Source: Oscillospiraceae bacterium
GTDB lineage: Bacteria > Bacillota > Clostridia > Oscillospirales > Oscillospiraceae
Reading direction: 5' to 3'
Assembly: GCA_017861365.1 (NCBI GenBank)
Contig: JAGFXR010000006.1
Span: 124,001-188,000 of the forward strand
Length of the DNA stretch: 64,000 nucleotides
Shown: piece by piece, positions 1 through 64,000 of the stretch
How the letters are laid out: the number at the start of each line of letters is the position of its first letter
How positions within the stretch are numbered: position 1 is the first letter of the stretch
Notes under the pieces: model-generated
Databases searched by the model: none
Told to the model about the DNA's origin: nothing
What the model saw: only the letters and a program-made list of their open reading frames with translations
Translations under genes and position numbers: made by a program

Positions 1-41
1 ATCAATTTTGCAACCGATACATCACATTGGAGGAACTCATA

Positions 42-2054
42 ATGAACTATCCTTATCTGCTGTCTCCCATAAAAGTCGGAGACCATGTGCTAAAAAACAG
101 GCTCATCTACCCCAACGCGTCGCCTCATTTTTTACAGGGGCCGGAATCCTATCCGGCGGAGGGATACCGGGCCTATATTGCCAATCTGGCGAAAAACGGC
201 GCGGCGGTGGTCACGGTGGCGGAATGGGACAACTATGAAAATCAGCGTCAGTTTCCCGCCGACATGGACATGTCCCACATGCAGGCCTTTGACTTAAACA
301 ATCCCGCGGTACACAACTATCTCTCCCAGATGGCGGAGGAGGTCCATTTTTACGGTTCCAAGCTGTTTGTATCCTTGACGCTGCCATACCCCAAGGGGTA
401 TTCCGTCCAGGGCGGCATGGTGCATGGGCCGGGGGGCGGAGAGACGCAGCCCATGAGCCGGGACATGATCCCGGAGGTAATCGCCTCCATGGTGAAAAAG
501 GCCCGCTTTTATCAGCTGCTGGGGTATGACGGCCTTTCCATCCGCTGTGACGGCGATTTAACCCCCAGCGAGCATCCCCGTGCGGACGAGTACGGCGGCA
601 ATGTGGAAAATCGCACCCGTCTGCTGCGTGAGGCGCTGGCGGCGGTGAAACAGGAACTGAAGGGTTCTTTTTTAATTGAAGCGGTGATCGCGTGGGAGCA
701 GCCCGATGGCTACGGAATGCGCACTGTGGCGGATTCCGGCTATAGCGCGGAGGAGGCCATGGAATTTGTCCGCCTGATTGAGGGCATTGCAGATATTCTG
801 CAGCTGCGGGAAAACAATGGCTGCACCTCACATCCCACCGGTTATAATTTCTGCAAAGGCATCCACCCCGCCATGGCCTTTGCCGCCCGTATCAAGGCGG
901 CCGACATTCAGATTCTCACCGAGCCCATCGGTGGCTTTCAGGAGCCCGACGAGATGGATGACGCAGTCAAAAAAGGCAAATGTGATTTATTCGGCATCGC
1001 CCGCGGAATCATTGCCGACCCGGAGTATGGAAAAAAGCTTTACAGCGGCAAGGGTGAAGATATTACGCCCTGCCTGAAATGCAATAAATGCCATGGAGTG
1101 CTGTTAAACGAGCATGAGCCCTGGCTGAGCGTGTGCTCAGTGAACCCCGTTCAAAGTCTGGGGCATAAGCTTCAGCGGATGCTGGAAGGGGTTTCGGACG
1201 GGACAAGCAAGAAGGTTGCCGTCATCGGCGGCGGATGCGCGGGTATGCGGGCGGCTATTATAGCCGCCGGACGGGGCCACAAGGTCACGCTGTATGAGAA
1301 AACCGACCATCTGGGCGGTCAGCTCATACACGGGGATTCCTTTTCGTTTAAATGGCCCATCGGAAGCTATAAAAACTGGCTGATCCGGGAGCTGTACCAA
1401 TCGGGTGTGACAGTTCACATGAATACAGAGCCTACTCCTGAGGAAATTGCCGCCGAACGCTATGACGCGGTTCTGGCCGCCACCGGCGCAAAGGCGACTC
1501 TTCCCGCCTCCATCAAGGGGCTGACCAACCCGGACGGTTCCCGTAAAGAGGGCGTTCTGACCTGTATCGATGTCTTCGGCAAAGAGAGTGAGCTGGGAAA
1601 GCATGTCGTGATCTGCGGCGGCTCCGAGGTTGGCGTGGAGACTGCCATGTATCTGTGCGACAACGGGCATGACGTTACCATGCTGACCCGCCAGAACGAA
1701 CTGGCCCACGACGCCTCAAAGCTGCACTACATCACCGCCGCCTGGGTCTGCAAAAAGGACGGTGTCGCCATGGAAAGCCCCGCGTGGGAGCAGTATGAAA
1801 ACCTTCACGGCATTCTCAACGCAACCACCACGCAGGTCAACGGCAATCAGGTAACCTATCGCGACGGACAGGGCGAGGAGCACACCATCACGGCGGACAG
1901 CGTGGTCATCTGCGGCGGCATGACCCCCTGCACCGATGAGGCGCTGGCATATGCCAACCTGAGCAACCAGTTTTTCGCCATCGGAGACTGCAACGGCGCG
2001 GGCAATATTCAGGTGTGCACGGCGGAAGCCTACGCCAGAGTGATGATATTGTAA
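42..2054 (+). CDS. Old-yellow-enzyme-type FMN/FAD/4Fe-4S oxidoreductase (enoate reductase / dienoyl-CoA reductase-like)
   Basis: 670 residues with the layout of 2,4-dienoyl-CoA reductase, enoate reductase and BaiCD/BaiH-type enzymes: an N-terminal FMN TIM barrel (about 1-335), a 4Fe-4S loop with cysteines near 344, 347, 350 and 365 (CLKCNKC then VCSVNP), an FAD fold (GGGCAGM near 396) and a nested NAD(P) fold (VVICGGSEVG near 522). Such enzymes reduce activated C=C bonds with NAD(P)H in the cytoplasm. The start is the ATG at 42, because GGAGG lies 8 bases upstream; an in-frame TTG at 27 has no such support. The segment that usually carries the paired substrate-binding histidines (HxxHG) reads IRCDGD here, so the substrate may differ from that of the paralog at 10664. 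The substrate cannot be named from sequence. Confidence 0.88.
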   Translation: MNYPYLLSPIKVGDHVLKNRLIYPNASPHFLQGPESYPAEGYRAYIANLAKNGAAVVTVAEWDNYENQRQFPADMDMSHMQAFDLNNPAVHNYLSQMAEEVHFYGSKLFVSLTLPYPKGYSVQGGMVHGPGGGETQPMSRDMIPEVIASMVKKARFYQLLGYDGLSIRCDGDLTPSEHPRADEYGGNVENRTRLLREALAAVKQELKGSFLIEAVIAWEQPDGYGMRTVADSGYSAEEAMEFVRLIEGIADILQLRENNGCTSHPTGYNFCKGIHPAMAFAARIKAADIQILTEPIGGFQEPDEMDDAVKKGKCDLFGIARGIIADPEYGKKLYSGKGEDITPCLKCNKCHGVLLNEHEPWLSVCSVNPVQSLGHKLQRMLEGVSDGTSKKVAVIGGGCAGMRAAIIAAGRGHKVTLYEKTDHLGGQLIHGDSFSFKWPIGSYKNWLIRELYQSGVTVHMNTEPTPEEIAAERYDAVLAATGAKATLPASIKGLTNPDGSRKEGVLTCIDVFGKESELGKHVVICGGSEVGVETAMYLCDNGHDVTMLTRQNELAHDASKLHYITAAWVCKKDGVAMESPAWEQYENLHGILNATTTQVNGNQVTYRDGQGEEHTITADSVVICGGMTPCTDEALAYANLSNQFFAIGDCNGAGNIQVCTAEAYARVMIL

Positions 2055-2100
2055 TCCATCCCTCCGCACACAACCGGAACCGGCAGGCATACCGGCTGAC

Positions 2101-2138
2101 GGAGGAGGATCTGCCGGCAACGCGGGAGATCCTCCTCC
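2101..2138. repeat. 12-bp inverted repeat downstream of the first reductase
   Basis: Arms 2101-2112 and 2127-2138 are exact reverse complements (GGAGGAGGATCT and its complement) around a 14-base loop. It lies 46 bases after the reductase stop codon. No T-run follows, so it is either a 3'-end stabiliser or part of the convergent terminator region. Confidence 0.45.
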
Positions 2139-2153
2139 CGGCGGAAAAAGTAA

Positions 2154-2190
2154 AGACAGAGTCCAGGGCGTGTGCCGCTGGACTCTGTCT
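2154..2190 (-). terminator. Hairpin terminator for the iron alcohol dehydrogenase
   Basis: Perfect 13-bp arms (2154-2166 and 2178-2190) enclose an 11-base loop. Read on the minus strand the stem is followed by TTACTTTTT, which fits a Rho-independent terminator for the gene ending at 2270. It may also stop transcripts from the convergent reductase. Confidence 0.65.
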
Positions 2191-2269
2191 CTCATTATGT
2201 GAACTATATACGGAACGACTCGTTTTTGAATCATTCCATACCGGTCAGCCGTTTATGGCCGCTCCGGTA

Positions 2270-3424
2270 TTATCCCTCATAAGCGCGCTGGAAGATGCCG
2301 ATGATATCCTTCTTGGTTGCTTTTCTGGGATTGGTCAGGCTGCAGGCATCCTTCATTGCGTTTTCAGCCATGATGTCGAAGTCCTCGGGCTTGACACCCA
2401 GCTCATTGAGGTTGGCGGGGATACCCAGCTGCTTGCTGATGGTACGAATGGCGGCGATGGCTTTATCCGCGGCGTCACCGGTGGACAGTCCGCTGATGTT
2501 CTCGCCGAAGGCCTCCGCAATATCACGGAACCGATTTAAGTTGCCGATCAGGTTAAATTCCTCCACGAAGGGCAGCAGGATGGCGTTGCAGACACCGTGG
2601 GGCAGATTGTAGTAGCCGCCCAGCTGGTGCGCCATCGCGTGGACATAGCCCAGCGAAGCGTTGTTAAAGGCGATACCGGCCAGATACTGAGCATAGGCCA
2701 TCTTGTCGCGGGCCTTCATATACTCGCCGTTGGCAACCGCTTTGGGCAGGTACTGATAGATCATCTTGATGGCCATCAGTGCCGCAGCGTCCGTCAGGGG
2801 GTTTGCGGCGGTGGAGACATACGCCTCAATGGCGTGGGTCAGCGCGTCCATTCCGGTGGCGGCGGTGAGAGAAGGCGGCATGCCCTTCATCAGCTCAGGG
2901 TCATTGATGGCAATACGGGGGGTGACTCTCCAGTCGATAATCGCCATCTTCACCTTGCGGGATGTATCTGTAATGATACAGAAACGGGTGATCTCAGAGG
3001 CGGTGCCAGCGGTGGTGTTGATGGCCAGCAGCGGAATCATTTCGTTGGTGGAGCGGTCCACGCCCTCATAATCTCCGATTTTGCCGCCATTGCTCACTAC
3101 CAGGCCGATTCCTTTGGCGCAGTCGTGAGACGAGCCGCCGCCCAGAGAAATGATGGAATCGCAGCCCCACTGCTGATAGGCCTCTACGCCCTTTGCCACA
3201 TTCACGTCGGTGGGATTGGGCTCCGCTCCTCCGAATACATGGGAATCCACACCCGCGGCCTTCAGAATCTCCTGAACCTCTGTTGCCATCGGTGTAGAGG
3301 CAAGGAAGGCGTCGGTTACGATCATGCTCTTATTTGCGTTGAGGCTTTTCATCAGGCCACCGCACTCTTTGACAGATCCTTCGCCAAAAACGTTACGGGT
3401 AGGAAGAAAATAATAAGTTGACAT
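2270..3424 (-). CDS. Iron-containing alcohol dehydrogenase (1,3-propanediol / lactaldehyde dehydrogenase type)
   Basis: 384 residues, the normal length for group III iron alcohol dehydrogenases. The nucleotide-binding segment GGGSSHDCAKG sits near residue 95. The metal ligands expected for the family are present: Asp193 and His197 in MDALTHAIEAY, His262 in VHAMAHQLGG and His276 in LPHGVCNAILLP. These enzymes interconvert alcohols and aldehydes or ketones with NAD(H) in the cytoplasm, usually as the last step of fermentation. AAAGGAG upstream of ATG 3424 supports the start. It stands alone, convergent with the reductase before it. DhaT-, FucO- and YiaY-like roles all remain possible. Confidence 0.93.
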   Translation of the reverse strand: MSTYYFLPTRNVFGEGSVKECGGLMKSLNANKSMIVTDAFLASTPMATEVQEILKAAGVDSHVFGGAEPNPTDVNVAKGVEAYQQWGCDSIISLGGGSSHDCAKGIGLVVSNGGKIGDYEGVDRSTNEMIPLLAINTTAGTASEITRFCIITDTSRKVKMAIIDWRVTPRIAINDPELMKGMPPSLTAATGMDALTHAIEAYVSTAANPLTDAAALMAIKMIYQYLPKAVANGEYMKARDKMAYAQYLAGIAFNNASLGYVHAMAHQLGGYYNLPHGVCNAILLPFVEEFNLIGNLNRFRDIAEAFGENISGLSTGDAADKAIAAIRTISKQLGIPANLNELGVKPEDFDIMAENAMKDACSLTNPRKATKKDIIGIFQRAYEG

Positions 3425-3846
3425 AGTATTGGTCTCCTTTTATAGTGTGATAACGCGGTTGTGTTGATGGTTATAACGGTATCCCAAATGAGCAAAAAGT
3501 TCAAGAATAGTTTGTATTTTAACAATTCAAGTTTGGTTTTAATTCAATTGGTTATTTTTTTGACAATCAGGTGCTATATGCGTCAAATCTTATAATTTGA
3601 TTCTTCCATTTTTATATTACAATATACATTATTTCAATTGTTAATTTATCCACAAGAAATAGCGCATGACATCGGATGATCTGCTCATATCATTCGAATG
3701 CTTTGATTCTCAAGATTGTTATATTTTTATCAGAATAGTAACTTTTCATGCTTAAAACGTGCTATTTTTGACTTTTTGCACAATCAAATGATCTGTTCCC
3801 CGGTACTCAAAACGCTAGCTGCCCCATTCCGGCCTTCCATCATCCG

Positions 3847-3895
3847 CAGACAGAGGGTGGGGCGCGCCAAATCGGTGCGCCCCACCCTCTGTCTG
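3847..3895. repeat. Perfect 19-bp GC-rich hairpin in a non-coding stretch
   Basis: Arms 3847-3865 and 3877-3895 are exact reverse complements around an 11-base loop. Neither side has a T-run, and no gene ends nearby on either strand (both flanking genes start here), so it does not look like an ordinary terminator. It could be a REP-like repeat, a small-RNA end or an attenuator in the ridA leader. Confidence 0.6.
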
Positions 3896-3922
3896 ACCGG
3901 ACTTTCATGGATGCGGTGACTC

Positions 3923-3951
3923 TTGACTTTCCCCCTGCGTCATGTTAGGGT
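3923..3951 (+). promoter_or_regulatory. Candidate sigma-70 promoter for ridA
   Basis: TTGACT (3923-3928), a 17-base spacer and TAGGGT (3946-3951), about 70 bases before the ridA start. The -10 box is weak, so this is tentative. Confidence 0.35.
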
Positions 3952-4020
3952 AAAAGAAGTTCCTGCCAAATCCAATTACAATGCGTTGCTTTATTTGCAT
4001 TTTTCAGGAGGTTCACGATC

Positions 4021-4392
4021 ATGAATAAAATTGAAACAGCCCTTGCCCCTGCCGCCATCGGCCCCTATTCTCAAGCGTATGTATCGAATCATTTTCTCTT
4101 CACATCCGGTCAGATTCCTCTTTCTCCCGTCACCGGAGAAGTAGTGGGATCCGACATTACAGAACAGGCGGCCCAGGTCATGAAAAATCTTGGCGCCCTC
4201 TTAGACGCCGCTGGCACCTCGTTTGCCAACGTCGTAAAAGTTACATGTTTTTTATCCGACATGGCTGATTTTGCGGCATTCAACAGCGTATATGAAACTT
4301 ATTTTACCAGCCACCCCGCCCGTTCCTGCGTCGCGGTCAAGCAACTACCCAAGAGCGTCCTCTGCGAGGTCGAGCTCATCGCCGAAGTATAA
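4021..4392 (+). CDS. ridA: RidA family reactive enamine/imine deaminase
   Basis: 123 residues, full length for the RidA/YjgF/UK114 family. The family hydrolyses reactive 2-aminoacrylate and other enamines released by PLP enzymes, protecting cytoplasmic PLP enzymes. Typical features are IGPYSQA near 13, SGQIPL near 29 and the conserved Arg101 in PARSCVAV, which binds the substrate carboxylate in active members. AGGAGG at 4006-4011 precedes ATG 4021 by 9 bases. It is followed by a strong terminator and appears monocistronic. Confidence 0.95.
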   Translation: MNKIETALAPAAIGPYSQAYVSNHFLFTSGQIPLSPVTGEVVGSDITEQAAQVMKNLGALLDAAGTSFANVVKVTCFLSDMADFAAFNSVYETYFTSHPARSCVAVKQLPKSVLCEVELIAEV

Positions 4393-4455
4393 GCGGAACT
4401 CAGCCCTTCTATGAGGCCTCCAAAACTTGCTTTCGATATAATAAGTCGGATAAAG

Positions 4456-4502
4456 GGCAGCCCATGACGATCAAACATGATCGTCATGGGCTGCCTGCTT
4501 TT
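4456..4502 (+). terminator. Rho-independent terminator of ridA
   Basis: Perfect 18-bp arms (4456-4473 and 4478-4495) with a 4-base loop, then a T-rich run at about 4499-4508. The run reaches the 3' end of the convergent amidase gene. Confidence 0.88.
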
Positions 4503-4503
4503 T

Positions 4504-5280
4504 TTATTTTCCCAACAAATTTAACAGCCGAGACAGCATAACCGCCATTGCCTCGCGGGTTAAAAAGCTCTTGTACTTCTTGTCTCCGTTTGCGTCACCC
4601 TTAATCAGCCCTGCCGCTTCCACAGTTTCCCGCTCGTCGGCGCTCCAATCGGACGGCTCCTGCTCACCCAGCTGCTCCAGGTAAACTGCCATCATTTCGT
4701 TAAATTGATCCTGAGTCATAGTATCCTCCTCCGTAGTTGTCGTGGTCTCCAGCCGCGCCAGAAAGGCCTCCCACTGGGTTTCATCGTTCACATAAGGCGC
4801 GGGACAGGTCTTGTGGGTCACGTCGTAGTGCCGTATCACATGATCCGCCGCAATACTGTAGGTCTCCATCAGTGCCTTGACCAGCTCCACCGCCTGATCG
4901 ACGGTTTCATCGTCAAAATACCAGCCGGACGAGCTGGCTGAGGTATCTGACGTATCGTTGTGACAGGCTAGCTCAATGCCGATACTATTGCTGTTTCTGC
5001 ACTCGTCATGATAGTACGTCCCGGAGGTGCCGCAGTGCCATGCCTTGTTCACCGGGGCAACACTCTGATAAATCTGTGCGTCCTCACTGGCATGCCCAAC
5101 AAAGTAATGCGCCGACGCCTCCCGCCCGGAGGTCGTAAAATACTTTGCGTTGGCTTTGCCGGTGCCGGTGCTGCCGGTATAGTGCATGACGATATAGCTG
5201 ATGGTACGTGAGGAACAGGCCGTATAATTACCGCTGTTGCACGGATAATCCGTGTTGATGCTGAGATCGCTCAAGCTCAT
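4504..5280 (-). CDS. N-acetylmuramoyl-L-alanine amidase (phage-type endolysin)
   Basis: 258 residues. Residues about 25-170 form an Amidase_2 (type 2, zinc-dependent) domain that cleaves the bond between N-acetylmuramic acid and the peptide stem. Likely zinc ligands are the His of VMHYTGS near 33 and the His near 150 in RHYDVTHKTCP. A Thr-rich linker follows, and then about 50 residues resemble one SLH motif (LIKGDANGDKKYKSFLTREA), probably for wall binding. There is no signal peptide, so export would depend on a holin, which fits the small membrane protein just upstream. The start overlaps a tiny upstream frame by ATGA. It is probably a domesticated prophage lysis gene or a gene-transfer remnant, since no other phage genes are nearby. 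Confidence 0.85.
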   Translation of the reverse strand: MSLSDLSINTDYPCNSGNYTACSSRTISYIVMHYTGSTGTGKANAKYFTTSGREASAHYFVGHASEDAQIYQSVAPVNKAWHCGTSGTYYHDECRNSNSIGIELACHNDTSDTSASSSGWYFDDETVDQAVELVKALMETYSIAADHVIRHYDVTHKTCPAPYVNDETQWEAFLARLETTTTTEEDTMTQDQFNEMMAVYLEQLGEQEPSDWSADERETVEAAGLIKGDANGDKKYKSFLTREAMAVMLSRLLNLLGK

Positions 5281-5351
5281 ATGCCCTCAGGCCCCTCTCC
5301 AAATCCCTTTTCATCATCCTCATCATCCGGTTGAAGCATCCATTGAACCAT
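5277..5351 (-). CDS. Possible 24-residue peptide between holin and amidase genes
   Basis: A tiny frame starts with MVQWMLQP, becomes very acidic (DDEDDEK) and ends GEGPEGI. Its TGA overlaps the amidase ATG as ATGA, which suggests translational coupling. A weak GGGG-type ribosome binding site lies just upstream. Function is unknown; it may act only to couple translation of the amidase. Confidence 0.3.
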   Translation of the reverse strand: MVQWMLQPDDEDDEKGFGEGPEGI

Positions 5352-5380
5352 ATTTATCACCCCGCCGCCTCGTGTTTTCG

Positions 5381-5767
5381 TTACGCGCTGGTCGCGGAGG
5401 ATGTGCTGGTGGTTGTATCACTGGCCGTGGTCTCCGTGCTGCCGGTACTTTCATCGGTTTCGGCCGCCGCATTCAGCTCTGTACTGACACTCTGGGCGAT
5501 GGCCGCCGCGGTATCGATCGTACTGTCGTCGGTGGCTTGCGCAACAGTGGTGGCAACAGTGGCCGCCGTGGAGGCCGCCGCCGCCGCCGCTTTGGCGTCG
5601 AGATAGCCCTCCGCCACCAGATAACCGATCACAGAAACCGCGATCAGGCTTCCGCCCACCACGGTCTCCCCCTGGAGAACGGTGATAATTCCAGTCACAA
5701 TTCCGCTGACCGCTGCAAGGAACTTACGGCTTAACAGGTTTTTCAGTTTTGTTACTAAGGTTGACAT
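5381..5767 (-). CDS. Small holin-like membrane protein with Ala/Thr/Ser-rich tail
   Basis: 128 residues when started at ATG 5767, which has GAGGAGGG about 8 bases upstream; longer in-frame extension lacks such a site. Residues about 15-50 hold two short hydrophobic segments (FLAAVSGIVTGIITVL and VGGSLIAVSVIGYLVAEGYL), as in several phage holin families. The rest is low-complexity Ala-, Thr- and Ser-rich sequence. It sits immediately upstream of the amidase in the same orientation, the usual holin-endolysin order. The holin role is inferred from size, topology and context. Confidence 0.65.
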   Translation of the reverse strand: MSTLVTKLKNLLSRKFLAAVSGIVTGIITVLQGETVVGGSLIAVSVIGYLVAEGYLDAKAAAAAASTAATVATTVAQATDDSTIDTAAAIAQSVSTELNAAAETDESTGSTETTASDTTTSTSSATSA

Positions 5768-5930
5768 CTTTTTTCCCTCCTCATCCAATTATATGTTGAC
5801 GCGCCAAGTTGCGACTTTCCGCAACACCATTTTCCAACATTTTTTTATTTGAAATTACTTTGATACTTGCGGCACTCTCTTTTTCCTTTCCGTACCATCC
5901 CGCCGCGCGGCATACCTGCGCCGTTTCAGC

Positions 5931-5958
5931 TTGCGCTGCGTCTGGATTGATGTATAAT
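5931..5958 (+). promoter_or_regulatory. Candidate promoter for oligoendopeptidase F
   Basis: TTGCGC (5931-5936), a 16-base spacer and a consensus TATAAT (5953-5958), leaving a leader of about 140 bases before the pepF start. Confidence 0.5.
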
Positions 5959-6104
5959 ACAAGAGCATGAAAATAGTCCGGACAGCCCGGCAACAACTTG
6001 AGCCGTCCTCAGGTATAAAACAGGCGCAAGGCGCAAACGATGAGCGAAAGGCTCTCTTTCCGCACAGAGATGAACATTTTGATTGAAAAAAGGAGATTAA
6101 CAGA

Positions 6105-7880
6105 ATGACGGAACACCGGATAGACGACAGATGGGATTTGTCTCACATATATGAAAATGACCAGGCGTGGGAAGCTGCTTTTCAGAAGCTGATCACCCTG
6201 TCGGAGGAGCTTCCCGCCTACTGCGGCTGCCTGGGAGAGCCTTCCAAGCTGCTGGAATACCTGAATCTGGATGAGCGCATCGGCCGGCTCGCCCAAAGAA
6301 TCGGGCAGTATGCCGGTCTGCATTCCGACGAGGACGCGACCAATATGCAATATATGTCTATGAAAGGAAGGGCGGAGCGCTTTTTTTCTGAGCTGGGCGG
6401 GAAGCAAGCCTTTTTTACCCCTGAAATTCTGGCGATGCCGGAGGAACAGGTACTGTCCATGCTGCGTGAGGTTCCCGGACTGGAGCCCTATCGCTTCGCC
6501 CTGGAATCGATTTTAAGGGAAAAGCCCCATACCCTTGACAAGCAGGGAGAGGAGCTTTTGGCCTACGCGTCGGACTGCCTGTCCGCTCCCCAGACCGTCT
6601 CCAATCTGCTTCGGCACGCGGATTTGAAGTTCTCGAAGATTGAGGACGCAAACGGCTCGGAAGTGGAATTAAACGAAGGGAATTATCCTGCGTTTCTCAT
6701 GTCCAAAGACAGGCGGGTCAGAAAAGACGCCTTTGAGTCCGTGCTGGGAGCTTACGAAACCTTCCGCAACACCTTCGCGGGGCTGCTGGTTTCCTCGGTC
6801 AAAACCTGCGTGTTCAACGCGAACATGCGGCACTACCCTTCCGCCTTGTCCGGTGTCCTGGATCATGACAACATCCCCACCGAGGTCTATCATAACACCA
6901 TTGACGCCGTGGGCGCGGGCATTGCGTCTCTGCACCGGTATGTGGGACTGAAAAAGCGAATGCTGGGCGTGGAGGAGCTGCATATTTACGACCTGTATGC
7001 TCCCGTTATAGACATTCCAGACGAGCATATTGAGTTTGACGAGGCTGTCACAACTATTAAAACCGCCCTTCAGCCCATGGGAAAACCGTATATTGACCGG
7101 TTCCAGGAGGGCATTGACAGCCGCTGGGTAGACCGCTATCCCAGAATGGGCAAGGTCTCCGGCGCGTATTCCTCCGGCAGCTATGACACCATGCCATATA
7201 TCCTGCTGAACTATAACTACACCCTGGAGGATGTTCTGACGCTGGCCCATGAGATGGGGCATTCCCTGCACACCCGCTATACCGTGGAGCAGCAGCCGTT
7301 TGTCTATTCGGATTACGCTCTGTTTTGTGCTGAAGTGGCATCCATCACCAATGAGATCATGGTCAGCCGTTATCTGTGTGACCGCGAAACCGATCCCCAA
7401 AAGCGTCTGCATCTCATCTCCCTGGCGCTGGAGCAGATCAGAACCACAGTATTCCGGCAAACCCTGTTTGCCGAATTTGAGCTGTATCTCCATGAAGAGC
7501 TGGAAAAGGGCATGATGCCTATGGCGGATGAGCTGTGCCAGGTATGGCATGAGCTGAACTTAAAATATTACGGAGATCAGCTCATCATTGACCCTCTCAT
7601 TGATGTGGAGTGGGCAAGGATTCCCCATTTTTACACTGATTTTTATGTGTATCAGTACGTCACCGGATACGCCGCCGCCAGTGCCTTTGCCGAAATGCTG
7701 ATGACGGGTGAGGAGGGTGCCTTAGAGCGGTATCAAGGCTTCCTGAAGAGCGGAAGCAGCGACTATCCCGTGTCAATCCTGCAAAAGGCCGGCGTTGACA
7801 TGACACAGAAAAAGCCCTTCCAGCAGGTGCTGGCCCGATTTGACGCGCTGCTGGACGCGCTGGAAGCGGAGCTGAAATAA
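6105..7880 (+). CDS. pepF: Oligoendopeptidase F (M3B metallopeptidase)
   Basis: 591 residues, full length for the PepF/M3B family, cytoplasmic zinc enzymes that cut peptides of roughly 7-20 residues. The catalytic motif HEMGH is present (His382, Glu383, His386), preceded by an NYNYTLEDVLTLA segment and followed by the family's EVASITNEI region, which supplies the third ligand. AGGAG about 10 bases before ATG 6105 supports the start. It is monocistronic, with its own promoter candidate and a large hairpin at the end. It would process peptides imported by the Opp system at 33.9-39.5 kb. Confidence 0.95.
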   Translation: MTEHRIDDRWDLSHIYENDQAWEAAFQKLITLSEELPAYCGCLGEPSKLLEYLNLDERIGRLAQRIGQYAGLHSDEDATNMQYMSMKGRAERFFSELGGKQAFFTPEILAMPEEQVLSMLREVPGLEPYRFALESILREKPHTLDKQGEELLAYASDCLSAPQTVSNLLRHADLKFSKIEDANGSEVELNEGNYPAFLMSKDRRVRKDAFESVLGAYETFRNTFAGLLVSSVKTCVFNANMRHYPSALSGVLDHDNIPTEVYHNTIDAVGAGIASLHRYVGLKKRMLGVEELHIYDLYAPVIDIPDEHIEFDEAVTTIKTALQPMGKPYIDRFQEGIDSRWVDRYPRMGKVSGAYSSGSYDTMPYILLNYNYTLEDVLTLAHEMGHSLHTRYTVEQQPFVYSDYALFCAEVASITNEIMVSRYLCDRETDPQKRLHLISLALEQIRTTVFRQTLFAEFELYLHEELEKGMMPMADELCQVWHELNLKYYGDQLIIDPLIDVEWARIPHFYTDFYVYQYVTGYAAASAFAEMLMTGEEGALERYQGFLKSGSSDYPVSILQKAGVDMTQKKPFQQVLARFDALLDALEAELK

Positions 7881-7914
7881 TCCCGCTTGGGGCAGGGCCG
7901 CTCAACTCACTAGA

Positions 7915-7972
7915 TGATACAAGCACGGCGGCTCAATCCCTCGAAAAGGATTGAGCCGCCGTGCTTGTATCA
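7915..7972. terminator. 25-bp perfect hairpin between convergent genes
   Basis: Arms 7915-7939 and 7948-7972 are exact reverse complements with an 8-base loop. It lies between the stop of pepF and the 3' end of the convergent P-loop gene. TTACATTTTT follows on the plus strand, so it probably ends pepF transcription and may work in both directions. Confidence 0.8.
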
Positions 7973-8060
7973 CATTACATTTTTAAGTCTTTATCATCAC
8001 ATAGCCCACACTGCGCGGCAAGCGAATTACACACTGCATCCGCATCAGTGGACTCCGCCG

Positions 8061-8471
8061 TCAAAAATATCTGCGCACGCCTTCCCTAGCCTGGCTCTGA
8101 TCCGCACTGATGGTCACGGTAAATTTGATATTGTTTGTCTCGGAGAATGTTTCCAGCCACTTGAGGAACACCTCTACCTCCGGGCCTGGCTCCACAGGAA
8201 CAATTTTACTCAGGCTGTCGATGAAAACATGAGTGATATCGAAATTACTGGCATAGAGACCGGCAATAAAACCCTTGAGGACGTCAAAACTGGAGAGATC
8301 AAATTCATTGGCGTCGACCAGACGAATATTGTGATGCACATCATAAATGAGTTTAGGGCCGCGCTCAATGGCAACCACATAACCGTTTTCGGTGCTGACC
8401 GCCTGATTGATCAGGTCGATCATCTGCTTTGTTTTACCCGAACCCTTCAGTCCCATGATGACTTTAACCAT
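8061..8471 (-). CDS. Small P-loop NTPase of unknown role
   Basis: 136 residues. A Walker A motif, MGLKGSGKTKQM, lies at the N-terminus (about 6-17). A hydrophobic strand ending in aspartate (THVFIDSLSK near 84) could be Walker B. The protein resembles a minimal RecA/PilT-like nucleotide-binding domain without its usual partner domains. AAGGAG upstream of ATG 8471 favours this start over a GTG three codons earlier. No operon partner is evident. The name twitching-motility protein would be misleading, since no pilus genes are nearby. Confidence 0.75.
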   Translation of the reverse strand: MVKVIMGLKGSGKTKQMIDLINQAVSTENGYVVAIERGPKLIYDVHHNIRLVDANEFDLSSFDVLKGFIAGLYASNFDITHVFIDSLSKIVPVEPGPEVEVFLKWLETFSETNNIKFTVTISADQSQAREGVRRYF

Positions 8472-8620
8472 AAGAATCACTCCTTATTTTAACCACCGGA
8501 GAGGCACGTCCGGTTTCTGCCTCTATGTTATCATTTTTGTATGAACTTTTCAAGATCATTGTAATCATTTGCACAGAATTGATGAAGAATTACAAAAAAT
8601 GACGTCATTTGATTCGTTCT

Positions 8621-9955
8621 CTATGAAAAAAACCGGGCTTCCAGTTTTGCCCTCTGTTCCTCAAAGCCCGGTTTCCCCAGCAGCGCAAACATGTTCCGCT
8701 TATAGGCCTCCACTCCTGGCTGATCGAACGGATTGACCCCAAGAAGATAACCCGAAAGTCCGCAGGCAAACTCAAAAAAGTAGATCAGCTCCCCCGCGCA
8801 GGCCTCCGTGCGGTTGGGTACCGTGAGGACGATACCGGGGACGCCTCCGTCCAGATGCGCCAGAAGCGTGCCGCGCAGCGCCTGCTCGTTGACAAAGGCA
8901 AGCTCGCGCCCAGCCAGAAAGTTCAGTCCGTCCCCATCGCTCTCATCGTAGGGAATGGAATATCGGCCCAGCGGCGCGGCAAAATGAACCACGGTTTCAA
9001 ACAACAGTCTTTGCCCTTCCTGAATGTACTGTCCCATGGAATGGAGGTCGGCGGTAAACTCCGCGCTGGCGGGGAAGAGCCCCCGTCCCTGCTTCCCCTC
9101 ACTCTCGCCGTAAAGCTGCTTCCACCATTCGGCAAACATCCGGAAGGACGGCTCGTAGCACGCCAAAAGTTCAATGCTCTTACCGCTTTGATAAAGGGTG
9201 TGGCGGGCTGCGGCGTATTGCCACGCGGGGTTTTCTTCTCCCGGAATCAGACACCGGCGCATCATCGCCTCCGCGCCGACCATCAGCGCGTCAATATCGA
9301 TCCCGGCGGCGGCAATGGGAAGAAGCCCCACTGCGGTCAGCACGGAATACCGGCCGCCAATCTCATCGGGCACCGTAAAGGTCTCATATCCGGCCCCGTC
9401 CGCCAGATGCTTCAGCGCGCCTTTCTCCTTGTCCGTCGTGGCATAGATGCGGTCCTTCGCGCCCTCTGTTCCGTATTTTTGCTCCAAACGTCCCTTCAGC
9501 ACACGAAACGCCACGGCAGGCTCGGTTGTCGTTCCGGACTTTGAAATCACGTTGATGGAAAAATCCCGATCTCCGATCAGCTCCAGAAGCTCCAGGAGGG
9601 CATCGGTGGACAACGAATTTCCCGCAAAGAAAATATCCGGTGTGTCCTTTTGTTTGAGGTTATAATTGGGCGAGCGCAGCAGCTCAATCACCGCCCTCGC
9701 GCCGAGATAAGAGCCGCCGATGCCGATGACCACCAGAACCTGTGAATCCGACTGAATTTTATGTGCCGCGGCCTTCAGCCGGGCAAATTCCGCCCGGTCA
9801 TACAGAGCGGGAAGCCGAACCCAGCCCGTGAACTCAGCGCCGACACCCGTACCGCTGGTCAGATGCGCATGGGCGGCGTTCAGCGCCGCCTCCTGTTCGG
9901 AACAAAAATTGGGAGGCAGAAACGGGGACACCGCCTGAATATCCACCTTGATCAT
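8621..9955 (-). CDS. pgi: Glucose-6-phosphate isomerase
   Basis: 444 residues, the length of Bacillus/Clostridium-type isomerases, which interconvert glucose-6-phosphate and fructose-6-phosphate in glycolysis. Family segments seen are [14 protein letters not shown], the phosphate-binding [25 protein letters not shown] and a C-terminal [23 protein letters not shown] lies about 8 bases before ATG 9955; a longer open frame to 10081 has no good start signal. The last codons overlap a terminator hairpin. Confidence 0.96.
8626..8673 (-). terminator. Terminator embedded in the last codons of pgi
   Basis: 10-bp arms (8664-8673 and 8631-8640 on the plus map) enclose a loop of 23 bases. On the minus strand the second arm runs directly into a T-run that also encodes the two Phe residues before the stop. 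Stem, U-tract and coding end therefore overlap. Confidence 0.55.
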
Positions 9956-10121
9956 GCTTTGACCTCCTGTTTGATCCTTCGGACGGAATTCATTTCGTTT
10001 AGTATAGCGGATGAATCCAAACTTGTCCATGATTTTCCGGCGGTGCCTGCATGAAATGATGCCAAACTCTCTTATTCTCATTGCCTCAACGCTGGTATTG
10101 ATAACGGTTGTGAATGGGAGT

Positions 10122-10304
10122 CTATTGCGCGTCCTCTTCCTTCTCCTCCGTCCCGATGACGCTGTCCATTAATTGAATCAGCTCCAGCGCGCTGCGGAAG
10201 ACAATAGTTTCCCGTTGATTCGCCCAGGTAACCGTCCCCTGCCATGTTTCATTCTGATTACTCAAAATTTGTACCACAAAGGTTTCCCGTTTGATTTTGG
10301 ACAT
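10122..10304 (-). CDS. Small conserved-looking protein, 60 residues, unknown function
   Basis: The protein begins [20 protein letters not shown] and reads as a compact beta-rich fold ([14 protein letters not shown]) followed by a helix ([12 protein letters not shown]) and an acidic tail. AAGGAG precedes ATG 10304 by 8 bases. It lies about 170 bases upstream of pgi on the same strand, so co-transcription is possible. I do not recognise a named family; no TM segment or cysteine motif is present. Confidence 0.7.
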
Positions 10305-10663
10305 AGATCCATCTCCTTATTTACGATATGCGTGCCAAATGTATCGTTATGATAACTACCAGAGAAAACGACGGCCGCGGTTGACCTTACGATCAGCTCG
10401 TTTGTGACATATTATAATACATGTTGCGAAAAATTTCGTTACAAATTGAAATTATTGTCCCGGTTCGGGTAAAAATTTTTTCTATGAACAAAACCTACAA
10501 AATACTAATAATTGATTGTATTTAATCATTGCATATGCTACAATCAGCTCGGCAAAGCCCCTGTGTTTTGGTTGCTTCCAGCTGATGCACCGGACGCTCC
10601 GCTGTTATAGCCGATCCGCCCCGTCCGGCACGTAATGCGATCATTTTTTAAGGAGGAACAGTC
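10305..10663. other. Divergent intergenic region with promoter for the second reductase
   Basis: About 360 bases, AT-rich in the middle. It holds a good promoter at 10516-10544. The 115-base leader after it shows no clear hairpin with a T-run, and no small gene was found. Confidence 0.5.
10516..10544 (+). promoter_or_regulatory. Promoter for the second OYE-type reductase
   Basis: TTGTAT (10516-10521), a 17-base spacer and TACAAT (10539-10544), with TG one base upstream of the -10 box (extended -10). Transcription would start near 10551. Confidence 0.55.
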
Positions 10664-12625
10664 ATGCAGCAGCGTTATCCCCATATCTTCAGTCCCATCA
10701 CCATAGGCAATGTCGTGTTTAAAAACAGAATCTGGTCCGCGCCGGCAGGAGCTCACCTTCTCTATGGCCGCGAGGAATATCCCAGTCAGGCCGCGTTCGC
10801 CTATTACTCCGCCAAAGCCGCCGGAGGCGCGGCTGTGATTACATATTCCGCGCAGAACATGGATTTTCATCAACCTTATGACGCGGTGCACGCCTGTGAA
10901 AACATTCTGCATCCGGAGTCTCACCGCTTTTTCAGCCAGTTCACCGATATGATCCACTTTCACGACGCCAAGGCCAGTCTGGAGCTTCTCGCCTTCCAGT
11001 ATCATGGCTACGATCATAATCAAACTCTGGTTCCATATTCCATCAACGGCGACCCCGGCCCTGACGGTTCCCCTACGGTCAAGCTCACCCGCGCCGCCAT
11101 GGAATCCATCGCCAAATCCTATGGCGCAGTGGCCGAGGCCGCGCTGGAGTGCGGTTTTGACATGCTCCTCATCCACGCCGGACATGGGCTGTGCCTCTCC
11201 CAGTTTTTCTCCCCTGTGATGAACAGGCGGGATGATGACTTTTCTTACAAGCCGCTGGAAAACCGCATGCGCTTTGCCGATCTGATTCTGGATGCCATCC
11301 GCGCCAAGGTGGGAAGACGCCTGCTGATTGAGTTCCGCATCTCCGGCGACGAGCTGTCTGGCGACAAGGGCTATCATGTGGAGGACTGCATTGAGATGCT
11401 CAAGCACATTCAGGACCGCATCGACATCGCCCACGTCTCCACGGGCACCTTCTACAACGGCACCGAGAACATCACCCACCCCACCGAATTTCTCGCCCAC
11501 GGCTGCAACGCCCAATATGCCGCCGCAGTCAAGGCCTGTCCCGATATTAAAATTCCCGTCCTCACTCTGGGTGCTTTTCAGAAGCCAGAACTGATTGAGG
11601 AGACACTGGCCTCCGGAAAGGCGGACATGGTGGCTATGGCCCGGGGTCTGATCGCGGACGCGCAGCGGGTCAATAAGTTTCAGCGCGGCAAAGAGGACGA
11701 GGCCATCCCCTGCATCCGCTGCTTCCACTGTTTAAACTATAATGTCGCCCCCACCTTTGCCTGCTCGGTCAACCCCACCGTGGGCCGGGAGAGCGTCCTT
11801 CCCTTGTTGATTCCTCCCGTCGGCCCGCCCAAAAAGGCGGTCATCGTCGGCGGCGGTCCGGCTGGCATGGCGGCGGCCATCACCGCGGCGCAACGGGGTC
11901 ATTCCGTCATCCTTCTGGAACAGGACGACCACCTCGGCGGCAAACTGGTATTCTCCCGTCAGGTACCCTTCAAGCACGATCTTTGCCGCTTCATGGATTA
12001 TCAGATTCACATGCTGGACAAGCTGGGCGTGGATGTGCGCCTTAACACCACAGCAACCCCGGAGCTTTTGGCGTCGCTGAAGCCCGACGCGGTGATTTCC
12101 GCCGTGGGAGCCGACCCCGCCGTACCTCCCATCCCCGGCATCCACAATGCCAACGTGATCACCGCCGAGAGCGCCTATCACAAGGCAAGCGCAGGCGAGG
12201 CGCTGGGAAACCGGATCGTCGTGCTGGGCGGCGGACTGGTGGGTTGTGAAACCGGCCTGTACCTTGCCATGGAGGCAGGAAAGAAGGTTACCATTATTGA
12301 GATGCTGCCGGAGGTGGCCAGAGATGAAATGTACCTCACCCGTGACGCGCTGTTGGACCGCCTGGAGGAATACACCACACTGATCACGGGCGCCCGCTGC
12401 ACCGGAATCGATGAAACCGGCCTGACCTATGTGGACGAACACGGCAAAACACACAGCCTTGACTGTGATACCGTTGTTCTCTCGGCAGGTATGCGTCCCC
12501 GTCAGGAGCAGGCAGAGGCCTTCCGCGGTATCGCACCCTTCTTTGTCCGCATCGGCGACTGCGTTAAAGCAACCAATGTCCGAAACGCCACCCGCACCGG
12601 CTTTGACGCGGCGGTCCGTCTTTGA
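10664..12625 (+). CDS. Old-yellow-enzyme-type FMN/FAD/4Fe-4S oxidoreductase, second paralog
   Basis: 653 residues with the same architecture as the protein at 42-2054: FMN barrel, 4Fe-4S cysteines near 350, 353, 356 and 367 (CIRCFHC then ACSVNP), FAD fold (VIVGGGPAGM near 394) and NAD(P) fold (VVLGGGLVGCE). This copy keeps the substrate-site histidines of the family (IHAGHG, His171 and His174) and the following SQFFSPVMNRR segment. AAGGAGG lies 9 bases before ATG 10664. Members reduce 2-enoates, dienoyl-CoA esters or oxo-steroid intermediates; the sequence does not decide which. It is a single-gene unit ending at a strong terminator. Confidence 0.92.
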   Translation: MQQRYPHIFSPITIGNVVFKNRIWSAPAGAHLLYGREEYPSQAAFAYYSAKAAGGAAVITYSAQNMDFHQPYDAVHACENILHPESHRFFSQFTDMIHFHDAKASLELLAFQYHGYDHNQTLVPYSINGDPGPDGSPTVKLTRAAMESIAKSYGAVAEAALECGFDMLLIHAGHGLCLSQFFSPVMNRRDDDFSYKPLENRMRFADLILDAIRAKVGRRLLIEFRISGDELSGDKGYHVEDCIEMLKHIQDRIDIAHVSTGTFYNGTENITHPTEFLAHGCNAQYAAAVKACPDIKIPVLTLGAFQKPELIEETLASGKADMVAMARGLIADAQRVNKFQRGKEDEAIPCIRCFHCLNYNVAPTFACSVNPTVGRESVLPLLIPPVGPPKKAVIVGGGPAGMAAAITAAQRGHSVILLEQDDHLGGKLVFSRQVPFKHDLCRFMDYQIHMLDKLGVDVRLNTTATPELLASLKPDAVISAVGADPAVPPIPGIHNANVITAESAYHKASAGEALGNRIVVLGGGLVGCETGLYLAMEAGKKVTIIEMLPEVARDEMYLTRDALLDRLEEYTTLITGARCTGIDETGLTYVDEHGKTHSLDCDTVVLSAGMRPRQEQAEAFRGIAPFFVRIGDCVKATNVRNATRTGFDAAVRL

Positions 12626-12702
12626 CAAGTCTCCTTCCCTGTCGCTCCGGTCAGACTGCGCCTCTTAGACAAATATAACCGGCAGGTATACTCAATGAGA
12701 AG

Positions 12703-12749
12703 AAAACGTACCGAAAACAGCGCTTTAACTGTTTGTTCGGTACGTTTTT
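12703..12749. terminator. Bidirectional terminator between reductase and metal ATPase
   Basis: A 13-bp outer stem (12703-12715 with 12736-12748) extends through an inner AACAG/CTGTT pairing. It is flanked by A-rich and T-rich runs, so it can serve both convergent genes. Confidence 0.85.
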
Positions 12750-12786
12750 CTGTTCTGATTGCGTATTTTTTCGGTAGGCTGTGACC

Positions 12787-14643
12787 TCAGCTGTTGTGCT
12801 TCGGCACATTCAGCGCCCGCATGGCATTGAGGATGGCGATGACGGAAACACCCACATCCGCAAACACAGCCAGCCACATGTTGGCCCACCCCGCGGCGGC
12901 AAGAATCAAAACCGCTGCCTTGATTCCCAGCGCGAATACAATATTCTGCCGCACAATGCCCAAGGTTTTTTTCGAAATCGCCATCGCATCCGCCAGATTG
13001 GAGAGTTTATCATCCATGAGCACAATATCCGCCGCCTCAATGGCCGCGTCGGAACCCATGGCTCCCATGGCAACGCCCACATCGGCCCGGGTCAGTACCG
13101 GCGCGTCATTGATCCCATCACCCACAAAGGTCAGTGTGCTCTTGGGGGATTTTGCGCCCAACAGCCGCTCCACAGCAGTCACCTTGTCGGCGGGAAGCAG
13201 CTCGGCGCAGACTTCGTCCAGACCCAACTCGGCGCCCACCTCCTTGCCTACCGCCGCGCGGTCACCTGTCAGCATCACAATACGTTCCACACCGGCCTTG
13301 CGCAGCCGCCCGATTGCTTCGGCGGCGTCTGATTTGATCCGGTCGGCAATCACGATGCTCCCCTGGTAGACACCGTCCACCGCCACATGGATCATCGTTC
13401 CCGCCGTGTCCGCCTGACTCCACACCACGCCGATGCTGTCCATCAGCTTGGTGTTGCCCGCGTGGATCACCTTACCATCCACCACCGCCCGGATGCCCCG
13501 CCCGGCCAGCTCTTCTGTCTCGGAAACCCGGCCGGTATCCAGTTCCTTGCCATATTCCGCTTTCACAGACAGGGAGATGGGGTGATTGGAATAGCACTCC
13601 GCATACGCTGCATACTCCAGCAGCTGCTCCCGGGTTCCTTCCGCGGGATTGAGGGCAGCGACATGGAATTTCCCCTCCGTCAGGGTGCCAGTCTTATCAA
13701 ACACAACGGTTTTCGTGGCGGCAAGGGCCTCCAGATAGTTGGCTCCCTTCACCAGAATGCCATGTCTTGAAGCGCCTCCGATGCCGCCGAAGAAGGACAG
13801 CGGAACCGAAATCACCAGCGCGCAGGGGCATGATACCACTAAAAAGACCAGCGCGCGGTAAAACCAGGTGTGCCATTCCAGCCCCAGCAGAAGAGGCGGA
13901 ACCAGCGCCAGCAGAACGGCGCAGATCACAACAACAGGGGTATAGTACCTTGCGAAGCGGGTGATAAAGGCCTCCGCCTTCGCCTTGCGGCTGGCAGCCC
14001 GCTCCACCAGCTCCAGAATTTTAGAAACCGTGGATTCTCCGAAGGTGCATTGCACCTCCACCTGAATCACGCCGCTGAGATTAATCGCACCGCTGATGAC
14101 TGTGTCCCCGCTGTTGATGTCCGCCGGAAGCGACTCTCCCGTCAGGGCGGCGTTATTCACAGTGGTAGAACCGTCAATGACCCTGCCGTCCAGCGGAATA
14201 CGCTCGCCGGGACGAATGAGAATCACCTCACCCACCGCAACCTCATCCGGATCCACTGTCTGAACCTCGCCCGCACGCATCACGTTGGCATAATCAGGCC
14301 GGATATCCATCAGCTCGGAAATGGATTTCCGGCTCTTTCCCACGGCGTAGCTCTGGAACAGCTCTCCCACCTGGTAAAACAGCATTACGGCGACGCCCTC
14401 GGGATATTCCCCCGTGGCCATGGCACCCACGGTGGCAATGGACATCAAAAAATTCTCATCAAACACCTGACCGCGCAGAATGTTGCGCACGGCTGCATAA
14501 AGCACATCCCATCCAATGACCGCATATGGAATCAAAAAGGACAGCAGCCTCCAGTAACCCTCCAGATCCAGCAAAACGGCAGCGATGAGCAGGACGAAGG
14601 AAGCCGCGATGCGGGTCAGGGTTTTCCGCTCTCTCTTTGTCAT
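12787..14643 (-). CDS. Heavy-metal-translocating P-type ATPase (Zn/Cd/Pb type, P1B)
   Basis: 618 residues. It has the P1B signatures: the CPC metal-binding membrane motif (SCPCALVISVP near 273), the phosphorylated Asp in DKTGTLTEG (near 315), MLTGDRAAVGKEV and GDGINDAPVL. The substrate group is inferred from the CPC motif and the ArsR/CadC-type partner. It pumps divalent soft metals out of the cytoplasm. The usual N-terminal HMA domain is missing and is supplied by the separate gene 13 bases upstream. GGGAGG before ATG 14643 supports the start. It is the last gene of a three-gene operon. Confidence 0.93.
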   Translation of the reverse strand: MTKRERKTLTRIAASFVLLIAAVLLDLEGYWRLLSFLIPYAVIGWDVLYAAVRNILRGQVFDENFLMSIATVGAMATGEYPEGVAVMLFYQVGELFQSYAVGKSRKSISELMDIRPDYANVMRAGEVQTVDPDEVAVGEVILIRPGERIPLDGRVIDGSTTVNNAALTGESLPADINSGDTVISGAINLSGVIQVEVQCTFGESTVSKILELVERAASRKAKAEAFITRFARYYTPVVVICAVLLALVPPLLLGLEWHTWFYRALVFLVVSCPCALVISVPLSFFGGIGGASRHGILVKGANYLEALAATKTVVFDKTGTLTEGKFHVAALNPAEGTREQLLEYAAYAECYSNHPISLSVKAEYGKELDTGRVSETEELAGRGIRAVVDGKVIHAGNTKLMDSIGVVWSQADTAGTMIHVAVDGVYQGSIVIADRIKSDAAEAIGRLRKAGVERIVMLTGDRAAVGKEVGAELGLDEVCAELLPADKVTAVERLLGAKSPKSTLTFVGDGINDAPVLTRADVGVAMGAMGSDAAIEAADIVLMDDKLSNLADAMAISKKTLGIVRQNIVFALGIKAAVLILAAAGWANMWLAVFADVGVSVIAILNAMRALNVPKHNS

Positions 14644-14656
14644 GAACCTCCCGCCT

Positions 14657-14875
14657 TTATCGCAGAATTACACAGTCCGGTTCAACCTTCCTGCATACTT
14701 TGACCGCTTCGTCCATAATTTCCTCAAAACGGGCGTCGTCCGCCTCAATGGTCAGCTTCTGGGTCAGAAAGCTGATGGTGGCGTCGCTCACACCGTTAAT
14801 TTTTTTCACACCGGCCTCCATTTTCGCAGCGCAGTTGGCGCAGTCCAGATCCTGAAGCTTAAATGTCTTTTTCAT
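14657..14875 (-). CDS. Stand-alone HMA-domain metal-binding protein
   Basis: 72 residues forming one heavy-metal-associated domain. The metal site is DCANCAAKME near residue 11. Such domains bind one soft metal ion through the two cysteines and pass it to a P-type ATPase. It lies between the repressor and the ATPase, 13 bases from the latter, so it most likely replaces the ATPase's missing N-terminal HMA domain. Confidence 0.92.
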   Translation of the reverse strand: MKKTFKLQDLDCANCAAKMEAGVKKINGVSDATISFLTQKLTIEADDARFEEIMDEAVKVCRKVEPDCVILR

Positions 14876-14892
14876 AAAAAATCTCCTTTCAA

Positions 14893-15249
14893 TTATTCCG
14901 CCACATGCTCCATGCCCTGATCGATCATCACTCTGACATGGTCATCGGCGAGAAAATAAATAATGCTTTTGCCCTCCCGGCGGTTCCCCACCAGCTTGCT
15001 CTGTTTGAGCACCCGGAGCTGATGCGAAATGGCCGACTGGGTCATACCCAAGGCTGCGGCAAGGTCGCACACACACATCTCCGACTCAAACAGTACGTAC
15101 AGGATTTTAATGCGGGTTGTGTCTCCGAATACTTTGAACAGATCGGCCAGATCGTAAAGCGACTCCTCCGGCGGCAGCTCGGCCTGAACCTTTTGCAGCA
15201 CCTCCGCATGGGTCTCACATTCCGAACAAACCTCCGCCTCGAATTCCAT
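14893..15249 (-). CDS. ArsR/SmtB family metal-sensing repressor (CadC-like)
   Basis: 118 residues when started at ATG 15249, which has AAGGAG 9 bases upstream; a start six codons earlier is less well supported. The central winged helix carries the metal-site motif EMCVCDLAAAL, matching the ELCVCDL motif of CadC/ArsR sensors, plus a Cys-rich N-terminus (VCSECETH), the N-terminal ligand region of CadC. When metal binds, such proteins release their operator. It heads the operon with the HMA protein and the ATPase, and a palindrome lies just upstream of its start. Confidence 0.93.
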   Translation of the reverse strand: MEFEAEVCSECETHAEVLQKVQAELPPEESLYDLADLFKVFGDTTRIKILYVLFESEMCVCDLAAALGMTQSAISHQLRVLKQSKLVGNRREGKSIIYFLADDHVRVMIDQGMEHVAE

Positions 15250-15264
15250 TTGCAAACACTCCTT

Positions 15265-15286
15265 CATATGATCATCTGTTCATATG
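15265..15286. promoter_or_regulatory. Candidate operator for the ArsR/CadC-like repressor
   Basis: A 22-bp imperfect palindrome with perfect CATATG ends (15265-15270 and 15281-15286). It lies between the -10 box and the ribosome binding site of the repressor gene, a usual place for an ArsR operator that blocks its own operon. Confidence 0.65.
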
Positions 15287-15287
15287 T

Positions 15288-15316
15288 ATAATATCAGGGG
15301 AAGATACTCCTGTCAA
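15288..15316 (-). promoter_or_regulatory. Promoter of the metal-efflux operon
   Basis: On the minus strand a consensus TTGACA (plus map 15311-15316), a 17-base spacer and TATTAT (15288-15293), directly upstream of the candidate operator. Confidence 0.8.
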
Positions 15317-15490
15317 GCATCAAATTCACTTATTTCCACGTGACTGCCGTTCATTTTTTTGACTGATCGTTTGCGATATGCGCGCTTGCTTCTTTACCAT
15401 CTCAAATCATAGATTCCACATACTCCCTAATCTGGGATGAACTTTTCCCTTCAAAATGTGCCCAATTCAAGTTTAACCCCTGTCTTTTAC
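15317..15490. other. Spacer between divergent promoters
   Basis: About 170 bases of mixed composition between the promoter of the metal operon and the promoter of the activase locus. No gene or clear repeat was seen. Confidence 0.4.
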
Positions 15491-15519
15491 TTGCAAAATC
15501 CCACTGATTGATTTATCAT
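15491..15519 (+). promoter_or_regulatory. Promoter of the activase locus
   Basis: TTGCAA (15491-15496), a 17-base spacer and TATCAT (15514-15519). Transcription would start near 15526, leaving a leader of about 135 bases before the start codon at 15662. Confidence 0.6.
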
Positions 15520-15539
15520 ATAAATAATAAGTTAAGAAT

Positions 15540-15641
15540 ATATGGCCGTGAGGACGTCCCTTGTTTTCCATTTTTAAAGTCATTTGCATGGAACGTCCGC
15601 TTCCTGCGCCCAACGGCGATGAAACGCAACCGCGGCCATAT
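15540..15641 (+). promoter_or_regulatory. Potentially structured 5' leader ahead of the activase gene
   Basis: An outer stem pairs 15540-15550 with 15631-15641 (11 pairs, one G-U). Inside, 15552-15557 pairs with 15593-15598, and 15566-15571 can pair with 15588-15593. The nested pairing closes just before the GAGGTG ribosome binding site. I do not recognise a known riboswitch; this may be a cis-acting RNA element or chance pairing. Confidence 0.4.
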
Positions 15642-15661
15642 CAAACAACAGAGGTGCATCT

Positions 15662-18592
15662 ATGAACCTGAGAATCGGCATCGACATCGGCTCCACCACC
15701 GTAAAGGTTGTGCTGCTGGATCACAATAACCAATTACTGTTTCGTTCCTATGAGCGTCATTATTCCAAGGCAAGGGAGCGTGCCTGTGAAACCCTGAGAA
15801 CTCTCTCCGAAATGCTGGACGGCCAGGAGATTCAGCTGGTCATCACCGGCTCCGCGGGCCTTGGGGTGGCAAAAGCAGCCTCTATGGAGTTTGTCCAGGA
15901 GGTCTACGCCACCGCCGCCGCTGTGAATACATACATTCCCGATACTGACGCCGTCATTGAGCTGGGCGGCGAGGACGCGAAAATTATTTTCTTCGGCGGC
16001 GCACTGGAGGAGCGGATGAACGGCTCCTGCGCCGGCGGTACCGGCGCATTCATCGATCAGATGGCCACCCTGATGAATGTGACCCCCGACGAACTGGACG
16101 CGCTCTCCCTGCGGCATGAAAAAATTTACCCCATCGCCTCCCGCTGCGGCGTGTTTGCCAAAAGTGATATTCAGCCCATTCTCAATCAGGGCGGGCGCAA
16201 GGAAGACATAGCGGCTTCCATTTTTCAGGCGGTGGTGGATCAGACCGTAGCGGGTTTGACCCAGGGCCGCGAGCTGAAAGGAAAAATTGTGTTTCTGGGA
16301 GGCCCTCTCCATTTTTTAAAGGGTCTGCGCCAGCGCTTTGTGGAAACGCTGCGCTTAGATGAGGCTCACGCGGTATTTCCAGAGGACGGCGACTGCTTCG
16401 CCGCCATGGGGGCGGCGCTGTGCACCGGCGATCATCCCGCCATCCCCTTTGCGGAGGCGCTCAGGCGGCTGGAAGAATCTGTCGAGAGCACCACTCTGGT
16501 CAATACCATGCCCCCCCTCTTCGAGTCACAGGAGGACTACGACGCCTTTACCGCCCGGCATAATGCCGCCCGCCCCCCGGAGCTTGATCTGGCAGTCTAC
16601 CGCGGCAAAGCCTACCTGGGCATCGACGCAGGCTCTACCACCACGAAAATGGCTCTGATTGCCCCTGACGGAGGGCTGCTCTACACCTATTACCATTCCA
16701 ACCAGGGCAACCCCGTGTCCATTGTTCTGGTGCAATTAAAAGAGCTTTACCGGCTGTGCGGCGACCGCGTTGTCATCGCCGGAGCGGCGGTGACCGGATA
16801 CGGCGAGGATTTGATCAAGAGCGCGTTTCACTGCGACTTGGGTCTGGTGGAGACCATCGCCCATTACCGGGCGGCCTCCCATTTTAACCCTCAGGTGGAT
16901 TTTATCATCGACATCGGCGGCCAGGATATGAAATGCTTTAAAATCCGGAACGGCGCGGTGGATTCCATTATGCTCAACGAGGCTTGTTCCTCCGGCTGCG
17001 GCTCCTTTATCGAGACCTTTGCCAAGGCGCTGGGCTATGAGATTGCGGAGTTCTCCAAGCTGGGTCTGTTCTCACAGTACCCCGTAAACCTGGGTTCCCG
17101 CTGCACGGTTTTTATGAATTCGTCCGTAAAGCAGGCTCAGAAGGACGGCGCGTCGGTGGCGGACATCTCCGCAGGCCTGTCTATCTCCGTTGTAAAGAAC
17201 GCCATTTACAAGGTCATCCGCGCCGCCTCCGCCGACGATCTGGGCCAGCACATCGTCGTACAGGGCGGAACCTTTTTAAACGACGCGGTGCTCCGCTCCT
17301 TTGAGACGGAATTGGGCAGAACCGTCACCCGCCCCACTATTTCAGGTCTGATGGGCGCCTTCGGCGCTGCGCTGGCGGCACGGGATTTAAACCTGGAGTC
17401 CTCCTCCCTGATCACCGAAGAAGCGCTGGCTTCCTTCATTCACACGGCCAAACCCACCACCTGCGGCCTGTGCACCAACCACTGCTCCCTCACCGTGAAC
17501 ACCTTCGACGGCGGGCGGAAGTACATCTCCGGCAACCGCTGCTCCCGCCCTCTGGGCAAAGCCAAGGCCGAACTGCCCGATCTCATGGCCTACAAATACA
17601 AGCGTCTGCGCTCCATGGAGGGCAAAGGGCAGGGCACCGGTGTCCGGGGTAAAATCGGCATTCCCTTCGGATTGAATTTTTATGAAAACCTACCGTTTTG
17701 GTTTACCTTTTTTACAAAGCTCAATTTTGAGGTGACCCTCTCGCCGGAATCCTCCCGCAAGCTCTATCTCAAGGGACAGCACACCATCCCCTCCGACACG
17801 GTATGCTACCCCGCCAAGCTCCTGCACGGTCATGTGGAGGCGCTTGTGGAGCAGGGCGTGGACGCGATCTTTTACCCCTGTATGCCCTATAACTTCAACG
17901 AAGAATGGGGCGACAACCACTATAACTGCCCGGTGGTGGCCTACTATCCCGAGCTTCTGGCCGCGAATGTCCCCGCTCTGAAGCGGACGCGGTTTCTGTT
18001 CCCCTACTTTGGCCTGCACCGCCCCAAGGATTTTTTCAAGCGTGCCGCCGCGTATTTTGAACAGGAATTTCATATTCCCAAAAAGGAAACTGTTCGCGCC
18101 GCGAAGGCAGCGTACGCCGCCTATGAGGATTGGAAGGCGGAGATTCGCGCCGAGGGCAGCACCTTCATCGAATATGCCCGCAAAAATGGCAAAAAGATGA
18201 TCGTCGTAGCGGGGCGCCCCTACCATATGGATCCTGAGATCAATCACGGCATCAACGATCTGATTACGTCCTTTGATTTTGTGCTGATTACGGAGGACGC
18301 CGTGGCGCATCACATGGACTACGAGGCCCGCAGGGTGTTAAACCAGTGGACTTACCAGTCCCGCATGTACAATGCGGCGCGGTATGTCTGCGCCCAACCC
18401 GACATGCAGCTGGTTCAGCTGGTCTCCTTCGGCTGCGGCACCGACGCCATCACCACCGACGAAATGCGCGACATTCTGGAGGCGGGCGGCAAGCTCTATA
18501 CCCAGCTGAAAATTGACGACATTAATAATTTGGGCGCCGTGAAAATCCGCATCCGCTCGCTGATGGCGGCCATGGACGCCAGAAAGGTTTAA
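15662..18592 (+). CDS. Double-domain 2-hydroxyacyl-CoA dehydratase activase-like ATPase with DUF2229 region
   Basis: 976 residues. Two BadF/BcrA/HgdC-type ASKHA ATPase domains follow one another (about 1-255 and 318-575), each beginning with a phosphate loop (GIDIGSTTVK and GIDAGSTTTK) and each with a cluster-ligand region (NGSCAGGTGA near 122, NEACSSGCGS near 441). Residues from about 600 on correspond to the DUF2229/CoA-activase C-terminal region, with a CGLCTNHCSL cysteine motif near 600. Archetypal activases use ATP to drive electron transfer from a 4Fe-4S cluster to a dehydratase. The HgdB-like partner follows after 4 bases. In many relatives both parts are one polypeptide of about 1400 residues. 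The substrate is unknown. Confidence 0.88.
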   Translation: MNLRIGIDIGSTTVKVVLLDHNNQLLFRSYERHYSKARERACETLRTLSEMLDGQEIQLVITGSAGLGVAKAASMEFVQEVYATAAAVNTYIPDTDAVIELGGEDAKIIFFGGALEERMNGSCAGGTGAFIDQMATLMNVTPDELDALSLRHEKIYPIASRCGVFAKSDIQPILNQGGRKEDIAASIFQAVVDQTVAGLTQGRELKGKIVFLGGPLHFLKGLRQRFVETLRLDEAHAVFPEDGDCFAAMGAALCTGDHPAIPFAEALRRLEESVESTTLVNTMPPLFESQEDYDAFTARHNAARPPELDLAVYRGKAYLGIDAGSTTTKMALIAPDGGLLYTYYHSNQGNPVSIVLVQLKELYRLCGDRVVIAGAAVTGYGEDLIKSAFHCDLGLVETIAHYRAASHFNPQVDFIIDIGGQDMKCFKIRNGAVDSIMLNEACSSGCGSFIETFAKALGYEIAEFSKLGLFSQYPVNLGSRCTVFMNSSVKQAQKDGASVADISAGLSISVVKNAIYKVIRAASADDLGQHIVVQGGTFLNDAVLRSFETELGRTVTRPTISGLMGAFGAALAARDLNLESSSLITEEALASFIHTAKPTTCGLCTNHCSLTVNTFDGGRKYISGNRCSRPLGKAKAELPDLMAYKYKRLRSMEGKGQGTGVRGKIGIPFGLNFYENLPFWFTFFTKLNFEVTLSPESSRKLYLKGQHTIPSDTVCYPAKLLHGHVEALVEQGVDAIFYPCMPYNFNEEWGDNHYNCPVVAYYPELLAANVPALKRTRFLFPYFGLHRPKDFFKRAAAYFEQEFHIPKKETVRAAKAAYAAYEDWKAEIRAEGSTFIEYARKNGKKMIVVAGRPYHMDPEINHGINDLITSFDFVLITEDAVAHHMDYEARRVLNQWTYQSRMYNAARYVCAQPDMQLVQLVSFGCGTDAITTDEMRDILEAGGKLYTQLKIDDINNLGAVKIRIRSLMAAMDARKV

Positions 18593-18596
18593 TCGT

Positions 18597-19913
18597 ATGG
18601 CAAAGCTGATTTATGACGAAACCGGCCGGCTTCTCTTTACAGAGGAGATGAAGCGGGAGTACACCCTGCTGATTCCTCAGATGCTGCCCGTCCATTTCTC
18701 CATGATTGCCCGGGTGCTGGAGGATGCCGGCTACCGCACTGAAATGCTCAACACCCACCATAGGGGCATCGTGGACGAGGGACTCAAATATGTTCACAAC
18801 GACACCTGCTATCCCGCCCTCCTGGTCATCGGCCAGCTGATCGACGCGGTGAAAAGCGGGAAATACGACCCGCATCAGGTAGCCCTGCTGATCACCCAAA
18901 CCGGGGGTGGCTGCCGCGCCTCCAACTACATCCATCTTCTGCGTAAGGCCCTGCAAAAGGCCGGCTTGGATTACATCCCCGTGGTCTCCCTGAACCTCTC
19001 CGGACTGGAGAAAAATCCCGGCTTCCGCTTCACGGTGCCCATGATCCGTAAGGCTGTATTCGCCATGATGTACGGTGATATCATCATGATGCTGGCCAAC
19101 CAGTGCCGCCCCTATGAGTCCGTTCAGGGCGACACCGACCGTCTGGTGGAATCATGCATGAACCGCCTGCTGGAGCTGATGAACCATGGAAAAGGGCTCT
19201 CCTATTCCCAGATGAAAGATAACTTCAAATGGATTGTCTCGGATTTTGCCTCCCTTTCTGTCACCGGGGAGCAAAAGGTTCGCGTGGGTGTGGTGGGTGA
19301 AATTTATGTCAAATACTCTCCCCTGGGCAATAACAATCTGGAGGAATTTCTTCTGTCCGAGGGTGCCGAGCCTGTGGTGCCGGGGCTGACCGACTTTATC
19401 ATTTTCAAAATCTATAATCGAGATGTGGACGTGGATCTTTACGGCGGCAAGTGGCTCAAGCAGTTTGTCGTCCGGGTGTTTAAACGTTACGTGGAGAAAT
19501 GCCAGCGCGCCATGATCGACGCCGTATCCGCTTCCGGCCGCTTCCACGCCCCCGGCACCTTCGAGGATTTGCATCAGCTCATCCGTGGCTATCTGGGGGA
19601 CGGCAATAAGATGGGCGAGGGCTGGCTTTTGACCGCCGAAATGCTGGAGCTCATCCACGCGGGAGTGCCCAACATCGTCTGCACCCAGCCCTTCGGCTGC
19701 CTGCCCAACCATATCGTGGGCAAGGGCATGATCCGCAAGCTAAAGGACGACTATCCCCACTCCAATATTGTGGCCATTGACTACGATCCGGGTGCCACCA
19801 AAATCAATCAGGAGAACCGCATCAAGCTGATGCTGGCAAACGCAAAGGGACTGGCCGGACAGCAGCAGCCCGCATCCGCGAAGGACGCTCCCCGAGAGCC
19901 GGTATCGGTATGA
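18597..19913 (+). CDS. 2-hydroxyacyl-CoA dehydratase (HgdB)-like Fe-S protein
   Basis: 438 residues starting at ATG 18597, four bases after the activase stop. Conserved-looking cysteines in NDTCYPALLV, GGGCRASNYI, NQCRPYE and CTQPFGCLPNHI suit Fe-S ligation as in dehydratase D-component-like proteins. In related fused proteins this is the C-terminal third of the same chain, so the two genes almost certainly act as one complex. Related double-cubane proteins reduce small molecules with low-potential electrons; whether this one is a dehydratase or a reductase cannot be read from sequence. No separate HgdA-type partner is present. Confidence 0.85.
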   Translation: MAKLIYDETGRLLFTEEMKREYTLLIPQMLPVHFSMIARVLEDAGYRTEMLNTHHRGIVDEGLKYVHNDTCYPALLVIGQLIDAVKSGKYDPHQVALLITQTGGGCRASNYIHLLRKALQKAGLDYIPVVSLNLSGLEKNPGFRFTVPMIRKAVFAMMYGDIIMMLANQCRPYESVQGDTDRLVESCMNRLLELMNHGKGLSYSQMKDNFKWIVSDFASLSVTGEQKVRVGVVGEIYVKYSPLGNNNLEEFLLSEGAEPVVPGLTDFIIFKIYNRDVDVDLYGGKWLKQFVVRVFKRYVEKCQRAMIDAVSASGRFHAPGTFEDLHQLIRGYLGDGNKMGEGWLLTAEMLELIHAGVPNIVCTQPFGCLPNHIVGKGMIRKLKDDYPHSNIVAIDYDPGATKINQENRIKLMLANAKGLAGQQQPASAKDAPREPVSV

Positions 19914-19992
19914 TGCTCACGGTTGATTGACCCAGATCAGCTCCATGATCCATCTCAGCGTCTGTGAGTGCTCGTTTTTGTTTCTCAATGAT

Positions 19993-20030
19993 ATGAAAGG
20001 CGCTCTGTCAATAAACAGAGCGCCTTTCAT
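19993..20030. terminator. 16-bp hairpin between convergent genes
   Basis: Perfect 16-bp arms (19993-20008 and 20015-20030) with a 6-base loop, between the HgdB-like gene and the convergent MFS gene. The arms hold short A and T runs, and it probably ends transcripts from both sides. Confidence 0.7.
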
Positions 20031-20067
20031 TGCAGCATTGACCTCCACAGAATTTTTCATACGCTTA

Positions 20068-21495
20068 TCATTTTGTTTCTTTGGGCATCATGACAGAACA
20101 TACAAAGGCAAGACAGGAAATGATAATAAACGAGATAAATAAGGCATGCATAGCGCTGTTCAAGGAAAGCGCGATCTGTTCCGAAGACACAGCAACCGTG
20201 GTTTCCGAAGACTGGTACAGATTGCTGGGATTAATACCCTCTATTCCTTGGCGGGAAAAATACTCTGTAATATTGGAATTGAAGATATTTCCGAACACAC
20301 TGATTCCGATGGTTTGACCCAATGTCCTGAGCAATGAATTGGCCGCGACCGCAGCACCTCTTTGACCGAACTCCACAGAATCCTGAATCAAAATGGTAGA
20401 GGCCGTAGACGCTCCGCCAAAGGCGAACCCGATGATAAAACCATACGTAAGCACCAGGAGCAGAGAGGTTGAGACGCCCAGTGTAGATAGCAGGACAGTG
20501 CTGACGATCAGCACGGCATTGGATACCAGCATGACCGTTTTACCGCCGTATCTGACCAGTAATTTTCCAAGCATAAACGAAACGGCCAGCCAGGAAATAT
20601 TCATAGGCAGCATGGACAGCCCCGCAATGGTCGGACGGTAGCCCTGAACATTTTGCAGATAGATTGCCAGATAAACATCGATGCCCATCAGTACGCCAAA
20701 AACCAAAAAGGAGATCAGGTTTACCATGATACTTGATTTCGTAAATATATCAAAAGGCATCATAGGTTCTTTCGCCGTTTTTTCAATTTTATAGAACGCC
20801 AAAAGCAGAAGAAGCGTCACCACCGCCGATACGGCAATAGATATCCCTTTCTGGTCAAACAGGAAAATGCTTAAACATATTACAACGGCCAGAGATAAGG
20901 TCAGTGTTCCGGCATAATCAATGGTCTGCTTTTTCTTCTCAAAGGCTTCCGTCATAGAGCTTTGCAGCAAAATAACTGAAAGCAGTCCGAACGGAAGGTT
21001 AATAAAGAAAATCCAATGCCAGGACAGTGTGTCAATGATCAGCCCTCCCACGAATGGGCCGGCAAGGCTTGCGATTCCCCACATGGTACCAAGAGCGCCC
21101 TGAATTTTAGACCTTTCTTCCAGGGGAAAGGCATCGCCGATGATGGTATATGCAACTGTGAGTATAGCACCTGCTCCAAGACCCTGAAGCGCCCGGAACC
21201 CAATCAGCATAGCCATGTTTTGTGACAATCCGCATAAAAGGCTTCCAACTAAAAAGATGATGATTCCGATGGAAAGGGTATTCTTCCGTCCATACAAATC
21301 AGAAAGCTTGCCGTAAATCGGTGTGGATATGGTGGAAGTTAGTAAATAAATAGAAAAAACAAGGCTGATCAATTCGAAGCCCTGCATGTCCTTTGTGATG
21401 GTAGGTGTTGCCATCGTCACGATGGTTCCCTCAACTGCCGCTAAAAACATAGCCAGCATAAGAGAAATGATTAAGGGTGTTTTCTTTAGTTTCAT
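20068..21495 (-). CDS. MFS drug:H+ antiporter, DHA2 (14-TM) type
   Basis: 475 residues with about 14 hydrophobic segments. It carries MFS motif A (GKLSDLYGRKN) after TM2 and a motif-C-like stretch after TM5 (GPFVGGLIIDTLSWHWIFFINLP), the pattern of the EmrB/QacA/LmrB subfamily. These proteins export toxic organic compounds with the proton gradient. No linked regulator or membrane-fusion partner is adjacent, so the substrate is open. Confidence 0.92.
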   Translation of the reverse strand: MKLKKTPLIISLMLAMFLAAVEGTIVTMATPTITKDMQGFELISLVFSIYLLTSTISTPIYGKLSDLYGRKNTLSIGIIIFLVGSLLCGLSQNMAMLIGFRALQGLGAGAILTVAYTIIGDAFPLEERSKIQGALGTMWGIASLAGPFVGGLIIDTLSWHWIFFINLPFGLLSVILLQSSMTEAFEKKKQTIDYAGTLTLSLAVVICLSIFLFDQKGISIAVSAVVTLLLLLAFYKIEKTAKEPMMPFDIFTKSSIMVNLISFLVFGVLMGIDVYLAIYLQNVQGYRPTIAGLSMLPMNISWLAVSFMLGKLLVRYGGKTVMLVSNAVLIVSTVLLSTLGVSTSLLLVLTYGFIIGFAFGGASTASTILIQDSVEFGQRGAAVAANSLLRTLGQTIGISVFGNIFNSNITEYFSRQGIEGINPSNLYQSSETTVAVSSEQIALSLNSAMHALFISFIIISCLAFVCSVMMPKETK

Positions 21496-21552
21496 GGTTT
21501 CCTCGCTTTACCTGTAACATTCATTGATCTACGTGAACAAATCATTCATTTC

Positions 21553-21588
21553 AAAGCAGGCTGATTATCATAATCAGCCTGCTTTTTT
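21553..21588. terminator. 15-bp hairpin with T-run
   Basis: Perfect 15-bp arms (21553-21567 and 21571-21585) with a 3-base loop and six T on the plus side. It lies between two minus-strand genes, downstream of the zinc-ribbon gene and upstream of the MFS gene. The T-run points to the plus strand, where no gene ends, so it is probably a bidirectional terminator for the zinc-ribbon gene. Confidence 0.6.
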
Positions 21589-21693
21589 CATCATATGCTG
21601 ACTGTCTCTGCCGGAGCAGGAGACAGCTCTCACAAGGCAACGGGCCCGAATGCTTAAGTTGGCTCCGCCATTGCGTTAGCGGGATGAGACTGA

Positions 21694-22428
21694 TTATCTG
21701 ACTGTATACGAAAATTGCTCATTGTCAATTTTAAAGTAGACGATCAGCGGATTGGAGCTGGTTTCCACTTCCTCGGGGCAGCTGATTAAATACCGCATTC
21801 CAAGTGTCTCCAGCGGCTGAATATCCGTTATATTCGAGTAAGTAAAGCCCATTGACGAATCTTCTACGATTGGGAAAGCCGAATACTCGTACCCATTGTT
21901 ATAATCAGCCGTCACTTTCATGACATCATCGCAGGGCAAGTCCTGCTTCTGCAGATTTTTTACATCCACATCCACATCGATATATACGTTCCCGCTGTCA
22001 GCCTGATAATGGGTGTAGAAGCTGCTGGTGTCATCAGGAAGGACGTCATAGGATAATTTCACACTATTTAATGTAATTTCCATGTCGTCGGTCGTAATCA
22101 CGTCTCCGATCGCCAAACTTTTGATCTTGGAGTCGGAGGCGCCGGAAGCATCCGTGGCGGAGGTTACGTCAGCGGCATCGTCCGAGCTTGCACCATTCAC
22201 CGCAGCATTAGTATGATCAGTGTTGGTTAACGAACTGATGACTCCAACGATAATAATAAACGCAACAACGCCGGCAATAATCATCGGCGCCTTTTTCCTC
22301 TTTTTAGGGACAAACCTATGACTTTCCTCTGTTAAACTGTCAAGCGCTTCTCCTTCGGCTTTTGTCCCACATTCCGGGCAGAATTTTTGTCCTGCTAACT
22401 CATGTCCGCATCGAGTGCATACTCCCAT
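21694..22428 (-). CDS. Zinc-ribbon membrane protein with extracytoplasmic DUF4352-like domain
   Basis: 244 residues. A zinc ribbon (CTRCGHE then CPECGTK) occupies residues 4-22. After a basic stretch (PKKRKKAP) comes one TM helix (about 48-66) and a Ser/Asp/Ala-rich spacer. The last 130 residues (DVITTDDMEITLNSVKLSYDV onward) resemble the Ig-like DUF4352 fold of surface lipoproteins. The topology implies a cytoplasmic zinc ribbon and an outside beta domain. Function is unknown. It seems monocistronic. Confidence 0.78.
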   Translation of the reverse strand: MGVCTRCGHELAGQKFCPECGTKAEGEALDSLTEESHRFVPKKRKKAPMIIAGVVAFIIIVGVISSLTNTDHTNAAVNGASSDDAADVTSATDASGASDSKIKSLAIGDVITTDDMEITLNSVKLSYDVLPDDTSSFYTHYQADSGNVYIDVDVDVKNLQKQDLPCDDVMKVTADYNNGYEYSAFPIVEDSSMGFTYSNITDIQPLETLGMRYLISCPEEVETSSNPLIVYFKIDNEQFSYTVR

Positions 22429-22523
22429 AAATACACCAACCCTTCTTTTTTATTGCTTTATTATATCTTAAAAATCAATAAACCGCAATAAAGATGTCTA
22501 TCAATCGCCTTCTGTCAGCAAAT

Positions 22524-22551
22524 AAAAAAACAGCCGCCCCGAAGAGCGACT
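22524..22551 (-). terminator. Terminator of the downstream 129-residue paralog gene
   Basis: An 8-bp stem (22544-22551 with 22532-22539, two G-U pairs) is capped by a UUCG tetraloop and followed on the minus strand by seven T. It lies just after the stop codon at 22560. Confidence 0.8.
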
Positions 22552-22559
22552 ACCGCATG

Positions 22560-22949
22560 CTAATACATAACCTCGTTGGTTGATTGTATTTGAATATGAC
22601 TGAATTCAACGCTGCTGAGATAGTTTCCGGGTTCTATACTTCGCGATCTCCAATCATATGTAATGCGCATTTCAATCGGAACTTCCACCCCGCGATTATC
22701 CTCTGTGAATAACCCTCTCAATATTCCCTGCTGGTGATATGTCCTATTAGGAACAATCGGACTATAATCAGCCGATGGCATAAAATCTGACGAGACCATC
22801 ACCAGGGACTCAATCGGTATTCTGTAATTCACCCAATTAAGCAACGCTTTTTCCGATTCTGGCGTCAGTTCGAATTTGGCTTCACCAAGGTATGTGTTTG
22901 TATCAATGTCATAAGCGTAGACACTTGGACTTGTAATCTTCGTGTACAA
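22560..22949 (-). CDS. 129-residue protein of unknown family, paralog A
   Basis: The protein begins MYTKITSPSVYAYDIDTNTY and has no TM segment or signal peptide. It is predicted from composition to be beta-rich. It is clearly related along its length to the gene at 23126-23515: both share MYTKIS/T-P-Y-YDI-TN, a Glu-rich helix (TPESEKALLNWVN against STEAERDLLKLVN), a G-x-LR-L-(F/Y) motif and an I-YD-R segment. The start codon is TTG at 22949, chosen because a purine-rich site precedes it and it aligns with the paralog's start. Function unknown. Confidence 0.7.
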   Translation of the reverse strand: MYTKITSPSVYAYDIDTNTYLGEAKFELTPESEKALLNWVNYRIPIESLVMVSSDFMPSADYSPIVPNRTYHQQGILRGLFTEDNRGVEVPIEMRITYDWRSRSIEPGNYLSSVEFSHIQIQSTNEVMY

Positions 22950-23125
22950 CGTGTTCCCCCCCCTTGGTTCCTATTATATTCTGATTCAGCACAGAAATGC
23001 GGTATTATTTCTTCACTGCGGCGCCGCTTGAACGGGAGGATCTGCCCTGAACGCGGCTCACTTCATGTTTCATCAAACACCCCTGCAAAAAGAGAGCCGC
23101 TCCCTTGGAATTGCCCTAAACATCA

Positions 23126-23515
23126 CTAATATCTGATAGACTCGACTTTTATATTGCTGTGGTTCACGCTTTCAAAAATATACGGGCGGCCCATTACATA
23201 CCCATAGGCTCTTGCATCATATATCATTTGTACTAAAATTTGATCATACGTTCCAGAAACATCATCATAATACAGTGTGCGTAATACACCTCTGCGTCTC
23301 ACCGGTTTTGCGTCTATATCGGACATAAACCCTTTTGTCGGTGTAAATATGACATCCGTTGCCAGAAATGATTCAGGCTCTTTATTTTCGTTCACTAATT
23401 TAAGCAGATCCCGTTCCGCCTCTGTGGAAAGGTGAAATGTAACTTCTCCAAGCGGCTCATTTGTGTTAATATCGTAAACATACAGGATCGGCTCTGAAAT
23501 CTTTGTATACATCAT
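23126..23515 (-). CDS. 129-residue protein of unknown family, paralog B
   Basis: Upstream member of the tandem pair, beginning MMYTKISEPILYVYDINTNEP. A GGGGGGTGG stretch precedes ATG 23515; the second ATG one codon later is equally possible. It shares the helix STEAERDLLKLVN, the RRRGVLRTLYYDD segment and the MIYDARAYG segment with paralog A. The shared order of motifs shows a tandem duplication followed by considerable divergence. No secretion signal, cysteine cluster or nuclease motif is visible. I do not recognise the family. Confidence 0.75.
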   Translation of the reverse strand: MMYTKISEPILYVYDINTNEPLGEVTFHLSTEAERDLLKLVNENKEPESFLATDVIFTPTKGFMSDIDAKPVRRRGVLRTLYYDDVSGTYDQILVQMIYDARAYGYVMGRPYIFESVNHSNIKVESIRY

Positions 23516-23670
23516 GGTTCCACCCCCCTGTATTATATTCAGCCAACAGGGTCTAAGAGAATATGAACCTGAAAATTCCAGGCACAGGACAGGAACAATT
23601 TAATGGAGCTCTTCTTTCCATGAATGAACTGACGATGTCCCAAAGACACCGTCAGCTCATGAACCTTCAT

Positions 23671-24909
23671 TTAATTTCGCAGTACTGATTGATGCTCGGG
23701 AACATGGTCTACTCCTCTAAACGGATTCCAGAGGATATATACGAGCGTAACAACAGCGATCGCGGCAAACATCCCTGATACTGTTCCAATGATATTTTTA
23801 GCGGTAGGTTCCACAAACAGCGCAATTACTTTTTCAACATAGGTAGAAATAAATTGTCCCACTCCCATGACCCCAACCAGCATGGAGTTTGCAAATGTAC
23901 CATTAAACTGAGGCCCGATCGCCAGCACCTTCGTTGTAAACAATGGCTGGCTTAAACCATTCCCAAATCCGACCACATACATAGAGGCCATCAGCATGGT
24001 TTGTGACGCTGAATGAAAAACCAATAGTGTACCGGCTGCAATAATGACAGGCGCTAAAAACAACGTATATCGTTTAAAAACCTTCTCAATGAATCCAAAA
24101 ATAAAGGCTGAGGTTAAAATCCCGCCTGTAAAGAACGACATGGCGGCCGCGCTGACCAAAGCATCACCCAGTTTTTGATCTGAAACAAAAATCGATACTT
24201 TGATTAAGAGAGTCATGGAGCACATAATCCATATCATGGAGAATATCAACACAAAAATAAGCTTCGTCCACTGTTTGGAGGTATAAACAACCTTTGTCCT
24301 ATGTTCCACACCCGAAGCATCCTTGACCATCGGCACAGGCATGGACGGCAGAAAACAGTACTCCATTGCCAAAATCCCGAGGAATATCGCATATGCCAGG
24401 AAGGTGTATTTCCAGCTTATCGTGCACAGTAAACCGGCCAGCATCGTAAGAAAAATACCGATGCCGCTGTCAACAGAATTTGCCCAGCCGATCATCGTGT
24501 TCTTTTCTACCCCGGAGTACAATTCATTGATAATGGCGCCGCAAAGCGGAGCGGTTAACCCCATTCCAATACCAAGAACGGCTCTGCAAACCAGGATCTG
24601 ATTCACAGATGCGTTAAAGAACGCGGCTCCCACGCCGCCAATGACATAAATACAAAGCGCGATTAAAATGATACTCTTTTTGTTGAAGTGCTTCACCAAT
24701 TGCGGCAGAACCAGAAATGCTACTGTAATGGAGAACAGTACCGAGATATTGGAAATGAGAGAAATCGTTGTGGGATCGGCTTCGGGAAACGCTTTTGCAA
24801 TATCCGCCAGGGCGCTGTTGACAAGGGATTGCTCTGTGTTCAGCAGAAAGATAAATAAAACAGATATTCTTACCATGATCGCCCGCAGACTCAAATCTAC
24901 TTTCGCCAT
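23671..24909 (-). CDS. MFS transporter, 12-TM, linked to a FAD-dependent reductase
   Basis: 412 residues from ATG 24909, which has AGAGGG at suitable spacing; upstream in-frame starts are too close to that site. About 12 hydrophobic segments are seen, with a conserved acidic/Gly-rich N-terminal half (AVLGIGMGLTAPLCGAII). It lies downstream of the FAD protein on the same strand, about 120 bases away, so it probably imports or exchanges that enzyme's substrate or product. Base composition is more AT-rich than in the core genes. The substrate is not deducible. Confidence 0.85.
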   Translation of the reverse strand: MAKVDLSLRAIMVRISVLFIFLLNTEQSLVNSALADIAKAFPEADPTTISLISNISVLFSITVAFLVLPQLVKHFNKKSIILIALCIYVIGGVGAAFFNASVNQILVCRAVLGIGMGLTAPLCGAIINELYSGVEKNTMIGWANSVDSGIGIFLTMLAGLLCTISWKYTFLAYAIFLGILAMEYCFLPSMPVPMVKDASGVEHRTKVVYTSKQWTKLIFVLIFSMIWIMCSMTLLIKVSIFVSDQKLGDALVSAAAMSFFTGGILTSAFIFGFIEKVFKRYTLFLAPVIIAAGTLLVFHSASQTMLMASMYVVGFGNGLSQPLFTTKVLAIGPQFNGTFANSMLVGVMGVGQFISTYVEKVIALFVEPTAKNIIGTVSGMFAAIAVVTLVYILWNPFRGVDHVPEHQSVLRN

Positions 24910-25033
24910 TTTCATCCACCCTCTCAAAAATTAACCGGAGCAGAACGCCAGTATGCGTAACAGGAAGGGAAACCCATGTCGCCAAGTAATACTGCCTTGA
25001 TAGGCCTGCTGTGCCGCAAGTGGATCTCTTAGC

Positions 25034-26587
25034 TTAATTTTGTCCTGCTTTTACAGCATATTCTCCGGCCGCATAGCCGGCCGAATATCCGGAAAAGGTG
25101 GTAAGCCCCATTTCAGTACCCGCATGTCCATAGCCTTGGCCAAGCCAGCCGCTGGTTGCGATTCCCGCCGCGTACAGACCCGGAATCGGCTTAAACTCTG
25201 AATTGAGCACCTCCAATCTGTCATTCACCTTGATGCCTCCGATGAAATTATCAATTCCGTGCAGGCCTTTGAACACATAAAAGGGCGGAGTTTTAAGCGG
25301 ATACATATATTTGGGGTTTTTGAGGAAATCGTCATCACGGCCATCGTCGCAGAACCCATTATAGCGCTCCACCGTTTCGCTCAGCGTGTCAACATCGCAG
25401 CCGATCCATTGCGCCGCCTCTTCAAGGGAGCCACAGATCTTCATCATCCCGTCCTCTACTTCCCTCGGCATGTATTTCTCAACAGAATCCAACCAGGCAC
25501 ACGGGTCAACCTCCTCCATGAGCAAGCCGGTTTCCGCGCTGTGACGGCTTTGATTGCCTTCTACCTCGTTGGCACATTCCTTGTTCGCAATCATATCCCG
25601 GAAACAGGCTTCATCCATCATGGGATAACAAATGTGAAACGGCTGCTCCTCCAACGCCTTGCCCGACATCCAGCCAAACTCTCCCTGCCCATACAGGTCC
25701 TCATTGATATAACGTTCTCCGTTCTTGTTGACAATCATCATGTGGGGGCGTCTCAGAAGACATCCAATCAGCACATTACGGGGGTGGTTATGGGGGCCAA
25801 TGTAATTGGGCGATACCCGTCCGGCCATAGCGCCCGCTTCCTCAGCCATGAGAAAGCCGTCTCCTGTACTAAATGGCATGGCGGCCATAATTTTTGCGTT
25901 TTCATATCCTCTTCCGGGGAAGAACCGTTTTACAAGCTCTTGATTGGCGGCAAGAGAGCCGGTTGCAAGGATCACACTTTTTGTCCGAATGTTAATTTCC
26001 GCTTCGCCTTTCTGAGCCATCACCCCCGTGATCTCCCCATTCCGATCGGTCAGCAGCTTTTTGGCTCTTGTTCCCGTCAAAACTTTGACTCCATAGGTAA
26101 CGCAGGCATCCGTCAGCCGATTTACAATCTCCAGTCCGGTGCGGTGATGTGACATATGATAGGTTTGAATGGGGCCGCTGCACGTGCCCACCTCGTCAAA
26201 CTCAACACCGTAGCCCTCCAGCCAGTCCATAACCTTGCCGGATTCTCTCATCCACCGGCGCACCAGTCTGCTGTCACAGGACCAGTTGGAAATGTACATA
26301 TGCCTTGTAAAGCATTCATCAATGGTGTGATGAATGCCCTGACGTTTTTGCGCGCTGCTCTCCACCGCAAACACGCCCATCGCAATTTTGGTACACCCGC
26401 CCAGCTTCTTGTTTTTTTCCAGCAATACAACTTGTTTGGCTCCGGCTTCGGCGGCACGTACCGCCGCTGCCAGCCCTGCTCCTCCCCCTCCGATCACCAC
26501 TACATCTACTTCCTGACTGCCGCCAAATTCAGATGAGCCTGTTTCGAAATTTCTTTCATCGGTATCAATATCCCAAAAATCTGCCAT
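25034..26587 (-). CDS. FAD-dependent oxidoreductase of the fumarate reductase / ketosteroid dehydrogenase family
   Basis: 517 residues. The FAD_binding_2 fold begins near residue 28 (VDVVVIGGGGAGLAAAVRA), followed by LLEKNKKLGGCT, and ends with the flavin-contacting GLYAAGIATSGWLGQGYG and HAGTEMGLT segments. There is no FMN-binding domain, heme motif or Tat/Sec signal, so it should be a soluble cytoplasmic enzyme. Members reduce C=C bonds of fumarate-like acids, urocanate or steroid-like substrates. GAGGAG precedes ATG 26587. Its pairing with an MFS protein suggests uptake of an organic electron acceptor followed by its reduction. Confidence 0.88.
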   Translation of the reverse strand: MADFWDIDTDERNFETGSSEFGGSQEVDVVVIGGGGAGLAAAVRAAEAGAKQVVLLEKNKKLGGCTKIAMGVFAVESSAQKRQGIHHTIDECFTRHMYISNWSCDSRLVRRWMRESGKVMDWLEGYGVEFDEVGTCSGPIQTYHMSHHRTGLEIVNRLTDACVTYGVKVLTGTRAKKLLTDRNGEITGVMAQKGEAEINIRTKSVILATGSLAANQELVKRFFPGRGYENAKIMAAMPFSTGDGFLMAEEAGAMAGRVSPNYIGPHNHPRNVLIGCLLRRPHMMIVNKNGERYINEDLYGQGEFGWMSGKALEEQPFHICYPMMDEACFRDMIANKECANEVEGNQSRHSAETGLLMEEVDPCAWLDSVEKYMPREVEDGMMKICGSLEEAAQWIGCDVDTLSETVERYNGFCDDGRDDDFLKNPKYMYPLKTPPFYVFKGLHGIDNFIGGIKVNDRLEVLNSEFKPIPGLYAAGIATSGWLGQGYGHAGTEMGLTTFSGYSAGYAAGEYAVKAGQN

Positions 26588-26635
26588 ATAAATTACATCT
26601 CCTCAGCCATTGTTTTGTCTCTTTCGCCGAAGGTT

Positions 26636-26664
26636 ATTATATATAGTTTCATTTCAGATGGGAA
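26636..26664 (-). promoter_or_regulatory. Candidate promoter for the FAD reductase / MFS unit
   Basis: On the minus strand TTCCCA (plus map 26659-26664), a 17-base spacer and a consensus TATAAT (26636-26641), about 50 bases before the start codon. Confidence 0.45.
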
Positions 26665-27050
26665 TGTCCGTATCTCATGAGGTGTTGACGAATGATTAGA
26701 ATTTTCACAAACAGTTTCTAATATCAGCTTATTTTTTATCTATAATAGACAGAAGAAATTGGTCACCCGGGACTTCTTGCTGCGTTCAGTTTCTATGTGA
26801 CAGCCACACCTTTTCCAACGCGCCCCTAGTCTCCTCAACGCTGGTCAGTATCGGATTGATCCGCTTTTTACGCATTAACAATTTTGAAACAATCCTCAAA
26901 CAAATCTCAAATATGAGTAGAATATGATGGATGAAATAAAAAACGTCACCGAAGGTAACAGGGGCAGCCGATATTTTTACAGGACAAGATAAAAAATAAG
27001 CTGCAAATCCAGCTTATTGATGCAGAGAATGGAACCAGGAGGAACGAAAC
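26665..27050. other. Intergenic region ahead of the two-component system
   Basis: No gene is seen. It contains direct repeats at 26895-26911, a -10-like TAGAAT at 26918 and a 9-bp inverted repeat (26995-27003 with 27010-27018) carrying the word CAGCTTATT, which also occurs at 26725-26733. Confidence 0.4.
26895..26923 (+). promoter_or_regulatory. Candidate OmpR-type direct repeats and -10 box
   Basis: CTCAAA occurs at 26895-26900 and again at 26906-26911, an 11-bp period typical of OmpR-family response-regulator sites, and is followed by TAGAAT at 26918-26923. The repeats sit where a -35 box would be, as in activated promoters. This suggests autoregulation of the following regulator gene. Confidence 0.3.
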
Positions 27051-27722
27051 ATGATCAACATCTTAGTGGTGGAAGACGATGTCAGACTCAATCAGATCGT
27101 GTGCACCTATTTAAACGACAGCGGCTACAAGGCCAAGGGCTGCCTGAATCCCCGGGAAGCGTATGACCTGATGTACAATAACCTGTACAGCTTGATTATC
27201 TCCGATATTATGATGCCGGAAATTGATGGATTCGAATTTGCCGACACGGTGCGTCAGCTCAACAAGACCATTCCAATTCTGTTTATGACCGCGAAGGATG
27301 ACATTGTTTCCAAGCAGAAGGGGTTCAAGCTGGGGATTGACGATTACATGGTCAAGCCCATCAATATGGACGAGCTTATGATGCGGGTGGGTGCTTTGCT
27401 GCGCCGGGCCAACATCATGGAGGACCGGAAGCTCACGGCAGGCAACCTTTCCATGGACGCAGACGCCATGACCGCAACGATTGACGGCGAGGAAATTCAG
27501 TTGACCCTTCGGGAATTTAATATCCTTTACAAGCTTCTTTCCTACCCCAAAAAGACCTTTACCCGCGCCCAGCTCATGGATGAGTTTTGGGGTCTGGAAA
27601 GCGAGACCAGTCTCCGGGCGGTGGATGTCTATGTCACCAAGCTCCGTGACAAACTGTCCACATGCGACGGATTTCAACTTGTCACCGTCAGGGGACTTGG
27701 ATATAAGGCGGTGCTTCTATGA
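27051..27722 (+). CDS. OmpR/PhoB family response regulator
   Basis: 223 residues. The receiver domain (1-118) has the acidic pocket VVEDD, the phosphorylation site in SDIMMPEIDGF (near 53), the conserved Thr in FMTAKDD and Lys in MVKPIN. A winged-helix DNA-binding domain follows (about 130-223: QLTLREFNILYKLLSYP, VDVYVTKLRDKL, TVRGLGYKA). GGAGG lies upstream of ATG 27051. It overlaps the kinase gene by ATGA, so the two are translationally coupled. Regulated genes are unknown; the adjacent two-TM protein and the divergent FAD reductase are candidates. Confidence 0.96.
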   Translation: MINILVVEDDVRLNQIVCTYLNDSGYKAKGCLNPREAYDLMYNNLYSLIISDIMMPEIDGFEFADTVRQLNKTIPILFMTAKDDIVSKQKGFKLGIDDYMVKPINMDELMMRVGALLRRANIMEDRKLTAGNLSMDADAMTATIDGEEIQLTLREFNILYKLLSYPKKTFTRAQLMDEFWGLESETSLRAVDVYVTKLRDKLSTCDGFQLVTVRGLGYKAVLL

Positions 27723-28807
27723 GCCAAAAAAACAGCAACTCTGACCCAAGAATCAAGTCAAAGCTGTTTCCTGTCCCCGGTTTTGTGCTGTCCTTTCTGG
27801 CACTGGCAGGACTGACTACGGGGCAGATGTTTATTTTGCAGAATTATGTGGACTATCAAAGCCTGCCGTTTGGCTATGTGATTGCGGTTCTGATCTACTG
27901 GACATTTGTTGCCGCAGCCTTTGCTCTATTGACTCAGCATCAGTTTAATGAACGCTACCAAAAACCAATGGAGGAATTTGCCAAGGCCACCCAAAAGGTG
28001 GCCGGAGGCGATTTTTCTGTTTATATCCCGCCAAGGCACCTGCCTGATCGGCGGGATCACCTGGATGTCATCATTGCGGATTTCAACGTCATGGTGGAGG
28101 AGCTGGGCAGCATCGAAACGCTGAAGACAGACTTTTTTTCCAATGTATCTCACGAGATCAAAACGCCGCTGTCAATCATTCAAAATTATGCACAGGCGCT
28201 GAAACGCGACCAGTTAACCGAGGCACAAAAAGAGGGCTATGTCGATACCATTCTGGAATCTTCCATACGCCTGAACAATTTGATTACCAACCTGCTCAAG
28301 CTGAATAAGCTGGAAAAGCAAAATTTGCAGCCGATTCCGGAACCCTACGATCTATGCGGGCAGTTATGTGAATGCGCGCTGCGGTTTGAAGATTTATGGA
28401 CCAAAAAGAACATTGAATTTATAGCGGATATGGAAGACAGAGCCACCATTGAAGCGGATGCCAGCTTGCTGGAGCTGGTGTGGAACAACCTGCTCTCCAA
28501 CGCCATCAAGTTTACCGAGCCGGGTGGAACGGTAACGTTACAGCAAAGCTCCACACAGGATGAGGTGATTGTCTCTGTTTCGGATACCGGCTGCGGAATG
28601 AGCGAAGAAACCCTCCGGCATAGTTTCGATCGGTTTTATCAGGGCGATACCTCCCATTCCACCGAAGGAAACGGGCTGGGTCTTGCCCTTGTGCTGCGAA
28701 TCCTGCAGCTCATGGGCGGAACGGTCAAAGCCGCCAGCGTACCGGGAGAAGGAAGTACCTTTACCGTTCGAATTCCCACAGAATACAGGGGAACATATAC
28801 GAATTAA
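27719..28807 (+). CDS. Membrane sensor histidine kinase
   Basis: 362 residues. Two TM helices (about 18-40 and 52-75) enclose only a short external loop, so the sensor probably reads the membrane or its neighbourhood rather than a large ligand. A HAMP-like linker follows, then the H-box (VSHEIKTPLSI), N-box (NNLLSNAIKF), G1 (VSDTGCGMS) and G2 (GNGLGLALV). All kinase motifs are intact. It is coupled to the preceding response regulator by a 4-base overlap. Confidence 0.95.
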   Translation: MSQKNSNSDPRIKSKLFPVPGFVLSFLALAGLTTGQMFILQNYVDYQSLPFGYVIAVLIYWTFVAAAFALLTQHQFNERYQKPMEEFAKATQKVAGGDFSVYIPPRHLPDRRDHLDVIIADFNVMVEELGSIETLKTDFFSNVSHEIKTPLSIIQNYAQALKRDQLTEAQKEGYVDTILESSIRLNNLITNLLKLNKLEKQNLQPIPEPYDLCGQLCECALRFEDLWTKKNIEFIADMEDRATIEADASLLELVWNNLLSNAIKFTEPGGTVTLQQSSTQDEVIVSVSDTGCGMSEETLRHSFDRFYQGDTSHSTEGNGLGLALVLRILQLMGGTVKAASVPGEGSTFTVRIPTEYRGTYTN

Positions 28808-28907
28808 TACATTGTAAACAATTCCAAAGCAATTTCGGAACATTGCTTTGGTAAGCTTGCGTCATACAAATTCCCTCTTTCTCTCAATTCAAATACAAGG
28901 AGTCGAT

Positions 28908-29450
28908 ATGATGAACGAAATTACGAAGAGTGGCAGAGATTTTGTCGGCTATGAATATAAAGAAATCACGGCGGACAGAGATCGTGCGTCTATGTACCTC
29001 GATGGCTATCTGAATTTCGGCTGGATTACCGATGAAACGATCCAGCCCTCCGTGATGATGGGAAAAGTGACGATAAAGCTCAAGCGCGACCGCAAAATCC
29101 TGAACAAGACCGAGCTGACCCGGCTGCAGCGGCATTTTGAAGCCTGTATGAATGAGATTGACGCCATGGAACAATCCAAAACCTCGGACGCGACCATATG
29201 GGCGCTGGTCATCGGTCTGACCGGCACGGCATTCATGGCCGGCTCGGTCTTTGCGGTTTCAAGCGAACCGCCTCGCATCTTGCTGTGCATCGTGCTGGCT
29301 ATCCCCGCTTTTGTCGGCTGGTTCCTCCCGTACTTTGTCTACAAGGCAAGAGTAAGGAAAAAGACCGACAGAGTTACCCCGCAGATCGAACAGAAGTATG
29401 ATGAGATCTATGACATCTGCGAAAAGGGCAGCAAACTGCTCAAAAACTGA
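28908..29450 (+). CDS. Two-TM membrane protein of unknown function
   Basis: About 180 residues from ATG 28908, with AAGGAG at 28897-28902; the adjacent ATG at 28911 is equally possible. A charged N-terminal cytoplasmic part (EITKSGRDFVGYEYKEI) resembles a small ligand or adaptor domain. Two TM helices follow (about 98-120 and 125-147), then a charged C-terminal helix (RVTPQIEQKYDEIYDICEKG). It lies about 100 bases after the kinase gene and could be co-transcribed. I do not recognise a named family. Confidence 0.75.
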   Translation: MMNEITKSGRDFVGYEYKEITADRDRASMYLDGYLNFGWITDETIQPSVMMGKVTIKLKRDRKILNKTELTRLQRHFEACMNEIDAMEQSKTSDATIWALVIGLTGTAFMAGSVFAVSSEPPRILLCIVLAIPAFVGWFLPYFVYKARVRKKTDRVTPQIEQKYDEIYDICEKGSKLLKN

Positions 29451-29518
29451 CAAGTCACCGTTCTCTTCGGATGCAGTACCCTCCAAACGTTAGATCAATC
29501 GGTTCATAAAACCACCCC

Positions 29519-29553
29519 AGGCATGCCGTCTGTGAGCTTCAGGCGGCATGCCT
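29519..29553 (+). terminator. Terminator after the two-component region
   Basis: 14-bp arms (29519-29532 and 29540-29553, one mismatch) around a 7-base loop, followed by CTCTAATTTTG. Confidence 0.75.
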
Positions 29554-29667
29554 CTCTAATTTTGCCTTGCCTCGGCGGTTGCTGACGCAATCCCGGCAGC
29601 CCGTTGTGTTTGTGATCTATGCTCTGTGGAATTCCTGTTCCCTTTTTCACACAGACGGGAGTATTTG

Positions 29668-29676
29668 TGATATACT
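29668..29676 (+). promoter_or_regulatory. Extended -10 element ahead of the ATPase gene
   Basis: TGATATACT (29668-29676) matches an extended -10 promoter element. No good -35 box lies upstream. Transcription would start near 29683 and leave a leader of about 120 bases. Confidence 0.35.
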
Positions 29677-29804
29677 AAACATATCAAAACACAGCCGTGA
29701 TTGAATTTGGAGCGATAGGTTCGTTGCCGCGTAATCTGCCGATTCCAAGAACAGTACATTGCGAACAAGTAACGTTTTTCACAGCTGTCATGGGAGTGGG
29801 TTCG

Positions 29805-30548
29805 ATGGAACGAAATTATATCAGCAGCGTGCGTCTTAGTTCCCCGGTGGATGAACACTCCTATCTTTGCAGCCTGCCTGTGGTGCGTCACCTTTCCCGA
29901 CAGGGCGAACTGCGCTTTTCAAAGTCAGTAACCTTTTTCGTGGGAGAAAACGGTTCCGGCAAGTCAACATTGTTGGAAGCAATCGCGGTAGCCTATGGCT
30001 TTAACGCAGAAGGCGGCACGCGCAATTTCAGCTTTTCCACCAGCACAACTCACTCCGATTTGTATCGCCATCTCACACTTTCGCGAAGTGCTCACCCCAA
30101 GGATGGTTTCTTTTTGAGGGCCGAGAGCTTTTACAACGCCGCCAGTTACCTGGACGAAATTTATGAAGTGGAATTTCGCAATCATATTCAAACCGGCTAC
30201 GGAGACCGGTCGCTTCACGAGCAATCCCACGGAGAGAGCTTCCTCGCTCTGGTGGGGAACCGCTTTAGCGGAAATGGTTTATATCTGCTGGACGAGCCAG
30301 AAGCGGCACTTTCTCCCAGCCGGCTGTTAACCTTGTTGGCGCACATCCACGCGCTGGCACAGAACAGCTCTCAGTTCATTATTGCAACGCACTCGCCCAT
30401 TTTAATGGCGTATCCCGGCGCTGAGGTATATCAGCTGTCGGAGAACGCGATTTCTTCTGTGGACTACCGGGAAACCGAGCACTATCAGCTGACCCGCCGC
30501 TTTCTGGAACATCCAGAGAAGATGCTGCGTTATTTATTGGACGACTAG
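29805..30548 (+). CDS. Stand-alone ABC-type (SMC/RecF-like) AAA ATPase
   Basis: 247 residues from ATG 29805; the open frame extends upstream, but GGGAGTGGG before 29805 and the family's usual N-terminus favour this start. Motifs: Walker A GENGSGKSTLLEA (near 45), an ABC-like signature SHGESFLAL, Walker B LYLLDEPEAALS and the H-loop ATHSPILM. There are no TM segments, coiled coil or nuclease domain. Such single ATPases are common in Firmicutes with no agreed role. It lies 56 bases upstream of the radical SAM gene. Confidence 0.85.
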   Translation: MERNYISSVRLSSPVDEHSYLCSLPVVRHLSRQGELRFSKSVTFFVGENGSGKSTLLEAIAVAYGFNAEGGTRNFSFSTSTTHSDLYRHLTLSRSAHPKDGFFLRAESFYNAASYLDEIYEVEFRNHIQTGYGDRSLHEQSHGESFLALVGNRFSGNGLYLLDEPEAALSPSRLLTLLAHIHALAQNSSQFIIATHSPILMAYPGAEVYQLSENAISSVDYRETEHYQLTRRFLEHPEKMLRYLLDD

Positions 30549-30604
30549 GGGGGCTTGCCACGCATTACAAGGATGTCAAAGGGATTCTCTCTGCCAAAAA
30601 CGGC

Positions 30605-31429
30605 ATGAACTTCTATCGAGGCTGCACCCACGGCTGCATTTACTGCGATTCCCGCAGCGTCTGCTATCAGATGGATCACGACTTCGAAGATGTGGAAATC
30701 AAGCGCAACGCGCCCCAGCTGCTGGAGGATGCGCTGCGCCGCAAGCGCAGCCGGTGCATGATCGGCACCGGCGCCATGTGTGATCCGTACCTTCCGCTGG
30801 AGAAACAGGAGCGTCTCACCCGCCAATGCCTGGAACTGATTGACCGATACGGATTCGGTTTTTCAGTCATCACCAAGTCCGATCTGATCCTGCGGGATTT
30901 GGACCTGCTGAAACACATCAACGAAGAAAGTAAATGCGTGGTGCAGATGACGCTGACCACCTTTGACGAGCGCCTGTGCCGTATCCTTGAACCCAATGTC
31001 TGTACTACAGCAAGGCGCGCGGAGGTTTTGAACACCCTGCGGGACGAGGGAATCCCAACGGTGGTCTGGCTCTCGCCGATCCTGCCCTTCATCAACGATA
31101 CCGAGGAAAATTTGCGGGAAATTCTGAAGCTCTGCTGGAACGCGAAGGTGAAAGGGATTATCTGCTTTGGTATGGGCGTAACGCTGCGTGAGGGCGACCG
31201 GGAGTATTTTTATCGCAAGCTGGACGAGCATTTCCCCGGCATGAAAGAGCGGTATATCCAGACATTCGGCAACCGTTATTCCTGTGACAGTCCCAATCAC
31301 GTGGCTCTGATGAAGATATTTCATGAAGAATGCGGGCAGCGGGGCGTACTGCATTTCCCCGATTCTGTGTTCGCATACCTCAGCAAGTTTGAAAGTCAAC
31401 AGACCGCTGAACAGATGACGCTGTTTTAA
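30605..31429 (+). CDS. Radical SAM protein of the spore-photoproduct-lyase-like family
   Basis: 274 residues from the first ATG. The radical SAM cluster motif CTHGCIYCD (Cys near 8, 12 and 15) binds the 4Fe-4S cluster and SAM. Family segments GTGAMCDPYLPLE, SVITKSDLILRD and CFGMGVTLREG follow. The same frame continues upstream of this ATG with HYKDVKGILSAKNG, which looks like the family's real N-terminus; an ACG at 30560, placed 6 bases after AGGGGGG, sits exactly where a start ATG would be expected. The true start may therefore be 30560. The role is unknown. It is followed within 14 bases by a YjbR-type gene. Confidence 0.9.
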   Translation: MNFYRGCTHGCIYCDSRSVCYQMDHDFEDVEIKRNAPQLLEDALRRKRSRCMIGTGAMCDPYLPLEKQERLTRQCLELIDRYGFGFSVITKSDLILRDLDLLKHINEESKCVVQMTLTTFDERLCRILEPNVCTTARRAEVLNTLRDEGIPTVVWLSPILPFINDTEENLREILKLCWNAKVKGIICFGMGVTLREGDREYFYRKLDEHFPGMKERYIQTFGNRYSCDSPNHVALMKIFHEECGQRGVLHFPDSVFAYLSKFESQQTAEQMTLF

Positions 31430-31442
31430 AGGAGAATTGAAG

Positions 31443-31832
31443 ATGACGAATTACCCGTGGCTGGAAGACTATCTGCTGTCAAAAACCGGTGCTACCAATG
31501 ACTATAAAATCGAATGGGGCTGGCAGCGTTACATGGTGGGCGGCAAGTTGTTCGCCGCCTTGATGCATCCATCAGCGAACTATGACCCCGCTTATGCGGA
31601 AAAGGATCTGATCAACCTCAAGTGTGACCCCATGCTGGCGGAGCTGCTGCGGAAAGAGTACCCCGAGGTCATGCCCGGCTTTTACTCGGACAAGCGCACC
31701 TGGAATTCTGTGGATTTGGGCGGCGGCGTGCCCGAGGCGCAGCTCAAGCTCATGATTGACGACAGCTATCGGCTGGTGTTTGGAGCGCTGACGAAAAAGC
31801 TGCAGAGAGAGATTTTGGAACGCTCATCATAA
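31443..31832 (+). CDS. MmcQ/YjbR family protein
   Basis: 129 residues from ATG 31443, which has AAAGGAG about 8 bases upstream. The protein has the YjbR fold pattern: an N-terminal helix (WLEDYLLSKTGAT), then a beta sheet with KLFAALMHP, a D-LINLKCDP segment and a helix AELLRKEYPEVMPG, ending with KLMIDDSYRLVFGAL. The family has a CyaY-like double-wing fold and a presumed DNA-binding role. It is in an operon with the radical SAM gene. Confidence 0.88.
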   Translation: MTNYPWLEDYLLSKTGATNDYKIEWGWQRYMVGGKLFAALMHPSANYDPAYAEKDLINLKCDPMLAELLRKEYPEVMPGFYSDKRTWNSVDLGGGVPEAQLKLMIDDSYRLVFGALTKKLQREILERSS

Positions 31833-32179
31833 TATTGAGAGGATGCCAATCATTCATGACTGGATGGGTAATAGCATCTCGCATCATCAGAGTTTTGTGC
31901 CTTGCAGCAATCGTATATCAGTTTACAAAACTGCGGTATCATCTTAAACATGCCGAAGATCAGACTGTTGAGCAAGCTTCTCCGTAAATAATGAAATTTG
32001 TTCGCAATATAACAGTGCTAACGGTTATCTCAAGCGTTACTGCTATTCTACTTATTATTCTGCAAAATCGATAGGCAAATGCCAAACCAGCTATACATCA
32101 TCTCATTCGTGGGATAAGGATGCAATTACAAATTATTCCATATTGGCATCAATCATCAATCGGAAAGAATTTTAACTGA
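31833..32179. other. Intergenic region, possibly holding a 43-residue ORF
   Basis: About 350 bases between convergent genes, AT-richer than the surroundings. A short frame at 31856-31987 on the plus strand begins MTGWVIASRIIRVLCLAAIV and has one hydrophobic stretch and a polar tail, but its ribosome binding site is poorly spaced. No clear terminator hairpin was found. Confidence 0.35.
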
Positions 32180-33061
32180 TCACCATATATTTTTGATGCT
32201 TTGAACCATATCTAAAACAGCAGAATTTGTTTCATCTGAGCGCCAGGCAATACACTGCATTGCGTCAGGCCTTTCATCATAGCTGCAAAAGCAGACGTCG
32301 GGATAATTGCTCCGGCTGATCAGACTGGAAACCAACGCCACTCCCGCTCCCGCCTGAACATTAAGCATCAGATCCCTCGGTGAATCCATCAGCCGGAGGT
32401 TGAGTACCCCGCCAGCATTCTGAAACACGGATTGGATCACCTCATGAGGAAAATCTTTTCCGTCAGGCAGCGCCAGGAAAACCGGTTCATCCAAAAAATC
32501 AGTCGGCTTCAAATGGGGCAATCCCGCTTTGGGATGCCGCTTGTTGACGGCTAGGACCAAGGAAAAAGGCGACAGCTTGATAAAATTGATTCCGTTGGTT
32601 TTTCGCATATTGCGGTCTGTGGTGACCGCCATGTCATACTGCTGTTTGCTCAGCTTGGCAATCAGGTTCAAGTATGTATCTTCCATCAGATTATATCGAA
32701 TCAGGCTTCCATTGGTGTTTTTTTCATAGAGCAGATCCATCAGCTTTTGGGGTAACATCTCATCTCTCGAAATGCCGATGGAAACCTGTTGAAATTGATT
32801 GTGGCTTTCGATCTGTACTTCTTCAATCGCACGGGCAAGCCGAAAATACAGCATTTCGGTTTTCCGAAGGAGTGCTTCTCCCTCCGCCGTCAGGCGTACA
32901 TGATGGGTACTGCGTTTAAACAGCTTCAAATGGAGTTCCTTCTCCAGATTGGCAATATATTTGCTTAAATTCGGCTGGGAAATATATAAATTTTGGGCCG
33001 CAATCGAAAAGCTCTGACAGTTAGCAACCTCAATAAAGTACTGAATTTGGTTCAGTGTCAT
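32180..33061 (-). CDS. LysR family transcriptional regulator
   Basis: 293 residues. The N-terminal winged helix (1-65) has the family pattern QIQYFIEVANCQSFSIAAQNLYISQPNLSK... ending in LFKRSTHHVRLTAEGEAL. A linker helix and a periplasmic-binding-like effector domain (about 90-290) follow. It lies downstream of the Opp operon and a four-TM gene on the same strand, so it may control peptide uptake; LysR proteins usually sit divergent from their targets, which is not the case here. Confidence 0.93.
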   Translation of the reverse strand: MTLNQIQYFIEVANCQSFSIAAQNLYISQPNLSKYIANLEKELHLKLFKRSTHHVRLTAEGEALLRKTEMLYFRLARAIEEVQIESHNQFQQVSIGISRDEMLPQKLMDLLYEKNTNGSLIRYNLMEDTYLNLIAKLSKQQYDMAVTTDRNMRKTNGINFIKLSPFSLVLAVNKRHPKAGLPHLKPTDFLDEPVFLALPDGKDFPHEVIQSVFQNAGGVLNLRLMDSPRDLMLNVQAGAGVALVSSLISRSNYPDVCFCSYDERPDAMQCIAWRSDETNSAVLDMVQSIKNIW

Positions 33062-33156
33062 TGCGTTTCCTCCTGTGATTCCGGAACTTATTACAGCTGT
33101 TCTATTTTTAGATTTTAAATGGAACCTATACCAGAAACCAGTCGAATTTTCTCTTT

Positions 33157-33717
33157 TTACAACTGATTCGGCAGCGCCTCCGCCGGAAACTGTCTGATCA
33201 GGTACAAGATCACACAGCAGTCAGACAAACAAAGCGCTGCGTATGCCAGCCGCAGCCATTCCGCTGAAACTTTAACCTCAAGACCGCTCAATGTACGGAA
33301 TATCACAAACACAAGTTCGCCTGTCATGCTTAAGCCAAACAGTGCAATCGCCCATTTCGAAGCGATTTTCATAAAATATACGGATGTATGAACATCCCGT
33401 GATGTCATTTTACGCGGCGCAATGAGAAAACAGCAGATGCCGATGCCCAGATACATCAATGGAATGACGGCCAGCATACACGGCGCACCGGTGAGGAAAA
33501 GCATACTGCCTTGCGTTTCACACAGGGACAGTAAGCCATATGCCACCATCAGAAGCACGAATAACATTCCGTAAGCGATTTTTAGGATGAGAAAATGCCG
33601 CTCCTGAATCCGAATTCGGTAATATTCACCTCGATAAACAAGCTTCCTCACCTGTTTTCCCCGTCCGTTTTTTACCGTTTCGTAGTTCCAATTTAAAAGA
33701 TACCAGTGCTGCTTCAT
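33157..33717 (-). CDS. Four-TM membrane protein of unknown function
   Basis: 186 residues. A basic N-terminal cytoplasmic segment (about 1-42, with KNGRGKQVRKLVYRGEYYRI) is followed by four hydrophobic helices (about 43-63, 72-97, 118-140, 150-172). No cysteine, histidine or nucleotide motif stands out. It lies between the LysR gene and the Opp operon, separated from the latter by a terminator-like hairpin. Family not recognised. Confidence 0.7.
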   Translation of the reverse strand: MKQHWYLLNWNYETVKNGRGKQVRKLVYRGEYYRIRIQERHFLILKIAYGMLFVLLMVAYGLLSLCETQGSMLFLTGAPCMLAVIPLMYLGIGICCFLIAPRKMTSRDVHTSVYFMKIASKWAIALFGLSMTGELVFVIFRTLSGLEVKVSAEWLRLAYAALCLSDCCVILYLIRQFPAEALPNQL

Positions 33718-33788
33718 ATCATCACCATCTCATAACATGTTTTCGAGTTTTATGGGTTTGCTGTCAATTCATCCTGCCTATTTGCCAA

Positions 33789-33818
33789 AAGCAGCGACCC
33801 GTATCCGAATCGCTGCTT
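33789..33818 (-). terminator. Candidate terminator of the Opp operon
   Basis: 9-bp arms (33810-33818 and 33789-33797) with a 12-base loop; on the minus strand the stem ends in a short TTTT. It lies about 80 bases after oppF. Confidence 0.5.
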
Positions 33819-33895
33819 CATGTAAACATTGTATCGTAATTCAAGGTCAATCCGCGCGCACGCCACAGTCTGGCGGCTCACTGCGCCGAACAATA

Positions 33896-34855
33896 TTAAA
33901 GTCCGTTGATCTCATTGACAAAATGGCATGCCACAAAATGGTTGGGGCACGCCTCCTGCGGCGCAGGAAATCGTTCGCGGCAAATATCGCCCGCGTAGGG
34001 GCAGCGCGACGAAAAGCGACAGCCCGGCGCTGGATTGATGGGTGACGATATTTCCCCCTCAAGAAGGTTGCGCTTGCGTTCAACATGAATGGAAGGCTCT
34101 GGAATGGCTGAAAGCAATCCTTTTGTATAGGGGTGCAGAGGCGCCCGAAACAATTCATCGCATTCACACTTTTCTGTCAGACAGCCGCAGTACATCACCA
34201 TAATATCATCGGAAATATGCTTTACCACAGACAGGTTATGCGTAATAAAGATATAGGTAAGGCCGCGCTCCTCCTGAAGATCGCTCATCAGATTCAGAAT
34301 CTGCGCCTGTATTGATACATCAAGGGCAGAAACCGGCTCATCACAGACAATAAATTTCGGCTCCACCGCCAGCGCCCGCGCGATTCCGATTCTCTGCCGG
34401 CGGCCTCCGTCCAGCTCATGGGGATAAGACAGCATATATCGGGATGCCAGTCCCACCGTGTCCATCAGCTCGGCAACACGCTTTTGAACCGCTGCCTTGC
34501 CCTTACAGATACCGGTCGCAGTCAGAGGCTCCGCAATCAGCTGCTGTACGCTCATACGGGCATCCAACGAGGAATATGGATCTTGAAAAATAATCTGAAT
34601 CTGGCGCTTCATTTCTTTGCTCAGGACCCCTTTTGCGTGAGTGATGTCTTTTCCTTCAAACAGAATCTGCCCTCCGGTGGCCTCATTGAGTCCCAAAACC
34701 GCACGACCCAAGGTAGATTTACCGCACCCGGATTCACCGACTACCCCAAGGGTTTTTCCTGAATCAATGGAAAAAGAGACGTCGTCCACCGCATGAAGAG
34801 GGCCAACCGGCGTTTTGAAATATTTCATCAGATGTTTGACTTCAAGCTGCGCCAT
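33896..34855 (-). CDS. oppF: Oligopeptide ABC transporter ATP-binding protein OppF
   Basis: 319 residues from ATG 34855, which overlaps the oppD stop as TAATG; a longer in-frame extension upstream would overlap oppD. Walker [14 protein letters not shown], the signature region [15 protein letters not shown] and Walker [13 protein letters not shown] are present. The ABC signature reads LDGGRRQ in place of the usual LSGGQRQ. The C-terminal oligopeptide region ([16 protein letters not shown]) has the cysteine pattern that in Opp/Dpp ATPases can bind an Fe-S cluster. It powers the OppBC pore together with OppD. Confidence 0.94.
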
Positions 34856-35859
34856 TATACTCCCACTCCCCTCTCCACCTTCAGCTCTTCCACCCAACTC
34901 CTGCAGCGGTGGCACCTGACGAAATGCCCGGGAGTGACTTCATAAGCAATTGGCTCCTCTGCGGCACAAGTTTCCAAGTCACTGGCAAACGGACACCGGG
35001 GATGAAATTTACAGCCTGTCGGCAGGTTTCCGGGATCAGGCATCATTCCCTCAATGGGCTTCAAGCGATCCATCTTTTTACTGATGGACGGGATGGAGTT
35101 GAACAAGCCCTTTGTGTATGGATGCGCGGTTGCGTCAAAAATATCCGCAACGGAGCCGCTCTCTACAATTTCACCCGCATACATAATTGCAACCTTCTCG
35201 CAGGATTCCGCGACCACCCCTAAATCGTGGGTAATCAGCAGCATGGACGTATGATTGGTCCGCTTCAGCGCGTTAATCATTTCCAACACCTGCGCCTGAA
35301 TGGTCACATCCAATGCGGTGGTGGGTTCATCCGCAATTAACAGCTTCGGATGACAGGCCAGCGCGATCGCAATAATGACGCGCTGTTTCATGCCGCCGGA
35401 AAATTGATACGGATATTCCCCTGCACGCTCCGCGGGAATCCGCACCTGTTCCAGCATCGCCAGCATTTGACGCTCTGCTTCCTCCTTCGTACACTTTTGG
35501 TGGTGTAAAATCACTTCGGAAATCTGTTCTCCAATCGTCATCACCGGATTGAGCGCGCTCATTGGATCCTGAAAAATCATAGATATTTCAGCGCCCCGCA
35601 TATCCCGCAGCTCCTGGTCTTTCATCTTGAGAATATCTTGTCCTTTGTAAAAAATTTCGCCCTTAACGAATTCCCCCGGAGGGCATTGAATCAGACGCAG
35701 AATTCCCAGCGCGGTTGTTGTTTTCCCGGCGCCTGTCTCGCCTACCAGCCCCAGCGATTCTCCTTCACCAACCGACAGGGAAATCCCGTTGACTGCCTCG
35801 ACAACGCCGGTATCCGTATTAAAGCTTATTTTCAAGTCTTTTATGTTTAAAATTTCCAT
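34855..35859 (-). CDS. oppD: Oligopeptide ABC transporter ATP-binding protein OppD
   Basis: 334 residues. Walker A GETGAGKTTTALG, Q-loop MIFQDPMSALNP, signature FSGGMKQRVIIAIAL, Walker B LLIADEPTTALD and the oligopeptide/dipeptide C-terminal motif GNLPTGCKFHPRCPFA are all seen. GGGAGG lies before ATG 35859. It is the first of the two ATPases in the operon and overlaps oppF by one base. Confidence 0.95.
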   Translation of the reverse strand: MEILNIKDLKISFNTDTGVVEAVNGISLSVGEGESLGLVGETGAGKTTTALGILRLIQCPPGEFVKGEIFYKGQDILKMKDQELRDMRGAEISMIFQDPMSALNPVMTIGEQISEVILHHQKCTKEEAERQMLAMLEQVRIPAERAGEYPYQFSGGMKQRVIIAIALACHPKLLIADEPTTALDVTIQAQVLEMINALKRTNHTSMLLITHDLGVVAESCEKVAIMYAGEIVESGSVADIFDATAHPYTKGLFNSIPSISKKMDRLKPIEGMMPDPGNLPTGCKFHPRCPFASDLETCAAEEPIAYEVTPGHFVRCHRCRSWVEELKVERGVGV

Positions 35860-35873
35860 CCCGTAACCTCCCG

Positions 35874-36776
35874 TCAGCGCTTCATTCTGGGATCAAGTGC
35901 ATCTCTCAAACCGTCGCCCAGCAGATTGAACGAGAGCATGGACAACATAATGGACAGTCCCGGAAACAACACCATCGGCCAGAAGGTCGTGAGATATTCC
36001 TTCCCTGCCGAAACCATATTGCCCCATTCCGGAGTCGGCGGCTGAATTCCCAGCCCCAGAAAACTAAGTCCCGAAATCGCCATGATGGTATCGCCCAGCC
36101 GAAGAGAAATTTGTACAATCAGCGGGGCTAACGTATTGGGAATGATGTGTTTCATAATGATCTTTGCATTACTGACCCCAAACGCTTTGGAGGCTTCGAT
36201 AAATTCCTGATCCTTCAGCAGCAGGATAGAAGAGCGAATCTGCCGCACGAGCGGCGCTATGGAGCATACTCCCAGCGCAATCGCGGTTTTCATGATGCCC
36301 GTACCAAGCGCCGCGGATACCGTCATGGCAAACAGCATACCTGGAATCGACATAAAAATATCGGTCACGCGCATGATAACATTGTCCACCGTACCACCGT
36401 AAAATCCGGCAATCGACCCAATGATGACAGCCGCAACCGCGCTGATGCTGACGGCGCACGCCGACACCAGAAGAGAAATTCGTCCGCCGCGCATGATACG
36501 GCTTAAGATATCACGTCCAAAATTATCCGTTCCAAAGGGATGCCTCCAGCTTGGAAATTGCAGCTTGTTGGCCAGATCCTGAGCGGCATAATCGTACGGG
36601 GAAATATAGTCCGCAAAAATCGCGCAGAATACCAGAAGGACGATAAAACACAACGCAATCACCGCCGCCTTATTGCGGGCAAAGCGATGCGCTTTTAACT
36701 GAAACTGGCTCTGCCGTTTTTTCTGCGGCACAAACTCACTCTGAACACTGATTTTCCTGGTACTCACTTGAGTCAT
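35874..36776 (-). CDS. oppC: Oligopeptide ABC transporter permease OppC
   Basis: 300 residues. An N-terminal TM helix (AVIALCFIVLLVFCAIFADYI) follows a basic cytoplasmic tail, and five more TM helices follow. The EAA loop that contacts the ATPases reads EASKAFGVSNAKIIMKHIIPN. The start overlaps the oppB stop by ATGA. Confidence 0.95.
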   Translation of the reverse strand: MTQVSTRKISVQSEFVPQKKRQSQFQLKAHRFARNKAAVIALCFIVLLVFCAIFADYISPYDYAAQDLANKLQFPSWRHPFGTDNFGRDILSRIMRGGRISLLVSACAVSISAVAAVIIGSIAGFYGGTVDNVIMRVTDIFMSIPGMLFAMTVSAALGTGIMKTAIALGVCSIAPLVRQIRSSILLLKDQEFIEASKAFGVSNAKIIMKHIIPNTLAPLIVQISLRLGDTIMAISGLSFLGLGIQPPTPEWGNMVSAGKEYLTTFWPMVLFPGLSIMLSMLSFNLLGDGLRDALDPRMKR

Positions 36777-37756
36777 GCCGCATCACCGCCCTTGATCAGC
36801 TTAGACTTCTTTCCCGCCTTTTTGCCTTTGGTGTACTGAGACTTGATTCTCGGATCAACCACGGCATACACGAGATCCGTCAGCAGCGTCATAAATGTCA
36901 TGATAAACGCCGCCACCAAAACGCAACCCTGTGTGGTAATGAAATCCTTTTGGGAAATACTGCTGTTCATTAAAAAACCAAGTCCCGGAATATTAAAAAT
37001 GGTTTCTACTATAATCGACCCGGTCAGAGAGATACCAATGTTCATGCCAATGACTGTAATAATCGGTATCAGCGCATTTTTTAAGGTATGATTCCAAATA
37101 ACAGTCTTTTCCGGCAGTCCTTTTGCCCGTGCCGTACGGACATAGTCCTGCCGGATGGCTTCCAGCATGGCGGAGCGTGTCATCCGCATGGTCATTGCCA
37201 CGGGCATCAGCGCCACCGAAACAATGGGCAATATGTAGCTCTGCCACGTTTTTACGCCTGAAATCGGAAACCAGTGCAGCTTCATTGCAAATAGCAGCTG
37301 CAGCAGCAGGCAGAGACAGAACGAGGGAATGGCTCCGGTTAAAATAGCCAGGAACGTGGACGCATAGTCCAGGGAAGAATTCTGCTTCACCGCGGCCAGA
37401 ATTCCCAGCGGTATCCCGATCATTGCCGAAAGCACCGATGCGCACAGCCCGATGCGGATTGTATTCGGCAGCCTGGACGCGATCATGTCCAGCACCGGCG
37501 TCTTATAGATATAAGAATCACCCAGCGTGCCTTTCGTGATAATATTGAAAAAATAAGTTCCAATCTGCACCAGATAAGGCTTGTCCAGGCCCAACTCCTG
37601 CTCCTTCGCGGCAATTTGCTCGTCTGTCGCCATAGAACCGCAAATCACAGCCGCCGGGCTGATGGAAGTAAAATAATTAATGGTAAATACAACCACTACG
37701 ACGCCGACCAAAACCGGTATCATCATCAGCAGCCGTTTTAAAATATATCTTAACAT
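36773..37756 (-). CDS. oppB: Oligopeptide ABC transporter permease OppB
   Basis: 327 residues from ATG 37756, selected because GGAGG lies 9 bases upstream, whereas an earlier in-frame ATG touches that site. It has the OppB layout of six TM helices with a large external region after TM1 and the EAA loop DYVRTARAKGLPEKTVIWNHTLKN. It pairs with OppC to form the pore. Confidence 0.94.
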   Translation of the reverse strand: MLRYILKRLLMMIPVLVGVVVVVFTINYFTSISPAAVICGSMATDEQIAAKEQELGLDKPYLVQIGTYFFNIITKGTLGDSYIYKTPVLDMIASRLPNTIRIGLCASVLSAMIGIPLGILAAVKQNSSLDYASTFLAILTGAIPSFCLCLLLQLLFAMKLHWFPISGVKTWQSYILPIVSVALMPVAMTMRMTRSAMLEAIRQDYVRTARAKGLPEKTVIWNHTLKNALIPIITVIGMNIGISLTGSIIVETIFNIPGLGFLMNSSISQKDFITTQGCVLVAAFIMTFMTLLTDLVYAVVDPRIKSQYTKGKKAGKKSKLIKGGDAA

Positions 37757-37890
37757 CAGACTCATCCTCCACATGATCAACAGGATCGAAACATGCCTTA
37801 ACAGTCAAATACAGTGAGCAAATAGGAATGAGCTCACTGTATTTAAACTGATATCCTGCTCCTGGGCTTCTGTTTTCACAAAAACGCCAT

Positions 37891-39456
37891 TTATTCAACC
37901 AAATCGTTCAGATGCAGATAGCCGGAGCTTGCATCAATGGCATTGGAGAAGTCGGCAAGGCTGTCAACAGCCCCAAACGTCACCTTAGATTCATAAAGCG
38001 GGAAGGTACTGCAATAGTCCCAGGCCTTATCCTGCAGCTCATAAAACAGTTCGGTTCTGGTAGCCTGATCCGCGGTGCTGGTACAGGCTTCATCCAGTAA
38101 ATTCTGGATGGTTTCATCGCCAAACTTGGTCAGATTCGGCTTTGCGCTGCTCATGCGGGCGTTGATGACACCCGCAGGGTCATTGGCTCCCATATTCTTG
38201 CTGATGCCGCACTGAATGGTATTGCTTCGGTTTTCTTCCTTAACAGTTGCGGAATCTCCCACACTGACTTCCATGTTGATGCCGACTTCCGCAAGGCACG
38301 CCTGCATAGCTTCGGCAATTTCAGCGTTGAAATCTTCGTCTGCAATACGCATGGTGAAGGAAAACTCGCCCTCGCCATAACCTGCATCAGCCAGATACTG
38401 TTTCGCCTGATCCAAATTGTACTCGTAAACGCCTTCATCCTTATAAGCCCAGTTCGCCGCCGGAAACAGCGGGCTGGTTGCCATGGCATAACCATCACCG
38501 CAAATGGATTCCACAATGGTCTGCCAGTCAACGCCATAGGCAATGGCCTTGCGAACATTAATATCTTGGAATGTATCAAAATCAATCGTATTTAAACTGA
38601 CATATGTAATGCACTGAATGTCGCCGTACTGAACATGGGCGCCGCTGACCTCGCCGTTATTCAGTTTTTCGATATTATCTTTGCCGGTCAGGTAAACAAT
38701 ATCATATTCTCCGCTTTCAAACTCAAGCATGCGGGTGGTCTCTTCCGTCACACAGGAGATTTCAATGCGGTCATAGGTCAGCTGATCAGCATTCCACCAA
38801 TTGGTATTCTTCTCCAGTACAATAGTCTCGCCTGTCGACCATTGAGCCAGCGTATAGGCACCGCTGCACTTGGGGGTCAGGCCAACCGCGTCGTCTCCGC
38901 CCTCATCGTAAAGGTCTTTGCTGATGATCTGAAGCAGAGCCAGATCTTCCGTAAAGGTGGAGCTCGCCTGGGTCAGCTCCAGAACCACAGTTTGGTCGTC
39001 CTTCGCGTAGCTTTTGTCAAAGTCAATATTCATCACATGGTACGCATTCGCCCCATTGATATAATATTGAAAGCTGAACAGAACATCATCCGCCGTAACG
39101 GGCGTACCGTCGTCCCAGCTGGTGTCGCGCAGATGGATCACCATTTCGGTATTATCTTCCGTTGTATATTCATAACTCTCAGCCAAATTGTAGTTGTAGG
39201 CTCCATCACAGGTAATGTCCCACAGACAGCCATAAATTGCGTTGTTGACCACGGCGCCGCCGCCGGATGTAGAAAGGACGGGATTCATGGAAGTAGGCTC
39301 CGTGTCCATCCCAATCCGCAGGGTTTTCGATTCCTCTCCACCGGTTGCTGAGTCACCGCTGACCGCATTGCTTCCGGACGAATCGGAGCTGCAGGCCGCC
39401 AGGGCCATTGCCATGACACATGCCAGCAGGAGCGCCAAGCTTTTTTTCAGTTTCAT
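37891..39456 (-). CDS. oppA: Oligopeptide-binding lipoprotein OppA (SBP_bac_5)
   Basis: 521 residues from ATG 39456, which has AAAGGAG 9 bases upstream. A lipoprotein signal peptide (KKSLALLLACVMAMALAAC) ends at a lipobox cysteine, so the protein is anchored outside the membrane. The mature part has the family-5 solute-binding pattern (GMDTEPTSMNPVLS, then DGTPVTADDVLFSFQYY, and RKAIAYGVDWQTIV). It heads the oppABCDF-type operon. The true ligand could be peptides, nickel chelates or other small molecules. Confidence 0.95.
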   Translation of the reverse strand: MKLKKSLALLLACVMAMALAACSSDSSGSNAVSGDSATGGEESKTLRIGMDTEPTSMNPVLSTSGGGAVVNNAIYGCLWDITCDGAYNYNLAESYEYTTEDNTEMVIHLRDTSWDDGTPVTADDVLFSFQYYINGANAYHVMNIDFDKSYAKDDQTVVLELTQASSTFTEDLALLQIISKDLYDEGGDDAVGLTPKCSGAYTLAQWSTGETIVLEKNTNWWNADQLTYDRIEISCVTEETTRMLEFESGEYDIVYLTGKDNIEKLNNGEVSGAHVQYGDIQCITYVSLNTIDFDTFQDINVRKAIAYGVDWQTIVESICGDGYAMATSPLFPAANWAYKDEGVYEYNLDQAKQYLADAGYGEGEFSFTMRIADEDFNAEIAEAMQACLAEVGINMEVSVGDSATVKEENRSNTIQCGISKNMGANDPAGVINARMSSAKPNLTKFGDETIQNLLDEACTSTADQATRTELFYELQDKAWDYCSTFPLYESKVTFGAVDSLADFSNAIDASSGYLHLNDLVE

Positions 39457-39713
39457 TGTACGAGTCTCCTTTACCTTTTTGTGCAAATACGCCAAATAAT
39501 AAGATGCATCGTCTATTCCACATGTGCTTTAACACCGTATCATGAATTCATAATTTTGTTAAATATAAAAATGATTTCGTTTTATTCCATTTTAGAAAAT
39601 TAAGTTCATAATTATCTGAACCAAGCCCAGCCTTTTGTGTATTATTTGTGAAATCAGCCTTCCAAATGACCTCTGTTGAGAAGAGAAGCTTTACCCCCAC
39701 TTGAGCTGCATTT
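39457..39713. other. Divergent intergenic region, oppA side
   Basis: About 260 bases of AT-rich sequence upstream of oppA, reading toward the suf regulatory region. No gene is seen, and no strong promoter pair could be fixed on the oppA strand. Confidence 0.4.
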
Positions 39714-39726
39714 TTTAGTAACTAAA
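39714..39726. promoter_or_regulatory. Candidate MarR-type operator 1 upstream of suf
   Basis: TTTAGTAACTAAA is a perfect 6-1-6 palindrome. It resembles the TTAG-n-CTAA core of known MarR/SlyA-type sites. Its centre is 30 bp from that of a second, similar palindrome. Confidence 0.5.
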
Positions 39727-39731
39727 TCATA

Positions 39732-39760
39732 TTGACTATTTTCTTTAGCAGCTATAAAAT
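39732..39760 (+). promoter_or_regulatory. Promoter of the marR-suf operon
   Basis: TTGACT (39732-39737), a 17-base spacer and TAAAAT (39755-39760). The -10 region overlaps the second palindrome. The implied leader is very short, so the exact start site is uncertain. Confidence 0.5.
39744..39758. promoter_or_regulatory. Candidate MarR-type operator 2 overlapping the -10 box
   Basis: TTTAGCAGCTATAAA contains the perfect palindrome TAGC-A-GCTA with near-matching flanks. It overlaps the -10 box, so a bound repressor would block RNA polymerase. Confidence 0.45.
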
Positions 39761-39776
39761 AAAGGTGGTGATAAAT

Positions 39777-40310
39777 ATGAGTAAACAGAGTGATTTAATC
39801 AAGAAGCTCTATCAAACACTGAATCTTATGGTTTGCGAGTCCAAAATACCGAAAAATTATGGAACCGCAGACGGACTGACCGCCGCAGACATAGATTTTC
39901 TGAAATGTATTCAGAGGAAAAAGCACGCGAAGGCGAGTGACATCTCTTCTTTTTTGGGTGTCACCAACGGGGCTGTGACCCAGCTGGCCAAAAAGCTGGA
40001 ACGAAAGGGTTATCTCGAACCTTACCGCATTCCCGGCAACAATAAGGAAAAATACTATCGCCTGACCTGCTGCGGTGAGACGGCCTGTGAGGGCTTCGAC
40101 ACGCATTACTCCAAAATCATCACAAACATTCAGAGTTATATCGATTCGCTGGACAGCGAAACGGTGGATCAAATTGCGGGACTCTTCGACGTCATCTCCG
40201 ATAGCCTGGCCATCGAAGCGCATTGCTCCGTCAAACATGGATTCAATCCGTCCGACTGCCAACAGGAAGCCGAGAAAATGAGGTGTGAAAAATGTCAAAA
40301 AATTTATTGA
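39777..40310 (+). CDS. MarR-type regulator with C-terminal cysteine cluster, first gene of the suf operon
   Basis: 177 residues from ATG 39777 (AAAGGTGG upstream). The central winged helix is MarR-like (LTAADIDFLKCIQ, ASDISSFLGVTNGAVTQLAKKLERKGYLEP, NNKEKYYRLT). The C-terminus carries four cysteines at about 150, 161, 170 and 173 (spacing C-x10-C-x8-C-x2-C) with a neighbouring His. This arrangement suits an Fe-S cluster or zinc. Its 3' end overlaps sufC by 19 bases, so it is translationally coupled to the Fe-S assembly genes. I infer a cluster-sensing repressor of suf, similar in role but not in family to IscR or SufR. Confidence 0.82.
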   Translation: MSKQSDLIKKLYQTLNLMVCESKIPKNYGTADGLTAADIDFLKCIQRKKHAKASDISSFLGVTNGAVTQLAKKLERKGYLEPYRIPGNNKEKYYRLTCCGETACEGFDTHYSKIITNIQSYIDSLDSETVDQIAGLFDVISDSLAIEAHCSVKHGFNPSDCQQEAEKMRCEKCQKIY

Positions 40311-41032
40311 GGATAGACAATCTTTACGCGTCTGTCGAGAACCGGCACATCCTCAAGGGAATCAATCTGGAGATCAAGCCCGGAGAGGTTCACGTCCTGA
40401 TGGGTCCGAACGGCGCGGGCAAGTCGACGCTTGCAAACGTCATCATGGGCGATCCGCGCTATCAGGTCGAGCGGGGCCGTATCTATTTTGACGATGTGGA
40501 TATTTCGGAAGAAAAAACAGACGCGCGTGCAAGGCGCGGGATCTTCCTGTCCTTCCAGACGCCGGAGGAAATTCCTGGCGTCACGGTTGAAAACTTCCTG
40601 CGCGCGGCAAAATCCGCCCAGACCGGCGTCAACCAGAAGCTGCTGCCCTTCCGGAAGGAGCTGCGCGAGACAATGGCCGAGCTTCAAATGCCGGTGGAGT
40701 ACGCTTCCCGATACCTCAATGTCGGATTCTCCGGAGGAGAGAAAAAGAAAAACGAAATTCTCCAGATGGAGGTATTGAAGCCGCGCCTTGTCATTTTGGA
40801 TGAGACCGACTCGGGGCTTGACATCGACGCCGTGAAGACCATCTCGGAGATCGTTGGTCGCTACAAAAACAGGAACAATGCGATTTTGATTATCACACAT
40901 ATTACCAGAATTCTGGAGAATCTGCCCGTGGACTACGTTCACATCCTGTCGGAGGGGCACATCGTCAAGACGGCGGACGCCTCCGTGATTGAACTGATCG
41001 AACGGGACGGCTTCGCCTCCATTCTCACCTGA
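40292..41032 (+). CDS. sufC: Fe-S cluster assembly ATPase SufC
   Basis: 246 residues. It has Walker A MGPNGAGKSTLANV, a SufC-type FLSFQTPEEIPGV segment after the Q-loop, signature FSGGEKKKNEILQM and Walker B LVILDETDSGLDIDA, all characteristic of SufC. It powers conformational change of the SufBD scaffold. The start is inside the regulator's 3' end with GAGGTG upstream. Confidence 0.96.
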   Translation: MSKNLLRIDNLYASVENRHILKGINLEIKPGEVHVLMGPNGAGKSTLANVIMGDPRYQVERGRIYFDDVDISEEKTDARARRGIFLSFQTPEEIPGVTVENFLRAAKSAQTGVNQKLLPFRKELRETMAELQMPVEYASRYLNVGFSGGEKKKNEILQMEVLKPRLVILDETDSGLDIDAVKTISEIVGRYKNRNNAILIITHITRILENLPVDYVHILSEGHIVKTADASVIELIERDGFASILT

Positions 41033-41047
41033 GAGGAGGACACAAAA

Positions 41048-42454
41048 ATGGCAAAGCAGAAAACCGTCCTTGCGGACATTGACCGTGCGCGCTTCGATTT
41101 CCGGGACGCGGATCACAGCCGCTTCAAAACGGGAAAGGGCCTGACGCCCGAAATTGTCCGGGAAATATCCGAAATCAAAAAGGAGCCGGCCTGGATGCTG
41201 GAGCATCGGCTTGCCTCGCTGGACATTTACAATCAGCTGACGCTGCCCAACTGGGGTCCCTCTCTTGACGAGCTGGATCTCGACGACATCGTCACCTACG
41301 TGAAGCCGAACACAGCGATGAAAAGTGACTGGAACGAGGTTCCGGGTTATATCAAGAACACCTTTGAGCGTCTTGGCATTCCAGAGGCCGAGCGCCAGTC
41401 CTTAGCCGGTGTCGGCGCCCAGTACGATTCCGAGGTTGTCTACCACAACGTGCGAAAGGAGCTCACGAAGCAGGGCGTCGTCTATACCGACATGGACAGC
41501 GCGCTGCGCGAGTATGAGGACATCATCAAGCCCCTGTTCATGAAGCTGGTGCCGCCCACCGACCATAAGTTCGCGGCCCTGCACGGCGCGGTCTGGTCAG
41601 GCGGATCCTTTGTCTACGTGCCCGCGGGCGTCAAGCTCCAGATTCCGCTCCAGTCCTATTTCCGTCTGAACGCGCCCGGCGCGGGTCAGTTTGAGCACAC
41701 GCTGATCGTTGTGGAGCCCGGCGCGGAGGCTCATTTTATCGAGGGCTGTTCGGCCCCCAAGTACAATGTTCTGAATCTGCACGCGGGCTGTGTGGAGCTC
41801 TATGTCCGCGAGGGCGCGTCGCTCAAATATTCCACGATCGAAAACTGGTCGAAAAATATGATGAACCTCAATACCAAGCGCGCGCTCGTGGAACAAAACG
41901 GAACAATCGAGTGGATTTCGGGTACCTTCGGCTCGCATGTCACCATGCTCTATCCCACGAGCGTCCTGGCGGGCGAGGGGGCCAAATCAAATTTCACCGG
42001 CATCACCTTCGCGGGGCAGGGTCAGAACCTTGACACGGGCACCAAAGTCATCCACGCCGCGCCGAATACGAAGTCCACGGTCAGCTCAAAGTCGATTGCG
42101 AAGGACGGGGGCATTTCCGTCTACCGCAGCGATATTCGCATCCTGCCTCAGGCGGTCAATTCAAAGTCCTCCGTCGTCTGCGAATCGCTGATGATCGACA
42201 GGCAGTCGCGCACCGACACGATCCCGCTCATGGATATCCGCAACGACCGGGTTGACATCGGCCACGAGGCGCGGATCGGCCGCATCAGCGACGCGGCAGT
42301 CTTTTACCTTATGACCCGTGGCCTTTCCGAGGAAGAGGCCAAGGCCATGATCGTCCGGGGATTTGTGGAGCCCATAGCCAAGGCACTTCCTCTGGAGTAC
42401 GCCGTGGAAATGAACCGGCTCATCAGCCTTGAGCTTGAAGGAACCATCGGTTAG
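41048..42454 (+). CDS. sufB: Fe-S cluster scaffold protein SufB
   Basis: 468 residues, full length. The right-handed beta-helix core contains FVYVPAGVKLQIPLQSYFR, FIEGCSAPKYNVLNLHAG and YSTIENWSKN, and the conserved C-terminal region has SVVCESLMIDRQSRTDTIP, including the Cys shown in E. coli SufB to matter for cluster assembly. It forms SufBC2D with its neighbours. GAGAGGAGG lies before ATG 41048. Confidence 0.96.
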   Translation: MAKQKTVLADIDRARFDFRDADHSRFKTGKGLTPEIVREISEIKKEPAWMLEHRLASLDIYNQLTLPNWGPSLDELDLDDIVTYVKPNTAMKSDWNEVPGYIKNTFERLGIPEAERQSLAGVGAQYDSEVVYHNVRKELTKQGVVYTDMDSALREYEDIIKPLFMKLVPPTDHKFAALHGAVWSGGSFVYVPAGVKLQIPLQSYFRLNAPGAGQFEHTLIVVEPGAEAHFIEGCSAPKYNVLNLHAGCVELYVREGASLKYSTIENWSKNMMNLNTKRALVEQNGTIEWISGTFGSHVTMLYPTSVLAGEGAKSNFTGITFAGQGQNLDTGTKVIHAAPNTKSTVSSKSIAKDGGISVYRSDIRILPQAVNSKSSVVCESLMIDRQSRTDTIPLMDIRNDRVDIGHEARIGRISDAAVFYLMTRGLSEEEAKAMIVRGFVEPIAKALPLEYAVEMNRLISLELEGTIG

Positions 42455-42464
42455 GAGGGACAAC

Positions 42465-43565
42465 ATGAAACAGCTTGTGACAAAAAACGACAGAACGCCG
42501 GTCTACACCTGGAATCGTGCCGGTGTCAACACGGCCGAGCGTGTCCTGAACGCCCCGGAGAGCGGCGTCTTCGGCGGCAAGGCAAATCTTGAGATACCCG
42601 AAGCGCTGCGGTGCTTCGGTGACTTTGAACACGCGGACATCGCCGCCCTCGGCGCGGGCTATTTCATCGGCCCGGAGACCTCAGCCTTCTTCGATGCCAA
42701 CGCCAATCGGCGGCACCATATACAGATTCCAGAGGGGACGAAGATAGAAACACCCTTTGTGCTTGAACTGTGTCTTTCCTCTGCTGACAGCATCCTGATG
42801 GACGACGTGCTGATCGAGGCACGGGCGGGCTCGGAGGCGACGGTGGTGCTCAAATACCGCTCGGAGCCGGGCAGCGGGGCCGAGCACACCGGCAGGCTGC
42901 GCCTGCTGGTGGAGCGGGGTGCCGTTCTGCGTCTCGTCAAGGTACAGAACCTTGCGGAGGACGCGATGCATACGGACGCCGTCGAAGGGCTTGTCCGGGG
43001 AAACGGCCGGGTAGAAATTCTGCTTGCGGAACTCGGCGCCCGCTCGGCTTTCTCCAGCTGCAACCTTGCGCTGGAGGGCGCGGGCAGCTCGGCCCACCTA
43101 GATGTCGTCTACCTTGGCACCGGCGAGCGAGCGCTCGACATGAGCTACCGCATTGTTCAAAGCGGCGTTAAAACGGACGCGCGAATTCGAGCCCGGGGCA
43201 TTCTTCAGGATAAAAGCAGAAAAATTTTGCGTGACACTCTGGATTTTGTCTCCGGCGCGGCCGGATCGAAGGGCCGGGAGGAGGAGGGCGTCCTGCTTTT
43301 AAGCCCCGAGGCTCACAATATCTCACTTCCCCTGCTGTTGTGCGCGGAAGATGACGTGGAGGGTGAGCACGCGGCCAGCGCGGGCCGACTGGATGAAAAG
43401 CTTCTGTTTTATTTCATGACCCGGGGCATCGGTGAGACAGAGGCGAAAAGGCTTCTGGCACGGGCCGCCCTCTCCGTCGTGCTGGAAAACGCACCGGACG
43501 CGCGCGTCCGGGATGAAATTCTGGAGACGGTCGACGCCTCCATCGGACAGGAGGCTGGCTTATGA
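42465..43565 (+). CDS. sufD: Fe-S cluster assembly protein SufD
   Basis: 366 residues from ATG 42465 with AGGAGGG upstream. It has the SufB/SufD beta-helix pattern without the cysteines of SufB: RRHHIQIPEGTKIETPFVLEL, LRLLVERGAVLRLVKVQNL, the DARIRARGILQDKSRKI segment and a SufD-like end (LLFYFMTRGIGETEAKRLLARA). It is shorter than the enterobacterial protein, as usual in Firmicutes. It overlaps sufS by ATGA. Confidence 0.94.
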   Translation: MKQLVTKNDRTPVYTWNRAGVNTAERVLNAPESGVFGGKANLEIPEALRCFGDFEHADIAALGAGYFIGPETSAFFDANANRRHHIQIPEGTKIETPFVLELCLSSADSILMDDVLIEARAGSEATVVLKYRSEPGSGAEHTGRLRLLVERGAVLRLVKVQNLAEDAMHTDAVEGLVRGNGRVEILLAELGARSAFSSCNLALEGAGSSAHLDVVYLGTGERALDMSYRIVQSGVKTDARIRARGILQDKSRKILRDTLDFVSGAAGSKGREEEGVLLLSPEAHNISLPLLLCAEDDVEGEHAASAGRLDEKLLFYFMTRGIGETEAKRLLARAALSVVLENAPDARVRDEILETVDASIGQEAGL

Positions 43566-44791
43566 ACCCGTATCGAAATGATTTCCCTCTTCTGCGGCAG
43601 ACAGACGAAAAGGGCAGAACCTGGGCCTACCTTGACAACGCCGCCACGACGCAGAAGCCCGAAGCCGTGATCACGGCGATCGCGGATTACTATCAAAGAG
43701 AAAACGCCAACCCTCATCGGGGCGCCTACGACCTGAGCGTCGCCGCGACAAACGTTCTCGAGTCCGCCCGTGAAAAGGTAAAGTCCTTCATCGGCGGGGA
43801 TGCGCGCGGTGAGCTTATCTTCACCCGGGGCGCGACAGAATCCATCAATCTCGTCGCCTCGAGCTGGGGTAAAATCGGCCTGCGGCCCGGCGACGAGATC
43901 GTCATCGCGATTTCCGAGCACCACAGCAATCTGCTGCCCTGGCAGGCGGCGGCCCGCGAAACGGGCGCGGTTTTAAACTATTTGTACACGGACGCGGACG
44001 GCCGTCTGCTCCAAAGTGAGATCGGCGCCAAGATCACCGAGCGAACGAAGCTTGTCGCCGTTGCCCATGTTTCAAACGTGACGGGCGTTGTGAATCCTGT
44101 GGAGGCTGTGATCCGGGCGGCGCACGCCGTGGGTGCGGTGGTGCTGGTGGACGGAACCCAGAGCGTCCCTCACATGGCGGTGAATGTTTCTGCGCTGGAC
44201 GCGGATTTTTATGTTTTTTCGGCGCACAAGATGCTGGGGCCAATGGGCATCGGAGCGCTCTACGGCAAAAAGGCCCTGCTTGATGCCATGCCGCCCTACC
44301 TCTACGGCGGGGACATGATCGAATACGTCGAGGAGCAGAGCGCGACCTTCGCGCCCCTGCCCCAGAAGTTTGAGGCCGGTACCCAGAATGTAGGCGGGGC
44401 GGCGGGGTTTGCCGCCGCGATCGATTATTTAATCTCAGCCGGTATGGATACCGTGGTTCGGCAGGAATGTGCGCTGACGGACGGACTGCTGAACGCGCTC
44501 AAAGACATACCCTATCTGCGCCTCATCGGCCCTTCGGAGAACGCGGAGCGGATCGGTGTCGTCTCCTTCACGATAGAGGGGGCGCATCCCCACGATATCG
44601 CGACAATCTTAAACTCGGACAGGGTGGCTGTCCGCTCGGGACACCACTGCGCCCAGCCTTTTATGCATCATCTCGGCGTTCAGGCGACTTGCCGTGCCAG
44701 TGTTTATCTTTATAATACCGAACAGGATATTGAACGGCTGGCTGAAAGCCTCAAAAACGTCAGGAGGTGGCTGGGTCATGGAGTTAAATGA
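43562..44791 (+). CDS. sufS: Cysteine desulfurase SufS
   Basis: 409 residues, group II desulfurase. The PLP lysine lies in FSAHKMLGPMGIGALYG, and the catalytic cysteine is in RSGHHCAQPFMHHLG near 364. It takes sulfur from cysteine as a persulfide and passes it to SufU, encoded next with a 14-base overlap. The start overlaps sufD by 4 bases. Confidence 0.96.
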   Translation: MNPYRNDFPLLRQTDEKGRTWAYLDNAATTQKPEAVITAIADYYQRENANPHRGAYDLSVAATNVLESAREKVKSFIGGDARGELIFTRGATESINLVASSWGKIGLRPGDEIVIAISEHHSNLLPWQAAARETGAVLNYLYTDADGRLLQSEIGAKITERTKLVAVAHVSNVTGVVNPVEAVIRAAHAVGAVVLVDGTQSVPHMAVNVSALDADFYVFSAHKMLGPMGIGALYGKKALLDAMPPYLYGGDMIEYVEEQSATFAPLPQKFEAGTQNVGGAAGFAAAIDYLISAGMDTVVRQECALTDGLLNALKDIPYLRLIGPSENAERIGVVSFTIEGAHPHDIATILNSDRVAVRSGHHCAQPFMHHLGVQATCRASVYLYNTEQDIERLAESLKNVRRWLGHGVK

Positions 44792-45221
44792 GCTTTATTC
44801 CGATATTGTCACAGAATACGCCGCCGATAAGTCGCACTGGCACCCGCTTGCCGGGGCTGACGTGCATATGCGGGGCGTAAATCCGAGCTGCGGCGATGAA
44901 CTGAACCTTGAACTTGACATTGAGGACGGCAGGATCCGCCAGGCCGGCCTGACCGGAGGCGGATGCGCAATCTCCGAGGCCTCGGCCTCGATCATGGCGG
45001 ATATGGTGGAGGGCAAGACCCTTGAAGAGGCAAAGACCCTTGCCGGGCTCTTCCTGGCCATGGTCAGGAAGGAGATCACCGACGTAGGGCAGCTTGAAAC
45101 GCTCGAAGATGCTCAGGTTTTCGAAAACATCTCGAATATGCCCGCCCGCACCAAATGCGCGGTGCTTGCCTGGCACACGCTGGATGAAGCTTTGAAAAAA
45201 TGGGAGGCCGAACAGCTCTGA
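44778..45221 (+). CDS. sufU: SufU-type zinc-dependent sulfurtransferase
   Basis: 147 residues from ATG 44778 (AGGAGG upstream). The zinc/sulfur-acceptor cysteines are in VNPSCGDELN, TGGGCAISEASAS and RTKCAVLAW, with the Asp of CGD as the other ligand. SufU takes the persulfide from SufS in Gram-positive bacteria. It is the last gene of the operon, followed by a strong terminator. Confidence 0.95.
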   Translation: MELNELYSDIVTEYAADKSHWHPLAGADVHMRGVNPSCGDELNLELDIEDGRIRQAGLTGGGCAISEASASIMADMVEGKTLEEAKTLAGLFLAMVRKEITDVGQLETLEDAQVFENISNMPARTKCAVLAWHTLDEALKKWEAEQL

Positions 45222-45329
45222 GTACCTCGGCATTCTGTGTTTTATGGAAATTTTTTTAATCATTTTATGATCAAATCAAACTCCTGTAATTTAATTCCTG
45301 GAAAATAATAAGTGGTTGATCAACAGCTT

Positions 45330-45360
45330 GAAGCGCCGCATCAGCGGCGCTTCTTCATTT
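45330..45360 (+). terminator. Terminator of the suf operon
   Basis: Perfect 10-bp GC-rich arms (45330-45339 and 45344-45353) with a 4-base loop, followed by TTCATTTT. Confidence 0.88.
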
Positions 45361-45430
45361 TAAACTTATATGACTAGCAAACTTGTCTCACATTAAAAGA
45401 ATGATATATTGATGCTGAAAAAAATGCAAA

Positions 45431-45709
45431 ATGGCAGGAAAACGTGTAAAAAAAGATGCAGCCACAAAGGTCGCACGGCAGCGCCTGAGCGTATTGGAAC
45501 TGGCGGAAACACTGGGCAGCATCTCGGAAGCATGCCGCTATGACCGCTGGCTTAAGTTGGAGGATTGCCTATGGTTCTTGCGTACCGGTCCACTGGATAT
45601 TTACCGCCGTTGGTTGCAGTGTGCTGGTTACGATGGATCACTGACTATATTCTCCCTGCGCAATACACGCCGCGTCAGGCTGACAGCTCCCTTGGTCTGC
45701 CGGAGATAA
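45431..45709 (+). pseudogene. Deleted IS481-type transposase remnant
   Basis: The first 36 residues (beginning MAGKRVKKDAATKVARQR and ending GSISEACR) match the N-terminal helix-turn-helix of IS481-like transposases as I know them. The frame then jumps straight to YDRWLKLED, a motif that normally lies far downstream, so roughly 90 codons appear to be missing in frame. After this the sequence loses similarity and ends at 45709. No DDE catalytic region remains and terminal repeats were not recognised. It is a dead internal-deletion copy. Confidence 0.65.
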
Positions 45710-45748
45710 GCAAGGCCGAGAAAGAGCCGTACATCAAGAAGCTTCGGC

Positions 45749-45834
45749 ATAAAAGAAATAGACCAAAGTGCTTAGGCACTTTGGTCTGGACAAAAAGAGA
45801 CATCATAAGAAGCTATGCCCCTTATGATGTCTCA
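45749..45834. repeat. Two adjacent perfect hairpins in the scar region
   Basis: A 12-bp stem with a TTAG loop lies at about 45752-45779, and a 13-bp stem at about 45797-45833. They sit between the transposase remnant and the tRNA fragment. The second stem begins only a few bases after the tRNA 3' end on the minus strand and could be that tRNA's old terminator. Confidence 0.45.
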
Positions 45835-45837
45835 GTA

Positions 45838-45865
45838 TGGTTACGGGCACAGGATTTGAACCTGT
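45838..45865 (-). pseudogene. tRNA 3'-end fragment (T-arm, acceptor strand, CCA)
   Basis: On the minus strand the sequence has a canonical T-arm (ACAGG, loop TTCAAAT, CCTGT), a 7-base acceptor 3' strand GCCCGTA, discriminator A and CCA. No matching 5' acceptor strand, D-arm or anticodon arm lies upstream. Such truncated tRNA ends are typical traces of integration at a tRNA gene. Confidence 0.6.
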
Positions 45866-45911
45866 GGATGGGGTCAAGATATTCAGTAATGCACATACCG
45901 AACTGTGATTT

Positions 45912-46220
45912 TTATTCACCGCCCAGCTTCTTCAGCTCCTCCTCGACTTCTTCCGCCCCTTCCTGATAAAACTTCTCCTCATCAGGGGCAAGCTCCTTCA
46001 AGAGCCGAAGGAATTCACCTGCATGAACTCGTTCCTCATCCGCAATATCTTTCAGAACCTCAATTGCCAATACGTTATCCGTTGATTCCGCCAACTGCAT
46101 ATAGAGTTGTATCGCCTCGTATTCGGCTGATATCATAAAGCGTATGGCTCTGACCAGCTCAGCCTCAGTTAGCTTTCGCTCCTTTGCAAGTCCTGAAAAC
46201 GGATGTCCAAAATCCGGCAT
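45912..46220 (-). CDS. Small ferritin-like / rubrerythrin-type diiron protein
   Basis: 102 residues from ATG 46220 with AAGGAG 7 bases upstream. The protein is two helices: RAIRFMISAEYEAIQLYMQLAE... and IEVLKDIADEERVHAGEFLRLL, the second with the E-E-x-x-H metal motif of the ferritin-like fold. It is about half the length of rubrerythrin, so dimerisation would be needed to build the diiron site, as in encapsulin-associated ferritins. It could store iron or detoxify peroxide. No encapsulin gene is in the window. It lies between two tRNA-like scars. Confidence 0.85.
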   Translation of the reverse strand: MPDFGHPFSGLAKERKLTEAELVRAIRFMISAEYEAIQLYMQLAESTDNVLAIEVLKDIADEERVHAGEFLRLLKELAPDEEKFYQEGAEEVEEELKKLGGE

Positions 46221-46503
46221 ATTAACACTCCTTTGTAACAAGATTTTTGCCGACAGGCCTTACTTCCAATTTTATTTTAATGGAGAACCGTGCTGATTGC
46301 AACTGTTTTTTCAACCAAAGCATGCCGCAATTCGATCAAACAACACCCAGCCGCATATGACCACGGGAAGAACATCAAGTCAAATGAAGATCCGCTTTTT
46401 GTTACGTCGAGACGCAGCGCCCGCTGATAAACGCCAAGGTCTAGTAATTGTGCTGTTTTTGATAGTCGTATATGCTCTGTTTTACATTTATAAAACATAA
46501 AAA

Positions 46504-46562
46504 AACCCTTGCAGCAGCTCATTTTTGAGTTGCTGCAAGGGTTCTCGCTTTGGCGGAGAGAG
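46504..46562 (-). terminator. Strong terminator behind a tRNA-Ser-like 3' end
   Basis: An 18-pair stem (46526-46543 with 46504-46521, one G-U) with a 4-base loop is followed on the minus strand by a T-run. Directly upstream on that strand, 46551-46562 reads CTCTCTCCGCCA, like the acceptor end of tRNA-Ser. No intact T-arm precedes it, so the tRNA itself is gone or degenerate. Confidence 0.5.
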
Positions 46563-46664
46563 CGCAGACCCGACTCTATCCTCAACAAAAAAATCCTGCA
46601 TTTGCAAGGGTTACCACCCATAGGGACAGTGATTGAACCGAGGGGTGACACCGGTACGGCATGC

Positions 46665-46714
46665 AAAAGCAGACATCTTTTTACCACAGAGGTAAAGGGA
46701 TGCCTGCTTTTTTA
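46665..46714. terminator. Hairpin with T-run upstream of the LuxR gene
   Basis: Arms of 13 positions (46665-46677 with 46699-46711, one mismatch), an inner ACC/GGT pairing and a T-run on the plus side. No gene ends here on either strand, so it may insulate the LuxR promoter. Confidence 0.5.
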
Positions 46715-46736
46715 TCTGTAAAAGACTGGTTTCGTC

Positions 46737-46765
46737 TTGGCAAAGCTCGAAATAAGCAGTAAAAT
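46737..46765 (+). promoter_or_regulatory. Promoter of the LuxR-family regulator
   Basis: TTGGCA (46737-46742), a 17-base spacer and TAAAAT (46760-46765), about 75 bases before the start codon. Confidence 0.55.
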
Positions 46766-46840
46766 ATTGATAGAATAAGAAATCCTTCGGGGAAGGAGTC
46801 GGCATATTGTGAAAACAGCGCGTGGAATGGGAGCAATGAG

Positions 46841-49318
46841 ATGGAAGAACGAAAAAACGGAGCGGCGGAGCTCCATTATTATTCCGACCGGCTGAAAGAC
46901 AAACTGAATCAACTGTCGGTGTCACACACCGCTATTGTGGAAGCGCCGTCGGGCTATGGGAAGACGACCGCCGTGCGGGATCATCTTGCCGCCCTTCCGC
47001 AGAATACGGGCGTCTATTGGTTTACCGCCTTCGGGGAGCTGGCCGAGGCCTGTTTCTGGCGCTTTGCGGCGGAGCTTGCCAATATTGATCCAAATGCGGG
47101 GAAGCGCCTGCAAAAGGTCGGCCTTCCGAACGCGGCGACGTTGGGCGAGGCGTGCGACGCGCTGCGCTCTATCCGGTGCCAAGACGAAGTGTTTCTCGTG
47201 ATTGACAATTTCCAGTACCTCGCCGCCGAGATGCACCCCGCGCTCTTCACCGCACTCGTCGAACACGGCGGAGAGCGGCTACATGTGATTCTCCTGACGC
47301 AGATGATGACGAAGAGCCTGCTCGCCGCCGTTGTGGGGCGCGGCTTTGCCCATATCACCCCGGAGAACCTCAGGCTTGACTCCGCCGACATCCGGCGCTA
47401 CTATGCGGATTCTGGCGTGAACGTCGCACAGGCGACCGCCGAAAAGGTGGCGGATTTCACCGGCGGCTGGATCATTGCGGTCTGCCTGCAGCTGCGAGCC
47501 TACCGCGAGAAAGGCACCTTTGCGGACACGCACGACGTCATGACGCTCATGGGAGTCCTCGTCTGGGACAAGCTCAGCGATCAGCAGCAGGATTTTTTTC
47601 TGTGCCTGTCACCTTTCGAAGCGCTTACCGTTCCCCGCATGTGTACGCTCATGGACTGGGAAGCCCTTCCCGGCTGGGCGCTGGAGGCATTGGAAATTCC
47701 GTTTATCTATTACGCGCCGGAGGAGCTCCAGTACTGGCCCCACCGGATTCTGCTGGATTTTGTCGTACTCAAATGCCGTGAGCGCGGAGACTGCTACGAA
47801 AACGCCTGTTTTACGCGGGCGGGCGACCTTTACCGGGCACTGGGCGATCACGCGCAGGCGTTGAGCTTCTACTGGCGCGTAAAAGATTATGACCGGATTC
47901 TCTCGCTGGATTTATCCCGCCCGCTTCTGGAAAGCGCCGACGCCGTGTCTTTTTCACAGATGGCGCTCGATATCGCGCAAAACTGCCCTGAGGACATCCA
48001 GCGACGCCACCTTCTTTCCATGCTCCATATCGCCTGGGCCCTCATGCTGTTTTCAAAGACCATCGAATTCCACGCGCTGATGGAAAAGCTCGTTGGGTTG
48101 CTGGACATGTGCGACGAAGATGACGCCGATCTTCTGCGGGGCGAGTGGATGCTGCTTTCCGCCTATGACCGCTATCCGCGTCTTGAGGAAATGACGCAGG
48201 CGGTTGTACAGGCCGCAGAGCTTCTGGACGGCACGGTTTCCCGCGTCATCCTCCCCGAAGCCCCGTGGTGCTTCGGCGCGATCTCTCAGCTTGACGAATT
48301 TCATCTTAAAAAAGGCGAGGCCGAAAAAGAGGCCGACGCGCTGGAAAACTGTATCACCGTCTATTCCAGACTCACGGGCGGACACGGCAGGGGTGCGGAC
48401 GCGCTATTCCGCGCGGAGCTTGCCATCTGCCGGGGCGATTGGACGGGCGCGGAAATCTTCGCCTACAAGGCGGCGTTCGTCGCGGAAAGCAGCCGTCAGG
48501 GAGTCATCCAACTGGGAGCCGCGCGGGTGCTGGCCGAGGTCGCCATGTTCCGCGCCGACGCGGACGCGTGGCTGGCCGCGATGAACTTCACGGAGCGCGC
48601 CATCGCCTCCGCCGCGCAGAATACGCCGGTGATGCGCGCGGCGCTTGAGCTCGCGCGGGGTCTGCTGTATGCGGAGCTGACCTTGCCGGAGCATGTCGCC
48701 CCTTGGCTCAGAGACGGTAATTTTTTCGGAAAACCCCTGCTCACGCCCATGGTCGGCGACGCCATCTACGTGCATCTGTCTTGTCTGGCGCTGGAGGGAA
48801 AGTATACGCGGCTTGCCGGAGAGGCGCTGGCCGTGCCGGAGGGGCTTGGCGGCAAAAGCGCCTTTGCCTGGATGCTGCTGTCCCTCCTTCAGGCCGTGGG
48901 GCAGTATCTCGCCGGCAATCGTGAGCAGGCGCTGACGCATTTGAGCCGGGCGGCGGAGCTGGAACTGTCGGAGGGCTTTGTGACGCATCTGGCGACCTGG
49001 GCGGCCTACCTCGGCGGGCTGGCGGACGAGTTGATTCAAGCAAAATACCCGGACCGGTACGACGCCTATTTGAAAACCAGGGAGCGTCTTGCGGAGGGCC
49101 GGAAAACCATTTCCCGCGCGCTGTCAAAAGAGGAAGGCCCCGAGGCGCTGACCGAACGGGAGCGCGAGATCGCGCTGCTTGCCGCGAAGGGGCTCCGCAA
49201 CGGCGAGATCGCGGAAAAGCTCCGCGTTTCGGAGAGCACGGTGCGCTTTCATCTTCGCGCGGCGTTTCAGAAGCTCGGCGTCGACCGCCGCTCGAAGCTG
49301 GCGGAAAAACTAAAGTAA
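46841..49318 (+). CDS. MalT-like LuxR family transcriptional regulator (STAND ATPase)
   Basis: 825 residues. The N-terminal STAND NTPase has Walker A EAPSGYGKTTAV near 33 and a Walker-B-like VFLVIDNFQYL near 117. A winged-helix/TPR-like helical middle (about 290-740) probably binds an inducer. The LuxR helix-turn-helix is at the end (LTEREREIALLAAKG, RNGEIAEKLRVSESTVRFHLRAAFQKLG). Such proteins activate promoters on binding a ligand and ATP. GGGAG lies 7 bases before ATG 46841; a short out-of-frame GTG frame with a stronger AAGGAG overlaps the start and may tune translation. The next genes are DUF2442 and the SLH protein, likely targets. Confidence 0.9.
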   Translation: MEERKNGAAELHYYSDRLKDKLNQLSVSHTAIVEAPSGYGKTTAVRDHLAALPQNTGVYWFTAFGELAEACFWRFAAELANIDPNAGKRLQKVGLPNAATLGEACDALRSIRCQDEVFLVIDNFQYLAAEMHPALFTALVEHGGERLHVILLTQMMTKSLLAAVVGRGFAHITPENLRLDSADIRRYYADSGVNVAQATAEKVADFTGGWIIAVCLQLRAYREKGTFADTHDVMTLMGVLVWDKLSDQQQDFFLCLSPFEALTVPRMCTLMDWEALPGWALEALEIPFIYYAPEELQYWPHRILLDFVVLKCRERGDCYENACFTRAGDLYRALGDHAQALSFYWRVKDYDRILSLDLSRPLLESADAVSFSQMALDIAQNCPEDIQRRHLLSMLHIAWALMLFSKTIEFHALMEKLVGLLDMCDEDDADLLRGEWMLLSAYDRYPRLEEMTQAVVQAAELLDGTVSRVILPEAPWCFGAISQLDEFHLKKGEAEKEADALENCITVYSRLTGGHGRGADALFRAELAICRGDWTGAEIFAYKAAFVAESSRQGVIQLGAARVLAEVAMFRADADAWLAAMNFTERAIASAAQNTPVMRAALELARGLLYAELTLPEHVAPWLRDGNFFGKPLLTPMVGDAIYVHLSCLALEGKYTRLAGEALAVPEGLGGKSAFAWMLLSLLQAVGQYLAGNREQALTHLSRAAELELSEGFVTHLATWAAYLGGLADELIQAKYPDRYDAYLKTRERLAEGRKTISRALSKEEGPEALTEREREIALLAAKGLRNGEIAEKLRVSESTVRFHLRAAFQKLGVDRRSKLAEKLK

Positions 49319-49366
49319 CGCTACCAAACTTTTTTCAAAAAACTGTCCATTCGGACGGGGCGAAAA

Positions 49367-49414
49367 CAAAAATCCTGTTCTACAATATTGTTGTAGAACA
49401 GGATTTTTGTTTTT
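49367..49414 (+). terminator. 19-bp hairpin after the LuxR gene
   Basis: Perfect 19-bp arms (49367-49385 and 49391-49409) with a 5-base loop and TTTTT following. It ends the LuxR transcript but lies only about 25 bases before the next start, so it could also attenuate read-through. Confidence 0.85.
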
Positions 49415-49439
49415 ACATCCAAAAACGAGGAGGTACAGC

Positions 49440-49697
49440 ATGGGAAGTCTGGACGGCCGGTGGATTCGGGCAATTATGCCTTTGAAGGATATGCGGCTAT
49501 TTCTGGAGTTGGAGAGCGGCAGCACTATGACTGTGAACCTTACCGAAGAACTGCATACCGCCAAATACGGTGCGCTGGAAAACGAGACGCTCTTTTGCGA
49601 CGTGAAAACCGACGGCAATGCCGTCGTGTGGGGTGAAAACAGGATTACGACGACGCTGGACGAGCTCATCGACATCGCGCTGCGCGGGATCGTTTAG
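49440..49697 (+). CDS. DUF2442 family protein
   Basis: 85 residues from ATG 49440, which has AGGAGG about 7 bases upstream. The pattern WIRAIMPLKDMRLFLELESGS near the start and AVVWGENRITTTLDELIDIAL at the end fits DUF2442, small proteins of unknown role often found near toxin-antitoxin or regulatory genes. It lies about 60 bases before the SLH protein and may share its transcript. Confidence 0.7.
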   Translation: MGSLDGRWIRAIMPLKDMRLFLELESGSTMTVNLTEELHTAKYGALENETLFCDVKTDGNAVVWGENRITTTLDELIDIALRGIV

Positions 49698-49754
49698 GGC
49701 GGGCGGAAAAGAGAACGATGGAGGCAATTTATTTCGAGGAGAGGTTATGAGAAA

Positions 49755-52700
49755 ATGAGAACGATAGGAAAACGGGCAGGGAGTCTACTGCTGTGCGCGG
49801 CGCTGGTATTCACCATGCTGCCTTTCGGCACGATCATGGCAAACGCGGCGGGGGGGTACTCCGTCACCTACGACGGCGCAGGCGCGGAAAGCGGCAGCGT
49901 CCCGGTGGATGGAGGCGTATACGAGCAGGGAAGCACCGTGACCGTACTGGACAATACGGGAAATTTGGCAAGGCCGGGCTATTTATTCGGCGGCTGGATG
50001 ATGGAGGATACGCTCTATCAGCCCGGCGACACGTTTTCCATGGAAGGCAGCACCGTGCTGTCCACCGTGTGGATTTCGGTCTACACAGTCACATATGACG
50101 TGAACGGAGGAACGGTCTCTGCCGGCGGCTCTCTGCCGACGGACACAAACGAATATCCTGAAGGAGCTGCCGTGACCGTGCAAAGCGGCAGTTCACTATC
50201 TTCCTCATACGAGTTCAACTGTTGGAACACCGAAGCCGATGGCAGCGGCACGAGCTATTCCTCCGGGGAAACCCTCACCGTAGGCACGGAGAATGTGACA
50301 CTTTACGCGACATACAATGCCGGGCCGACCGTCATACTGATTACGAATACCCTTACTTACAATGCCAACGGTGCGGACAGCGGCACCGCTCCGGAGGGAG
50401 ATCCCGATTCCTCCAGTGATTCACAAGCCACTTTCACGGTATCCGGCAATACCGGGAGCCTTCTCAAAACAGATTGCCAGTTCGCCGGTTGGAACACAGC
50501 ATCAGATGGCACCGGTACCACCTATCAGAAGGGAGAGACGGTGACCGTTTCAGGCGAACAGACGCTGTATGCCCTGTGGAAGCAGGTTTATACTGTTACC
50601 TATGACGCAAACGGCGGAACCCTGCAGTCCGGCGCCGACAATACGGAGGACTGCGCCGAAGCTTCCGGTATCTGCCTGCCTGGCTACGCGGGGATGATTG
50701 ATGCGCCAAGCGCTTCCTATGGCTTTATCGGCTGGAACACCGTGTCGAACGACTCGGGCACTGCCTATATGCCCGGCGACGTGATCACGCTTTCGTCAAA
50801 CCTGACGCTTTACGCGACGTGGCAGTACATTTCCGGGGCGTATGCCATTACCTACGATGGAAACGGAAATGACGGCGGCTCGCTGCCCGCCATCAGCTAT
50901 GTAAGCTCCGGCACGACGGTGACAGTGGCGGCGCAGGGGACGCTCACACGGTCCGATTACCAGTTTGAGGGCTGGACGGACAGCGACGGACTGCTTTATT
51001 CACAGGGAGCGCAGGTCACTGTCTCGAAGGATCTTGTCCTCTACGCCCGGTGGCTGCCCACTTACACGGTGACGTATGCCGCCCCCAACTCAAGCCTTTC
51101 GGTCCCGACGGATTCCAATGCGTATGTGACCGGTGAGAGCGCCACCGTCTTGGGAACTCTGGGAGAATCCGCCTTCATCGGTTCCGGCGTCGTTCTGGAA
51201 AAGTATCTGACCGGCTGGAGCACCGAACCAAACGGCGGGGGCTCGGTTTATGCCCCCGGCGACAGCTTTATCATAACAGAGAACACCACGCTCTACGCCG
51301 TTTATTCAAGCAGCCCGCCTGTGTCTCTCTCCCTGTTTCATACAGTCATCTATTCCAGCTACGGGGCCACCAGCGGAACGGCCCCGGTGGACTCCAACTC
51401 TTACACTACGGGAGACACCGTCACAGTTCTGGGGTTGGGCAGTCTTTTGGGAAACGGCGCGTTTTCCGGATGGCAGCGGGGGGACGGCAGCGGAACAATT
51501 TACTCCGAGGGAGCTACGCTCATCTTTCCCGAGGGTGTGACTACGCTGGTGCTCTTTCCAAAATTTACGCCTACAACCAGTGTAACGCCGTCCACCAGGT
51601 ACTGCACTGTCTATTACAACAGCAATGGGGCGGACGCGGGCAGTGTGCCCTCGGATACAACGAACTATTCGGTTTCCGCTACGGCAACCGTGATCGGCAA
51701 CACCGGAGGGCTTGTCCTGAGCGGCTATGTATTTGCGGGCTGGAGCCTCTCATCGGACGGCTCCGGCACCGTGTATCAGTCCGGAGACACAATTACGGTT
51801 ACCGGCAATATGTATCTTTATGCGGTCTGGGAATCTGGGACGGCCAGTCATGCGGTCATACAGGTGGAAAATTCAGAAACCACAGCCACCTGCTATTATA
51901 ACGAGGCGGCTGACGTAACGGTATCTGAACCGAATTATGCAGTCGTCGGCAGTAACTATTTCTCCCATTGGAATACCGAATCCGATGATACCGGCACGTC
52001 GTACGTTCCCGGCGACCATTTCACCATGCTGACCGAGGATGTGACGCTTTACGCCATTTATGATACCGAACCGGTGTATTTTGTCTCGTATGACAGCGGC
52101 AACAGCGTCAGCGGGCAGAGTAACAACGTGGGCTGCGGCTACCATGCGGGGGACACCGTGACGGCGGTTTACCCAGGCAGCTTAACGGGGCCGGACGGTA
52201 TGTATTTTTCCGGCTGGAACACCGAATCGGACGGCTCCGGCACGACGTACCAGTCCGGAGACACCTTTGTCATGGATTCCTCGGACATTACCCTCTATGC
52301 CACCTGGGTGAAGTACAATGACCGCTATACCGTCACGTACAACGGCGACGGGTATGATTTCGGTACGCTGCCGGACAGTGTCACCTCATATGACGGTGCC
52401 ACAATCACCCTGCCGACCCTGAACCTGTATCAGAGCTCCACATCGGCTGTCACTTTCCTAAAAAGTGAGTACATTCTCTACGGCTGGTACGCGGATGGCA
52501 CGCTTTGCAAGCCGGGAGGCACTTTCACCATGCCCTATTACTCGGTCACAGTAAAAGCGGCCTGGGTGCCCCTGACGTATCCGCGCACCGTCAACATATC
52601 CTACAGCGGCAACGGCAGCACGGACGGCACGGCACCGGCGTACAGTGACCTCTCCCCGGGCACCGAACTTACGCTGCCCGACAACACGGGAGGGCTGACC

Positions 52701-55700
52701 CGCACCGGATATGTATTTGCCGGGTGGAGCGACGGGAACGCCGTCTACCAGCCCGGAGCCGAATACTCCATCGGCAACCGGCTGGATGACGTTACCTTCA
52801 GTGCTGTGTGGGAGGTGGCTTACACCGTCACCTACAGCGCCAGCGGAAGCAGCGGCGGCACGGTCCCGACGGATGACACATCATATACGCAGGGAGAAAC
52901 GGTAACAATTTCCGAAAACAGCGGTGATCTGCTCCGTACAAACGCCCTGTTTGCCGGTTGGTGTGTTAATGGGCAGATTTATCATCCCGGAGATACCCTT
53001 ACGATGGGAACGTCCGACGTGACGGCCACGGCGGTGTGGGCATCGCTGCCGACCACCGAATACGCCGTCACAGTACAGACCGACGGAAACGGAACGGCCA
53101 GCGCCAGCGCCGATACAGCCTGTGAGGGGGCTGAAATCACCCTGACCGCCACAGCAAATGACGGATATTCCTTTGAGGAGTGGCAAGTCATCAGCCCCAT
53201 AGACCTTGTCATTACCGATGACACCTTCACCATGCCGGATGAGGATGTGACCGTGGAAGCCATCTTTGCCGCAGATACAGCGGTCGCGGTCAGCGCGGAG
53301 CTCTCCTCCGACACCGGAAGCTTCGATATCTACGCTCCCGGCGACGTGACAACCACGATCACATGGAACTCGGCTACAAAGGTAACGGGGGTCTATAACG
53401 GCGGGGAGGCCCTCGCTTCCCCCGATTATTATGAAGTGAGCGGCGACACCCTGACTATTAAACAGGCATATCTGGAAACACAGGCCGAGGGCAGCGTCGT
53501 CCTGACCGTCAACTTTGACGCGGGCAGTGCCGCGACGCTGACCGTCACCATCGACGACACCACGCCGCCCGCCATCAGCCCCGCGACGGTCACCTACGAC
53601 CTGAGCAACACGGGCGATGTATCGACCGCCATTACATGGAACAGCGCGGGCTCAATCTCAAACATGACGTACAGCATAAGCTCGGAAACAACGCTGTATA
53701 CGCTCGACTCAGGAGATTATTTGGTCTCCGATGATGTCCTGACGATATACGGCAGATTCTTTTCCGCGCTTTCGCTCACGGAGGGCGACACAGTTGACTT
53801 TGGCATCACCTTCAACACCGGCGACACCGCGGCCCTGACAGTGAATGTTGAGAATAACTATACGCCGTCAAGTGATGCGGCCCTGGATTACATCACGGTG
53901 AACGGTAGCAACTACACCTATACCGACACCTGTACGTGCAACGTAACCCTGCCCTACGGCACACAGGCCGGCAGCGCGGCGGCAACGGTTTACGTGCTGG
54001 CAAACGACGAGAAGGCGTCTGTAAGCGTCGTCCAGGCGGCCGCTCTGCCCGGCAGCGCCACAATTTCGGTGACCGCCGAGGACGGGACGACGGAACTGAC
54101 CTATACGGTTGTCTTAACGCTGGACACCGCTCCGGGCGCTGCGCCGGTTATCGCAACAACCTCTCTGCCGAGCGGAACCGTGGGCACGACCTACAGCCAG
54201 ACTCTCACGGCAACGGGCGACACGCCCATCACATGGAGCCTTGATAGCGGCGATCTGCCGGACGACCTGAGTCTGGACACAAGCACCGGCGTTATTTCCG
54301 GCACACCCTCGGCAACGGGAACCTTTAGCTTCACGGTCGAGGCTACAAACAGCACGGGCAGCGATACGCAGGAGCTGAGCATCACTATCGGCGAGGCTTC
54401 CGCAGTAAACAGGACGCTCCTGAGCGTCACGGCGCCCACGGCCGTTACCGGCGTAGCCAACGGGACTGCGAAAGCTGCCTCCGCGCTGGGCCTACCCTCC
54501 ACAGTCACCCTCGTTACCGACAATGGTAACGTACAAGCGGACGTAACCTGGGACGTGGCCTCCAACTCCTACAGCGCTTCCTCCAGCAGCGCGCAGACCT
54601 TCACGGTGAGCGGCGTGGTTACTCTGCCGGACGGCGTGGTCAATACCAATGGCGTTTCACTGAGTGTCAGCATCAGCGTGACTGTAAAGAAAGCCTCCTC
54701 CAGCGGTTCTTCCGGCGGTTCTTCCTCTGGAGGCTCCTCTTCCAGCAGTTCTTCTCAGGAAAGCTACTCGGCAACAATGAGTGGCGACAGCTCCGGCAAG
54801 CTGACTGTTACGAAAGATACCGGAAGCGCGGCGGCCGCGCTTTCCGACGCGCAGGGGGAACTGATCTCCGGCGGCAAATCCCTTGTGGTTACCATGCCGG
54901 AAATCGACGGCGTGACCGGCTATATGCTGGGTATCCCGGTGCCCAGCCTGTCCTCGGACAGCGGCGGCTCCCTGACTCTGGCTACAGACGCGGGCAGCGT
55001 CACACTTCCCTCCGATATGCTGACGGGAACCGACGCGGCCTCCGGGGACACGGCGCAAATGGAACTTGACCTGGTCGATTCCTCCGAGCTTTCGGACGAG
55101 GCCAGAGCCACGATAGGCGACCGTCCGGTCGTATCGCTTACGCTTTATATCGACGGGAAGCAGACCGACTGGAGCAATCCCGGCGCGCCGGTCACGGTGT
55201 CAATCCCCTATACGCCGTCGGATAACGAAGACTTAAACGCCATCGTCGTATGGTACGTTGACGGCGACGGCAATCTCAATTGCGTGCAGAGTGGGGTCTA
55301 CGACCCCGAAACCGGCACGGTGACCTTCCAGACCACTCATTTCAGTCTTTACGCGGTAGGCTATAACGGCGTAAGCTTCTCCGACGTTTCAGGGTGGTAT
55401 GCCGACTATGTCGTTTACCTCGCCGCGCGGGGTATCGTAAGCGGCACCGCCGACGGGCAATTTGACCCAGACGCGGCGATCACCAGGGCGCAGTTTGTAA
55501 CGATCCTCGCCAGAATGTCCGGCAATGACCTGAGCGGCGACACGTCCCCGGCGTTCTCCGACGTATCTGCCGGCGACTGGTACTTCACGGCGGTCCAGTG
55601 GGCAGCGGAAAATGGCATTGCCACTGGCTCGGACGGCAGATTCGATCCGGATGCCGGTATCACTCGCGAGCAAATGGCCGTCATGCTCTATCGCTACGCC

Positions 55701-55913
55701 GAATACAAAGGGACCGTATCAGACACCGAGGGCATGTCCGGGCGGGAGTTCTCTGACTTCGACAGCATCTCCGTCTGGGCGCAGACGTCAATTCAGTGGG
55801 CTGTCGGCAACGGCATCCTCTCCGGTAACAATGACGGCAGCTTCGCGCCCCGGGCGGATGCTACCCGGGCCCAGGCCGCGAAGGCGCTCACCCTGTTCCT
55901 GCAACAGGAATAA
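49755..55913 (+). CDS. 2052-residue SLH surface protein with InlB-type repeats and X2 modules
   Basis: A Sec signal peptide (about 1-31, ending IMANAA) is followed by about 14 Listeria/Bacteroides-type (InlB B, Flg_new) repeats to residue 1170, each built as Y-VTYD-NG, a GxVP loop, FAGWNT-DGSGT-Y-GD and LYA-W. Two X2-type carbohydrate-module folds (about 1175-1370), a cadherin-like sandwich (about 1375-1450), a putative-Ig He_PIG domain (about 1455-1545) and a Big_4-like Ig domain (to about 1635) come next. A Ser/Gly linker leads to a unique domain, and three SLH motifs (about 1873-2050) anchor it to secondary wall polymers. The start has GAGGAGAGG upstream. It is probably an adhesin or polysaccharide-binding wall protein. 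Confidence 0.93.
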   Translation: MRTIGKRAGSLLLCAALVFTMLPFGTIMANAAGGYSVTYDGAGAESGSVPVDGGVYEQGSTVTVLDNTGNLARPGYLFGGWMMEDTLYQPGDTFSMEGSTVLSTVWISVYTVTYDVNGGTVSAGGSLPTDTNEYPEGAAVTVQSGSSLSSSYEFNCWNTEADGSGTSYSSGETLTVGTENVTLYATYNAGPTVILITNTLTYNANGADSGTAPEGDPDSSSDSQATFTVSGNTGSLLKTDCQFAGWNTASDGTGTTYQKGETVTVSGEQTLYALWKQVYTVTYDANGGTLQSGADNTEDCAEASGICLPGYAGMIDAPSASYGFIGWNTVSNDSGTAYMPGDVITLSSNLTLYATWQYISGAYAITYDGNGNDGGSLPAISYVSSGTTVTVAAQGTLTRSDYQFEGWTDSDGLLYSQGAQVTVSKDLVLYARWLPTYTVTYAAPNSSLSVPTDSNAYVTGESATVLGTLGESAFIGSGVVLEKYLTGWSTEPNGGGSVYAPGDSFIITENTTLYAVYSSSPPVSLSLFHTVIYSSYGATSGTAPVDSNSYTTGDTVTVLGLGSLLGNGAFSGWQRGDGSGTIYSEGATLIFPEGVTTLVLFPKFTPTTSVTPSTRYCTVYYNSNGADAGSVPSDTTNYSVSATATVIGNTGGLVLSGYVFAGWSLSSDGSGTVYQSGDTITVTGNMYLYAVWESGTASHAVIQVENSETTATCYYNEAADVTVSEPNYAVVGSNYFSHWNTESDDTGTSYVPGDHFTMLTEDVTLYAIYDTEPVYFVSYDSGNSVSGQSNNVGCGYHAGDTVTAVYPGSLTGPDGMYFSGWNTESDGSGTTYQSGDTFVMDSSDITLYATWVKYNDRYTVTYNGDGYDFGTLPDSVTSYDGATITLPTLNLYQSSTSAVTFLKSEYILYGWYADGTLCKPGGTFTMPYYSVTVKAAWVPLTYPRTVNISYSGNGSTDGTAPAYSDLSPGTELTLPDNTGGLTRTGYVFAGWSDGNAVYQPGAEYSIGNRLDDVTFSAVWEVAYTVTYSASGSSGGTVPTDDTSYTQGETVTISENSGDLLRTNALFAGWCVNGQIYHPGDTLTMGTSDVTATAVWASLPTTEYAVTVQTDGNGTASASADTACEGAEITLTATANDGYSFEEWQVISPIDLVITDDTFTMPDEDVTVEAIFAADTAVAVSAELSSDTGSFDIYAPGDVTTTITWNSATKVTGVYNGGEALASPDYYEVSGDTLTIKQAYLETQAEGSVVLTVNFDAGSAATLTVTIDDTTPPAISPATVTYDLSNTGDVSTAITWNSAGSISNMTYSISSETTLYTLDSGDYLVSDDVLTIYGRFFSALSLTEGDTVDFGITFNTGDTAALTVNVENNYTPSSDAALDYITVNGSNYTYTDTCTCNVTLPYGTQAGSAAATVYVLANDEKASVSVVQAAALPGSATISVTAEDGTTELTYTVVLTLDTAPGAAPVIATTSLPSGTVGTTYSQTLTATGDTPITWSLDSGDLPDDLSLDTSTGVISGTPSATGTFSFTVEATNSTGSDTQELSITIGEASAVNRTLLSVTAPTAVTGVANGTAKAASALGLPSTVTLVTDNGNVQADVTWDVASNSYSASSSSAQTFTVSGVVTLPDGVVNTNGVSLSVSISVTVKKASSSGSSGGSSSGGSSSSSSSQESYSATMSGDSSGKLTVTKDTGSAAAALSDAQGELISGGKSLVVTMPEIDGVTGYMLGIPVPSLSSDSGGSLTLATDAGSVTLPSDMLTGTDAASGDTAQMELDLVDSSELSDEARATIGDRPVVSLTLYIDGKQTDWSNPGAPVTVSIPYTPSDNEDLNAIVVWYVDGDGNLNCVQSGVYDPETGTVTFQTTHFSLYAVGYNGVSFSDVSGWYADYVVYLAARGIVSGTADGQFDPDAAITRAQFVTILARMSGNDLSGDTSPAFSDVSAGDWYFTAVQWAAENGIATGSDGRFDPDAGITREQMAVMLYRYAEYKGTVSDTEGMSGREFSDFDSISVWAQTSIQWAVGNGILSGNNDGSFAPRADATRAQAAKALTLFLQQE

Positions 55914-55931
55914 GGTAGGTATCATCAAAAA

Positions 55932-55977
55932 GGGGGGATATGTTCCAATTTTTACTGGAACAATATCCCCTTCTTTT
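55932..55977 (+). terminator. Terminator of the SLH gene
   Basis: A stem of about 14 pairs with one bulged base (55934-55947 with 55956-55970), followed by TTCTTTT. Confidence 0.8.
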
Positions 55978-56022
55978 ATGAGCAGTGAAGACCATATTAG
56001 GAAACCGGAACGGCAGCGGCCA

Positions 56023-56691
56023 TCATTTGCGTGTCTCCTCTTCCAGCCACAGCTGCGCGGCCCGCTTTCCCGTCTCCATATCCCGGCTGATGAGAGAGTA
56101 GAGCAGATCGTTGGTCAGCCCCTGCAAAAAGACGGACATGGGCGTAACCACCAGAAACCGCTGGCGGAGCAGCAGGTTCAACCGCTCCAGCTCACTCTCG
56201 TTGCCGAGAATGCCGCTGACTGTTCGGTACAGATCCCGCAGATGGACAATATCCAGCGTGTTCTGCAACAGTTCCTTCTGTTCCTGCCGATAGTTCCCGG
56301 CGGCGTATTCCAGATAGTCCCCCGCCAAAGCGACGCAGTACAGGTTCTGCCTTGTGACGCGCTCCTGAAACGGAAGCGGGTGTTCGGAGATATATGCTCG
56401 AGCCTTTTCATACAGCGGATGCCCGGCGCAGTCTGGCTTGCCGTTCATGGTTTCCCGGCACAGCCGCCGCAGCTCGGCGGAAGTGGCGAAACCATCCTCC
56501 GCCGCTGAGTGAACAAGTGTGGCGTTGGCCCCCTCCAGCATCAGGGAAATGTACTCGTCTATCAGATAGGCTTGTTTGCCCAGCCTGCACCGAATGCCTG
56601 CCGCGAATTCGAAAAGCTCTGTGAATGACCGATTCAGATGCGCCGTTTCGGCCCTGCCGAAAATGTCCTCGTAATCGTAAAATATGTTCAT
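56023..56691 (-). CDS. 222-residue protein of unknown function at the edge of the mobile module
   Basis: The protein is helical and soluble, beginning MNIFYDYEDIFGRAETAHLN, with leucine-rich stretches (ERLNLLLRQRFLVVTPMSVFLQGL) and no recognisable catalytic or DNA-binding motif. GGGAGG precedes ATG 56691. It is transcribed away from the HTH gene at 57075 and toward the SLH gene, so it marks the left side of the element-like region. Family not recognised. Confidence 0.7.
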   Translation of the reverse strand: MNIFYDYEDIFGRAETAHLNRSFTELFEFAAGIRCRLGKQAYLIDEYISLMLEGANATLVHSAAEDGFATSAELRRLCRETMNGKPDCAGHPLYEKARAYISEHPLPFQERVTRQNLYCVALAGDYLEYAAGNYRQEQKELLQNTLDIVHLRDLYRTVSGILGNESELERLNLLLRQRFLVVTPMSVFLQGLTNDLLYSLISRDMETGKRAAQLWLEEETRK

Positions 56692-57074
56692 TGTGAGTCC
56701 TCCCGACCTTTCTTTTTTGGTCAGGAGCTTTCCGTATTAAAAGGCGCATACAAAGGTGGGGCAATGACTTGCCCTGACCCCAGGCATGCACCATGGTTTC
56801 TTCTTGCTCATCGGCGGAAAAACAGATATAATAAATCTGTCATGGCACCGCTTATGGTTGCGCAGGGGTGGTAGCTTCACCTTTTCACAGGGCTCGGTGT
56901 GTTCACAGCACACCGGCCTGCCATGGCGCTTTTCTTTTCAGAAAACTCCCGTTTGTGGTATTGAAGCTCTGCCGGGAGAAATTGTCAAGAGATATATTCT
57001 GTGAAGCTGGAACCTTTACGCTTTTCATCGGCTATGGTATAATTTTCAAAACAAGTTGGAAAGGCGGTGCGCGC
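56692..57074. other. Divergent intergenic region
   Basis: About 380 bases. A small hairpin (ACAGAT/ATCTGT near 56821-56839) and the promoter at 57015-57043 are seen. The open frame that extends the next gene upstream to 56868 lacks a start signal and is not accepted. Confidence 0.45.
57015..57043 (+). promoter_or_regulatory. Promoter of the HTH gene
   Basis: TTTACG (57015-57020), a 17-base spacer and a consensus TATAAT (57038-57043) preceded by TGG (extended -10). Confidence 0.65.
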
Positions 57075-57896
57075 ATGAAGAAGAAAAAGACGCTGCTGGA
57101 GCTTGGCCGGGTGCCCACGCTGGAGGAACTCCGCGCGTTTTTCTGTGAAAATGATTTTTCCGCCGCCGCGTATATGGATATGGACTATGACAAGCTGGAC
57201 GCCGGTACCGTGGAGACGCTGGAGCACATCAAAGGCCTCATGGACGAGCAGTGGGAGCCGCTCTCTCGACAAATGGGCCTGAAAGCGGATTCCACGAATT
57301 ACGGCAAGGACAATCCCCTCATTGCCATGCGGGACAGCATGGCAAATCTCGTGGCGGGCGGCGTGCTGAAGCTGCTGACGGAACATCCGGAACGGGCGGC
57401 GGATATTCTCGTACATTTTGCGGACGATCCCAATATTGAGCAGAACGCCGACTCCTTTCTGCATAACGCGGTGGAGATGACGATGCAGACGATGAGCTAT
57501 GCGGAGACGGCGGAAATTGTTCGCGAGCTGCCGGCCTATGAGGATTTTGATCACAGTCGGTTCCAGAACTATCGCGGCATGGATTTCGACCGGAAATGGA
57601 ACCACTCCCGTGCCAAAGCAAAAATCGAGTCTCTGAACGCCTTACAGGAGAGAGACGATGGAGAGGGAGATTATCCTGTGCCAGATTTTTCGGCGGACGT
57701 AGAGGGTGAGGCACTGGCCGGAATTCTGGCGAAAGATTTCTGGGACAGCATTACCGAAGAGGACCGGACGCTGCTCAGGCTTAAAATGGCAGGGAAAACT
57801 CAGCAGGAAATCGCGGATATCCTGGGCTATCAGACGCAAGGCGCGGTCAGCAAGCGTCTGGCAAGGATGAAGGACCTGTTTGAAAAATGTGGATAA
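57075..57896 (+). CDS. HTH protein with sigma-70 region-4-like C-terminus
   Basis: 273 residues from ATG 57075. The N-terminal two-thirds are helical and acidic, without a known motif. The C-terminus (about 225-273: ITEEDRTLLRLKMAGKT, QQEIADILGYQTQGAVSKRLARM) is a helix-turn-helix of the sigma-70 region 4 or Xre type. It lies just upstream of the RepA-like ATPase with a strong hairpin between them, so it may regulate the element. It is too short and lacks region 2, so it is not a true sigma factor. Confidence 0.7.
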   Translation: MKKKKTLLELGRVPTLEELRAFFCENDFSAAAYMDMDYDKLDAGTVETLEHIKGLMDEQWEPLSRQMGLKADSTNYGKDNPLIAMRDSMANLVAGGVLKLLTEHPERAADILVHFADDPNIEQNADSFLHNAVEMTMQTMSYAETAEIVRELPAYEDFDHSRFQNYRGMDFDRKWNHSRAKAKIESLNALQERDDGEGDYPVPDFSADVEGEALAGILAKDFWDSITEEDRTLLRLKMAGKTQQEIADILGYQTQGAVSKRLARMKDLFEKCG

Positions 57897-57949
57897 TTTT
57901 TTTCATAAGCATGGAATAATCTGACTCTCTCGTGTCGTTGTACAGTAGA

Positions 57950-57999
57950 GGGAAAAGGAAGCCCCGGCCGTCTTCGGATGGCCGGGGCTTCCTTTTCCC
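57950..57999. repeat. Perfect 20-bp hairpin in the leader of the RepA-like gene
   Basis: Arms 57950-57969 and 57980-57999 are exact reverse complements around a 10-base loop. It ends about 10 bases before the AGGAGG of the next gene. T-content after it is low, so it may be a terminator for the HTH gene, an attenuator, or a translational barrier to read-through. Confidence 0.65.
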
Positions 58000-58024
58000 G
58001 AAACAACACAAAGGAGGCAGAACT

Positions 58025-58993
58025 ATGAAACAGCAATTGCGGCTCATATCCATGAGCGATATCCAGGCGGAGGCGGTGAGATGGCTTTGGTATCCGTATC
58101 TTCCGCGAGGAAAAATTTCAATTGTGCAGGGCGATCCCGGCGAGGGCAAAACGACCCTCGTACTGGCGCTGACGGCCCTGCTCACGAACGGCCAACCGCT
58201 GCCGGAAAGCGATATACCCGTGCCGCCCATGAACGTCATCTACCAGACGGCGGAGGACGGGCTGGCCGATACGATCAAGCCGCGCCTGACGGCGATGGGC
58301 GCGGACTGCTCACGGGTGCTGGTGATCGACGAGAGCAGAAAGGAGCTGACCCTGCGGGATGAGCGTCTGGAGGAGGCTGTTCTGGAAACCGGCGCGGGAT
58401 TAATTGTGCTCGACCCGCTGCAGGCATACCTCGGCGACGGGGTGGACATGCACCGGGCGAACGAGGTGCGGCCCGTCTTCAAAAAGCTGTGCGCCATGGC
58501 GGAGCGGACCGGCTGCGCGGTGGTACTCATCGGGCACATGAACAAAATGCAGGGAGCCAAGTCCTCATACCGGGGGCTTGGCTCCATCGATTTCCGAGCG
58601 GCGGCGCGAAGCATTCTGCTGGTGGGGCGCTCCAAGGAGAACCCTGATCTCCGTATTATTGCTCACGACAAGAGTAGCCTGGCCCCTGAGGGACCGTCGA
58701 TTGCCTTTGAACTAAACCCGGAAACGGGCTTCCAGTGGAAGGGCTGCTGTGACATCACGGCGGATGAGCTGCTTTCCGGCGCCGGCTGCGTACAGACCAA
58801 AACCACGCTGATGGAGGATGAATTGAAGGAATTGCTGCGGGACAGTCTCGTTTCCGCGGAGGACATTCAGAAGCGGGCGGATGAAATAGGCGTTTCCCAG
58901 CGTACGCTGATGACCGCGAAGAAAAACCTCGGCGTTCTGTCCGAGCGGCAGTGCGGGCGCTGGCTCTGGCGGCTACCGGAGTTAAGGATGTAA
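58025..58993 (+). CDS. RepA/RecA-like AAA ATPase of a mobile element
   Basis: 322 residues from ATG 58025 (AAAGGAGG upstream). A RecA-type core has Walker A GDPGEGKTTLVLAL near 36, a TAEDG segment, Walker B GLIVLDPLQAYLG and a GHMNK motif followed by RGLGSIDFRAAARS, as in AAA_25 / RepA-type hexameric helicases of plasmids and integrative elements. The C-terminus looks like a winged helix (SAEDIQKRADEIGVSQRTLMTAKKNLG). It may unwind element DNA during replication of the excised form. Confidence 0.85.
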   Translation: MKQQLRLISMSDIQAEAVRWLWYPYLPRGKISIVQGDPGEGKTTLVLALTALLTNGQPLPESDIPVPPMNVIYQTAEDGLADTIKPRLTAMGADCSRVLVIDESRKELTLRDERLEEAVLETGAGLIVLDPLQAYLGDGVDMHRANEVRPVFKKLCAMAERTGCAVVLIGHMNKMQGAKSSYRGLGSIDFRAAARSILLVGRSKENPDLRIIAHDKSSLAPEGPSIAFELNPETGFQWKGCCDITADELLSGAGCVQTKTTLMEDELKELLRDSLVSAEDIQKRADEIGVSQRTLMTAKKNLGVLSERQCGRWLWRLPELRM

Positions 58994-59081
58994 GAATGTA
59001 AAGGTCTTAGGACATTGCAGCCTTGCATTCTTCTCTTTCTGGAGATAAGCCCCCTCCGTGCAAAGGCTGAAATTCAGAAAG

Positions 59082-59150
59082 AAAGTATACCCTGTTGGCT
59101 CAGGTTTGGTGGAATGCGGTGCGCAGCGAGAAAAAGTATACCTTGTTGGC
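59082..59150 (+). repeat. Pair of 18-bp direct repeats (iteron-like)
   Basis: AAAGTATACCCTGTTGGC at 59082-59099 recurs at 59133-59150 with one change (C to T), 51 bases apart. Each contains the palindrome GTATAC. They lie about 90 bases after the RepA-like gene and may be its binding sites or sites for the ribbon-helix-helix proteins. Confidence 0.6.
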
Positions 59151-59420
59151 ACAAACGGCGTGTGGCCACGAAACAGCCGCTCCGGAAGTCCGCCGACACT
59201 CACCACGGCCAACCAGAGCACTCCTCCCGCAAAGCGCCCGCGTTGCCCCACGTCCGCCCCTGTGTCCGCTTTTCCAGGCGGGGTGGCACCCCGTACCACT
59301 CCCGAGCGCAAAACGCGCTGTGCCGCGGGTGTGCACTGATTCCGCGGGAGAGCGGACAAGCGCCCGGAACAGTTAAAATCGACCGCGAACCACGTGTGTG
59401 AAAAGGATAGCAGGATAAAG

Positions 59421-59474
59421 TCAGGTGACCGCGCGCGGCCCCCTGACGGCCACAACGCCCCGCAGTACGGGGCG
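59421..59474. repeat. Adjacent GC-rich hairpins, possible oriT or ori
   Basis: One inverted repeat pairs TCAGG with CCTGA around a GC-rich core with its own GCGC symmetry (about 59421-59446). A second pairs CGCCCCG (59456-59462) with CGGGGCG (59468-59474). Their position upstream of two ribbon-helix-helix genes resembles transfer origins of mobilizable elements. No nic site could be assigned. Confidence 0.4.
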
Positions 59475-59622
59475 TGGAGCGGATTTTCGAGGGTGCTGTA
59501 ATGCGGGTAAGAGCACAGGGAGCGACCCCGCCTGAGACGTCCAAAGTGAAAAACATCCCGCCGTTCGGAGCTTTGTAGGGAGCTCCCGGATGGCGATCAA
59601 CAAAAAAAGGAGTGAAATTCAG

Positions 59623-60069
59623 ATGACACAGAGCAAAAAAGAAAAGATCGGCATCCACATGAATCCCGATCTGGTGAAACGGATTGACGCTGAGTATCCC
59701 CTGTACGGCTGCGCCAGCCGAAGCGATTTTATGAGCCAGGCGGCGGAGTTTTATCTCGGCTTTCTTCACAGTCAGGAGGATACGGCGTATATGAGTAAAA
59801 CAACGCTCACCTTTCTGGAGAGCCAAGTGTCCAGGCTGGACGCCAAAATCTGCCGCCAGCTGTTCCGGATGTGTGTCGAGCTTTCCATGGTGGCCCATGT
59901 CACCGCGTGCCAGATCAAGGGCGTCACCGAGGAGACGCTAAAGGATCTCAGAAAACGGTGCGTAAAGGATGTGAAGCAGACGATTGGTAACATCCGGTAC
60001 GACAAGATTTATGCGTTTCAAAACGACGAGGTATGGATGGAGGAGGATGACCATGATCCGGGAAACTGA
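59623..60069 (+). CDS. Ribbon-helix-helix protein 1 (relaxosome-accessory-like)
   Basis: 148 residues from ATG 59623 (AAAGGAG upstream); a longer frame from 59590 ignores that site. The N-terminal ribbon-helix-helix is KIGIHMNPDLVKRIDAEY then SRSDFMSQAAEFYL. A helical C-terminal domain follows (LDAKICRQLFRMCVELSMVA). The fold and place suit a MobC-like or element-specific DNA-binding protein. It overlaps the next gene by 17 bases. Confidence 0.75.
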   Translation: MTQSKKEKIGIHMNPDLVKRIDAEYPLYGCASRSDFMSQAAEFYLGFLHSQEDTAYMSKTTLTFLESQVSRLDAKICRQLFRMCVELSMVAHVTACQIKGVTEETLKDLRKRCVKDVKQTIGNIRYDKIYAFQNDEVWMEEDDHDPGN

Positions 60070-60496
60070 GAAAATCACCGTTTCGCTGCCGAGGGAAACA
60101 CTGCGGCTGGCCGATGAGCAGTATGCGGCCTTCGGATTTCCCAACCGCTCCGAATTTATTGACGCCGCGATCCGGGAGTACGTCAGCCGGGATCTGCTGC
60201 GGAAATTCAGCGGCGAGCTGGCCGAGATATACGGCAGACTGGAGCGCACCGAGCTTCGGCAATTGGAGGAACATCTGTCGAAGCTGTCCTATAAAACGGC
60301 AGTTGAGCTGGCGCAGATCAATCTGCTGCTGGCATCCATTCTGGAGGTTCCAGACGCCGATACCCAAAAGCTCCGTGGCAGGGCGGTAAAGCTGGTCAAC
60401 CAGAGCCGGGGCTACGTGCCGCTGAAGGACGCACTTCGCAACAGGATGGAGATCGGCTATCTGGAGGGGCCGGAGGATGATTATGAACAAGAATGA
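60053..60496 (+). CDS. Ribbon-helix-helix protein 2
   Basis: 147 residues from ATG 60053, with GGAGGAGG upstream inside the previous gene. A CopG-like ribbon-helix-helix (KITVSLPRETLRLADEQY, NRSEFIDAAIREYV) is followed by a helical domain that matches the layout of protein 1 (LRQLEEHLSKLSYKTAVELA, then LRGRAVKLVNQSRGYVPLKDAL). The two are probably ancient duplicates that bind DNA as a hetero-oligomer. Confidence 0.75.
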   Translation: MIRETEKITVSLPRETLRLADEQYAAFGFPNRSEFIDAAIREYVSRDLLRKFSGELAEIYGRLERTELRQLEEHLSKLSYKTAVELAQINLLLASILEVPDADTQKLRGRAVKLVNQSRGYVPLKDALRNRMEIGYLEGPEDDYEQE

Positions 60497-60674
60497 TGAT
60501 TTTATGGACAGAGAACAAAAGATCGCGCGGCATTATCTCGAAACCGGCGTTTTAGGCGCTTATGAAACAGCAGCGGTCGTACCGGTTTGCCTCAACAGAA
60601 GGAGGTTAAATTTAAAATGGCAAATCAGAAATACAGCATTCTTTACGGCAGGCTCAGTCAGGAGGACGAGCTAA
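60483..60674 (+). CDS. Small ORF overlapping the recombinase start
   Basis: 63 residues from ATG 60483, with CGGAGG 6 bases upstream and a 14-base overlap with the previous gene. It begins MNKNDDFMDREQKIARHYLE and its first 40 residues look protein-like, while the tail overlaps the recombinase gene out of frame and is probably meaningless. It may be a real small element protein or only a translational coupler. Confidence 0.4.
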   Translation: MNKNDDFMDREQKIARHYLETGVLGAYETAAVVPVCLNRRRLNLKWQIRNTAFFTAGSVRRTS

Positions 60675-62302
60675 AGGGCGACTCCAACAGCATCCAGAAC
60701 CAACGGATGCTCCTCGAAAAATATGCGCGGGAAAATGGATTCGTCAACACCCAATTCATGGCGGACGACGGTTACTCTGGCACCAGCTTTCAGCGTCCCT
60801 CATTTCAGAAACTTCTTGAAATGATTGAAAACGGCGAGGTCGAAACCCTGATCGTCAAGGACCTGTCCCGCTTGGGGCGGGAATATCTGCAGGTGGGGTA
60901 TTATACGGAAATTTACTTTCCGCAAAAAGGCGTCCGTTTCATTGCGGTCAACGACGGAGTCGATTCCCGCTACTCGGAAACCAACGATTTCACCCCGATG
61001 CGGAACTGGTTCAACGAGCTCTACGCCAAGGATTCCAGCAAAAAAGTGCGAGTAGTAAAACAAGCCCAGGCAGAACGCGGCGAAATACTCGGCGGCAGGC
61101 CGCCCTACGGCTACAAAAAGGATGAAACTGTCCGCAAGGGGATCGTGCCGAACGAGGAAACGTCGGAAGTGGTCAGGCGTATTTTCAGCCTCTGTGCCGA
61201 GGGTAAAGGGCCAAACCAGATCGCAAGAATATTGACGAAGGAACAGGTGCTGACGCCCAGCAATTACTATTACCGGAAGACCGGATGCTCGCACAAGGGC
61301 CTTGACACCACCAGACCGTATGGTTGGTGCGGTGCCACCATTACCGGTATCCTTGACAACAAGACCTATCTCGGACACATGGCGGGGCTGCGCTCCACAA
61401 CGCTGTCCTACAAGAACAAGAAGCTCATCCGCCACCCGGAATCGGATCAGATTTTGGTGGAGAATACCCATGAACCGCTGATCTCGCAGGAGCTGTGGGA
61501 TATCGCGCAGGATGTCCGCCAGCATAAAAAGCGGACGCCGAAGCACATGGACGAGCCGAATCTTTTTTCTGGATTGGTGTACTGCGCGGATTGCGGCAAG
61601 CCGCTGGTGCTCCATCGGGCGCACACGATGAAAGCGACGCAGAACAATTTCAAGTGCTATACCTATGGCAAGCATGGGAAAATGGAATGCTCGCCCCACC
61701 ACATTCGGGGGCAGGATCTGATCACCATCGTTCTGGACGATCTGTGCCGGGTAACGCATTTCGCGCGGCAGAAGGAAAAGCTTTTTGCCGAGTATATTAA
61801 CCGGAAAAACAGCGCGGAGCTTCGACGGGAGATCAACGCAGCCCAAAAGGAACTGGATACCATGCGGCGCAGAGACACGGAATTAACGGCGCTTTTCAAA
61901 CGGCTTTATGAGGATAACGTGCTGGGACGCGTCACCAATGAGCAGTTCCGCATCCTCTCCGGCGACTACAACGCCGAGCAGAAAGAGCTGGCCGTTACCA
62001 TTCCTGAGAAGGAGGCCCGGCTCCAGAAGCTGAGGGATTCCGCCGCCAACGTGGAGGTGTTCATCGAGAAAGCTAAACGGTATACAGAAATTCGCGAGCT
62101 GACGCCGGAAATTCTGCGGCTGTTTATCCAGCGGATCGAAGTCGGGGAACGCAGTGAAAAACGCTCCCGCACCGCTGAACAGGAAATTCGCATCATATAC
62201 CGCGACGTGGGCGTCATGGACAGCGTGGAGCAGGTGGAAACGGGCAGTCAGGAAACCGATGAACTGTCTGAACGGTCCAATGGCGAGCAAAAGACGGCAT
62301 AA
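60617..62302 (+). CDS. Large serine recombinase (resolvase/invertase family)
   Basis: 561 residues from ATG 60617 with AAGGAGG upstream. The catalytic resolvase domain begins YSILYGRLSQEDE, with the nucleophilic serine at residue 14, and continues with NSIQNQR and KDLSRLGRE. A recombinase domain (GGRPPYGYKKDE) and a zinc beta-ribbon (YCADCGKPLV) follow, then a coiled coil (about 395-500) that controls integration or excision. Such enzymes integrate and excise clostridial transposons such as Tn4451 and Tn5397. All active-site residues visible seem intact, so the element may still move. Confidence 0.95.
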   Translation: MANQKYSILYGRLSQEDELKGDSNSIQNQRMLLEKYARENGFVNTQFMADDGYSGTSFQRPSFQKLLEMIENGEVETLIVKDLSRLGREYLQVGYYTEIYFPQKGVRFIAVNDGVDSRYSETNDFTPMRNWFNELYAKDSSKKVRVVKQAQAERGEILGGRPPYGYKKDETVRKGIVPNEETSEVVRRIFSLCAEGKGPNQIARILTKEQVLTPSNYYYRKTGCSHKGLDTTRPYGWCGATITGILDNKTYLGHMAGLRSTTLSYKNKKLIRHPESDQILVENTHEPLISQELWDIAQDVRQHKKRTPKHMDEPNLFSGLVYCADCGKPLVLHRAHTMKATQNNFKCYTYGKHGKMECSPHHIRGQDLITIVLDDLCRVTHFARQKEKLFAEYINRKNSAELRREINAAQKELDTMRRRDTELTALFKRLYEDNVLGRVTNEQFRILSGDYNAEQKELAVTIPEKEARLQKLRDSAANVEVFIEKAKRYTEIRELTPEILRLFIQRIEVGERSEKRSRTAEQEIRIIYRDVGVMDSVEQVETGSQETDELSERSNGEQKTA

Positions 62303-62310
62303 ACGAGTTA

Positions 62311-62334
62311 GGGCGGGCAGCATACGCTACCCGC
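62311..62334 (+). terminator. Hairpin after the recombinase gene
   Basis: GGCGGG (62312-62317) pairs with CCCGCC (62330-62335), with an inner AGC/GCT pairing and a 4-base loop. No T-run follows, so termination is uncertain. Confidence 0.4.
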
Positions 62335-62504
62335 CACTACATAAAGGCTATGGGTTCACAAAATACCCCTGTGAACGCTAACAGAAGGCTTTGCAGACTT
62401 CTGATTTTTCAAATTTCGTTTAGCCTAGATAAAAAACACAGTGGCAAAGCAAATGATACTCCGATTGTAGACTATCTTAGAAAAAGGCAACGTCTTAATT
62501 AAAA

Positions 62505-62546
62505 CTTAAAGGTGGGAAGCTATAAAGTAAGCTTCCCACCTTTAAG
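62505..62546 (-). terminator. 17-bp terminator overlapping the end of the AT-rich gene
   Basis: Perfect arms (62530-62546 and 62505-62521) with an 8-base loop; on the minus strand TTTTAATTAAG follows. The stem includes the last codons and stop of the gene ending at 62520. Confidence 0.8.
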
Positions 62547-63290
62547 CGAACCTAATACATATAATTTGCTTTTAAAATCACAGCACTCATACACCGTCTT
62601 TTCCATTTCCACAGTATCTTTATGGAAATTAGTAAGTAATTCAACTTCGTGATCTATATCGATTGTCGGTGGAGTTGTGATACTAGTAATATTAATTTCT
62701 TGCCCAGCAGTATTAACAATAGTTGCTCCAGTTCCTGTCCGCGAATTTCCAAATGCCCAAAAACTAGCCCGATGTTTAGCCATATTTGCCATTTCATTGT
62801 TGTGCTCGCGTTTTTTTTGATATGACTCTATAGCAGATAGTAATAATGGATTATGCAGTGCCATTGCCTTTTTAAGTTCTTTATATGATACTTTTTTACC
62901 GATTTTGCTAGACTCTTCTTCTATATTTGAGAAATCACTAAACTCTAGATATTTCACATTTCCAATATCATAGTAAAAATATATCACTTGCCACATATAA
63001 TCAAGACAACTATTATACGATAGTATAGCATTTTGCAGATGCATCGTTCGTTCAAACCATGGAGTATCTGATTGCCTGCCCAAAGCGTCCTTTTGCTCTA
63101 GGTCATATGCCGCAAGGCATTCGGTGGCACCAAAAATAATTTGCGTATGTAATGCCCAAAATTTATCATATGCTATACAGGCTCCGCAATCCGCTATGGC
63201 TAGAAGTTCACGAGCAATAAAGTTTAGTTGCGGATAATTATTGATTACAGTATCTTTAGCAAATTCGACTGGTGTTTTTCTATTGTTCAT
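62520..63290 (-). CDS. AT-rich gene, 256-residue protein of unknown function
   Basis: 256 residues from ATG 63290, where AGGTG lies about 9 bases upstream. The protein is mostly helical (ALHTQIIFGATECLAAYDL, HLQNAILSYNSCLDYMWQVIYFYYDI), with no TM pattern or recognised catalytic motif. Codon use is strongly AT-rich, unlike all neighbours, which points to recent transfer. It follows the gene at 63319 on the same strand with a gap of about 28 bases, so the two form an operon. Its place beside a serine recombinase fits cargo of an island; a defence role is only a guess. Confidence 0.7.
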   Translation of the reverse strand: MNNRKTPVEFAKDTVINNYPQLNFIARELLAIADCGACIAYDKFWALHTQIIFGATECLAAYDLEQKDALGRQSDTPWFERTMHLQNAILSYNSCLDYMWQVIYFYYDIGNVKYLEFSDFSNIEEESSKIGKKVSYKELKKAMALHNPLLLSAIESYQKKREHNNEMANMAKHRASFWAFGNSRTGTGATIVNTAGQEINITSITTPPTIDIDHEVELLTNFHKDTVEMEKTVYECCDFKSKLYVLGSLKGGKLTL

Positions 63291-63318
63291 ACTAGCACTC
63301 ACCTGTTAATATCGTAAA

Positions 63319-64000
63319 TTAAAACGGAAGCGCCTCTTCTTCCTCATGGAATTCTATAAGTTCATCTATTTGTTTTGCTGAACGTATTTTTTTAATCTTG
63401 CCATCTTCTTCAAATGCTTTATCACTAATTTGTAAAGTCAATTTCATACCTTCATTTTCGTTAAACTTAGTAAAAATGGTTTTGTCTGAAACCATCGACA
63501 ACTCAATATCAATTTCATATCCAAATAACTGCAATATTTCATTTAATTCATCGCGCGTCCTAACAAATATAACAGTCTTATCTAGTCCGATTTTTGAAAA
63601 TATTCTATTTAGCAACGGATTATATGAAAACACTGTATTGTCAAATCTCTCAAAAAAACTTTCCTTTTCATCCTTAAAGCTATCAGCTGATGTTTTAATT
63701 TGGTCTACTAACTCAGCCATATCATAATATGTTTTTGACTCTGTCATTGTTGATTCTTGTACAAGTAAATGTTGAAATAATCCAGCAAATTGTTTTTTTA
63801 GTGATTCTATTATATTGGGGATTGTATCAAATGCCTCAATGGGATGGTTTTTTATTGATTCCTTTATATCTGCAATAAATTTATGAATGCGAATATCATC
63901 TGCATAAACTGGAATGAAAGAATCTCCTATATTGGCTAAATAGGTTCTGTTTTCAATATATACATCACGCGCAATGTAAATATATACTTTCTTTTTACTC
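63319..64000 (-). CDS. AT-rich gene, C-terminal part of a protein running off the window
   Basis: The frame is open from the stop at 63319 through to the window edge, about 226 residues, although the first ATG met is only at 63747. The upstream part reads SKKKVYIYIARDVYIENRT and continues with IPVYADDIRIHKFIADIKE, so it is coding. The C-terminal part has charged helices (DMAELVDQIKTSADSFKDEKE) and a beta-rich stretch (DKTVIFVRTRDELNEIL). No known domain is recognised. It is AT-rich like its partner gene and probably co-transcribed with it. Confidence 0.65.
   Translation of the reverse strand, partial: SKKKVYIYIARDVYIENRTYLANIGDSFIPVYADDIRIHKFIADIKESIKNHPIEAFDTIPNIIESLKKQFAGLFQHLLVQESTMTESKTYYDMAELVDQIKTSADSFKDEKESFFERFDNTVFSYNPLLNRIFSKIGLDKTVIFVRTRDELNEILQLFGYEIDIELSMVSDKTIFTKFNENEGMKLTLQISDKAFEEDGKIKKIRSAKQIDELIEFHEEEEALPF

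Follow-up and report, generated by a model that had tools for sequence, protein, structure and literature searches.

A MarR-type protein with a conserved C-terminal cysteine tail and twin promoter palindromes as a probable dedicated regulator of the sufCBDSU operon

The suf operon described here lies in a stretch of 64,000 nucleotides (hereafter, the window) of an Oscillospiraceae bacterium whose source assembly comprises 1.69 Mb and is 74% complete. The first gene of the operon (39777–40310, + strand) codes for a protein of 177 amino acids that belongs to the MarR family (Pfam MarR PF01047, 38.2 bits, the cut-off being 24.6). Its reading frame opens with the ATG at 39777, ahead of which there is a probable ribosome-binding site, AAGGTGGT (39763–39770, +). 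A complete sufCBDSU set follows on the same strand: sufC (40292–41032; TIGR01978, 317.2 bits), sufB (41048–42454; TIGR01980, 692.8 bits), sufD (42465–43565; PF01458, 192.4 bits; TIGR01981, 193.7 bits, below its cut-off of 222), sufS (43562–44791; TIGR01979, 559.7 bits), and sufU (44769–45221; TIGR01994, 151.5 bits). According to these coordinates, the last 19 nt of the regulator gene are shared with sufC. The upstream neighbour is divergent and encodes a peptide-transporter binding protein. The original prediction that a MarR-family protein is the first product of the suf operon is thus borne out, but the span 39714–40310 that it assigned to this element starts with the first promoter palindrome and only from 39777 on is it coding. 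Two other genes were seen 3′ of the operon. One of them (45912–46241, − strand) encodes a small rubrerythrin-like protein of 109 amino acids (PF02915, 33.5 bits), and the other (46841–49318, +) encodes an 825-residue protein with a weak N-terminal AAA match and a C-terminal LuxR-type HTH, a layout that we take to be MalT-like.

An AlphaFold2 model of the regulator, built from four sequences, has a mean pLDDT of 83.8 and adopts the MarR fold. Solved MarR proteins head the list of structural matches, the top one being FabT (6jbx; Z 14.4, rmsd 3.3, 144 aligned residues), and the fold is shared by AdcR and ZitR (5jlu, Z 13.9; 5yhx, Z 13.6). These matches cover mostly residues 1–149 and hardly test the tail, which is modelled with low confidence from residue 151 on (block means of 66, 72, and 51) and contains one extra C-terminal helix (158–176), also of low confidence. 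FabT, AdcR, and ZitR control targets other than suf. Identity with FabT and with AdcR/ZitR was rejected, the NCBIfam scores of the window protein being far below the cut-offs (25.9 of 200 bits for FabT and 23.7 of 175 bits for AdcR). A DtxR/MntR identity was discarded as well: Fe_dep_repress reached 24.2 of the 26 bits needed and Fe_dep_repr_C was not listed. The SufR family is absent from the 10 NCBIfam matches of the window protein at E 0.01, and the Rrf2 domain PF02082 gave no match at E 0.001.

The promoter carries two similar palindromes, both of them predicted operators. Box 1, TTTAGTAACTAAA, with the core TTTAGTNRCTAAA (39714–39726), is placed just upstream of the −35 hexamer TTGACT (39732–39737, +), while box 2, TTTAGCAGCTATA (39744–39756), fills the 3′ part of the 17-bp spacer that separates the −35 box from the −10 hexamer TAAAAT (39755–39760, +). 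The box centres, 39720 and 39750, are 30 bp apart. The twin palindromes originally proposed are really present. Of the 63,930 positions of the window, only three, the suf promoter among them, have a pair of dyads that match in at least five of six arm positions and are separated by exactly 30 bp. The accompanying statement that the second of them sits over the −10 box is only approximate, since box 2 is located in the spacer and its overlap is limited to the first two bases of TAAAAT. The hexamers were found as a sigma-70 match; taken alone, such a match is not above chance (one found versus a mean of 2.0 in shuffled sequences).

Orthologs of the regulator, 52–59% identical and encoded directly before sufC, exist in three other genomes that belong to another order and to another class. 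A SufB search in 391 genomes of the class gave 57 hits, the window's own included, and led to genome G592, whose SufB is 78% and whose regulator is 52% identical, the latter again directly preceding sufC. G779, from the same genus as G592, also has an ortholog. A profile search in 398 genomes of the phylum at E 1e-12 yielded 15 matching genomes, among which G1244 was the only one, besides the window's own, with a full-length match (59% identity). Further searches around the ortholog genomes (13, 30, and 20 genomes) matched G592, G779, and G1244 only. The order regulator-sufC-B-D-S-U is maintained in G592 and G1244; in G779 the contig ends inside sufC, the regulator and sufB being on different contigs that are both broken in this gene. 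The regulator overlaps sufC by 19 nt in the three genomes, as it does in the window.

Apart from these cases the regulator is rare. It occurs in one of four species of the genus of G1244, and the genus of the window has no second genome. Among 24 suf loci listed for the window's own order (the window itself being one and two being not assessable), it is found in none of the 21 others. Protein searches in 60 and 394 related genomes gave matches in 11 and 25 genomes, respectively, the window's own included, the rest being weak, generic MarR proteins of at most 41% identity. Viral contigs gave no regulator match, and a plasmid collection gave generic MarR hits only (12 records). A scan of a contig collection for exact peptides recovered four weak relatives only; the orthologs found later do not contain those peptide patterns and might be absent from the collection. 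Altogether, a MarR gene adjoins suf in three of 75 assessable loci, one of which (G1244) had entered the set through the MarR query itself. The neighbouring gene was not assessable in G115, G184, G578, G881, and the SufB contig of G779. The control of suf by a MarR-type protein is thus not a general solution in Clostridia. Other suf loci are accompanied by other regulators. For instance, G385 has an HTH protein, XRE-like by eye (L061, 131–619), G667 has an Rrf2 protein (L126, 2013–2405), and G805 a divergent Rrf2 gene (L080, upstream region).

The promoter is conserved together with the protein. Palindromes had been expected upstream of orthologous operons and were found in G592, G779, and G1244, the two boxes and the two hexamers being spaced as in the window. 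The distance from the start of box 1 to the regulator start codon is 63 or 64 nt in all cases. Box 1 is conserved in the three genomes, whereas box 2 reads TTTAGCTGCTATA in G592 and G779, at the position that it has in the window, and is weaker and degenerate in G1244 (ATTAGTAACAATA). The hexamers are TTGACT and TAAAAT in G592 and TTGATT and TATAAT in G1244. When the three distinct promoters are aligned on box 1, 10–12 of 15 columns agree around this box and the −35 hexamer, 8–9 of 15 around box 2, and 0–2 further upstream. In G1244, box 1 lies within a perfect inverted repeat whose arms are 16 nt long, and both boxes form a direct repeat (period 30). The inverted repeat to which box 1 of G592 belongs has 20-nt arms that match at 90%. 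The arms of the window boxes are shorter, and a repeat finder with a minimum of 10 nt lists nothing at the window promoter.

These repeats could also be read as sites for another factor or as terminator-like hairpins, the MarR protein acting elsewhere. The situation in G592 would suit this explanation: its AT-rich box 1 precedes a T-run, and the neighbouring upstream gene has the same orientation as the operon. However, the upstream gene is divergent in both the window and G1244, no terminator-like site was found in the promoter region of the window, and the exact boxes co-occur only with the MarR gene. Box 1 was consequently rejected as a terminator, and we regard the whole explanation as very improbable.

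The association of the boxes with the MarR gene was followed through a pattern, TTTAGYNRCTAWA, derived from the suf sites of the MarR-bearing loci. Within 750 nt upstream of sufC (some loci offered only about 570–770 nt of upstream sequence), the pattern occurs without mismatch in three of 75 loci, which are those that have the MarR gene; allowing one mismatch adds a single further locus. In whole genomes it is present at two places in G592, two in G779, three in the window's genome, and three in G1244, and the places away from suf number zero, zero, one, and two, respectively. All three of these are inside an open reading frame or at the end of one. A reversed control pattern is commoner (10–18 per genome). 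As TTTAGYNRCTAWA was taken from the suf sites, only its rarity elsewhere is informative; the near absence of other sites suggests that the regulator controls its own operon only.

The SufB sequences of the window, G1244, G592, and G779 form one clade (100/96) in a tree of 80 such proteins. All four genomes have the MarR gene, and the clade stands apart from the SufB sequences of the family to which the window belongs. The tree, like the counts of upstream patterns and of sufC starts, omits duplicate loci of the same genome and the separate genome G838 (L092). The position of this clade indicates that operon, regulator, and operators have probably moved together between lineages by horizontal transfer. 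The same set of protein, gene position, twin operators, and promoter is seen in three distinct lineages, and in no other locus among the 75 does the exact operator pattern precede sufC. On this comparative basis, there is good support for a dedicated suf regulator of the MarR type.

The C-terminal part of the window protein contains cysteines at positions 150, 161, 170, and 173, and the layout originally described, C-x10-C-x8-C-x2-C, is therefore correct for this protein. It is not conserved as such. In an alignment of three distinct orthologs, C20, C44, C104, C150, C170, and C173 are invariant, these six being exactly the cysteines of the G1244 protein, but C161 (codon 40257–40259, +) is replaced by His in G592 and G779 and by Arg in G1244, and C98 and C99 are not kept. 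A four-cysteine cluster of this layout was rejected on account of the ortholog variation at C161, and the conserved tail is C150-x19-C170-x2-C173, with an x19 linker free of indels in the three sequences. The expectation that the tail cysteines would be conserved in orthologs has thus been confirmed for three of them. The motif is absent from all 42 other MarR relatives assessed (10 of 54 loci had no BLAST match and were left out) and from the remote homologs of G1239 and G1280.

Part of this conservation might come from the DNA rather than from the protein. C150 (40224–40226, +) is encoded upstream of sufC and its ribosome site, but the codons of C170-E-K-C173 (40284–40295, +) overlap the sufC start region. 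The sufC ribosome site AGGTG runs into the C170 codon (AGG-TGY, R169-C170), and the sufC ATG (40292–40294) runs into the C173 codon, whose TGY contains the TG of the ATG. The conservation of C170 and C173 is therefore weaker evidence than it appears. It could be argued that the protein is a suf repressor in which C-x2-C is mainly a by-product of the overlap and which responds to a different signal, such as a small molecule bound in the MarR pocket. AGGTG|Y and ATG|Y do encode both residues in the +2 frame of all orthologs. The same frame was then read at the sufC start of other suf loci, 68 of 72 of which yielded an ATG close to the expected position, the remaining four yielding none. In these 68, a cysteine appeared at the place of C173 in 26, at that of C170 in one, and at both in none. 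C173 alone thus says little, but the C170-C173 pair says something, and C150 is unaffected by the overlap. The invariance of C150, well upstream of the overlap, and the linker of constant length also speak against a by-product, as does the fact that a regulator of a different family, described below, precedes suf with a similar cysteine tail although its stop codon comes before the sufC start. We therefore consider this alternative to be improbable.

The supply of iron-sulfur clusters in bacteria is feedback-controlled. The explanation that we favour, with a confidence slightly better than even for the whole of it, is that the protein is a dedicated autorepressor of sufCBDSU with an Fe-S-responsive tail. 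The regulator would consist of a MarR core and a tail of roughly 30 residues, and a MarR dimer would bind each palindrome, upstream of the −35 box and in the −35/−10 spacer, thereby blocking RNA polymerase. Repression through promoter overlap is very probable in view of the promoter anatomy. Given repression, the Fe-S step is rather probable, as suggested by the operon context and the cysteines, and sensing of Fe-S status by the regulator is likely. The tail would hold a labile cluster by means of C150, C170, and C173, the candidates for the fourth ligand being a residue near 161 or one of the conserved C20, C44, and C104. The cluster-loaded protein may repress suf when clusters are plentiful; if their supply falls due to iron shortage or oxygen, the apo-protein would let go and suf would be induced.

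The same cysteines allow for a suf autorepressor whose sensing relies on thiols or zinc, through disulfide formation or a structural Zn site. The cysteines of the MarR core (C20, C44, and C104) are conserved as fully as those of the tail, and C20 sits in the first helix of the model, which is where OhrR-type proteins have their sensing cysteine. C-x2-C plus another cysteine is a common zinc arrangement, and the three conserved tail residues suit zinc equally well. An OhrR model does pick up the G592 ortholog, albeit with a very low score (18.8 of 200 bits). However, no OhrR match was obtained for the window protein at E 0.01, its score for the zinc-dependent AdcR is far too low (23.7 of 175 bits, as given above), and the position at the head of suf together with a set of sites nearly confined to one operon fits feedback by cluster levels better. 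We judge a thiol- or zinc-based sensor to be unlikely, although less so than an overlap by-product.

To our knowledge, the suf sensors already described belong to few families (Rrf2 and SufR), and we rate the window protein as a probable suf repressor of the winged-helix type, built on a MarR scaffold. The proposed repression by a form loaded with a labile cluster is modelled on SufR, ArnR, and RisR. According to the accessible text of PMC6034842, SufR, which occurs in cyanobacteria and, as Rv1460, in Mycobacterium, is a winged-helix suf repressor in which three conserved C-terminal cysteines are needed for function; Rv1460 is encoded by the first gene of its operon. It shares with the window protein the winged helix, the suf operon, and the C-terminal cysteine trio, but it is longer and its cysteines (203, 216, and 244) are separated by 12 and 27 residues instead of 19 and 2. 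ArnR of Corynebacterium is described, in the available part of PMC12343034, as a MarR/ArsR-like winged-helix protein that carries a [4Fe-4S] cluster on three C-terminal cysteines (179, 193, and 223), with a fourth ligand that is unknown; unlike the window regulator, it has nar and hmp as its targets and NO as its signal. RisR is an Rrf2 protein whose holo form represses suf (PMC9973013, as far as the accessible text goes). IscR and RisR resemble the proposed regulator in the Fe-S-dependent feedback on suf or isc, and differ from it in belonging to the Rrf2 family, whose domain PF02082 is unmatched in the window protein. The accessible parts of PMC6311696, PMC13157175, PMC5214746, and PMC2830190 contain no MarR protein controlling suf, and a MarR-type suf regulator was not found in the literature searched, which was mostly literature other than subscription papers.

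A parallel exists in another regulator family. A DtxR/MntR-like protein with a C-terminal C-x8-C-x2-C is encoded before sufC in five f76/f59 genomes (G916, G724, G776, G838, and G760; loci L079, L108, L109, L092, and L125), two of the five proteins having been scanned with Pfam. The metal ligands of MntR are presumably D8, E11, H77, E99, E102, and H103. When the G724 protein is aligned to MntR, only E99 is kept, the other five positions being changed (D8 to E, E11 to K, H77 to Y, E102 to K, and H103 to M). Palindromes resembling GTTAACCGTNNTTAAC (GTTAAC) are present upstream of sufC in three of the four DtxR-type loci scanned, and L125 has, by eye, a weaker version. This group, which belongs to a different family from the MarR protein, suggests a repeated solution. 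It is conceivable, though we hold it only tentatively, that suf control by Fe-S levels arose at least twice in these anaerobes through short cysteine tails added to a MarR (C-x19-C-x2-C) and a DtxR/MntR scaffold (C-x8-C-x2-C), with operators around the suf promoter; the latter scaffold would have lost most of its metal site. A DtxR/MntR-type gene also adjoins the MarR-suf operon itself in G592 (L135, 843–1340 in reverse-complement coordinates, same strand) and in G1244 (L154, 3337–3741, − strand, divergent); there is none directly upstream of this operon in the window.

If the proposed explanation is true, an autorepressor of the MarR type that moves together with its operon and the two operators would constitute a compact and testable regulator in anaerobes, and the MarR-type and DtxR-type cases together would show how such sensors arise.
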